Assembly: GCF_000341285.1 (NCBI RefSeq)
Contig: NW_005178449.1
Span: 108,323-172,322, forward strand
Direction: 5' to 3'
DNA length: 64,000 nucleotides
Origin: Galdieria sulphuraria
Taxonomy: Eukaryota; Rhodophyta; Bangiophyceae; Galdieriales; Galdieriaceae
Position numbers and translations under genes: made by a program
The notes under the pieces: model-generated
The model's input: the letters and a program-made list of their open reading frames with translations, nothing else
The model's database searches: none
What the model was told of the DNA's origin: nothing
Shown here: positions 1-64,000 of the stretch, piece after piece
Layout: every line of letters begins with the position of its first letter
Numbering within the stretch: position 1 is the stretch's first letter

Positions 1-3000
1 TTGGAGAGTGGAGTGAGAAAGGTTTGCAAGAGTTGGGTGAAAACATCGTACCTCTGATATCAGGATTGTTGTCAGGAAAGAGTTCGGTACGAGGAGCAGC
101 ATTGGATGCCATTGCTAGATTGCCAATTTTGACCATGTATGCACAACAGCCTAGTGTAGCAAATGATACTCAAGATGTCTTATTATGTCGTTTCTTATGG
201 CTGTCTTGTCACGATCCAGAAGAGGAAAATGCACTAGTTGCTCAACATTTGTTTCATTTGTATAATGGAAAGACATTTTTAGAAGACTATGTTGCAGAAT
301 ATATTAAATTGTTGTCTCATGCTGAACAAGATATACGTTCAGCAGCAGCTCATGCCATGGCGCACTTATTACAGAATAATAATGACTTGGAAGAGGAATT
401 TCTCAAGATACAGTGGAATAAGAAGAAGAGTCAGTTTCTGGCTCAGTTATTTTCTTTGTATGTTGAGAACTTGGAACCGAAAGAGGCAGAAAAGAACCCT
501 CCTTCAGAAGAGCAGCCAAGAGATAGTTATTGGAAAGTAAGAGATGGAGTTGCCAGAGTTTTTGAAGCAATGGGTCAACGTTCCGTTTTAGAGACAAAAG
601 AACTTGCTATCATTTTTACGTTCTTTATTGCTCGAGGTTTTGGAGATATCCATGATCAGGTTCGAACTCGAAATGTCTCCGCAGCAGTAGCCCTCATAAA
701 CTCTCAAGGTGCTAGCTGTGTCTCTAGTTTACTTTCACTTGTTGAAAAGCAACTAAGCAAAGATATTGATGCTGCAAATCAACCAAACGATAGGGTTCAG
801 TTGCATGTGCAAGATTTGACAAAAGAAGGTCTTGTTGTGTCACTTGGAACTTTGGCACAACATTTGTCGGATAATGATCCTAGAATAGAAACAAGCATGG
901 AGTGGTTAATGAAGTTATGTTTAGAGACACCGTCAGAGCCTGTTCAAATGAGAGTCAGAGACTGTCTTAGTTCCTTAGCCTTAAAGGCGAGAACAAAGTC
1001 GTTAGAATTGGGTACAAGGCTCTTCAAGGAACTTGTTGAAAACAATAGTTACGGTGCAAGACGTGGAGCAGCTTATGCATTGACTGGTTTGCTGAAAGGA
1101 ATCGGACTTGGCTCATTATCTGAAATGGGTATTTTAGACAGTCTATTTTGTCGCCTCGACCAACAAAAGTTTGACCTTAAGGCAAAGCAAGGAAGACTAT
1201 TTCTTCTAGAAGTTTTGTCCAAGTCATTTAAAGGAGTTATGGATCCTTACGTGATGGAAACCTTGCCTTTTCTTTTGTCTTGTTCCGGTGACACTTCAAC
1301 GGAAGTAAGAGAGGCATGTTTCACAACTGCTAAAGCATTGATGTCCAGTATATCTGGTATATGTGTACGTATTGTACTGCCATCCCTGTTAAAAGGACTG
1401 GAAGATCGTTCATGGAGAGTAAAGGTTGCAAGTTGTGAAATGCTCGGTACAATGGCATACTGCGCCCCTAGACAATTGGCAGAATGCCTTCCTCAAATTG
1501 TACCAAAACTATCAGATGCCTTGATTGATTCGCATCCTAAAGTTGTGGAGACTGCAGAAGCTTCCTTATATCGTATTGCATCGGTTACCAAAAACCCTGA
1601 AGTTAGAGACCTATCATCATTTATTATGGAAGCTTTAAAGAATCCTGCGACGAAGACAAATGCTGCTTTAGATGCTATGATGGCAACCGAATTTACTCAT
1701 GTAGTAGATGCTGCTTCTATTTCGTTGCTCATTCCTGTTTTACATCGAGGACTTCGAGAGCGTAGTACGGAAGTAAAGAAGAAGGCAGCTCTTATTTTAG
1801 GTTCCATGTGTTCACAAATTGCTTCACCAAAAGTAAGTATTATTTGCAGTGCGTTGACGTACTCAATGTGAATGGATAACTTGTATAGGATATGGAACCC
1901 TATTTGGATTTGTTGTTGCCAAGTATCCTCTCTGTTCTTTTAGACCCGATTCCTGACGCTCGAGCTGCGGCTGCTCGTGCTTTGGGATATTTTGCTCGAG
2001 GTGTCGGAACTGCAAATGTTGGTGGTCTATCCGAAAAGCTTGTAGAGGTTAGTTTATTTCTTTGTTTTGTTCCATAACTGAAGGATGACATTTCTGTTTT
2101 TTTTTCATGTTAGATGTCACAAAATGGAAAGTCTTCTGCAGAGAGACTGGGTGCTGCTATGGGTTTAGCTGAAATATCAACAGCTGCCAATTCAGAGGAA
2201 CTAGAGTGGATTGTGAGGGAATCTCTAAAGCCTTACAAAGTCTATTTGGAACTCCAAGAGATGAAGAAAAAGAGAAGTGGAATTACAGTATCACAAAGAG
2301 AAGGAACATTTTTAGTGTTGGCAACTTTGGCTTTGACTTTAGTGAAGTCCTTTGAAAAATATATTCCAGTAATACTTCCTGTAGTATTGGAAGGTTTTGG
2401 AGATGAGTCGGATACTGTTCGAGAAGCAGCACTCAATGCTGGTCATTATCTCGTTTCTGTGTTTTCTACATCCTCTTTTGAGTAAGTATTTCTAAAATTA
2501 GGTTTGGCTCGAATCTGACAGACTATAGAATGCTGATTCCTTTGTTGATTGGAGGTTTGAAGCATAAAAACTGGCGAAGGCGACAAGCATCTGCTCAGTT
2601 ATTGGGCGCCTTATTATTCAGTATTTTAGGATATGAGAATACACAAAAGTCACAAATAATGGGATCATTTGGCTCCCAAAATAATGAAAATGAGCCTTCA
2701 GAAGACGAAGAAGAGGAATTGATTCTGAATGAGGAACGAAAGACTCGAACACTGCAAGAAAAGGCGGATATTGCCAGTTTTATGACTTCTGAACGTGAAA
2801 AGCAGCAAATAGAAAAGCTAGACAGTGTTCTTGGAATTCAAAGAAGACGAAAAATATTTACACTATTGTTCATTGCTAATCGAGGTGATGTAAATGGTAA
2901 AGTACGTAGTTCTGCTAGTGCAGTTTGGAAGGCATTGGTTTCCAATACTCCAAAAAGTAAGTGGGTCTCGAATTTTTCATTTTATTGTTTACTCTATTGG

Positions 3001-5350
3001 CATAGATATCCGAGAATTATTACCTCTGATTATCGAAGAGTTGGTGGAAGAACTTTCTGTGGATGCTGAGGATCTCCATGAACGTGCCTGCGACACGCTG
3101 ACAGATTTGATACAAAGGCTAGGCAATTTATTGATGCCAGAGTTGCTTCCCTTGTTGGAGAAGAATTTCTCTGTTCCCTCAGTAGTAACACGACATTCTG
3201 TGAGTGATGGTCTATTGCACATTGTGGAGAGTTGTTCTAAACAACTACTCCTCAACAATACAGAACCCTTGTTGAAGCTGACCTTGTGCATTCTTAAAGA
3301 TGGAGAGAATAACATACGTAGAAATGGTGCAGCAACTTTTGTACATTTATACAAAGCAACTGGAGATGCGTCGTTGGAGGCTATTTACCCACAGCTGTTA
3401 CAGTTGATGCAAGATTCAGCTACTCAAGAGTTAGGTTTCAATGCCTTTGAAAATCTGCTTGAGGTTGGGGGCACACGTTTAGTACAATGGATAGTCGGAA
3501 ACATGATTGATTCGTCGTATTTGGTTACTGGAGGAATGGCTCAAGTCTTCGCCTGTGCTGTTCGACATTCTCAAGGTTGCATTGCGACGATTTCTATAAC
3601 AAAAGTTGCTGATAAGTTGATACACATTTGTGAAGAATCAGAAGTTTCCCGAGAGCAACAAGACTGTGTAATTGAATTGGAGTCTGCACTATTGTGTATC
3701 ATAGAAGCGATGAATTGTTCATCTTCTTATATTTCAACATTGGGTAACAGATGGCGTTTCATTTTGGAAAAGGATCCCACGAAGAAGGCTGTTTGCTTGT
3801 ATTTAATGGGTCTATTAGGCACCGTAATATTACCAGTGGAGGATTGGCAAGATGCCTTGTTCTCTAGCATGCTAACTACAGTGATACAGCACTTGGATAG
3901 TAGAGACGATCGCATTCTACAAATTTGTATTCGTGCTCTTGATCAAATGCTCAAGTTAGATAGTCGGGATAGAAAGCAACAGCTCATTCGTTTTCTCAGC
4001 ACTATACGTAAGGCCTTTACGCCAGTTACTGTTCGTTCGTTGGACAAGCACACTAGTTTACGAGGAATTTCGTCTCCATTTTCTCCTGCTGCATTGATGA
4101 ATTTATGTATGGAAGGCCTAGTGAATGGAGATATTTCTATTAAACACGAAGCTACAAGGACTATCCAGTTGATAGTCAAATATTCCGACTCCAAAGCGTT
4201 ATCTCCTCTTATCATTAAAGTTGTCGGTGCTTTGATACGATTATCATCAGAACGTCATGCTGCAGCTATCAAAGCATCGATCATGAGGTCATTTTATGAA
4301 ATTCTCGAAAAGAGATGTATGGAAGTCAAAGTGTTCGTACCACAGTTACAAAGTGTCTTGACAAAGTCCTTGGCAGATACACAAAACAACGCTACCAGAC
4401 ACTTTGCAGCGAAGAGCTTAGGATGGTTAGTGAGGACATTTTCGTCCGTCAGATGGGATGTATTATGGGGCGAACTGTTTCATCTTTTAGAAAATGATGT
4501 GTCATTAGATATTCGCCTTTCTGGATTATACGCCATTCAGAATGTTTTCAGTCAAGGTCCTAACGAAAAATTCGCTTCATGGAATCTAATTGAATCTAAC
4601 TTGTTACCCTATCTAAGTAGCTCTAGCGAAAAGCAATTCATTTTGAGATTAAGTATGGTATTGGGTATTTGGGCGCAGTCCATATATGAAAGAGACCCAG
4701 TGTTGGTCTTTAAACTATTGGCTTCATTATTGTCATCCATCCAAGGCAACATGTTGCCTTTGTGCGCTGGACTCGCCATATCGGAAGTTTTCAAAGGAAT
4801 ACTCAAGACACAGAGCGTTGTTGGAAACTCACATCAAAGGGACCTGCCAAAGATATCGCATGACTCGACACTATCGCAGCTATTCCAGTATCTCATTCAA
4901 GGTTGTGAAAACGAATCACAGTCTCAGCGAGTACTTTGCAGTCGCATTGGTATCCTTTATTTAGATTTCTTGCATCATTTACAAGTTCAGGGATGTGAAA
5001 CATTGGAACTTGAGATGAAACTCTGGCAAGTTATAGCAAAACTTCAGAGAGATAGTTCAGAACAGGTTCGAAGCGAGGTTATCACAGCTATTCGTTGGAT
5101 TAGCAACAAGTCGTTATTGGAAAGGATGATTCCTTGGGTAATTCAAACCATGAAACGTAGCTCGTTGTCCAATGAGTTATATGCAGGTGAACAAACTCTT
5201 CGAAAATTATACCATGAAGGAATTCTTTCAACGCTTTCTCTAAGTGAAGAAGAAAAAGCTTGGATGGGAAATAATGAAGCACGTTTACAACTGGCAGTAC
5301 AGGGAGATGAGAATAGCAGTGAAGAAGAATTCGAGTTTGGAAAAGAATAA
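1..5350 (+). CDS. GCN1: GCN1-like translational activator of GCN2 kinase (5' partial)
   Basis: GCN1 binds ribosomes and the RWD domain of the eIF2-alpha kinase GCN2, carrying the uncharged-tRNA signal; it acts in the cytosol. Five exons join in frame: 1-1832, 1889-2047, 2114-2481, 2529-2956 and 3006-5350. This leaves about 1709 residues of a family near 2600, so the N-terminal third lies outside the window; the frame is open from base 3 with no start. The protein is a solid array of HEAT repeats. The stretch encoded around nt 1290-1560 has the eEF3-like HEAT pattern (PSLLKGLEDRSWRVKVA). The C-terminal half covers the usual GCN2-binding region, and the protein ends in an acidic tail (SSEEEFEFG). 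An acidic linker near nt 2695-2740 (EDEEEEL) matches the family. Introns are 47-66 bp. The stop lies 30 bp from the stop of the convergent TBCE gene. Confidence 0.9.
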
Positions 5351-5380
5351 TATTATACTTTGTCAACTCTCAAGGCAGTT

Positions 5381-7051
5381 TCAATCCCTTGCTTCATTGA
5401 TAAAAATAACTGTGCCATCCTCTATCCCATAGTATGAGAGAGAACAAGCGTCATCATCCAAGTAAAATTTCATGATGCTATCGTCTTCTTCTGAGCTCTT
5501 GCGTCTAAAATAAAGCACAATTTGATCGAGTTGTCTCAATTGAAATTGTTTGACTGCAATTTGTTTTAGTTTTCTCACAGAAATTGAGCAAGGCAACTTC
5601 CTAGTCCACTCTTCGTTTCTATCACGGCTCGATTCATTCACCAATGTGATAATAAGTTGTTTCTTAGGCAAAACTACCTTCAATTCATTCAATTTTTCAA
5701 AAAAATAATCTGAATAAAGTTTTTTTAGTTCTTCCAGTCTCGGAAAGACAGTTTCCGAATCTTGTAAAGAGTGACGCATCATTTCTTCACAAATGTGTTT
5801 GATATACGTCATTTCGGCATCACGACGCTCACTATTTGAAATAAAGGATCCATTTAGGTACAATAAATGCTTGAGTCGACCAATAAATTGAAAGCGAGGA
5901 ACCAACTCGCCGCTATCCATAAGTAAATCATCGATACGAAGAGACTTCAAAGCCGGAAGTTTCGCTAGTTCATCAATCACTCTCAATCCTTTTAGTTTAT
6001 TTCCAGACAAGTTGATCAACTCAAGTTGCTGAAAACCGCATGCTCCATTATTTCCATGCTCATCTGTTGTCACACTTATGGAACTTATATTGTTTCCAGC
6101 TAATGATAGTTTCTTTAAAGAAGATAATGTTCCAAACGGTGCCAATTCCTCCCAAGTTGGGATATTACATGAATCCAAATATAGTGCTTTCAACTTGGAA
6201 CATGCATTTGCTAATCTCACAAAATCATAGTTGCAAGCATTCTGAGAAATATGCAGTTCTTCTATACGGGGAAAATATCCCAAAGAATGGATAAGAGTTT
6301 CAAAATCATAAAAACATCCGTTCATTACAAGTAAACAAACTGGATTGCTGATAGTTGTTGATGCAGTCTCAATGTATTCAAAACGGTTGTTAGATAATAT
6401 GAGTTCCCTTAGAGAAGGAGCGTGACGTATGATGTTCAGAACTTCGGAGAATTCTGAGAAGAGATTGTTGGATATGTCTAATACTTCAACGGACGCGAGA
6501 ATACCACTCTTCAAATCCAAGTCGTTCCCAGCTCTATAGATTGCAAAATTGGGTAGAGCAATATGTTTCAAGTAGGAAACTTTTCTAAATTGATCTGCTG
6601 CCTAAAAGTTGCTTGAATAATATTTGAAGTTTAGAGATTTGTACTCAACTACCTTTTGAAACCCAACAAACTGGGCAATCTTGTTTCCTTGGAACACGTT
6701 TGAATTCTGAGAAATTTCTTCAAGATTATCAAAACAATATTTATCCATCAGAGCATCCACAAAGCAATTCCTTGAGCTTTTTTCAACATCTATCAGCTTT
6801 ACAAAACTTCCCTTGTTTCTTTTGCAGTGAAAATAATTTTTGTCCTTGTAGGTTCCATAGTGCTTTCCTCTGGTAGGATTATCCCACTCCACTCCGACCC
6901 ATAAAGTGGAGGACAAGTCTTGATTGGAAGACTGTAAACTTCCAATAAAACGAACAAAACCTCTTTCTTTAAGTATTTCAACTCTATGACCAACTTCAAT
7001 AGCTTGTTTTTGGCCAGTCTTCGAGTTTGACTCTCTTTCCGCTTCTTCCAT
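5381..7051 (-). CDS. TBCE: Tubulin-folding cofactor E (CAP-Gly, LRR, ubiquitin-like)
   Basis: TBCE takes alpha-tubulin from cofactor B and helps assemble the alpha/beta heterodimer with cofactors C and D in the cytosol. Exon 1 is 7051-6653 and exon 2 is 6601-5381, with a 51-bp intron removed in phase 0, giving 539 residues, the usual family length. The N-terminus is a CAP-Gly domain (LWVGVEWDNP then RGKHYG and YF, about residues 20-90). The middle has leucine-rich repeats (LKKLSLAGNNI, LELINLSGNKLKGLR). The C-terminus is a ubiquitin-like fold ending in SYYGIEDGTVIFINE. The splice restores FQKAADQFRKVSYLKHI, the expected junction of the linker and first LRR. The start ATG at 7051 is the first in frame and sits just before the basic CAP-Gly lead-in. 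The gene shares an upstream region with SKI2. Confidence 0.9.
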
Positions 7052-7758
7052 AATAAATACTTAAATAGTCATTCAAAAATGGGCGGTTTCCAATGTGTAT
7101 CGAGCTTTCCAGAATAAGCAACAACAAAATGAAAAGATCTTTAAAAAGGCTTTTTCAAACTGTTCTTCGACTTTATAAAGCTGCTTATAGCCAATCGCAC
7201 TTTGGATTGTATCCTCTTTTATTTTTCAGCTGTCTAATCTCTCTGGTTTCGAATTCTTATTCAAGATTTTCGAAAACAATTCTCACCTGAATAGATGATA
7301 TTCAGTTTAACTGCTGAGAACATATAGAGTTATAAAATCATTGCACTTTTTTTTATTACAGCAACGACATTGAAAATAGTATGTGTTTCATTGAGTTCAA
7401 AACGATGGCAAGAATTTCCACAAGAAAACTAACCAAGATAATCTTCAAATATTTCAAACCATCCTCTTGAAACTTTTTAACAAAGATCCTGCCTGCGTAA
7501 AACCATTCCGTGCAAAGGCAAATGTAATGCAAATACTCTAAATATCTTTCATGAGTTGTAAAGATAAAAACCAACTTACGAAATTCTCAAACATCGAACG
7601 AAGTATTTAAATGATTCTAACCCAACTTACAATATCTATCACTACTAATTGAATTCAATTTCACTCTTAGTTTGGTGTTGATATTCTTGTGTTTGAAAGT
7701 GCGATATTGAACAAGCGAAAATATTCTTCCAAGTTGGATATGTCAATTGGTGACTACA
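7052..7758. other. Divergent intergenic region, TBCE / SKI2
   Basis: About 700 bp separates the two divergent start codons. It should hold both promoters and 5' UTRs. Short ORFs of 65 and 72 codons exist on both strands (around 7093-7290 and 7356-7574) but show no recognisable domain, so I call no gene. It is AT-rich with several T runs and no clear TATA box or repeat that I can defend. Confidence 0.5.
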
Positions 7759-10700
7759 ATGGAAAGCGTCATTGTTGAGGTTTTACATGGTTTGTTACCA
7801 AAGCCATCATACTATATTTCGTCACTTGACGATATTTGCTTTGGTGAACTAACAGAGAGTTTATATATTGCAAGAGCTTCTGAGGAGGGTGACTTTTACC
7901 TTGGACCGGTTTCTTCTTCAAACGTAATCCTCGAAGAATATGACCGAAATTTTGGAAAGTCGGCAAGTGAGTCAACTTCCCTTCAAAGAGAAACACAAGG
8001 AGACTACCACTCAGGTTCAACTCGTAATAAGCCTTTTGCAACTTCAGTTACCCCAGAAAACGGTTGTATAGAGGAGGAAACCATTTTTTGGGAAACTTAT
8101 CAACAGAAGCTGTTTGAATATTTACAAGTAGATAAATCTTTAATAGATATGAACAACTACGAAATAACGAGAGAAAATTTATTGGAATGGTGTGGCGTTA
8201 CGTCTCTTGCTCAGAGTAGAATTAGCCAAGAGCATGCAGCCACTGAGAGCAAGAACGAGTTTCTGGTTAACAATTCTCTTGTACTGATGAATTCAAAAGG
8301 TTCCGCCTTTGTTGAATCTTCGTTGAAGGAAAAAGGAGCAGCGACAAAGGCCAACACCAAACCGTTACGTTTTCTACCTTCAGTACGCCAAGATCCTTTT
8401 GAGTGGAAAAAATTCTTTTCCTTTACCACAAAGGAACTAAATATGTTTGGAGTAACGAGAAAGGAACTGCAAGACTCACGTGATTTGTCGAATTCAAAGG
8501 AAGGAAATAAGTTGAGCCAAATATCGTCGACTTATTTGGACAATCCATCGTCACTTGCTGTAGATAAAGAAGAAGAACATGTCGTTGAGAATATTGAAAA
8601 TTGGGACGACTTGCAAAGTATTCATGTTGCAATCGACAGACTTTTGTCGAATGAAAGGGTTAATGATATTTTAAGAAACAAACCAAAGTTGGGAGTAGAT
8701 GAAAACAATAGAGAAGACACAATGGACAGTAAAAGCTATGCTATTCTTGATGAACAAGACGTAGAAAGTTTTGAACAGGAAGTGAGATATCCAGCCAGGA
8801 CATTTCCCTTCAAGTTGGACGACTTTCAGAAACGAGGCATTCTTCATTTGGAAAGAGAAGAAAATGTTTTTGTCACTGCACATACTTCAGCTGGCAAAAC
8901 TGTCATAGCTGAATATGCAATTGCTTTGGCTATACAACATCAAACAAGGGCAATTTATACTTCCCCGATTAAGAGTCTTTCCAATCAGAAGTATCGGGAC
9001 TTTTTAGATAATTTTAGGGATGTTGGTATTGTAACCGGAGATGTAAGTATTCATCCGGAAGCTTCTTGCCTTATCATGACGACAGAAATATTACGTTCCA
9101 TGCTTTATAAAGGAGCAGATCTCATCAGAGATATAGAGTTTGTTATTTTTGATGAGGTTCACTATATTAATGATGAGGAACGAGGGGTTGTTTGGGAGGA
9201 AGTCATCATTATGCTTCCTTCATACATCAAACTTATTATGCTGAGTGCCACTGTTCCCAATGCTATGGATTTTGCCAAGTGGGTTGGAGCAATAAGAAAA
9301 TCAAAAGTTTTTGTTGTGGGTACTCATCTTCGCCCAGTCCCATTGCAGCACTGTATCTTTTTTAGGAAACATTTGTATACTTTGGTGACTGCTGAGGGAA
9401 AATTTATGACAAGCGTTTATAAGCAACTAAAAGAACTTGCAAAGTATAAGATGATTCCTTCAAGTGACATTAGGACAAGTGGTGCACATCCATGGCGCGA
9501 ACTTGTTTATTACCTAAATGAAAGCAACTTAGTTCCGGCGGTCATTTTTTGTTTTGCTAAGAAACGTTGTGACGAGTTGGCTAATTTGCTGAGTAATGTA
9601 GACCTGACAATAGACTCGTCGGAAAAGTTTCATATCATTTCATTCATAGACAAGTCAATATCAAGATTGCAAGCTGAAGACAGAATCATACCTCAGATTG
9701 AGAGATTACGAGAAATGCTAAGCAGAGGGATTGGAATTCACCACGCTGGAATCATTCCACTAATGAAAGAAGTTGTGGAAATATTATTCCAGAAAGGTTT
9801 TGTTCGTGTTCTTTTTGCTACGGAAACATTCGCAATGGGTGTCAATATGCCTGCAAAGACTGTAATATTCTCGTCTATTCGAAAGCATGACGGCAGAAAG
9901 TTTCGTTGGATGCAACCCGTAAGTTATTCATATTTCAAATAAAGGTTTGAAGGAGGTTGAAAATTTATTATAGGGTGAATATATTCAAATGGCAGGGAGA
10001 GCTGGAAGAAGAGGAATCGACTCAGTAGGAACTGTGCTTTTGTTTTTGGAAGAAGATTTGCCTGAAATGAATATATTGCGAAAAGTCATGATAGGGCAAC
10101 CGGTGAATTTGCTTTCTCAATTTCGTCTCACTTATAACATGATTCTCAACTTGCTGAGAACTGAAGATTTACAAGTAGAAGATATGATTCGACATTCTTT
10201 TTGTGAGGCTCCATACGCAAGAGATGTTAGTGTAATGTCAAAGCTTCTCGTGAAGGGCGACTTGAAACTAAAACATTTGGAGGAGAGGATTGCAAGAATC
10301 CAAGACCGCTCGCTGCATTTAACTACGGTTGACTTCAAAAGATTTTACTCTGTCTATGTTGAATGTGAGCAGTTGACGCAGTATTTGGCCAAAACTACAT
10401 TGGCCAAAACTCAGTGTTTACAAAACTATCTTGACTTGGGTCGTATAGTACAGGTTTTGGGTGACGATTTTGATATACATTTTGCTGTGATAATAGGCTT
10501 TACAAGGAATGCTCGTTTAGAACATTTTTTGAAGGAGAAAACTCGTTCATATGAGGCAACACATTGCAATACAGATATGTTGGAAGTCGTCTGGATAGTA
10601 CCAGTCTATCAAGAACACCCAAAGTGCAAACCAGAATTTGTATCCAAACTTAAACTTGGAACAAAGATTCTTTCTGGTAAGATTGGAAGGTATGAGTGGC

Positions 10701-11730
10701 GTGTAGAACGAATCTCATTGGATCGTATCGTAGCCCCCATTTCAGAGAAGATTCATCAAATGAACTTGTTCTATCTTTATGATGCTGCCTCATTTGCATT
10801 TCGTACAGAACTCAACCGAATGGTAGACCGTCTGCGGCTTCTCAAGGAAAATGGAAAAGTCGTTCCATTTGTGAGAATTCCACCAACAGAAGATATGGGT
10901 TACTGCAATCCAGAGATTCAGGACGCCTGGAAACGTCGTGAAGCTTTGATTGAAGACATAGAAAAAAGTCCTGTCAATCGAAGCTTTCGAAAATTCACGG
11001 CGATGAAAATGTTTGAGCTCTATCATGAACTAGAGTGGAAATTGGCAAAGATTCGATGGGCTCTAAGTGATGATAGTCTCCAGCTGATGCCAGATTATAA
11101 TCTGCGGGTTGAAGTCCTCAAGAAACTTGGGTAGGTTTGGGTTTTAGGTTTTCAAGAATCAACTAACAACATTGCAGTTTTATAAATGAGGAACACATCA
11201 TCCAACTAAAAGGAAGAGCAGCTTGTGAATTGAATATTTGTGACTGTGTATTAGCAACGGAAGTGATCTTTGAAAATGTTCTGAATCCGTTGGATTCTTG
11301 TGAATGTGCAGCCTTTCTGTCTTCATTTGTTTTTGAAGGTTCAACCAAGTGTGTTCTTTCCAGTTTAACTGATCCTTTATTGAATGCTATCGAAGCCCTG
11401 GGAACCATTGCTCATCGAGTTGGAAATGTTCAAAATGAATGCGGACTTCCCATTTCAGCGGAAGAATTTGCACAACAGAATATAAGAACTGGACTTTCAG
11501 ATGTGGTACTTCTATGGGCACAAGGAGTTAAGTTTGTGGAAATATGTGAGGTTACGGAAGTTCCTGAGGGAACTATAATTCGGGTCATCAATCGACTTAG
11601 TGAGCTTCTTAAGGAAGTTAGGAGTTTTGCTAGAGTTATTGGGGACTTTAAGTTACACGATAAAATTGTAGAAGCTGATGAAAGGATACGTCGCGATATA
11701 TGTTTTGCTGCAAGTTTGTATGTAACATAA
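7759..11730 (+). CDS. SKI2: SKI2-type DEVH RNA helicase of the Ski complex
   Basis: SKI2 is the 3'-5' RNA helicase that feeds mRNA to the cytoplasmic exosome together with SKI3 and SKI8. Exons are 7759-9918, 9974-11130 and 11178-11730 (introns 55 and 47 bp), giving 1289 residues, close to the yeast and human lengths. Seen motifs: Walker A TSAGKT near residue 376, SPIKSLSNQKYRDF (Ia), the DEVH box near residue 465 (FDEVHYIND), SAT (III), FATETFAMGVNMPAKT (V), and QMAGRAGRRGID (VI), which straddles the first intron. The C-terminal helical bundle (DSHMT/DUF1998-type) is present: it ends in IRRDICFAASLYVT. The start is the first ATG; four in-frame codons precede it (TTG-initiated) and are ignored. 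MTR4 is the alternative, but the long acidic N-terminus and the residues around the box fit SKI2 better. Confidence 0.88.
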
Positions 11731-12421
11731 TATAACTAATAAACAGTAAAAATATTAAGAACATTTTATAAACAGTTTTGGACGACCCTTCTTTCAATAC
11801 TTTTAAGTTATAGTAATTGAGACGATCTCCTCCCCTGTAAGCCCACTAGTGCGCCTCCGGACTTCGTAGCGTCCTATCAAATAGCGGTAATAACTTATCT
11901 CTGGAGTAAGTACCCAACAAGAAGAACTCGTCTTTCGTCATAGGATTCGAAGTCCTTGAGGGCACAACAACCCCTCCTTTCGAATAATACGTTCCCCCTC
12001 CCTTTATGTAATAAGTACAACCACCTTCCCAGCTAGTCACAACAACTTGCATCGAAAAAGTTTCAGACCTAAAAACTCCATCAACGAAAACTGTGAAATC
12101 CCTCGTTTGCAACATACTCTTTTGACGGCACAATAGGTTTTGGACGTATGGGCACAAGACGTGCACTACTCTTCAGTGCTCTTTCCATTTAGAAAAACTT
12201 TATTTCCTCTCTCGTGCAAAACACGAGAACTACGAGGACGCAACAGTACCAACACAAACCATTTCACAACGCGAGGAAGGTAATCAAAAACAACCTAAAC
12301 AAAAGCCTCCCTCTTCTGATGGGATCATGTCCCTCAGTCCATTGGACCAGCTAAATTATCCAATCAGCATTTGAACATTGGAAATGCTATTTAGGAACGT
12401 TTTTCTGCCCATTTGCAATTT
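11731..12421. other. Convergent intergenic region with a possible 106-codon ORF
   Basis: This lies between the stops of SKI2 (+) and the hydroxy-acid oxidase (-). On the minus strand an open frame spans 12166-11846. It starts with GTG, or at an internal ATG near 12115, and encodes short Gly/Tyr repeats (TYYIKGG, TYYSKGG). I recognise no family, and it could be chance or the last exon of an uncalled gene. At about 12211-12230 there is a perfect 7-bp inverted repeat, TCTCGTG and CACGAGA, with a 5-base A-rich loop. GC looks slightly higher than in other intergenic tracts. Confidence 0.35.
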
Positions 12422-13618
12422 TTATAATTTGCAGAATTTGCCGTTACGAATGTGAGGAGCATTGTTGCGTCTTTTGGTAGCAAGTTTACCTCTGGAAATC
12501 AACTTCAACTTATGAATATCTTCTAAACACGAACAACCGGAAAGTTTCATTCCGTCTATAAATTCTCTCTTCAATATTCCCAAAACTTTCTTCACCCCCA
12601 GAATACCGTTACAAGCTAAACCCCATAATATTGGCCGTCCAATACAGACTGCGTCAGCTCCAAGAGCCAGCGCTTTTATGATGTCTTCTCCGGAACGAAA
12701 ACCGGAATCGATGAGAATAGGAAAATTTTGTAGCTTCAACTTTCGAACTGCCTGGACAACAGCAGGGAGGCATTGCAAAGTTGGCACAGCACTACCTAAT
12801 TGTCTTCCGCCATGATTACTGATAATTATCCCTGTCAAACCATACTTATAGGCCAATAAGGCGTCTTCTACTGACTGAATACCCTTGAGAAATACTGGCA
12901 AGCGAGTTTGTTGCCTTATTAAACGAACATCATCCCAAGTAATATTGGCATCAAATATTTTATCGATGTGGTCATCAAAACCGCCTGTATCACCTTCATT
13001 TGCAAAAGCATAAATTTTTTTGTCTTCATCGCTATAATTTTCATAATTGAGTCCACTTGGTAGTCTTTGAAAACCATTTCTCGTGTCAATCGGTCGATAG
13101 CCAAAAATGGGGGAGTCCACTGTAATCACCAAGGCTTCATATCCAGCTTCTTCAGCTCGCTTTACCAAACGCAAAGTTATATCCCTGTCTTTCAAAATAT
13201 AACATTGAAACCAATGTGATCCTTTCGTTGCCACTTTACGCACTTGTTCCAGTCGTACAGTAGCATGTTGCGAGACACCGAGTGTAATTCCTTCATCAAG
13301 ACAGGCCAGAGCTGTTGCCTCTTCCCCTTGCGGGTGTACAAGTTTGTGTACTCCAAAAGGTGCCACAAGGAAAGGAAAAGACAAAGTTGTTTTGCCTACT
13401 TGTAAGGACGTCTTTGGTTCAGAACAGGAGGAAAGAACTCTTGGAATAATAAACAGGGTTTGAAATATTCTCGTGTTGGCTTTTACACTTTGTTCGTCAC
13501 CAGCACCGCTAGCAACATACTCATATATATGCTTGGGAAGCTTTCTTTTGGCTTCCAGTTCAAAATCTTTCAAGACTAGGCACTGCGATTGTGCATTCCT
13601 ATTGCTGTCTACAGTCAT
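12422..13618 (-). CDS. (S)-2-hydroxy-acid oxidase (glycolate/lactate oxidase type), peroxisomal CKL end
   Basis: This is an FMN-dependent alpha-hydroxy-acid oxidase: it oxidises glycolate or L-lactate to the 2-oxo acid and makes H2O2. It is a single exon of 398 residues. The fold is a complete TIM barrel. Seen are the N-terminal YEYVASGAGDE with the substrate tyrosine, QCYILKDR with the second tyrosine, FLKG with Lys245, the catalytic SNHGGRQL (His269, Arg272), and the FMN phosphate loop DSGFRSGEDIIKALALGADA. The residue after RQL is Gly instead of the usual Asp. The last three residues are Cys-Lys-Leu, a PTS1 variant, so a peroxisomal location is likely and photorespiratory glycolate oxidation is the natural role. 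The start is the ATG at 13618; an in-frame GTG four codons upstream is unlikely in a nuclear gene. It diverges from the XRCC2-like gene with 183 bp between starts. Confidence 0.88.
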   Translation of the reverse strand: MTVDSNRNAQSQCLVLKDFELEAKRKLPKHIYEYVASGAGDEQSVKANTRIFQTLFIIPRVLSSCSEPKTSLQVGKTTLSFPFLVAPFGVHKLVHPQGEEATALACLDEGITLGVSQHATVRLEQVRKVATKGSHWFQCYILKDRDITLRLVKRAEEAGYEALVITVDSPIFGYRPIDTRNGFQRLPSGLNYENYSDEDKKIYAFANEGDTGGFDDHIDKIFDANITWDDVRLIRQQTRLPVFLKGIQSVEDALLAYKYGLTGIIISNHGGRQLGSAVPTLQCLPAVVQAVRKLKLQNFPILIDSGFRSGEDIIKALALGADAVCIGRPILWGLACNGILGVKKVLGILKREFIDGMKLSGCSCLEDIHKLKLISRGKLATKRRNNAPHIRNGKFCKL

Positions 13619-13801
13619 TATATCAGGCACTACCGATTCCCAAAATATAATACGATTCGTAACTGAAATTTAATATTCTGGAATATAGTAGCTTCGAGAT
13701 GAAAACTTTGCAATATGTCAAAGTAAGTTTGCTTACATCGATATTATCGTAGAACGATTGCCTACAAAAAAGATTAACTTGGAGCATTTGACCGTGTCAG
13801 A

Positions 13802-15048
13802 ATGGAACTCGTATCAGAAACTGGATTTCAGATATTCCATCGCTTGAAACGCAAATATTTTCCTCCAGTTTATTTTCAAACTTCCGTAAGTCTAGTTTAC
13901 ATTCCCTTCTACTCGAGAAATGACGTTTGAAGTTTTTCTGTCCTATCGCCGTCCTCGAAGCGGGTGATCTTGTAGAGATCACTGGACTGTCCAAATGTGG
14001 CAAAACTCAGTTCCTTTACCAGTGCACAGCAAATTTTATTTTATATCAGTTAGAAAGAGAATCATACCGAAGAGAGCTACAGTTAGTTTGGATTGACATG
14101 GACTGGAATTTTGATATTTCAAGGATACGGGTACTTCTACAGTCAAGCAGCAGGTATGCAATATTGTCACATTAGTCACTTATTATGAGGTGAGGTTCTA
14201 ATTTGCTAGCAGTACTACGTACGATGAAGCGCAAGTTTCTCAAATCCTTGACAAGCTGCAGATTTCTCAGCCACAAGATGATTGGCAGCTGCTGTTGTAT
14301 TTGAGCGACCTTCAAGAACAAATAGAGACCAGTGGTCATTGTAAGCGTTCTTTTTCCTCGAATAGAATAAATAAGGCTGATAGTTTTGTAGCCTACGTTA
14401 TATTTATAGACGGAATCGGAGGCTGGCAACACTGGAATTCTTTTACCAGTCAAGTGGCAGTGCTGCAGGCTTGTTTTATGAAACTTAAAAGATTGTTATT
14501 CAATTTTCCTGTTATATGCTTAGCATCAGTAAAGATGCAGATGTCTTTGCCATTTCGGTCGAAATCTATATATTTGAACAGCGAAAGTTCTCATTCTATT
14601 CCAGAATACTTACCACAGCCTTGGAAAGAGTTGGTGACTCATAAACTTGTTACACTTCGACAAAAAGAGGAAGAAGACAATGATAATAATGGCGTTAGTG
14701 TTTTCTTGATCTATCATTTTTCAAAAGCAGACTATACTGAAGGAAATAGTTGGTGGAAAGGATGGAAGTCGAATGAACAATGGAAAATGAAAGTAACAAG
14801 TCAGCTGGTGACTTGGGAGGCTCTGTCGTAAATGACGAATTATTTTTTTGGGCGATATTTCAATTAGCAAAGAAACATATCATCTTAAGTTCGATTCCAT
14901 GAGCCACAATCGGAAAGCTGGTGACAGAACAATCATTTTCATTATAAATATTGCATCTTTTTCTCACCACATACATTTGAACCTTCGACAATATTTGGTT
15001 GAAAGTCACTCGTTGAAACAAATGTTACCAATGTTAAGTAGCGTCTGA
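13802..15048 (+). CDS. XRCC2: XRCC2-like RecA-fold ATPase (RAD51 paralog)
   Basis: RAD51 paralogs promote homologous recombination. I read five exons: 13802-13885, 13933-14153, 14210-14340, 14392-14827 and 14868-15048, joining in frame to 350 residues. Walker A is GLSKCGKT at residues 46-53, followed by a segment (LVWIDMDWNFDISRIRVLL) that closely matches the XRCC2 pattern IDTDYHFDMLRL. The Walker B region is YVIFIDGIGGWQHW, and then comes the RAD51-family stretch PWKELVTHKL. The third intron (14341-14391) is 51 bp and has no stop in frame, so a retained form would still be open. The last intron is only 40 bp; without it the protein would stop at 14831. Family (RecA/KaiC) is sure; assignment to XRCC2 rather than another paralog is an inference. 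Confidence 0.68.
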
Positions 15049-15829
15049 ATTATATGTATCTATAGTTTCTTCCTAAATAAAGTTTGGATAACTATTATCC
15101 ATAAGTATCAGGGACTTCGAATAAATGGAAGCCTTAGCTCATTGGTAGATGGCAAAATTCCTACTGCGACGAGACATTCACAAGTGTCTTTCCAGTAACA
15201 GAGTAAAGAGCATCTAAAGCGAAAGTTTCGAATGGACAAACTCCGGTGTCTGTTAAGATCTTCTTGGCAGGACCTTTGCAACTCCATTTTCCAGAGTCTG
15301 AAAGCGTGTGCTACAATTGAGACAAACAGAGAATATCAAATCCTCACATTGACATGCCGTGAACAAGAATTGAAGTGAATATAATATCAAACGTGTAACA
15401 AGTGTGTAAAAAGCCACTCCATCAGTAACTGCTCCTAAGTGTATATACAACCAATATCGTTCAACTTGTCCATTCCCAAAATTCAAAAAGGCATTCATAT
15501 ATATATCCTTCCAATATCCTCTTCCTTTGATATAAGCGCCACAAACAGAGATATACCGTTTATTCATCATATGCGCCATTAGTGGCTACAACTCCAAATG
15601 GCCATGCTAACAAGAAAACAACTCCAGACAAGTGGTCGCACAATGCGTAATACTAACCACTCCACTATCGTCGAACAGAGCTTCATCAGACAAATAAACC
15701 GAACATGCGCAACAATCACGAAATAAGCAATACCGTCTCAAGGTACCCAAACGAGTCACTACCTTGAAACATCAGCTAATATTCCTCTTCTCCTACTTAC
15801 GATTGAGTTATTCTATATCCTCTCAAAAA
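15049..15829. other. Intergenic stretch with one doubtful ORF
   Basis: This lies between the XRCC2-like gene (+) and the SR-protein gene (-), which converge. The minus strand carries an ATG-started frame of 108 codons at 15579-15253. It has a hydrophobic centre (LVTRLILYSLQFLFTA) and a CxxC-like cysteine pair pattern but no known domain. It may be a small real gene, an exon or chance. On the plus strand near 15128-15150 a tRNA D-arm-like string appears but no matching arms follow. Confidence 0.3.
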
Positions 15830-16597
15830 CTACCCACCTCTAGGTGACTCATTGGCGGAGTTGTCACCTCTCCTCTTCTCAACACTTTCAATACTTCTCG
15901 AACGAGATCTACGACGATCTTCGTAACTGCTTTCGTCACGATAGTTGTTCTCCACACTGGGAGAGTGGGTTCTGTTCCTACTTTCCTCCTTTCTTACTGG
16001 ACTCCTGCTCCTACTTGCGCTTCGAGAATAGTCATCTCTCCTCCTCGGACTGTCTACAGAAGAGCGCCGAAATCTTCTTCTAGGAGGCGATCTACTTCTA
16101 GAGCGATGGCTTCGCCTTGGAGGGGGAGACCTCGAGTGAGAAGGCGAGCGGCTACTGTGCCTATAAGGACTGTGACGCGGGCTTCTTTTCCTTCTAGAAG
16201 GGAGTCCAGAAGGAGAAGGTGTTCTTGGACGAGGAGCAGTACAGTCCTTTTGCGTATGCCCCTTTTCCCCACAGCGATAGCAACGGTTACTCCAGTCTCC
16301 ATTTGGGCACTCTCTGGCAAAGTGACCCAACAAGCCACAGTTGTAACACTTTGGCTGTCTTGGGGGAGCTCTTTCGTTCTTAGCAAACTCGACCCTTATA
16401 CGTTCACCTTCTAGCCTCTTTCCATCCAAATAATACCGGGCATCCTCGGCATCTCTTTCATCGCCCATCTCAACAAACGCATAGTCAGACAGTAACCGAA
16501 CGTCCCTGACTCGACCATACTTTGAAAACAGGTCTTCCAAGTCTCTCCTTGTAGCATGTCTCGAAACATTTCCAACGTACAGTTTTCTGGTCGGCAT
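15830..16597 (-). CDS. RS2Z-type SR splicing factor (RRM, two zinc knuckles, RS tail)
   Basis: This is a nuclear pre-mRNA splicing regulator. It is an intronless reading frame of 255 residues. An RRM spans about residues 4-74 (RNP2 KLYVGNV, RNP1-like DYAFVEM). Two CCHC zinc knuckles follow, [15 protein letters not shown] and [14 protein letters not shown]. The C-terminal half is rich in RS, SP and SR dipeptides ([23 protein letters not shown]). One RRM plus two knuckles is the layout of the plant RS2Z32/33 subfamily. The start is the first ATG, directly before TRKLYVGN; 28 open codons upstream lack an ATG. The 5' neighbour on the other strand starts only 47 bp away. Confidence 0.9.
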
Positions 16598-16644
16598 GGC
16601 GCTTAAACGGCGTTGCCCAAATTCCCACGACGAAAAGATGGATA

Positions 16645-17286
16645 ATGTTGTTGAATGCGTTCCAAAGCAGTTGGGGTGCAATTAGGAACAAGAGATCTCA
16701 GTTAACGTTGCTATTTAAACAAGTGAGAAGATGTAGAGTATATCCAGAATCTCCCCAAATCGTGAACGGGGTGGAAGAAGTAGTTGAACCGCAGATGTCG
16801 CAGTTTGGATCAAAGAGGAGGCGTTTCTTCGAAAGGAATCGCATACAGAGGCTCAGACAACAAAGTCAAGTTGCCATAGCTACTTGGATGAGAATAATAA
16901 TAGCAAAGGGAACAGACTTTGAGGTAACGTAAATTTTTGCCTTTCAATATTATTTATCTACTCTTTTGTAGATATTAGACTCCAAGGTCTATTTTCGTGA
17001 AGAGGACGTCAACTGGAGTTTGCTGCGCCAGTGTGAGAAAGTACGCCAGTTTAATCCAATTGGTATGGCAACGTATTACGATATATGCGTCCAACAAGGC
17101 AACTATAGTCATTTTAAGAAAGCTGCTGCTTGGAAATTTGGGGTAACTTTGTTTTCTATTTGTTGGGCGACTTGTTTCACCAAGAGTTTTTATCTACAGG
17201 AACTAAAAGGGGAATGGAAACTTCTTGGTCGCCGAGTTGCCTTTTGGAAAGGTGTTCAAATAACTGTTACACGAGTGAACGAGTAA
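16645..17286 (+). CDS. Unknown small basic protein, three exons
   Basis: Exons 16645-16923, 16972-17142 and 17200-17286 join in phase 0 through introns of 48 and 57 bp and give 178 residues. I recognise no domain. The N-terminus is basic and free of acidic residues for about 38 positions ([13 protein letters not shown]), which could be a mitochondrial presequence. A very basic patch follows ([18 protein letters not shown]), and the rest is tryptophan-rich (WSLLRQC, AAWKFG, GEWKLLG, AFWKGV). Clean frame-preserving introns argue that the gene is real. It is divergent from the SR-protein gene. An ATG at 16638 in another frame ends after 15 codons and would be an upstream ORF if transcribed. Confidence 0.55.
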
Positions 17287-17780
17287 CGGAAAGATATAAG
17301 CAAACAAGTTGCCAATAGCTTTAAAAAAGTATATAACTTAAACTACGATAAGCAGTACGGGGATTTTGTTTATGGTGCTGTTAACTCGCGTGTATGTTTG
17401 AAACTACCGAAATTGGTCTTCTTTCTTATGTATAGAATATCATATTGAGGATAATCTCTTGTTTGAGTTTATGTGAATCCGTTGAAAGCTGCAGACAAAG
17501 AGCGAGTAACTTGGTTTGATAGTTTATCGATTCTTTCCAGTTGGTGAGTAGAGAAACTGTAGACCATACAATTGGTTGTTGTATTATTACAATTGGCAAC
17601 CAACATATTCTAAATAAAGTAAATTGCTGCCTTTGCTTGCACGGATATTGAAAACATGTTTTTTGAAGTTTTTGATCAACAACGTAACAATAAGAATCGT
17701 CGCCGTGGAACAATATTTGGTGATTGGATTTCGAAGATCGTAGTCGTTCGTATTTATTCTTAATCTTATCTTTTGAACGA
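17287..17780. other. Intergenic region upstream of PA2G4
   Basis: This is a 494-bp gap between two plus-strand genes, holding the 3' end of the small basic protein gene and the promoter and 5' UTR of PA2G4. Minus-strand ORFs here overlap the PA2G4 coding region and lack any domain. I see nothing else. Confidence 0.5.
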
Positions 17781-19016
17781 ATGAATACACAGAAAGTTGA
17801 CCTGAGTAATGATAGAGCTTTAGAGGATATTGGAGAGAGCAAGTCCATTGAAAGTCCAGAAGTGGTAACCAAATATAAAACAGCCGCAGAAGCTGTAAAC
17901 AAGGCTTTTTTGCACGTAAAGGAGGCCGTGAAGCCCAATGTTTCTGTCTTGGAGTTGTGTAAGCTAGGCGATAGTCAGATCTTGGAGTACACTTCAGGAG
18001 TGTTTAACAAGGCAAAGACTGCAACTGGTGAGAAGGTTGATAAGGGAATTGCCTTTCCTACTTGTGTTTGCGTGAATGCCTGTGTTTCACACTTTTCTCC
18101 CCTTTCCGACGAGGACACTGAACTTTTAAAAGAAGGTGATCTGATAAGTATCCAGATGGGTGCCCACATTGACGGATATTGTGCAGTTCTTTGCAATACT
18201 TTGTTTGTCAATGGTACTGAAATAGATTCATCCTCACAGACACTAACGGGAAGAAAAGCGGATCTAGTTGTCGCAGTATACACTGCAGCGGAAGCAGCTT
18301 TACGTATGTTAAGACCTGGAAGGACCAATACTGAAATATCAGAAATATTCGCAAAGATAGCTGATGCTTATGACTGCCGAATTGTGGAAGGCTGCCTAAG
18401 TCATCAAATGAAACGACACGTTATTGATGGAAACAAAGTTGTCCTTGCCAAACCCACGTTTGATCAAAAGGTGGATATATATGAATTTCAAGAGAATGAA
18501 GTTTATGCGATAGACATTGCTATGAGCACTGGCGAAGGAAAAACTAGAGAACAAGGTACACGTTGCACCATTTATAAACGTCGTGTGGATATAGAGTACA
18601 ATCTGAAAATGAAAACTTCTCGTGCAGTATTTAATGAGATTAATACCAAATATCCCACATTGCCTTTTTGTTTGCGTTCGCTTGCCGATGAAAAAAAGGC
18701 AAAGCTTGGTATTACGGAGCTTCTGACTCATAATCTTGTTGTTTCATATCCTGTTTTATATGAAAGAGAAGGTGTCTTTGTATGCCGAGCAAAGTTCACT
18801 GCTCTCATTTTACCGTCGCAAACTCTTCGTATTACTGAATTTTCGATGCCTTCGTGTCAAAGCGAAAAGACATTGTCTGACGAGACAGTAAAGGCAGTTT
18901 TGAAAACCTCTGTGTCAAAGAAAGCTCAAAAGAAAAAGAAGAAGCCAGAAAAATTAAACTCGCAACAAGTTCATGAAGAGCCAGTGCCAATGGAAACGGA
19001 TGAAAGGAATGCCTAG
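17781..19016 (+). CDS. PA2G4: Proliferation-associated protein 2G4 / EBP1 (methionine aminopeptidase fold)
   Basis: PA2G4 is a nucleolar and cytosolic pita-bread-fold protein that binds ribosomes near the exit tunnel and structured RNA; it has no peptidase activity. It is a single exon of 411 residues, typical for the family (about 390-400). Signature stretches are SPEVVTKYKTAAE at the N-terminus, GIAFPTCVCVN, LISIQMGAHIDGY and the C-terminal Lys-rich RNA-binding tail KKAQKKKKKPEK. The metal ligands of true methionine aminopeptidase are not conserved, as in PA2G4. The start is the first ATG in frame; 19 open codons upstream start with TTG. The stop faces the ribokinase stop 110 bp away. Confidence 0.93.
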   Translation: MNTQKVDLSNDRALEDIGESKSIESPEVVTKYKTAAEAVNKAFLHVKEAVKPNVSVLELCKLGDSQILEYTSGVFNKAKTATGEKVDKGIAFPTCVCVNACVSHFSPLSDEDTELLKEGDLISIQMGAHIDGYCAVLCNTLFVNGTEIDSSSQTLTGRKADLVVAVYTAAEAALRMLRPGRTNTEISEIFAKIADAYDCRIVEGCLSHQMKRHVIDGNKVVLAKPTFDQKVDIYEFQENEVYAIDIAMSTGEGKTREQGTRCTIYKRRVDIEYNLKMKTSRAVFNEINTKYPTLPFCLRSLADEKKAKLGITELLTHNLVVSYPVLYEREGVFVCRAKFTALILPSQTLRITEFSMPSCQSEKTLSDETVKAVLKTSVSKKAQKKKKKPEKLNSQQVHEEPVPMETDERNA

Positions 19017-19126
19017 TCAGGATAACTAAAGGGAGATGAACTCAAATAAACTTTCTATAGGAAACTTATAGCGTAAATATTATAACTTTAACTATGATTA
19101 TTACTATGGCAATTTCACAATTTGTT

Positions 19127-20198
19127 TCATTCCTTGATATGGTTAAGCTTTTGGATCCTTGCAACCTGATTGTCCTTCAACAGATATTCAACTTGTTCCC
19201 TAGAAGGATACGATTCTTGCGTGCCTTGTCTTGTCACCGATATTCCGGCCGCAATGTTGGCAAACCGAGCTGCTTCCAAAAGATTACCATATTCCATTAA
19301 TCCTACTGCAAGAGCCCCACAAAAACAGTCACCAGCTCCAGTAGTGTCCACTGTATGATGTGTTGATATGTAAGGCTCTATAAGAAATGCATTCAAATGT
19401 TTGTTTTCCATATGTGGACAAACAATGCATCCACGTTTGCCAAGCGTAATGACCAAAGCCAAGTTCTGAAACTTTCGCTGTAGTCTATCCACAAGACCAA
19501 ATATTACCGCAGTTTCACTATCGTCATTCGAATACCATGTACTATCAGGAATATGTAAACCCAACAAGATTTCTAACTCTAACACGTTGGGTACTAGAAT
19601 GTCGATTCCATACAGTATTTCATCATTTAGCAACTGAAAAGGTGCAGGGTTCAGAATAACCTTGATCTGGTTTCGTTTTGCAATTTCAACTTGAAACTGT
19701 ATCAGAAAGAATTGTCAAAGTCCACTCATTTAGCTTACTTGTTTTCTTGACGGTGTCTAAAGGGATTTCCAGTTGTAACAAACAAATAGAACAAGATACA
19801 ATGGCTTCCTCATGTCGTAACACATCTTCCGAAGACAATCGAGCATTGGCCCCAGAAACAACAGTTATAACATTCTCTCCAGTTTCTTCTTCAACAACGA
19901 TCAGGGCCAGTCCAGTAGATTCAAGTTCCTCTTTGATAACAGTACTTGTATTTACCGAGTACTCTGCCAATTTCTCCATAGCTTGACGACCATAATCATC
20001 ATCTCCAATCTTAGCCACCAAGTTAGTCTGAATGCCAAGCCTACTACAAGCAACAGCTTGATTGGCTCCCTTGCCACCATAGCGGATGGCAAACGAACTA
20101 GCGAGTATGGTTTCTCCTTTCACGGGAATTTTGGTTGCAGTTGCAACAAGGTCAACGTTGAGGCTACCAATGACACATATATTTCTCTCAGGCTCCAT
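19127..20198 (-). CDS. RBKS: Ribokinase (PfkB family)
   Basis: Ribokinase phosphorylates D-ribose to ribose-5-phosphate with ATP. Exon 1 is 20198-19739 and exon 2 is 19689-19127, through a 49-bp intron. The acceptor at 19690 is the one that keeps the frame and gives VKKTIEIAKRNQIKVILN, as expected for the family. The product has 340 residues. Seen are ICVIGSLNVDLV at the N-terminus, the PfkB motif 1 RYGGKGANQAVACSRLG and motif 2 VDTTGAGDCFCGALA with catalytic Asp274. The frame stays open 56 codons upstream of the chosen ATG, but without another ATG. A ribose-salvage role suits a heterotrophy-capable alga. Confidence 0.9.
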
Positions 20199-21290
20199 AA
20201 TTATAACAAAAAGTGAAAACTTTCGGAAGTTGTTACCAATAGCATTAAATGACTTCGCATTAAACGAAGGCTGAGATCCATCAGGGATTTTGGAAATTTC
20301 TCTCTTGAAATTATGAAAGGATGCCAAATCTTTTAGAAACAGCTTGCCGTTTGCTAAAGAGTACAAACCATTTTGAATGTTTTAAATTAAAGATTGTATC
20401 CATATAAAAGTTACCACTGATTTCCTTTTTTCGTTTAGAATATGAGTCTTCGAGGCATCACCTTTAAACTTGTCACTCCTGCAACTTTCTCAAGTTTCAT
20501 TGCTTGTGCTTCTTTTTACGACACAATATAACTTCCGTCATACTTGTGATAATATACAATGTTGACTGGATTTTATTGAAAGGAAATAGTATGGCAGCAT
20601 CGAAAAACTTTGCATGGCTATTGAATTCATTGTCATAGTTCTACCATATATTAACCGAGCTCTTATCTTCATGCTCTATATGGTTATATGATTTAGTCTC
20701 CTTGAGATATGCATAACGCGACATTTTGGTCCTAGTAAGCAACTTATTCATCCCAAAGTTTTGTATGTAAAAACATGCTTCAAAGAGGCTGGAAATTTTT
20801 TAATAGTTCCGTATTCTCTATTTAGATGCCTATCTTTTCTTCTCTTAGAGCAGACTTTTACTGTTGTCGGCTAGGAAACAAATACAAGTTGACAAAGATT
20901 TTTGGTTTTTGTGTGTCATCGTCCTTCCTTTAGCAAATATTATTATATTGGTTTCAATCTTCTTGAATTGTTTTCAACAAAAAGGAGCTATTTGAATAAA
21001 GACTGGCTTTGTTTGAGCGAGATGATAATCTTTGCAAGAAATGGCTTCTCAAATAAAATCATTTTCTTGTTGAAGCACTGTTGAACGAATTTTTGTCTTT
21101 AATTTGACAACTTTTCATATCTGCAAATCACCATGCTTGAAACGTCTTCTTTAATCTTGGGACTTGCAAAATCTTTACGAATATTTTTTGTAAGAGCATG
21201 AACAGCAAGCGGTTTAATGCAAGGAGGAAACATGACAACACACAAAGAGAAGCAGCTGAAATAGATCACCTACTAGTTCTAAAAAAGCTA
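20199..21290. other. Gene-free AT-rich stretch
   Basis: About 1.1 kb with no supportable gene. It contains the ribokinase promoter at its left end and then AT-rich sequence with many stops in all frames. It marks the change from dense housekeeping genes to the relic region that follows. Confidence 0.5.
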
Positions 21291-22398
21291 TCAAAGGTTT
21301 TGATTTGTATTTCTTCTGTTGTGTATCCCAAATAAGTCAAATTCCATGCTTTGAGTATATAAAGTGAACAGATGATTGCTCTTTTCCGAATAAACGACAT
21401 GATTATTTGGCTTTTTACTCCACAAGGCTATGAGAGGCATTGGGCCTCCTCCATAGATACCTTCAGCTGGTAATAATTTGGTTCCTACTGACAAGTTGAG
21501 TGAGTCTGGTCCTGCAGTTACAAATTGCCAACTGTCGGTAGACTTCTTAAAGTCAACTTCAGATTGATCCCATGTTATAAAGATGACAGAGTTGGAGTTT
21601 TTCCATATATCTGAGGATGTTATATTAGTAATTGCATCTTGAATGAACATATCTCCATTCAACAACTATCATTTTCTGTGGACAAACGGGCAATGCTTAT
21701 CATTTGGTCCTCCTTGTGGCAAAGCATCATATTCTACATGAGACGAATACTGTCCATGCATATCGTGGCAAACACCAGGAGTTATGAAACTAAAATTCGG
21801 TAGATTGCTATTTTTTAAATCATCCAAAATGTGCAAGTATGGCACAATATTCTTAACCCTTGTAGTGTTGCTGGTTATCTGAGAATACAATGCAAACGGT
21901 ACATGTCTTTTGACATAAACAGCAAAGTCTGAATTATTTGGATAATAATGGCCTAAGAAACCAACGTATTGAATAGCTTGGGTGTAGTTCTTCCAAGTCA
22001 TTTCCCTTTCATCGAGGAGACCCGCTATGTTTGTGTGGGTAAACTCCTAAAGCAAAGAAAGTTATTCTCATATAGCTAAAAGAAGTGGAATGATCTATAT
22101 ACCTGAGCAGGGTTATCAGAAAATTACCAAAACTGGAATTGCTATGTAGTTTGGTAGACTTGGATTGGTGTATCCATGGTAATGATCAGCATACATCTCT
22201 TCATTGATCAACTTGTTGATAAATGGCATGTCCATCTTACCAGTCATATTTGGTCTTCCGGTATTTTCCATCATAATAATGACTACATGGTCAAAGAATG
22301 GTAAAGAGGATGAGTTTCATGAAAAAGAAGGAGAAGAAGAAATACTAGCAGCCTTTGATGGTAATTATATTGAGTAAACAGCTGTAAAGGGAAAGCAT
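21291..22398 (-). pseudogene. Phosphoesterase-family (PF04185-like) pseudogene, copy A
   Basis: The intact family hydrolyses phosphate mono- or diesters (acid phosphatase or phospholipase C type) and is usually secreted. Going down the minus strand from 22398, one can read a hydrophobic leader (LSLYSCLLN), then FDHVVIIMMENTGRPN (the family N-terminal motif), SLPNYIA, a spliced-looking segment TNIAGLLDEREMTWKNY, SFITPGVCHDMHGQ, VIFITWDQSEVD, and a C-terminal LIALWSKKPNNHVVYSEKSNH. The frame breaks at least three times: around the leader (22345), near 22110-22140 where SSFGN and SDNPAQ sit in different frames, and near 21668. Each break disrupts conserved text, so the gene is dead unless the assembly is wrong. 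One intron (about 56 bp) is still visible at 22048-22102. Confidence 0.75.
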
Positions 22399-23689
22399 GG
22401 TAATAGGATGACAAAATATATAGTAACTATTAGAGAAAGAAGCTTTTGTTTGCATTGATTGTTGTATTGATAATCTTTTTCAATAGCAAAAATAGCGAAA
22501 ATATTTAGATGAAACGGTTCAGATATTGCTCTTTTAAGCCCATTGGTGCTAAATGGACTTGTCATACGAAGCGTTGAATGAATCTGTACAGTTGCCGTCG
22601 ATCCAAGTTAGTTTTAATTCCAATCGAAAAGTCATTTTTCTTTTCTCTAGATGATACTTCTTTTACTTCGAAGAAGTCAATACTTTCTTAAATAGAAAAG
22701 GTTATTTCTGAGATGATTAAGCTCGTAGCTCTTTATTTGAAATATTAGCTACAGAAACAGTTTAGAACATGTCTTTATGCCTTGGAGAACCAATTAAATA
22801 GATACGGAAGTTCTCAAAATCATTCAAGTGGCTGTCATTTCTTCAGTTTGCATAAAATAGAGAAGTTTAAAACAATCAAGCCAAGACAAATGATTTTCAC
22901 AGAATGTTTAGGATCAAGTTTGTCGAAAGAGACTTACTTCTATTGTTATTTGAAATAGTCTTGCTATGGAGTATGTATACAAAGCAGCTGTCCAATAAAG
23001 TTCTCACTCCAGTTAATACAAGAGCGAGAATGGCAGCCTTAGATTTGCTCACTCTGCAAAGCTCCTAATACTCTTATACACGTAGTAACTTGCTGTATTC
23101 ATAACAACTGTGGAGAAATTCTTTCGATTTTCACTGCATCAAGTTTTGAAGAGGTTCTTATCCTCCATTATCCTTCCAGTCAGATTTTCTATTTCTGGAC
23201 GAGAAACTTGTCTGGCTTCTTCAACTTTTTTTTCTCATGAACAACCCTTTCCTAGATACATCCCATTCATGTTGTTATCTCTAGTTTCACGATCCTATCT
23301 TGCGAAACCAGAATAGAAAAGTACGACAAGGTTGTTGATATCAAACTGAGTGAATGATGCCCTTCGTTATGAATACTTCAGAGTATACCAAAGGTGGTTT
23401 AATAATTTTCCGAAAGCCCACTGGGAAGCTGTTTTCAACCTTAAGTGGTTTAATTGTTTTTTTGTTTCCACAGACTATTAGTGGTGTTGCAAACTAGTTA
23501 TTTACTCTTTAGGAAAGAGAAATTGGTGTTCTTTAGTTTTCTTTGGAAGAGCCTGCACGACTTTTCAGCAGGAACAATTAGCTTCAGATTACTTTATGAG
23601 GCTGTCAATATAATCCTGATTCTGGGTTCAACAAGACGCTTTTTAACAACGATACAAGTCAAATGGGTTCTCCTTTAATAATCATACAA
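22399..23689. other. Spacer between the two phosphoesterase relics
   Basis: About 1.3 kb of AT-rich DNA. Open frames of 66-74 codons on the plus strand (23110-23316, 23454-23678) show no domain. It may contain further decayed coding sequence that I cannot identify. Confidence 0.4.
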
Positions 23690-24740
23690 TCTTTCTCTGG
23701 ACCAACTCTTCGAAATCTTGAATTTGTTCTCAGTACTGTAACCAAAGATTGGCAAATAGGAAGCTTCTAGGATGATCTTGAGTGTATTCAAATGGTTGCT
23801 CGTCCTTTTTAATATCATACTCTTGTTTGGTAGTTTGCTCCATAGAACAATAAGTGAAACAGGACCACTTCCGTAGACATCACCAGTGGAAATTAATTTT
23901 GTAACAGGCTTTAGAATTGGTTTGTCAGGAACAGCTGAATATATATATATATATATTCTCAGCCACCTGTGGACTTGTTATTGTCATGATCTGCCTGATC
24001 CCGTGTCGGAAAGATGACTGAATTTGTTTTATTTCATATGTTAGAAGAAGATATATTCTTGATACATTCAAACATATTTGTCACCCAAAGTCCGGAGCAT
24101 CATTTAGTTCCAAGATGGACATTGCTTTCCACTTTGTCCATGCTTGTCATGGCAAATGTCTGGTGTTTTAAATGAATTACTGCGTAGTCTATTGTTTGCA
24201 AGATCTGCTAAAAGCTCTGAGTGGGTACGATATTGCGAGCTATGGCTGCATTCTTTGTTGTTTGCGGACAAAATGCGGAAGCAACAAGTTTCTTTGCATA
24301 TAATGCTTCAAGAATTTTTTGGATAAAAGTTGCCCAAAACCCGCTGAAGGAATTCTCTGAGCATAGCTTTTCCATGACATGCCATGATTCGCTATCAAGT
24401 AGACAATGTTAGTATGAGGGAAACTCTGTGACATCAACTTGAGTTTCTTTGAAAGAATCACGATGTTAGCGTACCTGTGAGAATCATCTGAGAATAATCA
24501 ATAATTAGAACCAGTTGTGATATCGATGTAGTTGAGTTAGCTTGGTTTTGTATAGCAATAATAATGAGATACGTACATTCTGGTTTTGATTAGTTCATGG
24601 ATAATGGCATTTCACTTTTATGCTCTGTTATATTTACTCTGCCATTATTTTTTAACATAAACCCGATGACATGATCAAAGAATGGGAGAGAAGAAGTATT
24701 CGCTGGAGGTATAAAGGATTGAGAATCGCTGCATACATGA
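23690..24740 (-). pseudogene. Phosphoesterase-family (PF04185-like) pseudogene, copy B
   Basis: This is a second, more decayed copy in the same orientation as copy A. Reading down the minus strand: SSLPFFDHV near 24695-24670 (the same leader end as copy A), a segment at 24461-24240 with MSWKSYAQRIPSAGF aligned to copy A's MTWKNYTQAIQYVGF, PDICHDKHGQSGKQCPSW near 24165-24110, and STGDVYGSGPVSLIVLWSKL near 23910-23850. The pieces lie in different frames with stops between them, and the region around the ITWDE motif is missing. A microsatellite of TA repeats (23939-23957) interrupts the 3' half. Same order and strand as copy A indicate an old tandem duplication. Confidence 0.7.
23939..23957. repeat. 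TA dinucleotide microsatellite
   Basis: A run of TA repeats of about 19 bases inside the second phosphoesterase relic. Confidence 0.85.
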
Positions 24741-25082
24741 GTTGCAAAATTAGTGCAGCTTTTAAAAAATATTTCAATGCTGCATACTCAATTCAGATAA
24801 TCAGTTAAACAATTCTCTTCAAGAATAAACAAAGACGATTCAAAAGGTATAGATGGCAGCGGCTCGAATTTTAATGCGAAATCAATCAGTTGAAACTGTT
24901 TTGTGTAGTTGATTTGTGTCCACTCGACGGCGATAAGATTTTTGCCAGTTAGTTGGATTGTAGCAATAACTGATAAGGATAAGGCATTGCACAAACTTTA
25001 GTATCGATCGTGAGCTTGAAGTACGTTTATAACAGTGTTGGCAGCGTTGCTATATTTTGGCTTATAAGTTTGCCTTTCTTAA
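24741..25082. other. Short intergenic stretch
   Basis: A 340-bp gap between the second phosphoesterase relic (-) and the MgtE relic (+). A 68-codon minus-strand frame (24994-24788) has no recognisable family. Nothing else is seen. Confidence 0.4.
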
Positions 25083-26383
25083 ATGAAAAATTGTCACTAT
25101 TTCAACCAGCCGCACATTATGAGTAGAGCAGAAAATAAAAATAATGATCAGATCAATGCATTCGCTTCTGCCAAAGATGAATTTCTCACGGAAATAGATA
25201 TCAACATTGTCTCTATGAAAGAAGAGGAAAGCCCAAGTACAAGGTATCTGAAGGACTTGAACCTTATCGATAGTAGTTACAAACCCCTTTAAGACGTCCT
25301 GAAGTTACCTTTATGGACTGTTTCGAATTCCTTAATCAACAGAAAAATAATGGGAGAGAACATTTTGTCAATGAGAATGGCTCAGGCCTGGAAATACCTG
25401 ACCGTTTATTTGTTTCGGATGTTGTCAGTCCGAAGCTTTTGGGCTATTTGACCGTGCAAGATCTTTTCTCTTCTCCAGTAGACATTAAAATTATCGTAAG
25501 AAGCTCAAATTTGTCATGATTTGTGTCCTAAAAATCATTTAAGTCGTTGTTGAGAAACTGTGATGTAGTATTCCGAACTAGTACAAGTTTGGAGACTGCC
25601 TTGAAAACATATATCCGTGTTGCAGATGGTGAAGGTACATTCATTGGTGTTGCTGGTCTTCTGGACGTAAATCGAAGAGCAGAAGCGTGCTTTGAAAGTC
25701 ACATTGCCCGAAATAATTGTCTAAAAACGATTAACGGCGTCCAATACATGTACTTTTCAGCCATTAAGCTCATTTCGCTCTCACTCAAAATTTTCATACT
25801 TTAAGCTGTTGTTTGCTTCGTCAGTTTTAGAAAGATTTTTATGACTGCTTATGTTGTTTTTGTTACAAAGTGTCTCTTCTTTTATTCTAAATAGTTTTGA
25901 AGAATTGATCGAAAAGCGTCTGGCAATAACTCTCTTTCCTACCATGCTTTTAGGAACTGGAGGAGATGCTGGCTCACAATCCTCTGCAATCCGAGGTTTG
26001 GCGACTGTGAAATACAATATTGGAGCGCACTCAGGTATTTGTTATATACTTTTGTTGAAAGCGAACTTTTCTTTACCCAACTTCAAAAGCAGGGTCCTTA
26101 AGCAAGAACTATTTACTGGGCTTTTAATTGCAACATGTATCAGCTTTGTTGCATTCTCGTGTCATATTTACTGTACATAGTTCAAAAGATGCATTAAAAG
26201 TTTCCGTTGCTCTTTTCGTTGTATGGGCAGTAGCTGCTCGTGCCCAGGTTCCGTTGTTGTTAGAATACTGTGGTGCGGACCCTGCACAATGTGCAAGCCC
26301 TGTTCTGGCTACTGCAACTGATATTGTTGGAGTTTTTGTTATTTGAACTGTGGAAATGGTCATCTTTGAAAATTAATTCACGT
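25083..26383 (+). pseudogene. MgtE-type Mg2+ transporter pseudogene
   Basis: MgtE/SLC41 proteins are membrane Mg2+ channels with cytosolic CBS domains and a five-helix pore. The order is right: CBS-like text at 25380-25700 (LLGYLTVQDLFSSP, then SLETALKTYIRVAD), with a clean 48-bp intron at 25496-25543; a first membrane helix LFLLQSVSSFILNSFEE; the pore signature GTGGDAGSQSSAIRGLA at 25940-26005; LFTGLLIATCISFVAF; and the last helix ending in SPVLATATDIVGVF. The pieces occupy all three frames (shifts near 25290, 25750-25830 and 26160). A TGA stands where the family has the Trp of the 'LPW' start of helix 1 (near 25838-25840). I conclude it is decayed, though sequencing error could explain part of it. 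Confidence 0.7.
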
Positions 26384-26857
26384 TCACATCAAGGCCCATA
26401 GTAGAGTTTCAGTGATCGCAAAACTTTTCATGACTTTGCGCCTCCTGTTATCGCCTATGTTCGATGATGCATTGCCGTTTACAAGTATGTTGCTTTCAAC
26501 AAAAGCGAAACTTCTTCAATATATTTTAAAAAATTCTCGTTTTCTTGAAGCTTGAAAAGGAGCAAACATTCTAAAGTTGATGTTTCTCAAGTATAGGTTT
26601 GTGAAAAGTGACACTAGAAAATATTGACAGTTTTCAAGCTTATATGTGTTGGTGATGTCATTTCCTAAGTGAAGTCCAAGATTTTTCATGTTTTCTTAGA
26701 CGTTTGAGAGCGAAGACTCATGGGATACTACGAAATGTCTCTGCTCGATTTCGCCTTGATCCGACTATAGACGTCTCTTGGACAGTTGTAGGATTGCTGC
26801 ATTCCAGAGGAAAGTTGCTAGCATTAGAAAATTGGTTTAAAACAATTGATCGTAGTT
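26370..26857 (+). pseudogene. Fragments resembling the ORC3 C-terminus (tentative)
   Basis: Two open stretches follow the MgtE relic. One (about 26372-26551) encodes LFMTLRLLLSPMFDDALPFT and ends ILKNSRFLEA. The other (about 26698-26857) encodes LDPTIDVSWTVVGLLHSRGK and ends ALENWFKTIDRS before a stop. The combination of a '...aL.nP.yL' segment and a final '..lh..gkl.nl.dW..aF' segment is like the C-terminal winged-helix end of origin-recognition subunit ORC3. The upstream 500 residues of such a protein are absent, since MgtE text fills the space. It is either a truncated relic or a coincidence. Confidence 0.25.
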
Positions 26858-26885
26858 GATTTTTCTATTTCTACTTTACAATCGA

Positions 26886-28644
26886 ATGGATAGTGTTCAG
26901 GCTACACAAGAGAAAATGAAGGTCAATCGTACTATTTCAAGCAACGAAACAAATGATGGTACACAAAGAACATCATCCAAGAATTCAGAAGAAGCTAAAG
27001 ACCAGAGTTTGGAGGCACTCCTTGATAACATTGAGGTCTCTGAAGAAGATAAAATAGAAGTTCAAGAAGATGTGGATAAGATAGCAGAAAAAGTTCCACT
27101 GGGGACTTTTGGAAACCCTAAATTTTATTTGCACTTTTTGGCAATCTACGCTTCATTTGGTGGATTCTTGTATGGAGTGGACCAAACCTTAGTTAGCGGA
27201 GCTTTGTTGTATCTCTTGAAGGATATCAAGCTGAATGTTGAGCAGGAATCCTTGATAACTAGTGCAGTATCTCTAGGAGGTATTCCTGGAGCCATAGCGT
27301 AAGTAACTATTTTCTCTAGAATGGGAAGATATTAACACATATAATAATAGAGCTATTGCAGTCAACGAGGCGCTTGGAAGAAGAGGCGGAATCATCATTG
27401 CCTGTCTTTTAGATACAACTGGTGCAATAATGTGTGCAGCAGCCCGATCTTATGGTGTTTTGTTGCCTGGAAGACTCATCTTAGGAGCTGGTATTGGAAT
27501 GGAAGCCATGACAGTTCCTACGTATATTGCTGAATGTTCACCAAAACAACGAAGGGGAGGCTTGGTGTCTTTATATCAAGTGATGATTGTATTTGGGCTA
27601 CTCGGTGGTTATGTGGTTGATGCTATATTTACCAACGTTGATGGAAGTTGGAGATACATGCTTGGGTCTTCCCTGGTCTTCTCAACTATATTGATGACTG
27701 GTGCAATATTCTTCCCTGAGAGCCCTCGTTGGCTAATGAAGCGAGGAAGATATCAGCGAGCCTTAGTTGTTTGGAGAAAATTAAGAGGCTTTCGAGGAGA
27801 AGAAATTGAAGAATTTGTTCGAATGAAGAAAGTTGTGGAGACAGAGAGACAATTTGCAAAACCTTTTCTGATAGTCATGATGGACTTTTTGCGTGTTCCA
27901 CATTGTCGTAGAGCGTTTGAGTTAGGTGTGGGAATCATGTTTATTCAGGAATTCTCTGGGGTTGCAACTATTAATTATTATACTGGAACCTTGTTCGAGA
28001 AATTGGGCATGACTCCTAGTCATTCTGTTTACATGGGAATGATAGGAGAAGGAGTATTTTTCTTTGCAACTATTCCTGCCATATACCTTAACGATAAGAT
28101 TGGTAGAAGATGGTTGTTATTATCAACCATGCCTGGCATCATTTTGGGTCTCATCATAACTGGCTTTTCTTTCTACGCAAGTGATAAAAGTTCAAAGGTG
28201 GGACTCTATACCTGGGGAGTTGTTACGTTTTATTTGTTTTGGGGTCCTGGAATGGGACCGGTACCGTGGACTATCAATTCGGAAATATTTCCAACCTATA
28301 TCAGAACTTACGGCGTAGCCAGTTGCACAATCATGAATTTCTTTGGCAATTGGCTCACATCATATGAATTTCTCAGAATGGAGAAGCACATGACGGATCC
28401 TGGAGTTTTCATCGGTTTTTACGGTGGGATAGTTTTTCTTGGTTGGATCTACCTTGTTTTATTTATGCCTGAAACGAAAAATCTCACTCTGGAAGAAATT
28501 AAGCAAACGTTCTCTCTTAGCCATGTGGAAATTGCCAAAAGAAATTGGCAAAAAGCTATTGATGACTGGCATTTTATCAAAGCATATTTTGGCAGACAGC
28601 GCAGTCGTCAACAAATTGTTCATCCAGTATCTCAAACAGTATAA
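26886..28644 (+). CDS. Sugar porter family MFS transporter (H+/hexose or polyol type)
   Basis: This is a plasma-membrane sugar or polyol uptake carrier, probably proton-coupled. Exon 1 is 26886-27298 and exon 2 is 27351-28644, with a 52-bp intron; 568 residues. After an unusual acidic N-terminal extension of about 75 residues (SEEDKIEVQEDVDKIAEK) come twelve predicted membrane segments with the family signatures: GRLILGAGIGMEAMTVPTYIAE, PESPRWLMKRGR after helix 6, NDKIGRRWLLL between helices 8 and 9, and PETKNLTLEEI at the end of helix 12. QEFSGVATINYYTG corresponds to the QQ-SGIN-YY helix 7 motif. Such porters are numerous in mixotrophic Galdieria (recalled knowledge). The substrate cannot be read from sequence. 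Confidence 0.88.
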
Positions 28645-29004
28645 AGGATCAACACATACATGAATGACTTGTTTGGGTTAATGCTTGCCTATTATCAAAT
28701 GCCTTTGCTTATACAGCACGTCCCCATGAAACAGAAAACATTTTTAAACACTAAAAAATGCATTTACCAATATCGTCAAGTTCAAATTTTTCCATCCAGA
28801 AACTGTCAAGTTCAATTTTCTAGTTGCATAAATTCTCCTCCCTGTATAATAATCTAAGGAGGAAATAATTGAAAAATATAGAACAATGATAATAATGCTT
28901 TTAGTCTGGTCAATGACATTGAGAAATGGAAGAAATGTCAAATTGTTCTTTGATAGGGTGGGTCTCCGCTTAGACTAACGTTCCATCTCGAGAACCTTGG
29001 AAGG
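28645..29004. other. Intergenic region, sugar porter / MAP kinase
   Basis: A 360-bp gap between two plus-strand genes: the porter's 3' UTR and the kinase promoter. No ORF with a domain and no repeat seen. Confidence 0.5.
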
Positions 29005-30773
<1,769 letters not shown>

Positions 30774-30921
30774 TGTCCACTTAACTGAAAATAGCTTGAC
30801 GTGATAAAGTCCAAAGTCTTTTTTGGATTTATTCTTATTGATAAAGAAAGCAAAGTCCGTTTAGATTGAACGACATTCCTTCATTGTCTAGCCTCACTTG
30901 ACAACGGTCTTTGCTCCCGCT

Positions 30922-31246
30922 TTACGACTCCGTCATTTCTCTGAGACGACGAATAGTACTTCGCACTGTTGCAGCTGCCTGTGTGCTCAGCGACCAAGCG
31001 CCTCCGGCTATTGATCTTTTACAGGATCTGCAACACCAAATACCGACCGCCTAAAAACGATTGAGGTGAAGGCCACAACAACCAACTAGGAAGTACCTTT
31101 CGTTTTATGGAGTCCTTTCCACAGAAAGCACAGGTATACTTTGCATGTTGAGCAATTTCGATCTTCTTAATCTGCTTTCTTATGGAGGAGCCATAACGTG
31201 TTCCATATTTACCGACAATACCCACTTTCCTTGTTCGTTTTCCCAT
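30922..31246 (-). CDS. RPL37A: 60S ribosomal protein eL43 (L37a)
   Basis: A zinc-binding protein of the large cytosolic ribosomal subunit. Exon 1 is 31246-31097 and exon 2 is 31050-30922 (46-bp intron), giving 92 residues, the family length. The N-terminus [17 protein letters not shown], then CAFC (first zinc pair) and, after splicing, WCCRSC (second pair) and IAGGAW are diagnostic. The start was set at the ATG giving MGKRTRKV; an in-frame extension upstream lacks ATG. The gene begins 44 bp downstream of the stop of the WDR44-like gene on the same strand, so its promoter must overlap that gene's 3' end unless both share a transcript. Confidence 0.95.
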
Positions 31247-31290
31247 CGAGCCCAAATAGGACGACGCCGAATGAAATTGGAAAATCACTT

Positions 31291-33014
31291 TTATTCTCCA
31301 TCTAAAACAATATTTTCGAAAATGTTGATTTGTCCATTATGATAAGAACAAATAATAACCAAACCACTTTCCTTTGTTGAGTCATGTGTCCTATTTCTAG
31401 TAGGACCAAATATAGCACAAGTTACGTTCGAGTCTTGCATAAAGTATTCACAGTCTAAACGTTCCGACTTGCTGCGTCCACCATTAGTGGTCGAACCCTG
31501 TTCCAAAGATCTCCATATGTACACTGCCTTATCCTCTGAGCCACTAATAACAAAAGAACCGTTCTTATGAAAGGTTCCATATATCTGACTGGATTGATTG
31601 TGATGCCCAATATATTTGCAACTTCGTGAAAAGTCATCGAGTCGGTAACAACGCATTCGTGAGTCATTGGAAGAAATTAAGAACTAAAAAAGATGAGAAA
31701 ACATCATCAAGACATATCTATACCAACCTCTTCGCCATTAGGAGAAAAACAAATTCCGGAGATTTTACTGCCTCTACTATTCTTTCCTCTCCTAGAGCGA
31801 ACATCAAACTGAGTAATGTATTGAATACACCAGTCACCCTTCTAATAGTACCATTGACTCAGATAAGACCATTCTATTCTAACCCAAAACATACCTCATT
31901 CTTCAAATAATAAACTTTACATTGTCCTCTGTACGAACCAACAAGAGCCTGTTTTCCATCCTCTGAAATAGCGCATGCAGTTATCACGTCTGGAGTTTCC
32001 GTCCACGATAACACAGTCTTATCTATTGCATTCCATAATCGAAGTTTGTCATCGAGTGAACCACTTAAAAACACACGCTCATCTTGCGGATGAAAACAGG
32101 CACATGTTACAAAGTCTGCATGTTGAAAGCTTCTAAGACAAGTATCTACTGATATATGCCATAGCTTCACTGTTTTGTCTATTGATGCGGAGAGTAAGAA
32201 ATCGTTCTAGAAGAAGATTAAGTAATGCACCTATTTCATATTTACTTTACCGACTTGCGACCAATCCAAGCTAAGAATATCTCGATGATGTCCTTTGTAT
32301 TCCCTAAAGGGACGAGGCTTTATGTATTCCTTCCTATACAAGGAATTTATAGTTATATCACGAGCCTTCGGAACAATATCGTCATTCTTCTCTATCCTTT
32401 GTGTCATTTCAATATCCTCTTTCGAGTTCAACTCGAAATCTGAATTCTCGGAAGCTACTCAACTCAATAGACAATTTCAATCTTAAAACGGAATACATAC
32501 ATAGTTTCCAGACACGAATGACGTTATCCTCACCAGCAGAAGCCAAGTAACTTCCGGTTTTACTTAACTTAACGCACCAAATAGGTCCATTGTGAGCTTG
32601 TATGCTTTGTATCAAAAATAAGTTGGTCAATTCTCTATTTGGTCTTCCACGAGTGAACACCTAAAAAAGTTCCAACATTATCCTTACAAAGAAGCAAAAC
32701 TAGTAAACAAAGCAGACCTTCACATAGCCAGCAACTCTATTCAAATTCCGATAGTCTTCAGATTGCTCCTTTGTTGGAAGTCTCCTTTCTTCCTCTTCTT
32801 CGCTTTCAGAAGTTTCACTTCCGGTTAATTGTCTATCCCAATTTTTCGACAGTTGAGAGTATAGAGGGTCAAAAGCTTTCTCGATATCCTTGATGGATGT
32901 TCTTTCACCCTAAACTTGTCATTTATTCAAGTGAGTCCTTTCAAACAGAACTATATTTCTCACGGTATCAAGGTTCTTGACCAACAAGTTGCCCTCTTCA
33001 TCAATGGACTCCAT
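31291..33014 (-). CDS. WDR44-like WD40 repeat protein
   Basis: WDR44 family proteins are WD40 propellers; human WDR44 binds RAB11 and acts in recycling-endosome traffic. Seven exons: 33014-32964, 32909-32718, 32660-32501, 32454-32255, 32206-31895, 31841-31728, 31683-31291; 473 residues. Visible repeats include [64 protein letters not shown] and [15 protein letters not shown]. The family-specific patch [20 protein letters not shown] is present. The donor of intron 4 is GTCGGT and of intron 2 GTCTGC, both weak but needed for frame. It is shorter than human WDR44 because the long N-terminus is missing. The start ATG lies 25 bp from the MDP1 start on the other strand; an upstream non-ATG open frame overlaps MDP1 and is ignored. 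Confidence 0.82.
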
Positions 33015-33039
33015 AAAAGACTTGAAATATTGTGGAATT

Positions 33040-33722
33040 ATGGAAGGCCAACGTGCTCGTTTGAAAGAGATTCTCAAAGCAGGGAAGCTTCCAAAGTTGG
33101 CTGTGTTTGATTTGGTATCACAGAATAATATGTCTGTGGCGTTGTGACTTAACAACACTTAGGACTATACTATTTGGGCTTTTTGGAACGACTGTACTGC
33201 AGGACCACCTTATCGAAGACAGAGTTCACTAACTATAGTTGATCGAAGTGGAGAAGTCTTACATATGTACCCGCAGTCGAGAATGATTCTGGAAGAATTT
33301 CAGAAAGAGCGAGTTTCTGTAGGATTTGCTTCACGAAGCCCAGTTCCAAAGTGGACACGGTAGTTTGACTGCTTACTGATTATCAAGCAAAATGTTTTAC
33401 ATTTTGCCCAAGGAAAGTTGTCGAGACGTTTGATCTCTTGTCCATAGTTGACAATCTATGTGAAATATATCCAGGTTCTAAAGAACCCCACTTTAAAAGT
33501 CTACAGAAGAAGACAGGCATTTCCTTTGATGAAATGATATTTTTTGATGACGAGTAGGCTTCCATACTTTCAACATCTTGTTATTTATCCATTTTGACTA
33601 TTAGGATGCGGAATCTTGTTGATGTTTCCAAGTTAGGTGTAACGTGTCAATACTGCCCTAGAGGACTCAGTGTCGATGAAGTTGAAAAATGTCTCGAAGC
33701 GTATAGAAAGAAGCAAATGTAG
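33040..33722 (+). CDS. MDP1: Magnesium-dependent phosphatase 1 (HAD superfamily)
   Basis: MDP1 is a small HAD phosphatase acting on fructosamine- or phosphotyrosine-like substrates. Exons 33040-33114, 33163-33359, 33413-33553 and 33605-33722 join to 176 residues, the family size. HAD motif 1 is created by the first splice: LPKLAVFDLDYTIWAFW (nucleophile and acid/base Asp of DLDYT). Motif 2 is in FASRSP. Then come the Lys loop EIYPGSKEPHF and motif 3, MIFFDDEMRNLVDVSKLGV, which spans the last splice. The C-terminus GLSVDEVEKCLEAY matches the family. Introns are 48, 53 and 51 bp. The gene is hard to see without splicing because no exon exceeds 200 bp. Confidence 0.88.
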
Positions 33723-34187
33723 TGTAGCACCTTTTTAGAATGAAGATAACAATCTTCTTTTTCAACCAAATCCTATTTGTTTTGCAATATTTCTTTTTGA
33801 TATCTATAAAGATACGTTGCCTAATGTGCTTCACTTTGTTGGACAATCGTTATTTCCTGAATTGCCTGTTTCAGTACATGACAGGCTTCATTTTCCAAAC
33901 TCTTTTATTGTAGAACAAATTTGAGCTATTTTCTTTGAAAATTTATCTGTCTGAACTATTCAATGCTTTATTTCTTGTAAAATGTTCATTTTCATGTGAA
34001 ATATAAAAAATTCAGAAAAATCAACTGTAATTGTTATCCAAGAAGAGAATTCGAAGTCGAGACCCTATTAAGGATTTATAATAAATACGCTTGTGATCAC
34101 TAAGAAAACTTTACAATAATCTTAATTACTACTCATGTCACATGGTTTCTAAAACTATGGTCATCAGGAAATACAACAAAAAGTAGT
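33723..34187. other. Convergent intergenic region, MDP1 / MFSD1-like
   Basis: This 465-bp AT-rich gap between two facing stops holds both 3' UTRs. No ORF or structured element that I can support. Confidence 0.5.
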
Positions 34188-35814
34188 TCATTGGATGCCA
34201 ATTTTGGCATAATAATTCCGTCTCACAATACCACTTTCGCCTTGTGGTCCTAAAAGTCGTTGACGAACTAATACGACGACCCGGGGAGTGACCGGTACAA
34301 TCATCAGCTTTCCTCGTGACTGTCTTTCACTCTCCAAGGCAAGAGGTTGTCGAAGCTCTTCAATTTCTTCTAACTGTTCTGTGGGTCTGTTGATTCTATC
34401 CTCTCCAAACCTGTCTAGAACATTCCAAACGAAAACAACACAAAAAGAGGATATTCCAATCATTTCTAAAAACCTGAGAGACTGGCGATAACCTTTGCGG
34501 TCAATCAAGATTCCCATGAAAAATGTTGTCAGTGATGTTCCAAGGTTCTGCAACGCTTGTGCTACACCTATAGCAGTAGCCAAAGATTGCGGATGGACAC
34601 AGATTGCCAAAGAAGGCCAAAGAGCTGAAGAAATTCCCGATAGACCCAAGCCAAGCAATATAGAACAAGAATACAGAAGCTGCAGACGACTCAAACTATA
34701 AAATATTTTCATAGTATGAAATGAACTCGATAAAATATGTAATGATAAACTGGTCAATATTACTGCTAACCCAATCGTTATACCTCTGTAACCATAAGAG
34801 TCCAACAATTTTCCCAATACAGGTGCTAGAAACATAGAAATATTATAAATCAACGAAACAAGAAAGCCAGCGGTAGAACCAGCTATATCTAGAGAACATC
34901 TTTCAACAAGAAAGAACGACGATACAAATCCTTACCAAATTCTCGCTGGAAAAGGTCCGTTCCTATAGCTATAAATGAGAAAAATATGGAATATGCGGTC
35001 ATTCCTGCTATGGATCCCAACCAAAAGCTCAGCGGAAAAATTCCTTTCGAAGAAAATTTATGCTCAACATCCGAAAGTGACGTATTTCCCTGATCAACTT
35101 GTGTCATAGCAAAACTGAGCTCTTCTTCTGCCTTCTTGTCGACATATACGAAGCATAGTGTAGCTATAAAAGAAACACTACACAATAAAGCACCCAATAA
35201 AAAAGCAGAGGAAAGACCAAAACGTTGGCTATAGGAAGGAAGAATATTAAAAGCAATAATGCTTCCGAGCCTAGAAACTGTTAAAGAAAAGCCAAATGCC
35301 ATTGCAAGCTCATTTCCTTGAAACCAATGAGAAACAATTGTGCTTTGACACACATTCAAACTTTCACTTCCCGAGCCAAAGAGAAATCTTCCTATTAACA
35401 ATAACTTGAAACTTTTGTAAAACACTCCTGTGGTGGTAATCAGCTGACCCGTCAGCGTAATTAAACTAAGGACAATAGAACACGGTCTACTTCCAAAAGT
35501 ATCTATAAAGAAGCCTCCTAGAAATACCAGTACAACGTTTGGCCAAGCATATACACTATAAAGAAGGTTGAATTCTGTAGCAGAAAGTTTCATAGGTCCA
35601 CGTTCTAATAGGCTTCCTAGTGCGCCTGGAGTATCGAAGCAGAAATAAGAACCAAAAGTAAACAAACAACTATTTGAATTTCAGTGGAGATAAATCAAGT
35701 CACTTAAAGAACTCTAGAGTTCCAACTGTGGACTCACACAAAGAAAAGCACCACGAAGCGTTGTCTTCGACGAGAAAGCGAAGCAATAGCAGTTGTAGCA
35801 GTTGTCGGACTCAT
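34188..35814 (-). CDS. MFSD1: MFSD1-like MFS transporter
   Basis: MFSD1 is a lysosomal 12-TM carrier (dipeptide transport in animals). Exons 35814-35738, 35669-34936 and 34888-34188 join to 503 residues (introns 68 and 47 bp). The hallmark FGSYFCFDTPGALGSLL starts the first membrane segment, followed by YSVYAWPNVVLVFLGGFFID and the GRFLFGSGSESLNVCQ helix. The second half shows SLIYNISMFLAPVLGKLLDSYG and GLGLSGISSALWPSLA. The first exon supplies a short Thr/Ser and Arg-rich lead (IASLSRRQRF) and start ATG. The C-terminal tail after the last helix is long and basic. By analogy it works in the vacuole/lysosome membrane; the cargo is unknown here. Confidence 0.85.
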
Positions 35815-35944
35815 CTAAATCAAACCTTCCAATCTCTTTCAAAAGGAATTTGAAGTATCCAACATTTTCCACTTGTAGAGAATGATCGTTTTATACATGC
35901 AAACTAATAGTGTTGTTTGGTCATTTTTCTCTTTGTATTTCGAG

Positions 35945-36560
35945 CTAGAAATTTCTACTACTTTGTCTCCTTAGAAGACTGAAAAGGTGTCTTCTTGAAC
36001 CTCTCGATATATAATTTTGACTTTCGATATCTCTTCTTTGACTACACGAAACCAAAGGTTTTTGACGAAACCAATGATATGTGGTATTCCATGTAAAACT
36101 CATCAAAAAGTAGATAGTGACGGTCAAGCAAATCCTCTTGCAAAAATAAAGCAACGATGACATAAGACTATTTGAGACGGATTCTCTTCTGAACCCGTGT
36201 TGTTCACGACAGATATCATAAAGTGTTGTCGAAAATTCGACAAACGCCACAGACCAGCAATTGGAAGAACATATGTGCCATAGACTCGAGTTCCTTTGTC
36301 GGATTTCCTCTAAACTCTGCAAGCATAAAAGGGAGCATATTCCAGTTTCATAAAAAGACTTGCAGTCATCAAAGTCCTGAAGTTGATCCACTAAGAGTAT
36401 TCAATGTAAATTAAATACAGTTAAGGAATAGCATACACTCGTTTCTTAGAGCAGAACAAATTTCCTCCGTGGGACAAGACATATTTATCCCAGATACAAC
36501 ACCAAAGTATATGGCAGAGTACAATAAAGCAAGCAATAAAGGCAAACGCAAAACTGACAT
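35945..36560 (-). CDS. Secreted or membrane-anchored Cys-rich protein, unknown
   Basis: Exon 1 is 36560-36437 and exon 2 is 36390-35945 (46-bp intron), giving 189 residues. I recognise no family. The first 26 residues form a good signal peptide (basic start, LPLLLALLYSAIYFGVVSG). Then comes a short domain with regularly spaced cysteines: CPTEEIC, DDCKSFYETGICSLLCLQSL and HICSSNC. A hydrophobic segment (ICLTVTIYFLMSFTW) suggests a membrane anchor, and the tail is Arg/Ser-rich and probably cytosolic. Without the first exon the second would look like an ORF with a GTG start, so the signal peptide is good support for the splice. Confidence 0.6.
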
Positions 36561-37359
36561 GAAAGTTAACCGATCAATTAATTTGTCTTTCTCCCAAGCA
36601 AAAAATAAGTGCTTCGATCACAAAGAAAAAATTTTTTTGAATCCAAAGTTTCTAAACTTCAGAACTACCAGGTGATGTCTCGACCAACTTTTTTATCACG
36701 CGAGTGAAAATTTGCGTTACTACAAGGCTCCACATGTTTCACATCACTAAAAGGAGACACTGTTTTGGGAGAAAATTATTCCTTAATAAAGTTATCCAAA
36801 CAAGGAAATTCAACAACAAGTGTCGATATATCACGCTTCCCTCGTTTTTTGCAACATTTGCTACAGTTTTGTTCATAAGAAGATATACAAAACATGCCAG
36901 TTGCTTTATGTGGCCAAAAATTGATATTTACTCAAGTCTAAACTAACTGGAAACATGCATTCAACTCTGAGACTTTTTATCGTGATACTTTTCTTGTATA
37001 TCAAATCCAACACCTTCTAGAGTTTCTAGTAAAAAGATCAATTAGAATAAACAATCACTAATAAATCAATGTTCAAACCTGAAATAACATGACGACTCTT
37101 CAAAAGAAACGTAGTAAATGGAGGCATCAAATAAAGACCTAACAGTCTCTTAGTCGAAAAGAGATTCTTTTGTTTTGTATTGGACACCAACCACATAAGG
37201 ACAAAAGACACAATCCAAAACCATTCAAGAGAGAAGCCAACACAACAATGCTACGTTGTGAATGCCTATTCAAGTGTCCGGATACAATTTCTCTACATTT
37301 CTTATGGAGAGGCCTAATGATAAGACAACTCATTACTCACAACTGTATTCAAAACTCAA
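36561..37359. other. Intergenic stretch without a clear gene
   Basis: About 800 bp, AT-rich, between two minus-strand genes. A plus-strand frame of 80 codons (36704-36946) and one of 94 codons (37170-37454, overlapping the next gene) show no domain. The region should hold the promoter of the Cys-rich protein gene. Confidence 0.45.
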
Positions 37360-38074
37360 TCAAACACACTCATAGGCTGCTAACGGAAAACCAACACAAG
37401 AGAAGAAACCAATATAACTGGGGATCTATTGAATACATCGGTAGTCGACAATAAGACATAAAAATTCCAGCATACTTACAGTTGGCGAGAGTTCGGCACT
37501 AACAGCTTGTAAATAGTGCTGTTTCGTATAAGAGATGTCCGGAGTCTTCTCAATACGGGCTAGGCGTAAACCCGCGTAAGAGTCGCTTTCTAACCAACGA
37601 GGGCCTTTCTCTGCATAGTTGGGTGGAAAACAGCCTCTCACAAAACCCTACATGCGATGAGTTGTCAAACCAAAAGCTGTTGTAGAGAGACAAAATGTGA
37701 TTCGGTACCTGAACTATCCCGGAGCTTAACATTCCCGCAGTAGCTGTAGGTGGTCCAGCTATGAAGCCGTGAAGAATCCACTGCTTCGGGAATCTTTTCA
37801 AAAGGTACATCTCTATTCGATGAAGAGTTAACAAGCCACCTAGAGCGGCACCTCCAAACGCTGCAATGGAACCGAAAGCTTCGTGGATCCAAGTCCTCTT
37901 TTGGGCTGCATATCCTGATAAATAAGGTTTCTCTTTTCCTTCCGAATAAACGTCACGAAAGGAAACGAACTTCTTCTTTTCCGAGTTTTCTTCGTTCCTT
38001 TCTATGGAGACGGCAATGGCTTCTCTCTTGTCTGTCATAGAATTGAAATTACATTGGATGCTCATCTCTCTCAT
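37360..38074 (-). CDS. Unknown protein with a glycine-rich membrane segment
   Basis: Exons 38074-37709, 37647-37480 and 37425-37360 give 199 residues (introns 61 and 54 bp, all phase 0). No family recognised. A charged N-terminus of about 60 residues precedes a Gly/Ala-rich hydrophobic stretch (AFGSIAAFGGAALGGLLTLHR) that resembles the GxxxG helices of Tim17/22 or organelle membrane proteins, and a second short one (FIAGPPTATAGMLSSGIVQ). The middle (GCFPPNYAEKGPRW) is Pro- and aromatic-rich. The last exon is uncertain: acceptors at 37426 and about 37418 both give short tails. Function unknown. Confidence 0.5.
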
Positions 38075-38161
38075 CTTGTGCAAACAAGATAAAGTCTAGA
38101 AAAGTTTGTTCTTAGAAAAATTTAATCAAAATTCTAAGGTATACCACATATTCTGAAATAA

Positions 38162-40174
38162 TTATTGTTTATGAATAATAGCTTGATGTAGTAGTTCAAT
38201 AGTGTTCTCACAACCACGACTCAAATATAAACACCCAACAACAGCTTCCAGAATAGATAAAGTCTCCATATTTGAACTCTGCTCTGACGTATTTATGGAA
38301 ATTCCAATAGAAGAGGATAGTTTTTGCAGCTCTTGTGACCTTAAACGACCTTTGATATATTTTTCAACGTCTTCTTGCCATCCTGTAAGGCCATGGAACC
38401 TTGTATACTCAACACAACTCCAAAGATGAAGAACAATACGGCCAATGTGGCAGGCTAAATCACAATATTCTATAGGCATATTTGAGAGAAAACTTCTTTC
38501 ATCTGCTGCCAAACACTTGTTAGTATTTGATACTAAATGAAGAGTTTCATGCAGTACACTGTTTGGTGATGCATATCTGCCACGCCCATTGAAACGAGAT
38601 GTTTCATGTAACCATCTAAACTGAGAAGTATAGTTACCTAAAGAAGATGAAGAAGCATGGCTAGAAAATGAAAGATTGGAACAAATATCTCGAACTGCTA
38701 ACTCTGCAGCTGCATCCTTTGCTTGGCTTTCGGTTTCATATTGCCTCCTGCTCTCATAAGTTTTTGAACCAACTCGAACAACACCAGTAATAGTTCCAGA
38801 GTTTTCAACATTGTGACCAAGACGGAAAAAACGACTTCCAATACCGACATGACGAACTTCCACCGAAACATTGTCGATTAAACCAACCTGTTCAAACATC
38901 TTCAAACAACGAAATGCTGAAGCTCTGGAAGAATAATTTCCAGGCTTTGGAACTTGCGCATTATAAACTGGATGAAAAGCTTCATCCATAGGAACTTCAC
39001 ATAAACTTTCTCCTCCAATCAACGAAATCACCGCACGAGCCGCCGCCTTTTTCGCACCAGCTTCGCTATCTGCAGCACCAGTTGCGAGAATTTCATCACC
39101 ACATTCTAAAGACACCACATATGCAAAGGAACTCCCACTACCTTTGTTGCTTTCTAGAGTTCTATACCTCAACTCAAATTTAACCTTTGAATCGGGATTC
39201 TCTTTTCTCTTTCGAACACTAAGACGATTGAATAGGTCATGAAGGGTGCTTTCAGGATCCAATAATAATACACGCGACCTTCCTCTGGGGTCAAAATCTT
39301 CGCCGGTGAAAGTAGATAGGAAATCTGAATAGCTATCCTTTCGTTCAGACTGTGCAGCGTTCAGTGGATTACAGAATTCCTGAATAAAATTTACGGAACC
39401 TTGTAAACCTCTAAGAAGAAAAACAGCTCCAACAAGGGCTTGCATACTTTCACACAGTACACTATTTAAGCCTTTCAATTCTGTAGGAGAAAGCCCAGTC
39501 ACTGGAGGCTTTCCAGCTACCGCTCTTGGATCTGCAGGAAACCTTCGAATCAAAAAAGGCAAGTCCAAATCTAGTGCTAACTTTGTCAGAGTGGAAGTAT
39601 TCGCAAGCGAATCGCACCGATAGAAGATTCCACGAAGTTCCTCAATATCAAGACCAAAGAACGTTTTAAGTTTCTCTTTGGAAGGAAACAATGACTCCAA
39701 TAGACTAAGTTTGAGAACGTAAGCACCCAAAACATTCAAAGTAGCCTGTTGCGAGATATTGTCATGATCTACACGAATTACGTGGTGAATAAAGGAGCTA
39801 TGAGTTAAGGCAGCCATCAACAGTTCTACAGTATCCGCAAAGAAATGGGTCCCTTTCCACCTTTTCAAATAGTCCAAATAGTCAGTACGCAATCGAAGGG
39901 AACACTCCAAAGTCCTAATTTTCAATGATACGAACGGGAATGCTTCAGATTCAATAGTTTTCAAAGGAGTCAACTTTGCAAACTTCTCAAGTTGACGATC
40001 ACTTGCACGTCTCTCCAATCTTTGAATTCTCTTCGCCGGATGTTCCGTAGGTGCCTCCCATATCTTCAGAACACCTTTTGGGTCTTGATGCTCTTTCGCC
40101 TCTTTTTTACGTTGTTCTCTTATTCTTTTTATGGACACTGAACAAAACCTGCGCAACCTTATTGACCTCCACAT
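38162..40174 (-). CDS. RNase III-like pseudoenzyme with two dsRBDs, probably mitochondrial
   Basis: Single exon, 670 residues. The N-terminus (WRSIRLRRFCSVSIKRIR) is Arg-rich without acids, like a mitochondrial presequence. An RNase III fold spans about residues 100-265, but the signature ERLEFLGDAVL reads ATLNVLGAYVL, lacking the catalytic Glu and Asp, and the second motif (DxxEAxxGA) reads CESMQALVGAVF. Two double-strand RNA-binding domains follow, around 310-395 (ending DSEAGAKKAAARAVISLIG) and 420-505 (ESQAKDAAAELAVRDI). A last region (530-665) again looks like the end of an RNase III domain (LSILEAVVGCLYLSRG). Degenerate RNase III plus dsRBD is the plan of mitochondrial ribosomal protein mL44 and related assembly or editing proteins. 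A structural RNA-binding role is the best guess; cleavage activity is unlikely. Confidence 0.65.
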   Translation of the reverse strand: MWRSIRLRRFCSVSIKRIREQRKKEAKEHQDPKGVLKIWEAPTEHPAKRIQRLERRASDRQLEKFAKLTPLKTIESEAFPFVSLKIRTLECSLRLRTDYLDYLKRWKGTHFFADTVELLMAALTHSSFIHHVIRVDHDNISQQATLNVLGAYVLKLSLLESLFPSKEKLKTFFGLDIEELRGIFYRCDSLANTSTLTKLALDLDLPFLIRRFPADPRAVAGKPPVTGLSPTELKGLNSVLCESMQALVGAVFLLRGLQGSVNFIQEFCNPLNAAQSERKDSYSDFLSTFTGEDFDPRGRSRVLLLDPESTLHDLFNRLSVRKRKENPDSKVKFELRYRTLESNKGSGSSFAYVVSLECGDEILATGAADSEAGAKKAAARAVISLIGGESLCEVPMDEAFHPVYNAQVPKPGNYSSRASAFRCLKMFEQVGLIDNVSVEVRHVGIGSRFFRLGHNVENSGTITGVVRVGSKTYESRRQYETESQAKDAAAELAVRDICSNLSFSSHASSSSLGNYTSQFRWLHETSRFNGRGRYASPNSVLHETLHLVSNTNKCLAADERSFLSNMPIEYCDLACHIGRIVLHLWSCVEYTRFHGLTGWQEDVEKYIKGRLRSQELQKLSSSIGISINTSEQSSNMETLSILEAVVGCLYLSRGCENTIELLHQAIIHKQ

Positions 40175-40601
40175 AGGTTGCTCTTACAAACACATGACCA
40201 AACTGAGCCCCAAATTTTCGAACTGCCACATTCGAAGTTGTCCAAGACATTTGGTTGTTCTTTAATTAGTAAGTGAAATTGCACTCTGCAATTTCTGTCT
40301 TTTCACGAAGCTGCTCTATTTGCTGCTCCTTAGATTCTTATTTCATTTATTTTATCCATCAAGCAGTCTAAGTAATGTTTGAACTTGAATTTTCCCCATC
40401 GAATGATTTCATTTCTTTTCACTATTGAAAGATATCAAAAAGACAGTATCTATCATTGGCAATAAAAGGCAGTATTACTTATTGCTATTGTGTGACATTA
40501 TAAGGTGTTATAATGTTACAAAGCTAATATGAAGATATTGACAGTTTCAAGGTAAACCATTTTTCCCAACTTGTAAAATTTCTATTTTGCTCACGAGGAC
40601 T
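40175..40601. other. Divergent intergenic region, RNase III-like / PIP5K
   Basis: A 427-bp region between divergent start codons, AT-rich, presumably both promoters. No ORF, repeat or structured RNA that I can support. Confidence 0.5.
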
Positions 40602-43082
40602 ATGGAAGGATTTCAAGAGCCTCAAACAGAAAGAACTTATCCCATATCAACTATTACAGATATTTCAGAAGACAAAGAGAAAACAGATGTATTAAGGGAG
40701 ACTGGAATATCTATGGAAAAGAACAGCGTCACAAAGAAAGCCACTCTTCCCCTTGACAAGTATTTCGAAACTGAAAGCTTGCAGAAGGACTTGAAAGATT
40801 TTGAACGAACAGAAGCACCTCATAGGAATGTTCAGAATGAAACGAAAAGAAACATAAATACAACACAAGAAGAACAGGATGAGGTTGCTATTGACTCAGG
40901 GAACGATTCCGATATTTCTTCGGAAGGTTCTGTAATATCAACAAGAAAACTAAGGAGACGTTATAGAGCATCTTCGCCACTAATCAACTCACCACGAGAA
41001 GAAACCTTCAAGTATAGAACACGGAGACGGGAACCTAGACAAAGGGGCTTTACGGACTCTGATAGACCTTTGAATAACCTTAACGGTAAAGTAGAAAGCC
41101 TACAATCAGGTTGAAACGTTAAAATATTTCAAGATGCTCTTCCTCCTAGACTTTCTCACACATTTCTGCCTCAAGACCGACTGAACGACGCCTCCTCTGC
41201 CTCACTTCGAGATATAAATCGTCTAAGAGCAAAGGTAAAAGTTGGACACTATCGTCGATATCAGGTACTTTTCTTCTGTATTCTCTAAGTTGAGATATTT
41301 ATATGAATGGCTTTTAGGGAGAAGTTATTTATAAAGGTCATCATTCATATGACTTGATGCAACAAATCAAGTTGGGAATCCAACACAGCGTTGTAAGAAT
41401 ATCTCAAGTAGCCGAGAGGAATCTTATGATGTATGTATGACTTTTCTCTTCGCTGTATTTTATTGAGCACTTTTTAGGGATGATTTTATAGTTGAACAGA
41501 AAACTACTTTTTCTCCCTTTGGTGGTGTAGATACACCACCCCACAATACGCCAAAGTTTACCTTTAAAGATTACTTTGTAAGAATATAACTTGTGAAGTT
41601 TTTATTGTAGAAAAGCTCAACTCGTTTCTTGGCAGCCTATGGTTTTCCGAGACTTGAGACAACGGTTTGGTATCAATTCCGAGTTGTACTTACGTTCAGT
41701 TTGTGGTAGCGAAGCCCTGAGGTACCGCTTTTGATTTTCAACACTTGCGATAATTTATATGTGATATATTAGAGAACTTTCAACTCCTGGAAAATCTGGT
41801 TCGCTGTTTTTTCACTCATGGGACGATCGTTTCATTTTAAAAACCGTTCCTAAAGCTGAAACGAACACATTAAAGTAAGGAGAAGGTCGAACGTTTCTTT
41901 CTTGCATAGAGCCAACTACTCTGAATTTAGGAAAATACTTCCACAGTATTACTTTCACATGATGCAGAATAAGGAATCCCTTATCACGAGGTTCTTTGGG
42001 TTGTATAGTAAGTTTTAGTGTTTCATATCGTTCATCTTATGACATTTGTATAGGAATAACGACACACAAGATTAATGCTAGGCGGAGACATATTAGGATT
42101 GTCGTAAGTTTTGTCAACTTCTTGTGTTTAGAAATGACTTATTACGAAGGTTATGAATAATTTTTTGCCTACACGTGTTCCAATTCATGAAAAATATGAT
42201 CTCAAAGGTTCAACTCTTGGAAGACAAGCATCTCCGACGGAATTGTTAAGTCCATATGTGACACTAAAAGATCTCGATTTTGTTCGGAACGGTCCATTGC
42301 TTATAGATAAGACTCTCCGTGAGCGTCTATTGAATCAACTCGGCTATGATTTATTATTTCTTTCTTCCATCAATATTATGGACTATTCATTCCTCGTTGG
42401 ATTACATATTCCAAGTAAGTTGAAAATCGTTATGATTTTCTGTTGGAACTGAAACTGTTGTTGTAGGTAGGGAAAGCCGGCCACCTGGACAAGGATGGAA
42501 CGTGACACCCTTATCTTTATCAGACGATACTAGACATGAGGGCGAACTTTCATTTTCTAGCGCAAGAATAGAACGCCCTAGTTTTTCCGAAAGAGTTGGA
42601 GGTTGGATAGGAAAGAACATGAAAGGAGAAATCGTCCATATATTTTTTGGTATTATTGATATTCTTGATGAGTATAGCCTGAGGAAGGAGTCTGAGCATT
42701 TTCTAAAAACTCGTTTGTTGTGTGCAGGAAGTGTAAGTTTCAAGATTCACCAAAGTATTCGAAGTATTCTTATTTTATTTGAAAGTTGTCTGTTTCTGTG
42801 TGTGAACCTTCTATATACGCTCAAAGGTTAAAAAAGTTCGTCAAGGAAGCGTTTCTCCCGAAGGAAGAAGGTTCTTCTACCGAGCAGGTAAGGACCTTTT
42901 ATACTATGGAGTTATATTCATCTTCTCTTTAGTCACCTCGAGCTCTACATGGAGCGGCCAGTTATTCTCCCTTGTCGTCACCAAAGAGCCCACGTAGGAA
43001 AACCTCAACTATTAGTAGATCTGCTGCTGCTCAGGAACCATATGTAATAAGTGAAGAAGCAGAAGAGACTATGATCGAATGA
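40602..43082 (+). CDS. Phosphatidylinositol-4-phosphate 5-kinase-like, with an apparent 1-base frameshift
   Basis: Makes PI(4,5)P2 at membranes. Twelve exons: 40602-41085, 41134-41264, 41318-41430, 41478-41577, 41636-41721, 41773-41874, 41931-42007, 42054-42103, 42150-42414, 42467-about 42763, 42827-42887, 42933-43082. Seen: [52 protein letters not shown] (P-loop-like and catalytic Lys), [24 protein letters not shown] and the metal-binding [13 protein letters not shown]. The first about 165 residues are an unrelated charged, probably disordered region. Near 42738 the frame must shift by one base in a T run for [15 protein letters not shown], the typical PIPK end, to be read; as given, the frame stops at 42829. 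Either an assembly error or a real truncation. The tail is Ser/Pro-rich. Confidence 0.78.
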
Positions 43083-44098
43083 ATACAATAGTTCGTGACC
43101 TTTTTGAGTTTATATTTAAGAAACGCGTTGCCGATTCGTCCAAAAAATTTTGCCGTTTTTCTGGCGGAATCCAGTGCTTGTTTCATTTCGTATTGAAAAG
43201 ATAATTGCATATAATTAGCACGACATCGAATTGCGTATTCTTTCTCGTTGTTTTTTTGAATATTTTTAAGAATTCTGTGATGAATACTTCTTGAGCGTAT
43301 ATCGAAAGTCGAAAAAGTGATTTTATTATTTCAGGTTATGAACTTTGCGTGGTCTTAGTAGTGAATTGATATTCGTTGTACACGAGAAAATCTTGGCTTC
43401 ATTTTTTCAAGAAGGGAATTATAAGTTTAGATAGTGAAGGACTATGCAAGTTGAATAGCTTTGACGCAACGCTATGGGTGGTATTGGGTTTGACATTGTT
43501 ATAGAAGGAGTCGTATCGGAGTACTTTACTGATAAAAAAAAGAGTCGATCTTATTCTGACGCGAGAAATTTTCATGTTTATTTTCGTTCGGAAAGACAAA
43601 GATTGAACAGAGTTTCCTATGGCAAAACTCTGTAAGAAGCAGTCTCCATTCGAAGACACTGAATAATTTTTCTTTTGTCATTTTCTAAAGCTCGCGTTGT
43701 TCCACCAACTGTGTCTCAAAAACAATAAACGAGCTCTTTTCTTTCGACAAAAGATTACTGAAGAAGCAGTTGTCAAATTTCAAAGTCGCTACACGTTATC
43801 AAAATATTGGGAGGTCAACGTCTCTGAAAACTAACTACAAAAAGTATTTACTGAATGCTTTGTTATAAATTCAAAGATTTCTGTATGGTAGGAACTCATG
43901 CAGCTTTTCTTAATCAGGTTCTTTCAACTTTAGAGAAAGTTCTCTATCGGCTCTTTGTTTCAGTGTGTGAAGTTATCAACTTTATACATCGAATGTAGAA
44001 TGAACAATTTGAAAAATTTTACAGGCTTATGCAATTTGGACACGCCAAAGTCTCAGTTTAGAAGTTTTCGTTCGCGACTTGTGTTTTCTTAGTTAATA
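43083..44098. other. Intergenic region upstream of the giant lipid-transfer gene
   Basis: About 1 kb, AT-rich, between two plus-strand genes. An 86-codon minus-strand frame (43659-43399) has no domain. Nothing else supportable is seen. Confidence 0.45.
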
Positions 44099-47000
44099 AT
44101 GACTCTTCACAACCCTTTGAGAAGTCGTCTCAAGAGACTTATTTTCCTGTGGTTGTTATGGTTAGGTGGAAGCGTTGTATGGTTGCTGTTTATTTGGAAG
44201 CGGTTTGCACTGGTGACATCGTTTATTTCCGTGATTCCAAGCTTGGCAGTTGTCTTCTTGTTGATTGGGGAGACTTTATGTGTTGTGATAATGCTCGGAG
44301 CACACGTTTTGAAGATTCCTTTTGACCTTAGTGGAATAAGCATCCGTAAAGCCCTCTCTCTGTATGAATTGCAGTTTGAAAATAAATATGTAAATATAAG
44401 AGTCGCAAAATTTGGTCTAGAGACACATTTATGGAGATCGATTGCTTCAAGAAGAAGAACTGCATTATTTGATATATACATATCTGGAGCCGAAGTGGTC
44501 TTGAAAGAAACAGGTGGCCTGTCGAAGACGGCAGGGAGTAATTTTGACCTTTTGAAGACAAGCAATTATTTATTTCGTATTGTTCAAGAGCTTGGAAGTT
44601 CCTGGTCTAAGTTCCTGTTTGTCTGTTGTATTCGACTATTGTTCCTTTTAAGCATCTCATTCGACAATTGCACTTTGGCAATGAAACATGAAGATAAACT
44701 TCGTAAGTGTAAGTGATTAAACTTTGTTCTGTAAGTCTAACCATGGAACCTCTGTTAGAACGATTCATATCTCTAAACTCTCATTTGGAAGGCACTGATA
44801 CTGTAGACTATAATTGTTTCACTTGGAAGCTTGGGACTTTTAAACTTTTCATGGACACAACGTTGCCAGTACAAGTCAAACATACTGTGATTATTCTAAA
44901 AGTCGAAAATACGTATCTTACCTGCTCAGTATCACTTCAGAATATTTGGACAGAACGTCTGAGTGATCTTCAGAAATTGGATGTCGAAATAAGGATTCCA
45001 ACAGGTCGAGGTGCCTATGAAAAGGCACAATTTTCTTTATTTGTAGATACTCCATCTTTTCTATTACACCCTGAGCATTTGTTATGTTTCCTGAAGCCAA
45101 GAGAGCAAGGAGATACGACTTTGTCAGAGAGACGAACGACCATGGACAGTCATACATTGGAGATATTACGCTTATGGGACTTCAAGGTTGGAATGGTCAA
45201 CCTATCTTGTGTGTTTCCTGATGTCATTTTGGACAGCATGCATACAGATATTCTCTGTAGACTTAGTTTGGGACAGCTGAAATTTCTGCTTCAAGATGCA
45301 GCTTGTTCCAATACGTACCGTATGAAAGTAGAATTGAATGAGCTCTATTTATCTGATTCACGAGATAATTTCGATGATGTTAGAAAGTATTTAACTTCGC
45401 TTCAGAAACAGTTGGCCACAACAAAAAATTGTGGATTAAGAACGGAGTCCCAATTATTGTACAAGCATTGTCATTCATTTGACTGGCACATAGAAAGTCT
45501 CGTAGTTTGCTTGGATGTTGATATGAGTCACATTTATTCACAACTTGAAATATCTAATCCTGTTTTACTTGCAGAACCTGTGAAATTGGTTAGACTTTTG
45601 GATCGAACTCACTCTAGGTACCAAGTTTTTATTCATTTTCTTAAAACAGTCATTTCAAAAAGGCAGAAAAATCACGAAACTCCAGAAACTGGATTGAGTT
45701 GCAAAGGTTATTCATGGCAAGTTTCCGGTGAAGTAATGTCTGGATATCTCTGCTTTCATTTTGGTTTTCCTCAAGGAGAGGAAGCAATTCAAGCATATAT
45801 TTGTTCAGTCCCTCTTATCTCCATGGCAAAGAATTCTTTAACGGCTTCTTCTTTAAATGTTTATCAAATTCAGACAGAAGATACAGAATCGATTTTTTCC
45901 ATTTCAAAAGTAAAATATTTTCCAGCTCCTGAATGTGGCATGAAACTTTCTAAAGTCTTACTGAAATGGAGTCCTGATACTCATTCCTGTGCAGAATCAG
46001 CAATAGAATATGTAACTAACGCTTTAAGAAGTTGCAGTTTTGGTTGGAACAAAGTTCAACCTAGGCAAGAAGCAGGATTGAAGACTTCCAAGTTGAAACT
46101 TACCATTTCAGAAGTTGAAATATCCGCAAGCTTCCCAGATGACCCTCAGACGCAGATAACTATAGATGAACTATCAGAGATCCATATTGATTCTGGAATG
46201 CTTCAACTATCCAAACTCACTTGGAAGATCCAGAATCATATCGTTCTTTTCATTAGCCTGGCAACTTTCCATTTTTCATCTCATGACTTTTTTTCAGTTC
46301 CATTGGGAATTTACTGCAGACGAGTTATCTTTTGCTTACCATATGATCTCCACTTTGGAAATAGTTGGATGGAATTTTTCTGGAGAATGAAAGGATATCT
46401 TCTTAGAAAGAAAAGGTACATGTCAGCCTTGGGAAGAAGTTCGTTCCCAGACATGAATATTTCGATAGATGATTGCTCTGCAATATTTGAAGACCACCCT
46501 TGGGAGTCCTATTTGATGAAGCATAGACCTGTAATTAAAGATGAAACCGTCGAACAAATAAACAGAAGACACGTGTTGCGTAGAATATTGGAGCAGCTCC
46601 CAGCAGCAGAGAGAAATGCCTATGAGGCTCAGTGTTACTCTAAATTGGACGAAGAGAACGCTACTCTATATGCTTATCGTGTTCGTGAGGTCCAAAGATA
46701 TTGGCAGTTGGACCGATTCGATCTTAGTGGCATTGATGCACGACTGCCTCCCTTGTTGCTAGCTAATATCAAAAATTGTTCAATTTCTATTCGAAAGACC
46801 ACTGTTGACCATAATATTGACGCAAATATGGAAATGCTGAATGAGTTGTATAAATTAGATGAGTGTAGGGATATTCCCAATTCGGCACAGAACCCTTCTA
46901 TGTATAAGGATTTTGGAATACGACGAGTGGAATTTGTTTCATCATACTTTTCATTTCATCTTCGTGATTATCCATATAGCATTGCTACCGTAAAGAGTTT

Positions 47001-50000
47001 ATCTTTTTCCGGTAAAGTTGGTGCGATGGAACAGGCAACAAGGGAGCCTTTCATTCGCCACATGTTTGTTGCACTTGGTTCAAAGCTGTTTGCTGAGCTT
47101 AATAAGCAAATATCACCTCTAAAGATTTTTTTGGATGGGAAGTTGACACTGGAAGATGTTGAAGGAGTGTTTGGAGTAGGAATGCTTCCATCTTTTGAAG
47201 ACTTGTCTCAGTGTTTTCTTCGTCTTTCTCCTGATCGTTCTGATCCAAGTCCCCGCTTGGCTTGGTGGGATCAAGCGAGACTAATTTTTCATGGTAGAAT
47301 AGAAGTTGTTGTTCGAAAACTTAAGTACGATGTGTTAACATCCACATTTTGTTACTCATATTTGTCGTATCATACTGTCGAGGCAGACGAGTTAAATGCA
47401 TGCTTTACTCGTTGTGCCACAGATAAACCCTGTCCTTGGTTATCGGTTCAAATGAAATGTTTTAGTATTTCGGCATGCTATTTTGGAACGAGTTTGGGTT
47501 CATTCGTGAAATTAGATCAAGTCAAAGTGAATATTTCCTCAATTTTACAGACAGAAAGTGGTAATCCTGATAATCATTATATTCATCCATTTGCAGAAAG
47601 GAGTGAAGTTCCGTTTGTGGCTGAAACATGTAGAATGCCAAATAGGGGCGAGTTATTTAGGAAGCTTGCATGTAGCAGGCCTACTTGTCAACTGAAGAAT
47701 GTTCCGAACCATGATACTTATGGTGGTTTTCGTATTTCTTCTTTGTTCTTAAAAATTGAAATATTTTGTATCCCATCGCACAATCTTAAGAGTTGTCTTA
47801 TTCATAGCGACGATATTGCTTCAACTCTACAATGCATTGTAGCTATTAGAAATTCCATATTTCAGTGCATTCCTATCAGAAAAAAATTTGGCCATTCAAG
47901 AAAAGCAGAACCTGCAGGATTCTTGGAAGAGATTATGAAGACTTTTAAATTATATCTTAGTTCACAAGACATGCATTTTACCATTATAAACGATTTGAAT
48001 CCTGGTCATTCTTTGTTGGTGGAGACTAGCGATATAAATTTCTCTCTTACAAAAAGAAGAGACGGAGTAAATACACCCAATGCATTGAATGCCATGAGAC
48101 TGCTAGTTAAGAATTTGGACATTCGAATGAGGTCCCCATCATTGGACCAAGCAGCGAAAAGAGAAGAAGAGGAACCTTCAAGAGGCTCATTCTTTGTACA
48201 TATACCGATGTTTCTAGTACTTTTGGAAAGCGAAGTTGACTCATGTTTGAGAACAAGTAGTCGTATTATTTCCATGGAAAACCTCACACGTCTTTCCTCT
48301 TCGTCTTTAGGTAGTTTTTCTGTTGGTTCCGGTTATAATTCAGCTGATAATGAAATTTTACGTCGAATCGTGTTTGGTGGAGACTCAAGTGAAGATGAAG
48401 ATAATATTGAATGCAATTTTAATAATGAAAGCTCTGGTGAAACACTGTCCCACCTGCAACGCCTTTCCTTGAAAGAGCAAGGTTTTTCTAACCAGATTCT
48501 TGCTTTTGATGCTCGCATTTTGTGGACTGTAGAGAGGAGAGACTCACTGTCTGAATGGCCTCGAGCTATCTTTCTCAATTCGCATAAGAAGGGCGTAAAA
48601 ACTCTGGATAAGATAAGGAAGCATCAGAGGATTAGTAGTGCAGAGTTGGATCGAATTACAGAAGGAAATAGAAATGCTAGTAGCAATAAGGACGCCTTGC
48701 TTTCTCTTCTATCCGAGAATATACCGGAAACCCAAGATAGCAATTCGACATCGTCGTTAAAACGAAAGCAACTGGAAATTATAGCTTCGTATCCTCAGTT
48801 ACAACTTTCATTGATACGTCCCGTCGTGGCGCTTTGTTCTCCAGAGACAGAAGGAGTCTGTAAATTAGTCGCATCTTATGGGTACTTGACACTCGTCCAT
48901 CAGCAAGTAAAAGAAGATGACATTTGGAAGAGACTTGAGTTGCATGCCGGAATGGAAGATACTGTGATGTTTACTTTACCAAAGGGCATTTCCTTCGATC
49001 TTGACAGCATTGGAGTGACATTCGACTCTTCTTCCAACTTACGTGTAACCAATAGTCCGTTTGAAAGAATTTCCGGTCCTCCTATTTTAGTAGAAGTGGT
49101 CTATACATCACCTATGTCTGATGAAGTAGACATGGACAGCTTTCGTCCTAAAGCAATAACAGTCAAAGTTGCGGATCTAACGTTATCACTAAATTCTCCT
49201 CAATTCTTCATCTTCCTGACCGTTATTACGAATTTCCTGGTGAAACCTTTTCAACAGACTATTCGTTTGCAAGAGGAACTTGCAGTTTTGACGCATACCA
49301 TTCATCTTATCAAGCAGGGTCATTTGAGTCATCTTGATGCAAAACACTACACCAAACAAATTGTTGACATGGTCGATCTGATTGATAAACACCGCAGTCG
49401 TAGCCAATCTGACAAGGCCAGAAAGTTTTTTAATCTACTGGGGTCTCAAGATACTTGCGCCACAAGAAGGGAGCTGATTGACAAGGCCAGTGCGTTATTG
49501 GCCTACACTCTTCAAAAGCAACAGTCAGAGAGTGACCAAGGTTGGATGCCGAAATTCTACCTGGATGTCTGCATCAAGAAGTGCAAATTATTTTTGAAGA
49601 CTAGCGACTCCGATGAAACAGATTTTGCTGAAGCCACCATCGACCGTTTCCAAGTAAAACAGACTTCGACCTTGGATGGAGGAACGAAAATCGAGTATTC
49701 AGTAAAGGACGTCAAGATGAAGAATGTTTGTACCGAAAATGCGGCATTCAAAACTGCGCTCGCTGTTTCCAAGAAACAAATAGACATTTCAAAGAAAGAG
49801 CACTGTACAGAGAATGTGTTTACAATCGACGGAGATCCTGTTGCTTTTCGTTGGTTTACAATTCAATCTCCTCCAGTTGGACGAATCCATGTTGTTGATG
49901 TTTTAACTGTTGGCGTTGCACCTCTCGAAATAGCTTTGACGCGACATATTTCTGAAGAACTTTATCAATTTTTCATGCGAAAATCATTAAATGAAACTGA

Positions 50001-50937
50001 AGAGGAGGAAGAAAGACTTGACATTAAGGAAAATAATCTAAAAGGGAGTTCGCAAACTGTGCGTAAGGTTTCATCTTTTCTTAAGTCTGAAGTGTTCCTT
50101 CACGAAGGTAGCAGTGATTTGCATTCAATGGCAGCTAAATTGCGTTCCGTTATCCGAGGTGTTGAAGACTTTACGAAGGATTCAGGATTATCTTCTTTCA
50201 TTCAGGGAAAATGGACCAATCTGAGACGAACCTCTCCCGAAATCCAGCATGATACTTGCATTTCAGACAAGTTGACATTCTCGGAAGCAAAAAATGAAGA
50301 TGACGCGAGCAAAAAGCAACTGCTTACTAAGAAACGCATTCCTGTTGATGACCTAAGTTGTATGCGACAAAGAGAACAAAATAATATTCTGTTCAAATAC
50401 GTGTATGTGGGACAAGTCTCTTGGACAGTTTCTTTCAAATATAAGGATTCCGGAGAAGAAAAAAGTATTTTGGACTTTGAAAAAATAAGAATATCTCTAC
50501 CTTCTTTAATGTATCACTCTCATACGTGGTCTTGGACTGATCTCTTTGATCAACTTCGACGTGACGTGCAATCGCGGGTATTAGGACAAGCGTTATCACG
50601 GCTTGCTAGGAGAAAACTTTTGGGAGTTCGCGAATTGGGTCAAAAACTATGGCGTGAAGCCAAATCTCCGGACGCCATACGTATCCTTAGTCAAGCTTTT
50701 GGTAAGACAGAAGAAGAACTTGTGAAGGAAGTTGAAAACCTAGACTGGTCAGAGTCTGAAAACGAAGATAACGATGAAGGACAGGCTTCTTCATCTAGCG
50801 AATCTGCCACAGTTCAATCGTTTTCTCAGGGTAAAGAAAATTTACAAGGAAGACTTAAAAACGAAAGAGACCTGGAAAGGAAACGCCAAGTGTTCTTGCA
50901 AGTTATTTATGGAATTCATCCCAATTCATTTATGTAA
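44099..50937 (+). CDS. Giant FMP27/BLTP2-type bridge-like lipid-transfer protein
   Basis: Exon 1 is 44099-44702 and exon 2 44759-50937 (56-bp intron), 2260 residues. Bridge-like lipid-transfer proteins form long hydrophobic grooves between membranes, anchored in the ER by an N-terminal helix. Here the first about 85 residues have hydrophobic segments (FLWLLWLGGSVVWLLFIW, LAVVFLLIGETLCVVIML), followed by beta-rich text without recognisable enzymes. The C-terminal region carries FMP27/Hobbit-like stretches: a 'GFWDK-like' part with FRWFTIQSPPVGRIHVVDVL, a helical LHLIKQGHLSHLD, and the final LPSLMYHSHTWSWTDLFDQL. An acidic Ser-rich tail ends the protein. It is a little shorter than yeast Fmp27. 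VPS13 and Csf1/BLTP1 are alternatives, but I see no VPS13 VAB or DH-PH signals. The subfamily is an inference. Confidence 0.6.
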
Positions 50938-50982
50938 TCCTGTTTTGATGCTCGATTCCGTATTCTCTTCAAGCTCTGTGAG

Positions 50983-51563
50983 ATGAAGAATCAGACTGCT
51001 GATGGAAACTGGACACCCCACACTAAAGAAGAACTGGATAAAGAGATGAATAGACAAAAGCAATTGGCGGAGCGAGAAAAAGAAGCTGTGGAAGAACTGA
51101 AGAAAATTCACAGCAACGTTACATCTGGTGGTTTGAGAAAGCAAGTTTCTGCGGACGAAGATTCTTCAAAAACGAAGGACTTTGTTTCAAAGCCTTCTCT
51201 TCCTCCCCATGTCGAAAAAAACCGTTCTGGCGATGAAGACCCGAACATAACTGCAGAAAGGAATCTTGCAGAACACGCCTCTGTTGTAAAGAGTGGACTT
51301 TTTAAAGAAGAGAGAAAAAAGCAGAAATCAACAAGCAGCAATACTTCGACAACTTACGCCGATGCGTCTACAGGAGAAACACAAGGTTAGCAGATTTTTC
51401 CATCCTTTAAGCACTTGACTGAGAACCTTTAGGGTTGGAAAAGAATCTTTCTGAGAACTTAGCACAAGACCGAGCTGCAACTTCACGAGAAGCCGGAAAG
51501 TATTCTAGTCGAAAGACGCTTTGGAGGTTCTTATGCTGCGCTGTCGTGGAAGAGAGTAAATAG
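50983..51563 (+). CDS. Small charged coiled-coil protein with a C-terminal Cys pair
   Basis: Exon 1 is 50983-51385 and exon 2 51433-51563 (47-bp intron), giving 177 residues. No family recognised. Residues 10-45 form a charged helix (EELDKEMNRQKQLAEREKEA), the middle is Lys/Ser/Glu-rich and likely disordered, and the end LWRFLCCAVVEES has adjacent cysteines near a hydrophobic patch, which could be lipid-modified. It starts only 45 bp after the stop of the giant gene. I tested whether it is the last exon of that gene: every available splice runs into a stop, so I keep it separate. Confidence 0.5.
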
Positions 51564-52723
51564 AGATTTCTCTCAAAGCCTACTTTAGTTTACGGATAGG
51601 TTTTATAAATTGATATAAATTGTTCTGATGAAATAGTTTCCTCTTAACTGGAATACATGTTCCTATTCTGTAGCAAAGTTGTTTTTAAAGTAGCTTCAAA
51701 CAGGAAGCTTGGTTTGCTACGGAGTTGCTCCTTTCCTAGAGACAAGTCACATATGTTCTACGTAGTAAAGATGCGCTTTGTCTCGACCTCAAACTTTAAC
51801 GTTTCCAGTTAAAGGCTGTTTATAATCAAAGGGTAATCCTGATATCAACTTACTGTCACGTTGGAGCAGGAGTACATTTGTGTCCATATATTGTTCAAAC
51901 GAAACGCTGGCAGAAATATTCTCCAAAGTGAAATAGACATAACGCCTTTGCCATAAACAATAAAATTTGAAATAATCCAGTCACACATACTTAGCCGGTT
52001 GGTGTCAGCCAGACAATGGAAACCTTGAAGAACACAAGTTGTTGTCATTGTGAATTTAAGTTTCGAATGACATAGCAATGCATAATAAATACACAATGTT
52101 AGACACTTCAAAAGACTTTAAGGTATAGAATTGGAATAGTATCTGTTCGAAGACTATCTTCAGCCACAAATTACCAAAAGGAACTTTGCTCTACTTGAGA
52201 TTCTTTGGCTCAAGAAAATTTATGTACAAAATTTGACATTGTATCCCACGATCTTCATATTCTGAACTTTCGCGCTCAAATTACTTGGAGTTGGATCTCT
52301 GCTCTCTTTTTCTTCTTCTTCCTTCGATTGGTCAATTCTCACACAGTTTTATAATATCATCTATGAATCTTCCAAGTATAAACTCATAGAAATACAGTGA
52401 ATTCGGTCAAACTCGACAGTTTTGGTTAACTGCTTATGAAAAGTGAAATTCATATATACGTTCAAATTTATAGCGCCTTTCCTCTTTTCGCAGTGTCTGT
52501 TTACTATTCCCCAGTTCCCTATGATAGAATAATGTGTCAATTACCAATTTCTCTCTGTAAAAGCTATTCTTAACTTGGACAACTATCCGTTTCCAGGACA
52601 CATGACTTAGTCCGCTCTCTTCTGTCCACCTATCCTTTTCATCCTGTAAGAAATAGTATATAATAAGAACAAATAAACTATTTTCAGTTATAGCTCAACG
52701 CAAAATTACTTCATCTTATTGAG
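51564..52723. other. Intergenic stretch with a possible extra exon
   Basis: About 1.2 kb. The minus strand has an 88-codon frame at 52111-51845 without a domain. On the same strand, after a good acceptor at about 52644, an open run of about 68 codons (52643-52438) encodes charged text (DEKDRWTEESGLSHVSWKR ... FERIYEFHFS). It could be a last exon of the membrane ORF upstream, but the phase does not fit the donor at 52730. Otherwise nothing is seen. Confidence 0.3.
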
Positions 52724-53152
52724 TCACCTTAATGCTGTGAAAAACAACCACACTGCAAGTCTTTGACTTTGTTGACCTTTGACCAAAAGAAGGGGTATTG
52801 CGGGGCTGCAAAAGTGAAAAAAAGATATCCAAAGAATAAACAGGTTTCTTAAGTAGTAGCAATTGCGAAACTGCGCCAAAATGTATATTTTTACAAATAA
52901 ATACAATCCCAAACTGAAGTCAAACAATAGCAGCAGCTCCGCGAATTTCAGTTGACGTGAACTGCTGTTCAAGTTCCCTCTCGATTTGAGGGAAGACCAA
53001 AGCAAACAAACCCCTTGACTTAGTTTAATGAAAGACGAAACAAGTGGTATAGATATGCTTTGTAAGCCATTAGCAGGAACATAGATACAGCTTAGTATCA
53101 AAAAGCTTAAGCTTGTCAGTATCGAAACAAAGGAAAAAGTTATACGAGACAT
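52724..53152 (-). CDS. Small polytopic membrane protein, hypothetical
   Basis: ATG-started frame of 142 residues, or the first exon of a longer gene (a donor GTGACT at 52730 precedes a T-rich acceptor at about 52644). Three or four hydrophobic segments: FSFVSILTSLSFLILSCIYV, LVSSFIKLSQGVCLLW, LLLLFDFSLGLYLFVKIYIL and FILWISFFHFCSPAIPLLLV. No family recognised; the topology recalls half of a seven-helix protein. It begins 30 bp after the point where the formamidase relic ends on the same strand, so it may have replaced that gene's lost C-terminus. Confidence 0.35.
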   Translation of the reverse strand: MSRITFSFVSILTSLSFLILSCIYVPANGLQSISIPLVSSFIKLSQGVCLLWSSLKSRGNLNSSSRQLKFAELLLLFDFSLGLYLFVKIYILAQFRNCYYLRNLFILWISFFHFCSPAIPLLLVKGQQSQRLAVWLFFTALR

Positions 53153-53181
53153 GATCCGACCCCAATTTGAATATTTCAGAC

Positions 53182-54349
53182 TCAATTGGACGATTTGCTC
53201 ACGGGCAACAAACTCAGCAACAGATAGACTTGTTCTGGAGTATATCCAAATTTAGTAAAGTAGTAGATACAATTCAGAACAGCTCTTTTGTACGCGACTG
53301 ATGCATCCATATAATACTGTTTTCCATATTCATCCACTGACACACCTTCAAATACTAAGAACTCAGAATATCTTGGTTCCAATGAACTGACTTCGAAGAT
53401 AGGATTGACATGTAGCTTTGTCGGTCCCATAGGAGATAGATACTTATCCATTCCATTTCGAATAATTTGACAACGCATAATCGCAAATACGGACATTTCA
53501 GAAAGACACTTCGCCATCACCTTGACTAGAATGAAGATCGCCCACAGAGAAGTTCGCACCTTCAACAAATACTGGCAAATAAATCCTGCTTCCTCTTGTC
53601 AAGTTTTTAATGTCACAATTTCCACCGTTTTCTCTTCCAGGAATGGGACGCGCAGCTTCCTCTGCAATCAGCTCAAATTCCGCACTCTTTGGGCTTATTG
53701 CACCTAATAGAGCTTCTTTTGGTTCCGGTAGCATAGCCATAGGACGATGATGCAACACAGCGGCAAGTGACATCTTCTCGATGTCTTCCTCTAACAATTT
53801 GCGTTCTCTTTCGTTCCATATTTCTAAAAGTTCTTTACTGGGAGCAGTTCCAATGAGACCTGGATGAATATTTCCAGCAAATTGTACTCCTGGTATGTGA
53901 CATGAAGAAGCATAAACTCCTTCAAGATCCCGAATAGCCTTTGCTGCATTTGGAAAATGGTCTGTAAGAAAGCCACCACCATTTTCTCGAACAAAAATTC
54001 CAGTATATCCCCATTCATGACCAGGAAGAGCACCAAGGTCACACAATTCAACAACGAGAAGGTCTCCTGGTTTGGCTGGTTTACCGTTTTCATCACATAC
54101 ACTAAAAGGACCAGACAAATGGTGATTCTTATTGATATTAATAGACTTTACATCTTCTGCATTATCGTCATTCTTAATTTGACCACCTGTGAAGTCAATC
54201 ATATCCACCCGAAATACTGAATTCACCTTGACTTGTGCAATTGGTGGAATATCAGGATGCCATCTATTGTGTAGAGGCTTTGGCTGTTGCGTTGGTGACA
54301 GATTAGGATCAATAGGAAAAATATTGGGTATTCTTTCCGTAGTGTTCAT
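53182..54349 (-). pseudogene. Formamidase/acetamidase (FmdA family) with deletion and lost C-terminus
   Basis: Formamidase releases ammonia from formamide or short amides. The first 54349-53504 part reads as an intact N-terminal three quarters: NRWHPDIPPIAQVKVN, MIDFTGGQIKNDDNAED, GDLLVVELCDLGALPG, HPGLIGTAPSKELL, SVGDLHSSQGDGEVSF. The next family block CGAIEMSG is interrupted: about 11 bases appear missing at 53497-53505, shifting the frame. Reading then continues in another frame with FAIMRCQIIRNGM, SPMGPTKLHVNPIFE, LVFEGVSVDE and DASVAYKRAVLNCIYYFTKFGYTPEQVYLLLS. The conserved end (EGRISGIVD...IP) is absent, replaced by a few residues and a stop at 53182. Two independent defects argue for a pseudogene. 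The remaining frame of 282 codons is still long, so loss is recent. Confidence 0.8.
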
Positions 54350-55596
54350 AGTTTCGTTGCTGAGACAAATTCTGTTGAACAATATTCCACAAATTGTAAA
54401 CTTGGCATGATGCGAATGCTTCTATATCCATTATTACCATTCATTCCGGTTCTAACCGCCACAATCTAACCGCCAGATCTCAACCGCCCAGATGAAGGGA
54501 ATCCACAGCTCATTGCAAGTTACTACTTTCAGGAATATGAGAAAGTAAAAGCTCTCGGAATACAAATGCCTGTAGACTTACTTCAGAAGTTAGAGTTTTA
54601 GGCAATGCTTTGGCTGGTTGAACCTTGGTTTATTGTGATGTTCTTCTGCGTTGACCAGGTGAAACGGATTACGTGAAACGTCTTTTTGATCTTCATATGA
54701 AATAATTCAGTGTAGAAATTCTATCTTTAGAGAGATATTTTCCTTAAGCTTCTCTGGCAAACTGTTTTCTTTGTAAAGTTTAAGCTTTCTTCTATCTTAT
54801 TCCGAGTGTGGCTACTTTCAAGCAAACAAAGAGCAGGAAGGAGATCTTAGGAGACTTGTACTATTTTAAGAGTTTGGTATACCTTTAACTTTTAGAAGAA
54901 AGTTGTTGCTACAATTTGTGAAATTCTATGCAAATATTCGAAAAAGACCAGAAATAGAACGTTTAGAAGGCACTTTACGTTATTCTGTTGGAAAATCCGT
55001 AACTAGTTGTAGAAATGATAATAGTGAAACTACTGATGATGATATTTCTGAGAAACGGCTGCTTGGAGTTGTTATTTGGTACGTTCTATTGTTGGAGAGG
55101 AGGGTAGCAGAAGCGAGACGGTGTCAACGGTATACAAAGAGACTTGTGAAAAAGTACTTTAGTCGTCAAAAGTGTTGCTGATTTGTCTTTCCTCACAACT
55201 CTCTCAACGTCGTAACTGTCAAGGTGGTGGTGGAGATAACTGGTAAGAATGGAAAAGGGGACACGACATTCTTGTGGCACCACAACCTAGCATTATACCA
55301 GCGAGTTCATAGTCTTCTCTTAAATAGTTTATCAATAACTTTTCAGGGTTCTCTATATAGATTGGTATTTCAATGTTAAAGCAGAAGACCTTGTCAAAGT
55401 CATTCTTCTCTCGAAGCGTAACTAACATTGGCATTCGAGCATATTGGTAAGATATCTCAAGTTACTAACCTCGTAATGACTTTGCAGTGAGATAAAAACA
55501 AAAATTACATGTCTTTATTAGGACTACGACTTCTATAAGGCTTCCATCACCTTCCACAGGGAAATCATGGGCATACCACAAACTAGTCCATAAAAG
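54350..55596. other. Intergenic region containing one copy of a diverged repeat
   Basis: Between the formamidase relic and the NTPase gene, both on the minus strand. The part at about 54960-55300 resembles 62820-63160 in the same orientation (see repeat entries). A plus-strand frame of 92 codons (54903-55181) and minus-strand frames of 65-71 codons overlap the repeat and have no domain. Confidence 0.45.
54960..55300 (+). repeat. Diverged dispersed repeat, copy 1
   Basis: Aligned by eye to copy 2 near 62820-63160. Matching landmarks in the same order are: gatgatatttctgagaaacg / gatagtgtttctgaaaggca, gttggagaggagggtagc / gttggaaagaagggtaac, gagacttgtgaaaaagtact / gcgacttgtgtgaaacagta, gtcaaaagtgttgctgattt / gtcaagagtgctgctgatct, and ggggacacgacattcttgtg / aggaaacacaacattttgtg. 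Identity is roughly two thirds with small indels. No terminal repeats seen. Confidence 0.6.
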
Positions 55597-58071
55597 CTAC
55601 TTTGCTAAAAACTGTCGTATTCCTAACATAATTCGCAATCTTAGTGAAGGATTATCGATACCACAATCAAAAAGAAAATCTGTCGTAACGCCATCAAAAT
55701 CTCTTACTCCTATGAAGGACAATCTAGGCAAACAATAGGCAACATCCTCTTCAGAAAGACCACAACGATCTCTTAGGAAAGTATTCCAATCAAATGACGA
55801 AGACAAAGAACTCGATGCTGCAACCCTTTGTTCGCCTCGTGTATCTCCTTCTTCCACTTGCATAGCACTTTGATAACCTTCCATTTGCATCCTATTCTCC
55901 TCATTGGTTCTCGGTCTTATATTTCGAGCCACTCTTAAAGTAACAGTTGATTGCTCCAAAGGCGAAACATATTCATTGGACATCGACTCAAAGACAGTTT
56001 CACACCATACTGAAAAGTCTTTAGAAAACTCTCCTCGGTTTGCTTCCCCAATTTTCCTCAACGTTTCGACATTATCTCTTCCCAAATACACTTCAAGGTT
56101 CCTTTGAGAAACAATTACCAATTGCAGACATGATCGACTACTTTCATTCAAAGTTGATCCCGAAGAATGTTGAGTCACAAAACCACTTGCATCTTCAACA
56201 ATATTATGTTCTTCGGTAGAGAAACCTACAGATTGATCATATCTAGTACATACTACCACAAACTGAAAACGAAGTTGAACAGATGAAAAAGATTCGTCAT
56301 TCAAAACGGAAACAACTCCCTTAAAAAATTGTGCTGTTTCCCTGTTAATAACATTTCTCGACAAGTTACTTTTGTGATAAAATTTGAATGAAAATCCAAC
56401 AACATAACGTGTCTGTCCATTATGGAATACAACATATGCATCAGGGCCACTAGAATTGCCATCCTTTGGAACAAAAATACCACAACGTTGTAAATAATCT
56501 CTATAATGAACAGAAAATGAATCAGAGACATCTCTCAAGATGGGTATATCATAAGATTTTGTTGATTCCATAGAATAAGAAACATTGTCCTGTTCAATAA
56601 AAGAACCCTGGAAAATTCCTGGAATAGCAGAATGTACAATAGGCGAGGAACTAGAATGAAGAAAAGTTAATAAGCGAAAACAAAAGATCTTCATAAATAC
56701 AAATTCAAAGAAGACTCCCTTTGCTGTTGAAGTGTCGGGAATATAACTAAACGGAGATAAAGGAAAAAGTTCAGTAGCCTCACGGAAAAAGTTATAGTTG
56801 CTATGAGCTCGCAATATAAATTCACAACAACCAATCTTGAACTTAGTGCCCAAATCAATCCCGTCAGTTTCACAAATTTCAGAATAAAACCCAAAAGTTG
56901 CAACCAAGTCCATCAAATAAGTTTTTGTTCCACATAGAGTAATTGCAAATCCGACTGGAAAAACTGTTCCGAGCTGATAATTCAAAAAGACAAATTCATA
57001 TCGAAGAAGGGTTGCGGAATCTAATATCTCCGGAATAATAAACGTTCCCGACTCATTTAGTATATCTGCAAAGACACTATCTAATAAAAATTCCATATTG
57101 TCATTGTTGATAACAGGTTGAGATAAGTTTGCAAGTTTCCCTACTAGGGCTAGTAAAGTATTCTTTACAATCAACGGAATACCCCCTGTCTTCTTCTTCA
57201 ACAATTCTACGAATCGATATCGTAATTCATCAGAGGGCAATAAACAGTCCTTCAAGGACTTTCCATCATAAGTTGCCAGCTCAATATATTCGTTAATATC
57301 ATGGAGGTTAAAGGGATTCAACCGCAACATACGGAGACTCACTCTACTGGAGCGAGCATCAGACAGGCGGGCTGAGATTTCAGCAGTTCGCCCAGCAAGA
57401 TACAAGATAACTTTTCCTGTATCAAGCAACTCATATACAGTTCGAAAAAATTTGCGATACGGGATATAACCAGGATCGGACTCGACAAACTGTTTCATGG
57501 TAAGTTCACTATAGTATTTGGTGAGGTCACTCAGGTGGCTAAGTTCGTCTATCATCAAAAATAAATATTGTTTCTGAAACTGTTCGAGAAGATAATCAAC
57601 AAATAAAAAAACACCAAAATGCTTCATCGCTGCGTCCGTAAATTCAACAATTTCTCGGGCACTCATACCATTACACTCGGCTGTAGCCAAAACTATATTA
57701 TACATCAAAGCCTCTAGAAAACTTGGAAAAGGAGCACCAGAAAAGCTCTCTCCTAGTTTAAAGCAAACTGACAAAGTGTTTTCCGCAAAGTGCTTCCAAG
57801 AAAAAATCTTCGCATCAACTTTTCCCGACGAGCTCTTGTTGAAAACCTCCGTCTTCGTCTGCTCTTCTTCTTCGTCGGCGAATTTTTTTAAAAACTCTAA
57901 AAATTTTTGACCTACAAAGCTTTTGCCCGCCCCAAAAATGTGAGGGGAGAAGCAAGCTCCAGGACGTAAAAGATCTAATTTTCCCCCAGCTGAAGAAAAC
58001 TGGTAGTAATAAGTTCGAAGAATAGAATAAACATCTTCTTTTCTATCTATCAACGGTTCGTTCAAACTCAT
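55597..58071 (-). CDS. Large P-loop NTPase with nuclease-like region and SAM-like C-terminus
   Basis: Single exon, 824 residues, in an otherwise intron-rich window. Residues 40-60 hold a P-loop-like SPHIFGAGKSF (first Gly of the classic motif replaced), 169-180 a Walker B YLFLMIDELSHL with Asp175-Glu176, 219-228 a sensor-like strand KVILYLAGRT, and 242-260 an Arg-containing SSRVSLRMLRLNPFNLHD. This is the layout of STAND/archaeal-ATPase-like and Crinkler/RHS-type NTPases. About 455-610 look like a PD-(D/E)XK nuclease fold: FFEFV with Glu456, GPDAYVV with Asp544, and GFSFK with Lys563. The last about 65 residues (FLRDRCGLSEEDV ... NPSLRLRIMLGIRQFL) resemble a SAM domain. Archaeal-type ATPases are an expanded, transferred family in Galdieria (from memory). 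The start is the first ATG. Role unknown; DNA handling, self/non-self recognition or a mobile-element origin are all open. Confidence 0.6.
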   Translation of the reverse strand: MSLNEPLIDRKEDVYSILRTYYYQFSSAGGKLDLLRPGACFSPHIFGAGKSFVGQKFLEFLKKFADEEEEQTKTEVFNKSSSGKVDAKIFSWKHFAENTLSVCFKLGESFSGAPFPSFLEALMYNIVLATAECNGMSAREIVEFTDAAMKHFGVFLFVDYLLEQFQKQYLFLMIDELSHLSDLTKYYSELTMKQFVESDPGYIPYRKFFRTVYELLDTGKVILYLAGRTAEISARLSDARSSRVSLRMLRLNPFNLHDINEYIELATYDGKSLKDCLLPSDELRYRFVELLKKKTGGIPLIVKNTLLALVGKLANLSQPVINNDNMEFLLDSVFADILNESGTFIIPEILDSATLLRYEFVFLNYQLGTVFPVGFAITLCGTKTYLMDLVATFGFYSEICETDGIDLGTKFKIGCCEFILRAHSNYNFFREATELFPLSPFSYIPDTSTAKGVFFEFVFMKIFCFRLLTFLHSSSSPIVHSAIPGIFQGSFIEQDNVSYSMESTKSYDIPILRDVSDSFSVHYRDYLQRCGIFVPKDGNSSGPDAYVVFHNGQTRYVVGFSFKFYHKSNLSRNVINRETAQFFKGVVSVLNDESFSSVQLRFQFVVVCTRYDQSVGFSTEEHNIVEDASGFVTQHSSGSTLNESSRSCLQLVIVSQRNLEVYLGRDNVETLRKIGEANRGEFSKDFSVWCETVFESMSNEYVSPLEQSTVTLRVARNIRPRTNEENRMQMEGYQSAMQVEEGDTRGEQRVAASSSLSSSFDWNTFLRDRCGLSEEDVAYCLPRLSFIGVRDFDGVTTDFLFDCGIDNPSLRLRIMLGIRQFLAK

Positions 58072-61000
58072 TTTACACGCCGCCGCCAATCCGAAATCAA
58101 TTCACAAGCAATGAATAAATCAATGACCGAAAAACTTTCAAAGGAGATGGAAGAGAGTGTATGTTTTATTGTTCGAGCGGTTGCTTTATTTGGTGATTGG
58201 TAAAACTGATCTCTTTGACACTTCTAGACTCACAATGACAATAGAGAGAAAGCAGGAATATTTTCTTGCTTGTAATAACTAGAAACTTTCTTTTACAATA
58301 GACAAGAAATAGGTTTCTATGAATTTTTGTGGTGAATTAGATTGATGGGTACTATTTCTATGGCTTGTATACTGTAAGAGAGTTGTCCTACTATCTTCCA
58401 TACCATCTTACACGCAAACTCCTATATACAAGACTAATAAGATACAAACCTTTTGTAAGTTACAAACGAAATACAGTGGGAAACAGAGAATTGCAATGAA
58501 TGGGAAGTCTCAACTAGATACTTTTCTAGTTATAGAACAGTGCAACGAACAGATCCACATCGAACGAATTTGGAGAAGAGTATTATGTAGACTGTCATAC
58601 TGACTTATCATTAAATACAAGCTGTTATGGATGTAATAGCTACACAAGTTGTCTATCCTTTGTTCGACTTTTACCAAGTTGTGAATATGTCTTATATAAG
58701 GACATCAATTAAGGCTTCAAATATAGTAACTATAACCCTTCATTTTCTGCACATCGATGCTGAAAAAAGAGTAAAAGATTGAACCAAAAAAATAATTTTA
58801 CTAAAGAAGAAGCCTTGTATACTTGAGTCAAGGTCGAGTAGTGTACCAACTTGAAAGCTTCAGCAATTCTCCAACTGAAAGCCACTCCACACTGAACAAC
58901 CTTTACCCAACATGACTCTTGGCTGAAAGACGTTGTAGTTCCTAAGTTATCGGTCAAGTGATTGTTATAGAATGACAATACTTCAAGATTGGATATGGTT
59001 ACCTTTGACTAAGTAGAAACAATTCTGTTCCACTCGCAAAGTTGTCCTTTGCAATGCAATATAAATAGAACTCCTATGTAAATGGTGATCGTCTGAAATA
59101 GAAAGGTTTTTTCTCTGACTGTCACATAGATAGAGTCACTTAAGATGTCTCTTGTACTATCAATAATCAAACAAAGTTTTTCATCTTTGCAACCGGGTTA
59201 CTTTCCCTATCTGAAAATCGGTGAGTTTTCAGTCTAATTCACTAAAACAGAGTTTGAATATATAGTCTCGTGAATACTTTTGAGATAGAGTTTGAATTGC
59301 AAACTAAAATACCTTTTTTAGTATTTGTTCTTATCTTTGCTATATTTTCTCTTGGATCCAACAAGTTTCATATTTGTAGAAGCCATTCATATGAATTCCA
59401 AGGCTAGAAATGCAGTTTGAAAAAAACTCATTAAAAACGAAAGGAATCTAAACTTTTATCGAATTTCAAGAAGCTAAAACTCTTTTTAAGACCGCAGTGT
59501 AGGTTCTCAAGTTGGATGAAGCCTGAAGTTTTTGCTGCCACTTTTTTCGTTTGGTCTAAAACCGAGGAAAACTCTCTTCTATTCAGTTAACAAAAGACAG
59601 GAAGGACAGTCCAAGTGAAATCTACAAACAACTTTTTCTGTCTCAGTCTTTGAGAATTATATAAAAGGAGTTACTGTTCTTCTTTCAACAGACTAGAAAG
59701 ACAACATAGCAGACACATGAAGAATGTTTTGAGATATTCTTTCGGTAACCACTTTACTAAGTACTTGGAAAAGAAAGGATATTTTTCATTCTAGTTATAT
59801 TCAACATGTATGTATATATAGTCTATTCATTTTGAATCATTGCTACAACTCTGCAATATTGCAAAATTGACACCAAAAATAGCCTTCAAATGAAAAACTT
59901 TTAGTTTTCAAACTTGTTCAAAGATATCTCCGAAATATTTGAAAGATTGCACTAGTGTATTAACCAAATCATTCTCCTGCACACAAGTGCATATCATCAA
60001 TACACAATTTCTGTAAGGGTCAACAACTCCTGTTTCTTTCTCCTCTGAAAATATGTGCAGACAATAGTGACATTTGATATTGTGGATTATGCTGAGAGAA
60101 AACTTATTTTCAAAAAAGTTCAATTCAGTCCAACTGAGTCTATTCTATCGAATCTCTTCTCGTTTTTCATCATAGCATTTAAATCATAGTTGAATTGTCT
60201 CTTCCAAGTAGTCGACTATATAGTTGAGGTGCTTTTGAAGGTAAACCTGACTGTTTAGGTTTAAAGGTTTTCACTGCCTTCTCTTGTACCATCAACTTTG
60301 AACTTTGTAAAAACCACAAATTGTCAACATATATAAGAAAGCAAACTATATAAAGTACAAAGCTGCCTTAGGGCATGGATAACTCCAAGAGAACTCTTAT
60401 TTCTTCCAGTACGAAGAAAACAAAACTTTAAAAAGCTCTGCAAATTCAAGGAAAGATTTGTTTAGCTCCAGTTGTTTCCGATTCTTTTCCCACTCTCTCA
60501 AACATCAGCTCGTTGCATGAGTCATAATACAAAAGTTATTCGCGTTAGACACTAGGCAGAAAACTCTCGCGAAATATAAACAGATGGATACAATGGTGGA
60601 GGCTTCTCCTTAGATATTTGTAACAAGAATCAAAGACAACTCAAAGTTTTGCATAAACAAACTGTCTATAAATACAAAAAACGTTCATTTCCAATAGGGA
60701 CAAGTCAAACATAAAGAAGAAAAGATATAGTTTTATCCAAATTGCTCTAAAAAGAAGGAAAATGTCTCTTTCAACTTTGTATTATTCAGCAGAATAAAAT
60801 TGTGCAGAGTCAAATTGATATTGTGATTGTGATTATCCAAACTGGTAAAGGTCTTACTCTCTTAAATATATTGGATAAATTTCGTCTCCTAGTGAAAAGA
60901 AAAGAATATAAACGTAGAAATTATGGAAAAATAAGAATCTTTCATTCTCCTCTTTGCAAAGTAAAAAAGAAAGGTGAATCTTGAAACATAAGTGCAAGGA

Positions 61001-62819
61001 GAAGCAAAAGCATCACCACTTTTACTCTCATACCAGTAAAAACTCTCTAGAAGTTGTTTATGAAGAGAACAAACCAAGACCCTTGTAACTTTGGAGGCTC
61101 GATCCTCCTTGACGTACGTAGTTTATGTATGAATTTGTGTATAGACAAAAGTATTCCCAACCTTTGGTCAGTTTTTTACTATTGTCCTGTCCTCTGTATA
61201 CTTTCCAATTCTACGGTTGAGTATACGATTTCGTCTTCTTTATAACTCGTAATCGAACAAAGATTGTTCCTTGAACGAATTTGCATAGAAGGGAAGATTA
61301 TAGTTCTCACAACGCAAGCCAAACAGAGTTAATGTCATTGAAATTAGAAAATGACCATTTTACACCTTTAAGGAGTTTTCCTAAATTTTGAGTGACCAAC
61401 AAAGAAAGGTTCTCAGATCGAGAACGAGTCAAAAACTAGTTGTAGCAAAACCGTTCTTGATTTGTTATCAAAATAGGGTCACAAGTAGTTTGAAATTTAC
61501 CTTGCAGAGACAAGATTGATCAAACTCAACTCTGTTAAAAGGCTACAGTGTCGCTAGGGAGTTGCGAGGACCTTTGTTACGACACTGTTCTTCTCGTTTC
61601 ACAACAATACTGAGATGTGAGATTGATTGTATCTAGCACACTTATTGTTCCAGAAACTTTTTACATATCTCCAAGTGGAATATTTTCTTTCATAAAACTC
61701 ACTAGTCACTCAAAATAATATATCTCCAGTGAAAGGAGACAATACAAAGCGATCCTTCTCATAACAATCCAATTAGAAAGTAGCACAATGGTTTGATTAT
61801 TGGATGAAAGGGAAGGCTCAGTGAGTGTTGTCAAGGCTGTGGACCTGGTTCAAGTTTGCTATTGAAACTTCTCAGACTTTAATTTGTAAAGCGAATTCGT
61901 CGTTTGATGTAGTTGGACAAGTGAATTTCTATTATCTACGTTTCCTTTTAAGCTTTGTAAATGTTTCTTTGAGAACAATCCATCGATTCCTGTGCTCTGA
62001 GTTCCAAGTAGACTGTAGTTTCTTTTTAGTATGTACAAATTTTATTATCTCTTTGGAGTTTATATACTTTATGCAACACTTGTTTTTATTTCACTTTTGG
62101 TCTTGTATGGAAATTTGAGATTAGCGTTGTCGAGAAGAGAGCAAAGACAAAGGAATTCAAGCTGTGGTTGAGTTTTGGTACTTTAATCAACTAGTTGTCT
62201 CACAAGTTTGTTTATTTCTATCGATAATTGTTTCAGAGCATTTTTGCGTATGTATTAGCAGTTGAAAGTCCTGTAGTCTGTTGTTGAGATTCTGAGAATC
62301 AGGCTTGGGGCTATTATTTCAAAGATATTCTACAAGAACAAGAAACCAGTCAAACTCTCAGTTGAGTGTTTTGGTCAGTTCACAGATTAACTTTTTGTAT
62401 GTTAGTTTTTTGTCTTCTATATGACTCTTTTCAAGATGTAGTAATCGGTCTGTAACTCTGCAACAGGCATTTCTCAGGATAGCATAGGAAAGTCTTGAGT
62501 CCATCATTGCTTTTTTTCAATGATTGTTTGTATTGTTGTGCTTTTAGATCAATTCTCTATTGATTCGAGTATGTCTTTTGAAATATTACGGATGAGAGGG
62601 CTTTAGATAACGAAAGCTGAATAAACTTGTATTTTGAAAGCAAGGGAAAAGTTTTCAGTTCAAAATATACTCAACTTGTTGGGAACCATGAAATAAAGCA
62701 AGCAAAAGAAAACTGCTGAAAATCATGGTTGTGTTTAACTTGGGTAAAATGTTTTGACAATGGCGACTGTAGTTACTAGTCCGTTTTTGAAAGACGCCTT
62801 TGTTTTTATGAATTACTGG

Positions 62820-63160
62820 TTTTACCGAGAGTGAAATATGTCTAAAACGATATGTGAGTAGTAAGAGTGATAAAGTTGGCACTAGTATCGATAGTGTTTC
62901 TGAAAGGCATCGATTGCAAATCGTCTTTGGTCCTTATATAGTTGGAAAGAAGGGTAACAGTAGTAGGAAGGTATGAATGGGAAACAAGGCGACTTGTGTG
63001 AAACAGTATTTGCGTGTCAAGAGTGCTGCTGATCTGTTTTTTTCCCAACACACTGAAGATCATTCTGTTGAAAGTAGTGGTAGTTGTAGCTGTCAAAAAG
63101 TGAAAAGGAAACACAACATTTTGTGCAAACAGGTTGCGTTTGGATAGTATACAAAGCATC
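62820..63160 (+). repeat. Diverged dispersed repeat, copy 2
   Basis: Partner of the repeat at 54960-55300, same orientation, about 7.9 kb away, on the other side of the NTPase gene. Landmarks are given in the copy 1 entry. The minus strand has an open frame of 124 codons (63216-62842) across it, while copy 1 is open on both strands only in short pieces, so I do not call a gene. Confidence 0.6.
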
Positions 63161-63562
63161 TCTAAAAGAAACTCACGAAGGATGGGTTGAACTTCTACAA
63201 TATTACACGAGTGCACACATTGATATCATCGTGTTCGACTAGAGTTTTGGTTTAACTCTGAAGATAAAGTGCAACTTTTGGTATATAATTCCTAGAAAGC
63301 ATACGCAAACGAACAAATTGGTTTGCACATTGACACGAACCTAAAGCATTTTTCTATTATCGCAGCAAAATCAAACCATTCGCCACTACTTGAAATTCAA
63401 CCAGAACAGCAACAACAACAAATATGAGCCCAAGCCTAGTGCAGTATGGCATAGTCATCAATTCTACAAAGAGAATGATTCCTGCTTCTATCTTTTACTG
63501 TTTTCTTCGTTGTTGGCATGAGCGGAAAAGTGTCATTGTTTTAGTTACTTGGAATTGTAAAC

Positions 63563-63583
63563 AACAACAACAACAACAATTGA
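63563..63583. repeat. CAA trinucleotide microsatellite
   Basis: Seven consecutive CAA units in the gene-poor tract; a shorter imperfect run lies at about 63408-63421. Confidence 0.8.
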
Positions 63584-64000
63584 AAGTTATACTGTACTAC
63601 TGAGTGGTACATGGAATATTAATAATAGTTTTCGTCATAAAAGTACGAATTTGACCTATTTTTTACCATACAGGAAAATTGTATTGTTGACTTTACAAAA
63701 TAAAAGGGCATTATTTGCACACTTACGACTATTCCTGCACATTACTTTCAGTAGAACTATATACGGTCCTGATTTTGAACAACAAATAGAGTATCGAGTT
63801 ACTTTACTGGTCGATTTTCGATTTTGCTTGTACCTGTTTGAGACAAATCTTTATCTTGTGATTTTTGAAACGAACTTATTTGTTATCTCATGATAGTATG
63901 ATGAAACAACTAGTCGTCATTTTTTTTTCCGAAAACGTCGACGTAGAAACTTTTCAGATGCTTTTTTCATTGGAAATCCCGATCACAAAGAATCTCTTTG

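What the first reader, a model, noticed from the sequence alone, without database searches (positions are those of the whole stretch)
55597..58071. Intronless NTPase + nuclease-like + SAM-like protein: best candidate for an undescribed system
The gene differs from its neighbours: one 824-codon exon in an intron-rich genome, flanked by a fresh pseudogene and a gene-poor tract. Its domain order (P-loop/Walker B, sensor strand, then Glu456...Asp544...Ser-Phe-Lys563, then a SAM-like helix bundle) matches the general plan of Crinkler/RHS-type NTPase-nuclease proteins described by Aravind and colleagues, and the archaeal-ATPase-like families of Galdieria. A SAM-type interaction domain on such a protein would be unusual. 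The P-loop lacks its first Gly and the nuclease motif has Ser in place of Glu/Gln, so activity may be altered. Domain naming is from motifs only.
Basis: partly seen in the sequence, partly recalled or inferred. Interest (0 to 1): 0.8.

Follow-up and report, generated by a model that had tools for sequence, protein, structure and literature searches.

The report
Red-algal NTPase with SAM tail
A single uninterrupted gene, probably from a hot-spring red alga, encodes a protein that seems to couple a molecular switch (a P-loop NTPase) to a tail resembling known protein-assembly (SAM) domains; the proposed DNA-cutting middle part could not be confirmed.

Summary
The 824-codon frame at 55597-58071 (minus strand) is real and its codon use resembles its neighbours'. 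Of the three proposed parts, two hold up to different degrees. (1) Residues about 134-302 behave as a P-loop NTPase: Walker B, sensor strand, R-L-x-P and GGxP align in order with ATPase_2 proteins (hhalign 39.6; 1 of 500 shuffles reaches it). But single KAP, NACHT and nSTAND3 proteins score similarly against that profile (medians 32.5-36.4) and 32 MJ1010-like ATPase_2 proteins higher (53.7 or more): the broad class is supported, the subfamily is not. (2) The C-terminal 65 residues are predicted from sequence alone as five helices; by title 46 of the 50 PDB matches listed (of 59) are SAM or SAM-like. (3) The nuclease is motif only; three nuclease-family profiles gave no convincing support. No Crinkler header was found. 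No relative turned up, but no eukaryotic genome collection could be searched. One long exon is not distinctive here. NTPase-SAM pairings have precedents (SAMD9/9L, KIDINS220). Best reading: a divergent NTPase-SAM switch, perhaps part of Galdieria's expanded NTPase repertoire; mechanism inferred.

The parts
55597..58071 (-). Single-exon gene, 824 codons plus stop
   Evidence: codon score like neighbours
57919..57942 (-). P-loop (Walker A) HIFGAGKS, residues 44-51; first Gly replaced by His
   Evidence: Sequence and position; short alignments of FGAGKS to KAP and NACHT P-loops, not above chance (4 of 100 shuffles each)
57523..57567 (-). Walker B strand YLFLMIDELSHLSDL, residues 169-183
   Evidence: Aligned to the Walker B of ATPase_2-type profiles
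57280..57414 (-). Sensor strand KVILYLAGRT (from 220) to RMLRLNPFNLHDINEYIE (247-264)
   Evidence: Collinear with the ATPase_2 profile
57166..57195 (-). GGxP motif KKTGGIPLIV, residues 293-302
   Evidence: Meets GGxP in the extended alignment; 27 of 34 proteins of the profile carry [GD]GxP after residue 150
56152..56754 (-). Middle region, residues 440-640, with E456, D544, S561-F-K563; nuclease-like by motif only
   Evidence: Positions; no convincing profile support
55600..55794 (-). C-terminal SAM-type five-helix domain, residues 760-824
   Evidence: AF2 mean pLDDT 79, Foldseek, weak SAM_5 and SAM_2 Pfam matches

Best explanation
The gene encodes an intracellular NTP-dependent switch with a self-association tail. 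Supported by profile and fold comparison: an N-terminal P-loop NTPase of the AAA+/STAND/KAP broad class (P-loop, long insert, Walker B with Asp-Glu, sensor strand, GGxP) and a C-terminal SAM-type domain. Inferred: NTP binding and hydrolysis toggle the protein between resting and active states; the SAM domain drives oligomers or docks on another SAM protein; this concentrates the middle region (350-760), which would be the effector or sensor. The likeliest setting is a fast-evolving conflict or surveillance role, in line with the expanded, species-restricted NTPase genes reported for Galdieria, but neither activity nor target is shown.
For: NTPase: hhalign 39.6 over residues 134-264 against 34 ATPase_2 proteins; of 500 shuffles of residues 1-350 one reaches it (1 of 100, 0 of 400); best of 15 pieces of 7 other window proteins 27.1; GGxP aligned. 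A 28-sequence profile gave 31.1-31.3 with 0 of 40 shuffles for each of three segments. SAM: five helices at mean pLDDT 79 from a single sequence; top PDB match Sla1 homology domain 2 (prob 0.99, TM 0.82 on the target, rmsd 2.0); by title 46 of 50 rows shown (59 matches in all) are SAM or SAM-like; full-length model's best PDB match is the SAMHD1 SAM domain (E 3.6, prob 0.44); Pfam SAM_5 E 0.13 and SAM_2 E 0.21 on the last 69 residues. Similar pairings in SAMD9/9L and KIDINS220. Expanded lineage-restricted NTPases in Galdieria: passages of PMC6629376 and PMC9812998.
Against: No Pfam, NCBIfam or PADLOC family passes a cut-off. A 32-protein MJ1010-like profile gave only a 13-column Walker B match (2, 0 and 2 of 40 shuffles reach it for three segments). 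KAP, NACHT and nSTAND3 profiles are near chance. The first P-loop Gly is missing. All Foldseek E-values exceed 0.5; the SAM Pfam matches are below cut-off, only SAM_5 (E 0.22) remains on 79 residues and neither on the full protein. The full-length model is poor (pLDDT 35), so there is no fold evidence for residues 1-759. No relative or expression datum: oligomerisation and a conflict role are untested. The organism is inferred.
Confidence: 0.45

Rival explanations
1. A divergent member of the subtelomeric 'archaeal ATPase' gene family of Galdieria: an ATPase_2-type protein acquired from prokaryotes, amplified and remodelled, here fused to a SAM domain.
For: Best profile match is ATPase_2 (z 6.5 against 1.3, 2.0 and 2.2 for nSTAND3, KAP, NACHT); GGxP; passages of PMC6629376 and PMC9812998 describe many such genes beside telomeres, with no hits outside the species; AT-rich gene-poor tract beside the gene.
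Against: Single nSTAND3, KAP and NACHT proteins reach medians 35.0, 32.5 and 36.4 against the same profile, and 32 MJ1010-like ATPase_2 proteins at least 53.7, above this protein's 39.6. No Pfam ATPase_2 match at E up to 10. GC3 and codon score are native. The other side of the gene carries ordinary genes (13 of 16 pieces scanned match Pfam families), so a subtelomeric place is not shown.
Confidence: 0.3
2. A Crinkler/RHS-type NTPase plus PD-(D/E)XK nuclease, with the nuclease as toxic effector and the SAM replacing or adding to the usual modules.
For: NTPase followed by E456...D544...S-F-K563; [quoted passage not shown] a CRN REase can go unpredicted because of sequence diversity (PMC11064341 passage). 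A five-sequence PDDEXK_9 profile is near the edge: 4 of 100 shuffles for residues 440-640 and 1 of 100 for 530-620.
Against: That PDDEXK_9 match is 11 columns (residues 552-562), stops before K563, faces a template stretch without Lys, and the profile shows little power in controls. Mrr_cat: 78 (440-640) and 63 (530-620) of 100 shuffles reach the score; DUF234: 87 and 100 of 100. The Mrr test has some power: 28 single DUF234 C-termini score median 21.9 against Mrr. No Crinkler header. Ser replaces Glu/Gln in the motif.
Confidence: 0.15
3. A decaying or catalytically dead copy kept as a scaffold, or a gene without present function.
For: P-loop Gly lost, Ser in place of Glu/Gln in the nuclease motif, no detectable relatives, frame-broken neighbour.
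Against: 824 codons stay open (chance about 9e-21) with codon use like neighbouring genes; GK[ST] and the Walker B Asp-Glu are kept.
Confidence: 0.1

Closest known systems
ATPase_2 (PF01637) proteins, archaeal ATPases, often with DUF234
   Same: Walker B, sensor strand, R-L-x-P and GGxP in the same order
   Different: Scores below all 32 MJ1010-like ATPase_2 proteins tested, long insert after the P-loop, no detectable DUF234, SAM tail
SAMD9/SAMD9L
   Same: SAM domain, STAND-like P-loop NTPase and a nuclease (tRNase) effector in one protein; aberrant P-loop
   Different: SAM at the N-terminus; AlbA/tRNase, Sir2-like, TPR and OB parts; homology was not tested here
KIDINS220 (KAP NTPase)
   Same: P-loop NTPase followed, after a proline-rich part, by a SAM-like domain (PMC12558908 passages); FGAGKS resembles the KAP WGxGK[ST] P-loop (not above chance)
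   Different: Ankyrin repeats and other parts; KAP profile near chance here
Crinkler/RHS (CR) proteins
   Same: NTPase followed by a region with PD-(D/E)XK-like residues
   Different: No header domain, no detectable REase, SAM tail

Membership tests
P-loop NTPase (AAA+/STAND/KAP broad class) | Walker A, Walker B and downstream core strands in order | tested here: met
   Profile alignment 134-264, 1 of 500 shuffles reaches the score; the P-loop is seen in the sequence but lies outside the scored alignment
ATPase_2 (PF01637) | Score in the range of known members | tested here: not met
   39.6 against a minimum of 53.7 in 32 MJ1010-like proteins; no Pfam match at E up to 10
STAND NTPases | GxP motif after the NTPase core (recalled as a STAND hallmark) | tested here: inconclusive
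   GGIP at 296-299 meets GGxP; NACHT and nSTAND3 profiles near chance, 4 and 9 of 100 shuffles reach
KAP NTPases | KAP profile | tested here: inconclusive
   4 of 100 shuffles reach the score; no positive control run for this profile
SAM domain | Five-helix SAM fold | tested here: met
   Pfam support weak and below cut-off
Crinkler/RHS proteins | N-terminal header (Crinkler, Ubl type) | tested here: not met
   No Pfam match at E up to 10 on the full protein (other header types not tested); only 43 residues precede the P-loop
Crinkler/RHS proteins | REase-superfamily nuclease | tested here: inconclusive
   Motif present, no convincing profile support; low power for divergent families
Galdieria 'archaeal ATPase' paralogue family | Clusters with the paralogues of the same genome, subtelomeric place | not testable with these tools
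   No genome held; no paralogue in the window

The most novel reading that the evidence does not exclude
A red-algal, lineage-specific surveillance protein in which an ATPase_2-derived switch, a degenerate PD-(D/E)XK-type effector and a polymerising SAM domain form an NLR-like or SAMD9-like cell-death or anti-invader machine, part of the unexplained telomere-linked NTPase expansion of Galdieria.
Probability: 0.12. Interest if true: 0.75.

Novelty: new variant of a known kind. Interest (0 to 1): 0.35.

Why it matters
The role of Galdieria's large set of NTPase genes is disputed: adaptation to temperature in one reading, telomere-linked rapid evolution in another (passages of PMC6629376 and PMC9812998). 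An NTPase joined to a SAM assembly domain would point to signalling or surveillance rather than heat tolerance, and gives a testable protein. As it stands the finding is a plausible new domain combination without known relatives or activity.

Tried and rejected
Searches without relatives: viral contigs (four scans: whole protein, 1-350, 439-640, last 83 residues), genome contigs, plasmids, 36 genomes of one archaeal phylum (where the tool says an empty answer shows nothing without a positive control). Phages gave one E 9 match in two records of the same phage, taken as chance. PDB sequence searches gave only chance-level rows (syntenin 0.07-0.61, dethiobiotin synthetase 0.64, flagellin 0.76, a regulator 1). 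BLASTP against one Methanocaldococcus ATPase_2 protein gave nothing (best E 0.23). The full-length AF2 model is too poor for residues 1-759. In one search hhalign was set to global mode by mistake and those rows were discarded; its hmmsearch rows stand but their E-values are for a search of a single sequence (MJ1010-like profile 0.013 over 104-184 around Walker B; DUF234-type profile best stretch 0.094, also at Walker B). Considered and rejected: that a second copy of the gene starts at the right end of the window; no similarity beyond chance (best E 1.0). The 'SAM domain' passages of PMC7159879 concern radical SAM enzymes and do not bear on this.

Rows left out of profiles: DUF234 set 28 proteins from 34 loci; MJ1010-like set 32 from the 40 loci L007-L046 of 46 fetched; ATPase_2 set 34 = 6 kept of 11 loci given (30 fetched) plus the 28 DUF234 proteins; nSTAND3 8 of 8 given, KAP 15 of 17 given, NACHT 17 of 19 given (30 loci fetched for each); Mrr 20 of 20; PDDEXK_9 5 of 5.

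Full report
What is there. The window holds an ATG-to-stop frame of 824 codons at 55597-58071 on the minus strand. Its length is far beyond chance (about 9e-21 with the stop frequency of the adjacent tract), and its codon score and GC3 lie within the range of nine neighbouring coding stretches, on which the codon table was trained. That argues for a functional gene of native composition and against a recent foreign insert. The organism is inferred to be Galdieria: GC about 38%, a eukaryotic gene set, no whole genome held for it, and genome GC of 36.9-37.9% for three Galdieria strains in a passage of PMC6629376. No call proves it.

Is it set apart from its neighbours? Not by being one long exon. 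Stop-to-stop frames of 2074, 818, 743, 673 and 622 aa occur in the same window, the last open at the window edge; the first four match ordinary Pfam families (Hobbit, HEAT_ECM29, DEAD helicase, RNase III-like). The gene-poor side is real and more AT-rich: 33.5-34.6% GC in the last three 2-kb bins against 35.2-42.4% in the other 29. The neighbouring formamidase is read in two frames that together cover most of the Pfam profile; I saw no intron between them but did not test splice sites. It is a broken gene or a sequence error.

The NTPase. Pfam finds no family above its cut-off; for residues 1-350 the weak matches are AAA_22 (E 0.12) and DUF7022 (E 0.18), for the full protein DUF7022 alone (E 0.32). 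I built profiles from proteins fetched with Pfam families. Against 34 ATPase_2 proteins (28 of them from DUF234 loci; by the titles of the loci that gave the handles, archaeal and Bacteroidota) residues 134-264 score 39.6. Of 500 shuffles of residues 1-350 one reaches this (40.0 in the first 100; maximum 29.8 in the next 400). The best of 15 pieces from 7 other window proteins scores 27.1. The alignment joins Walker B (LFLMIDEL), the following strand (VILYLAGRT) and RMLRLNPF in order, and in the extended alignment GGIP meets the GGxP that 27 of the 34 carry as [GD]GxP. The extension did not align the two P-loops; this protein has a long insert between P-loop and Walker B, and its P-loop (HIFGAGKS) rests on the motif. 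Against nSTAND3, KAP and NACHT profiles the protein is near chance (9, 4 and 4 of 100 shuffles reach the score), and against a 32-protein MJ1010-like profile only 13 columns at Walker B align (2, 0 and 2 of 40 shuffles reach it for three segments).

How specific is that? Less than the shuffles suggest. Single nSTAND3 (n 8), KAP (n 15) and NACHT (n 17) proteins reach medians of 35.0, 32.5 and 36.4 (maxima 50.7, 57.7, 77.0) against the same ATPase_2 profile, and 32 MJ1010-like ATPase_2 proteins not in the profile reach 53.7 to 103. The protein therefore sits with the broad class and below all of these members. 'P-loop NTPase of the AAA+/STAND/KAP class' is supported; 'ATPase_2 member' is not.

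The C-terminus. Without any alignment, AlphaFold2 predicts the last 83 residues with mean pLDDT 79 (the other four models 59-73) as five helices. Foldseek against the PDB gives Sla1 homology domain 2 (a SAM-type fold, recalled) at probability 0.99 with TM 0.82 on the target, then BICC1, SAMSN1, ANKS3 and others; by title 46 of the 50 rows shown (59 matches in all) are SAM or SAM-like, the exceptions being a RAD51-paralogue complex, two NusA entries and an RNA polymerase alpha-CTD complex. All E-values exceed 0.5. Pfam SAM_5 and SAM_2 match the last 69 residues at E 0.13 and 0.21, below their cut-offs; on 79 residues only SAM_5 remains (0.22), and on the full protein neither. In the full-length model the only confident region is again here, and its best PDB match is the SAMHD1 SAM domain at E 3.6.

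The nuclease. E456, D544 and S561-F-K563 are present. Against Mrr_cat 78 of 100 shuffles (residues 440-640) and 63 of 100 (530-620) reach the score, against DUF234 C-termini 87 and 100 of 100. A five-sequence PDDEXK_9 profile is nearer the edge, 4 and 1 of 100, but the match is 11 columns (residues 552-562), stops before K563 and faces a template stretch without Lys. As a control, 28 single DUF234 C-termini score median 21.9 (maximum 35.3) against Mrr, while DUF234 and Mrr proteins score medians of only 11.6 and 12.8 against the PDDEXK_9 profile. So the nuclease stays a motif-level guess, weakened but not excluded.

Relatives. None was found in viral contigs, prokaryotic genomes, plasmids or phages, and none in the window. 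None of these is a collection of eukaryotic genomes, so the protein may still have many Galdieria paralogues. Passages of PMC6629376 say that the 211 'archaeal ATPases' of G. sulphuraria 074W had no hits outside the species and, by unpublished data, lie next to telomeres; passages of PMC9812998 call such genes highly duplicated in Galdieria subtelomeres. This gene may belong there, but that could not be tested.

How it probably works. Supported: an NTPase-class core and a SAM-type tail in one chain. Inferred: the NTPase acts as a switch, the SAM domain drives assembly or docking, and the middle carries the effector or sensor. SAMD9/9L (SAM, STAND-like NTPase and a tRNase, with an aberrant P-loop of its own; abstract and part 1 of the Findings of PMC5445408; passages of PMC12331169), KIDINS220 (KAP NTPase and SAM-like domain; passages of PMC12558908) and fungal NLR N-termini with SAM_Ste50p (passage of PMC9815663) show that such pairings are known. 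The comparison is of working plan, not of membership.

Novelty. Searches of the open-access library for Galdieria with Crinkler (one paper, on a white rust genome, seen in the listing only), with archaeal ATPase and with subtelomeric and ATPases (in both the two papers whose passages I read), and for at least two of Galdieria, SAM domain and NTPase (10 of 26 listings seen) showed me no description of such a protein. Zhang et al. 2016 on Crinkler/RHS proteins is not held and was known only through passages of other papers. I rate it a new variant of a known kind of NTPase fusion, of moderate to low interest until paralogues and activity are known.

Noticed in passing
55005-55276 and 62857-63125: Degenerate direct repeat, 68% identity over 275 columns (E about 1e-27 with sensitive settings; not reported by the stricter search), 7.85 kb apart, bracketing the gene and the gene-poor tract. 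Gaps are of one or two bases, so it does not look like conserved coding sequence; no Rfam family reaches its gathering score anywhere in the window.
   Followed up: partly
21305-22310 and 23718-24694: Diverged direct duplicate, 58% identity over 1050 columns.
   Followed up: no
53182-54349, minus strand: Formamidase (FmdA_AmdA) read in two frames, broken at about 53500 with no intron seen.
   Followed up: partly
44713-50937, plus strand: A 2074-aa stop-to-stop frame with the Hobbit/FMP27 family, a very long uninterrupted stretch for an intron-rich genome.
   Followed up: no
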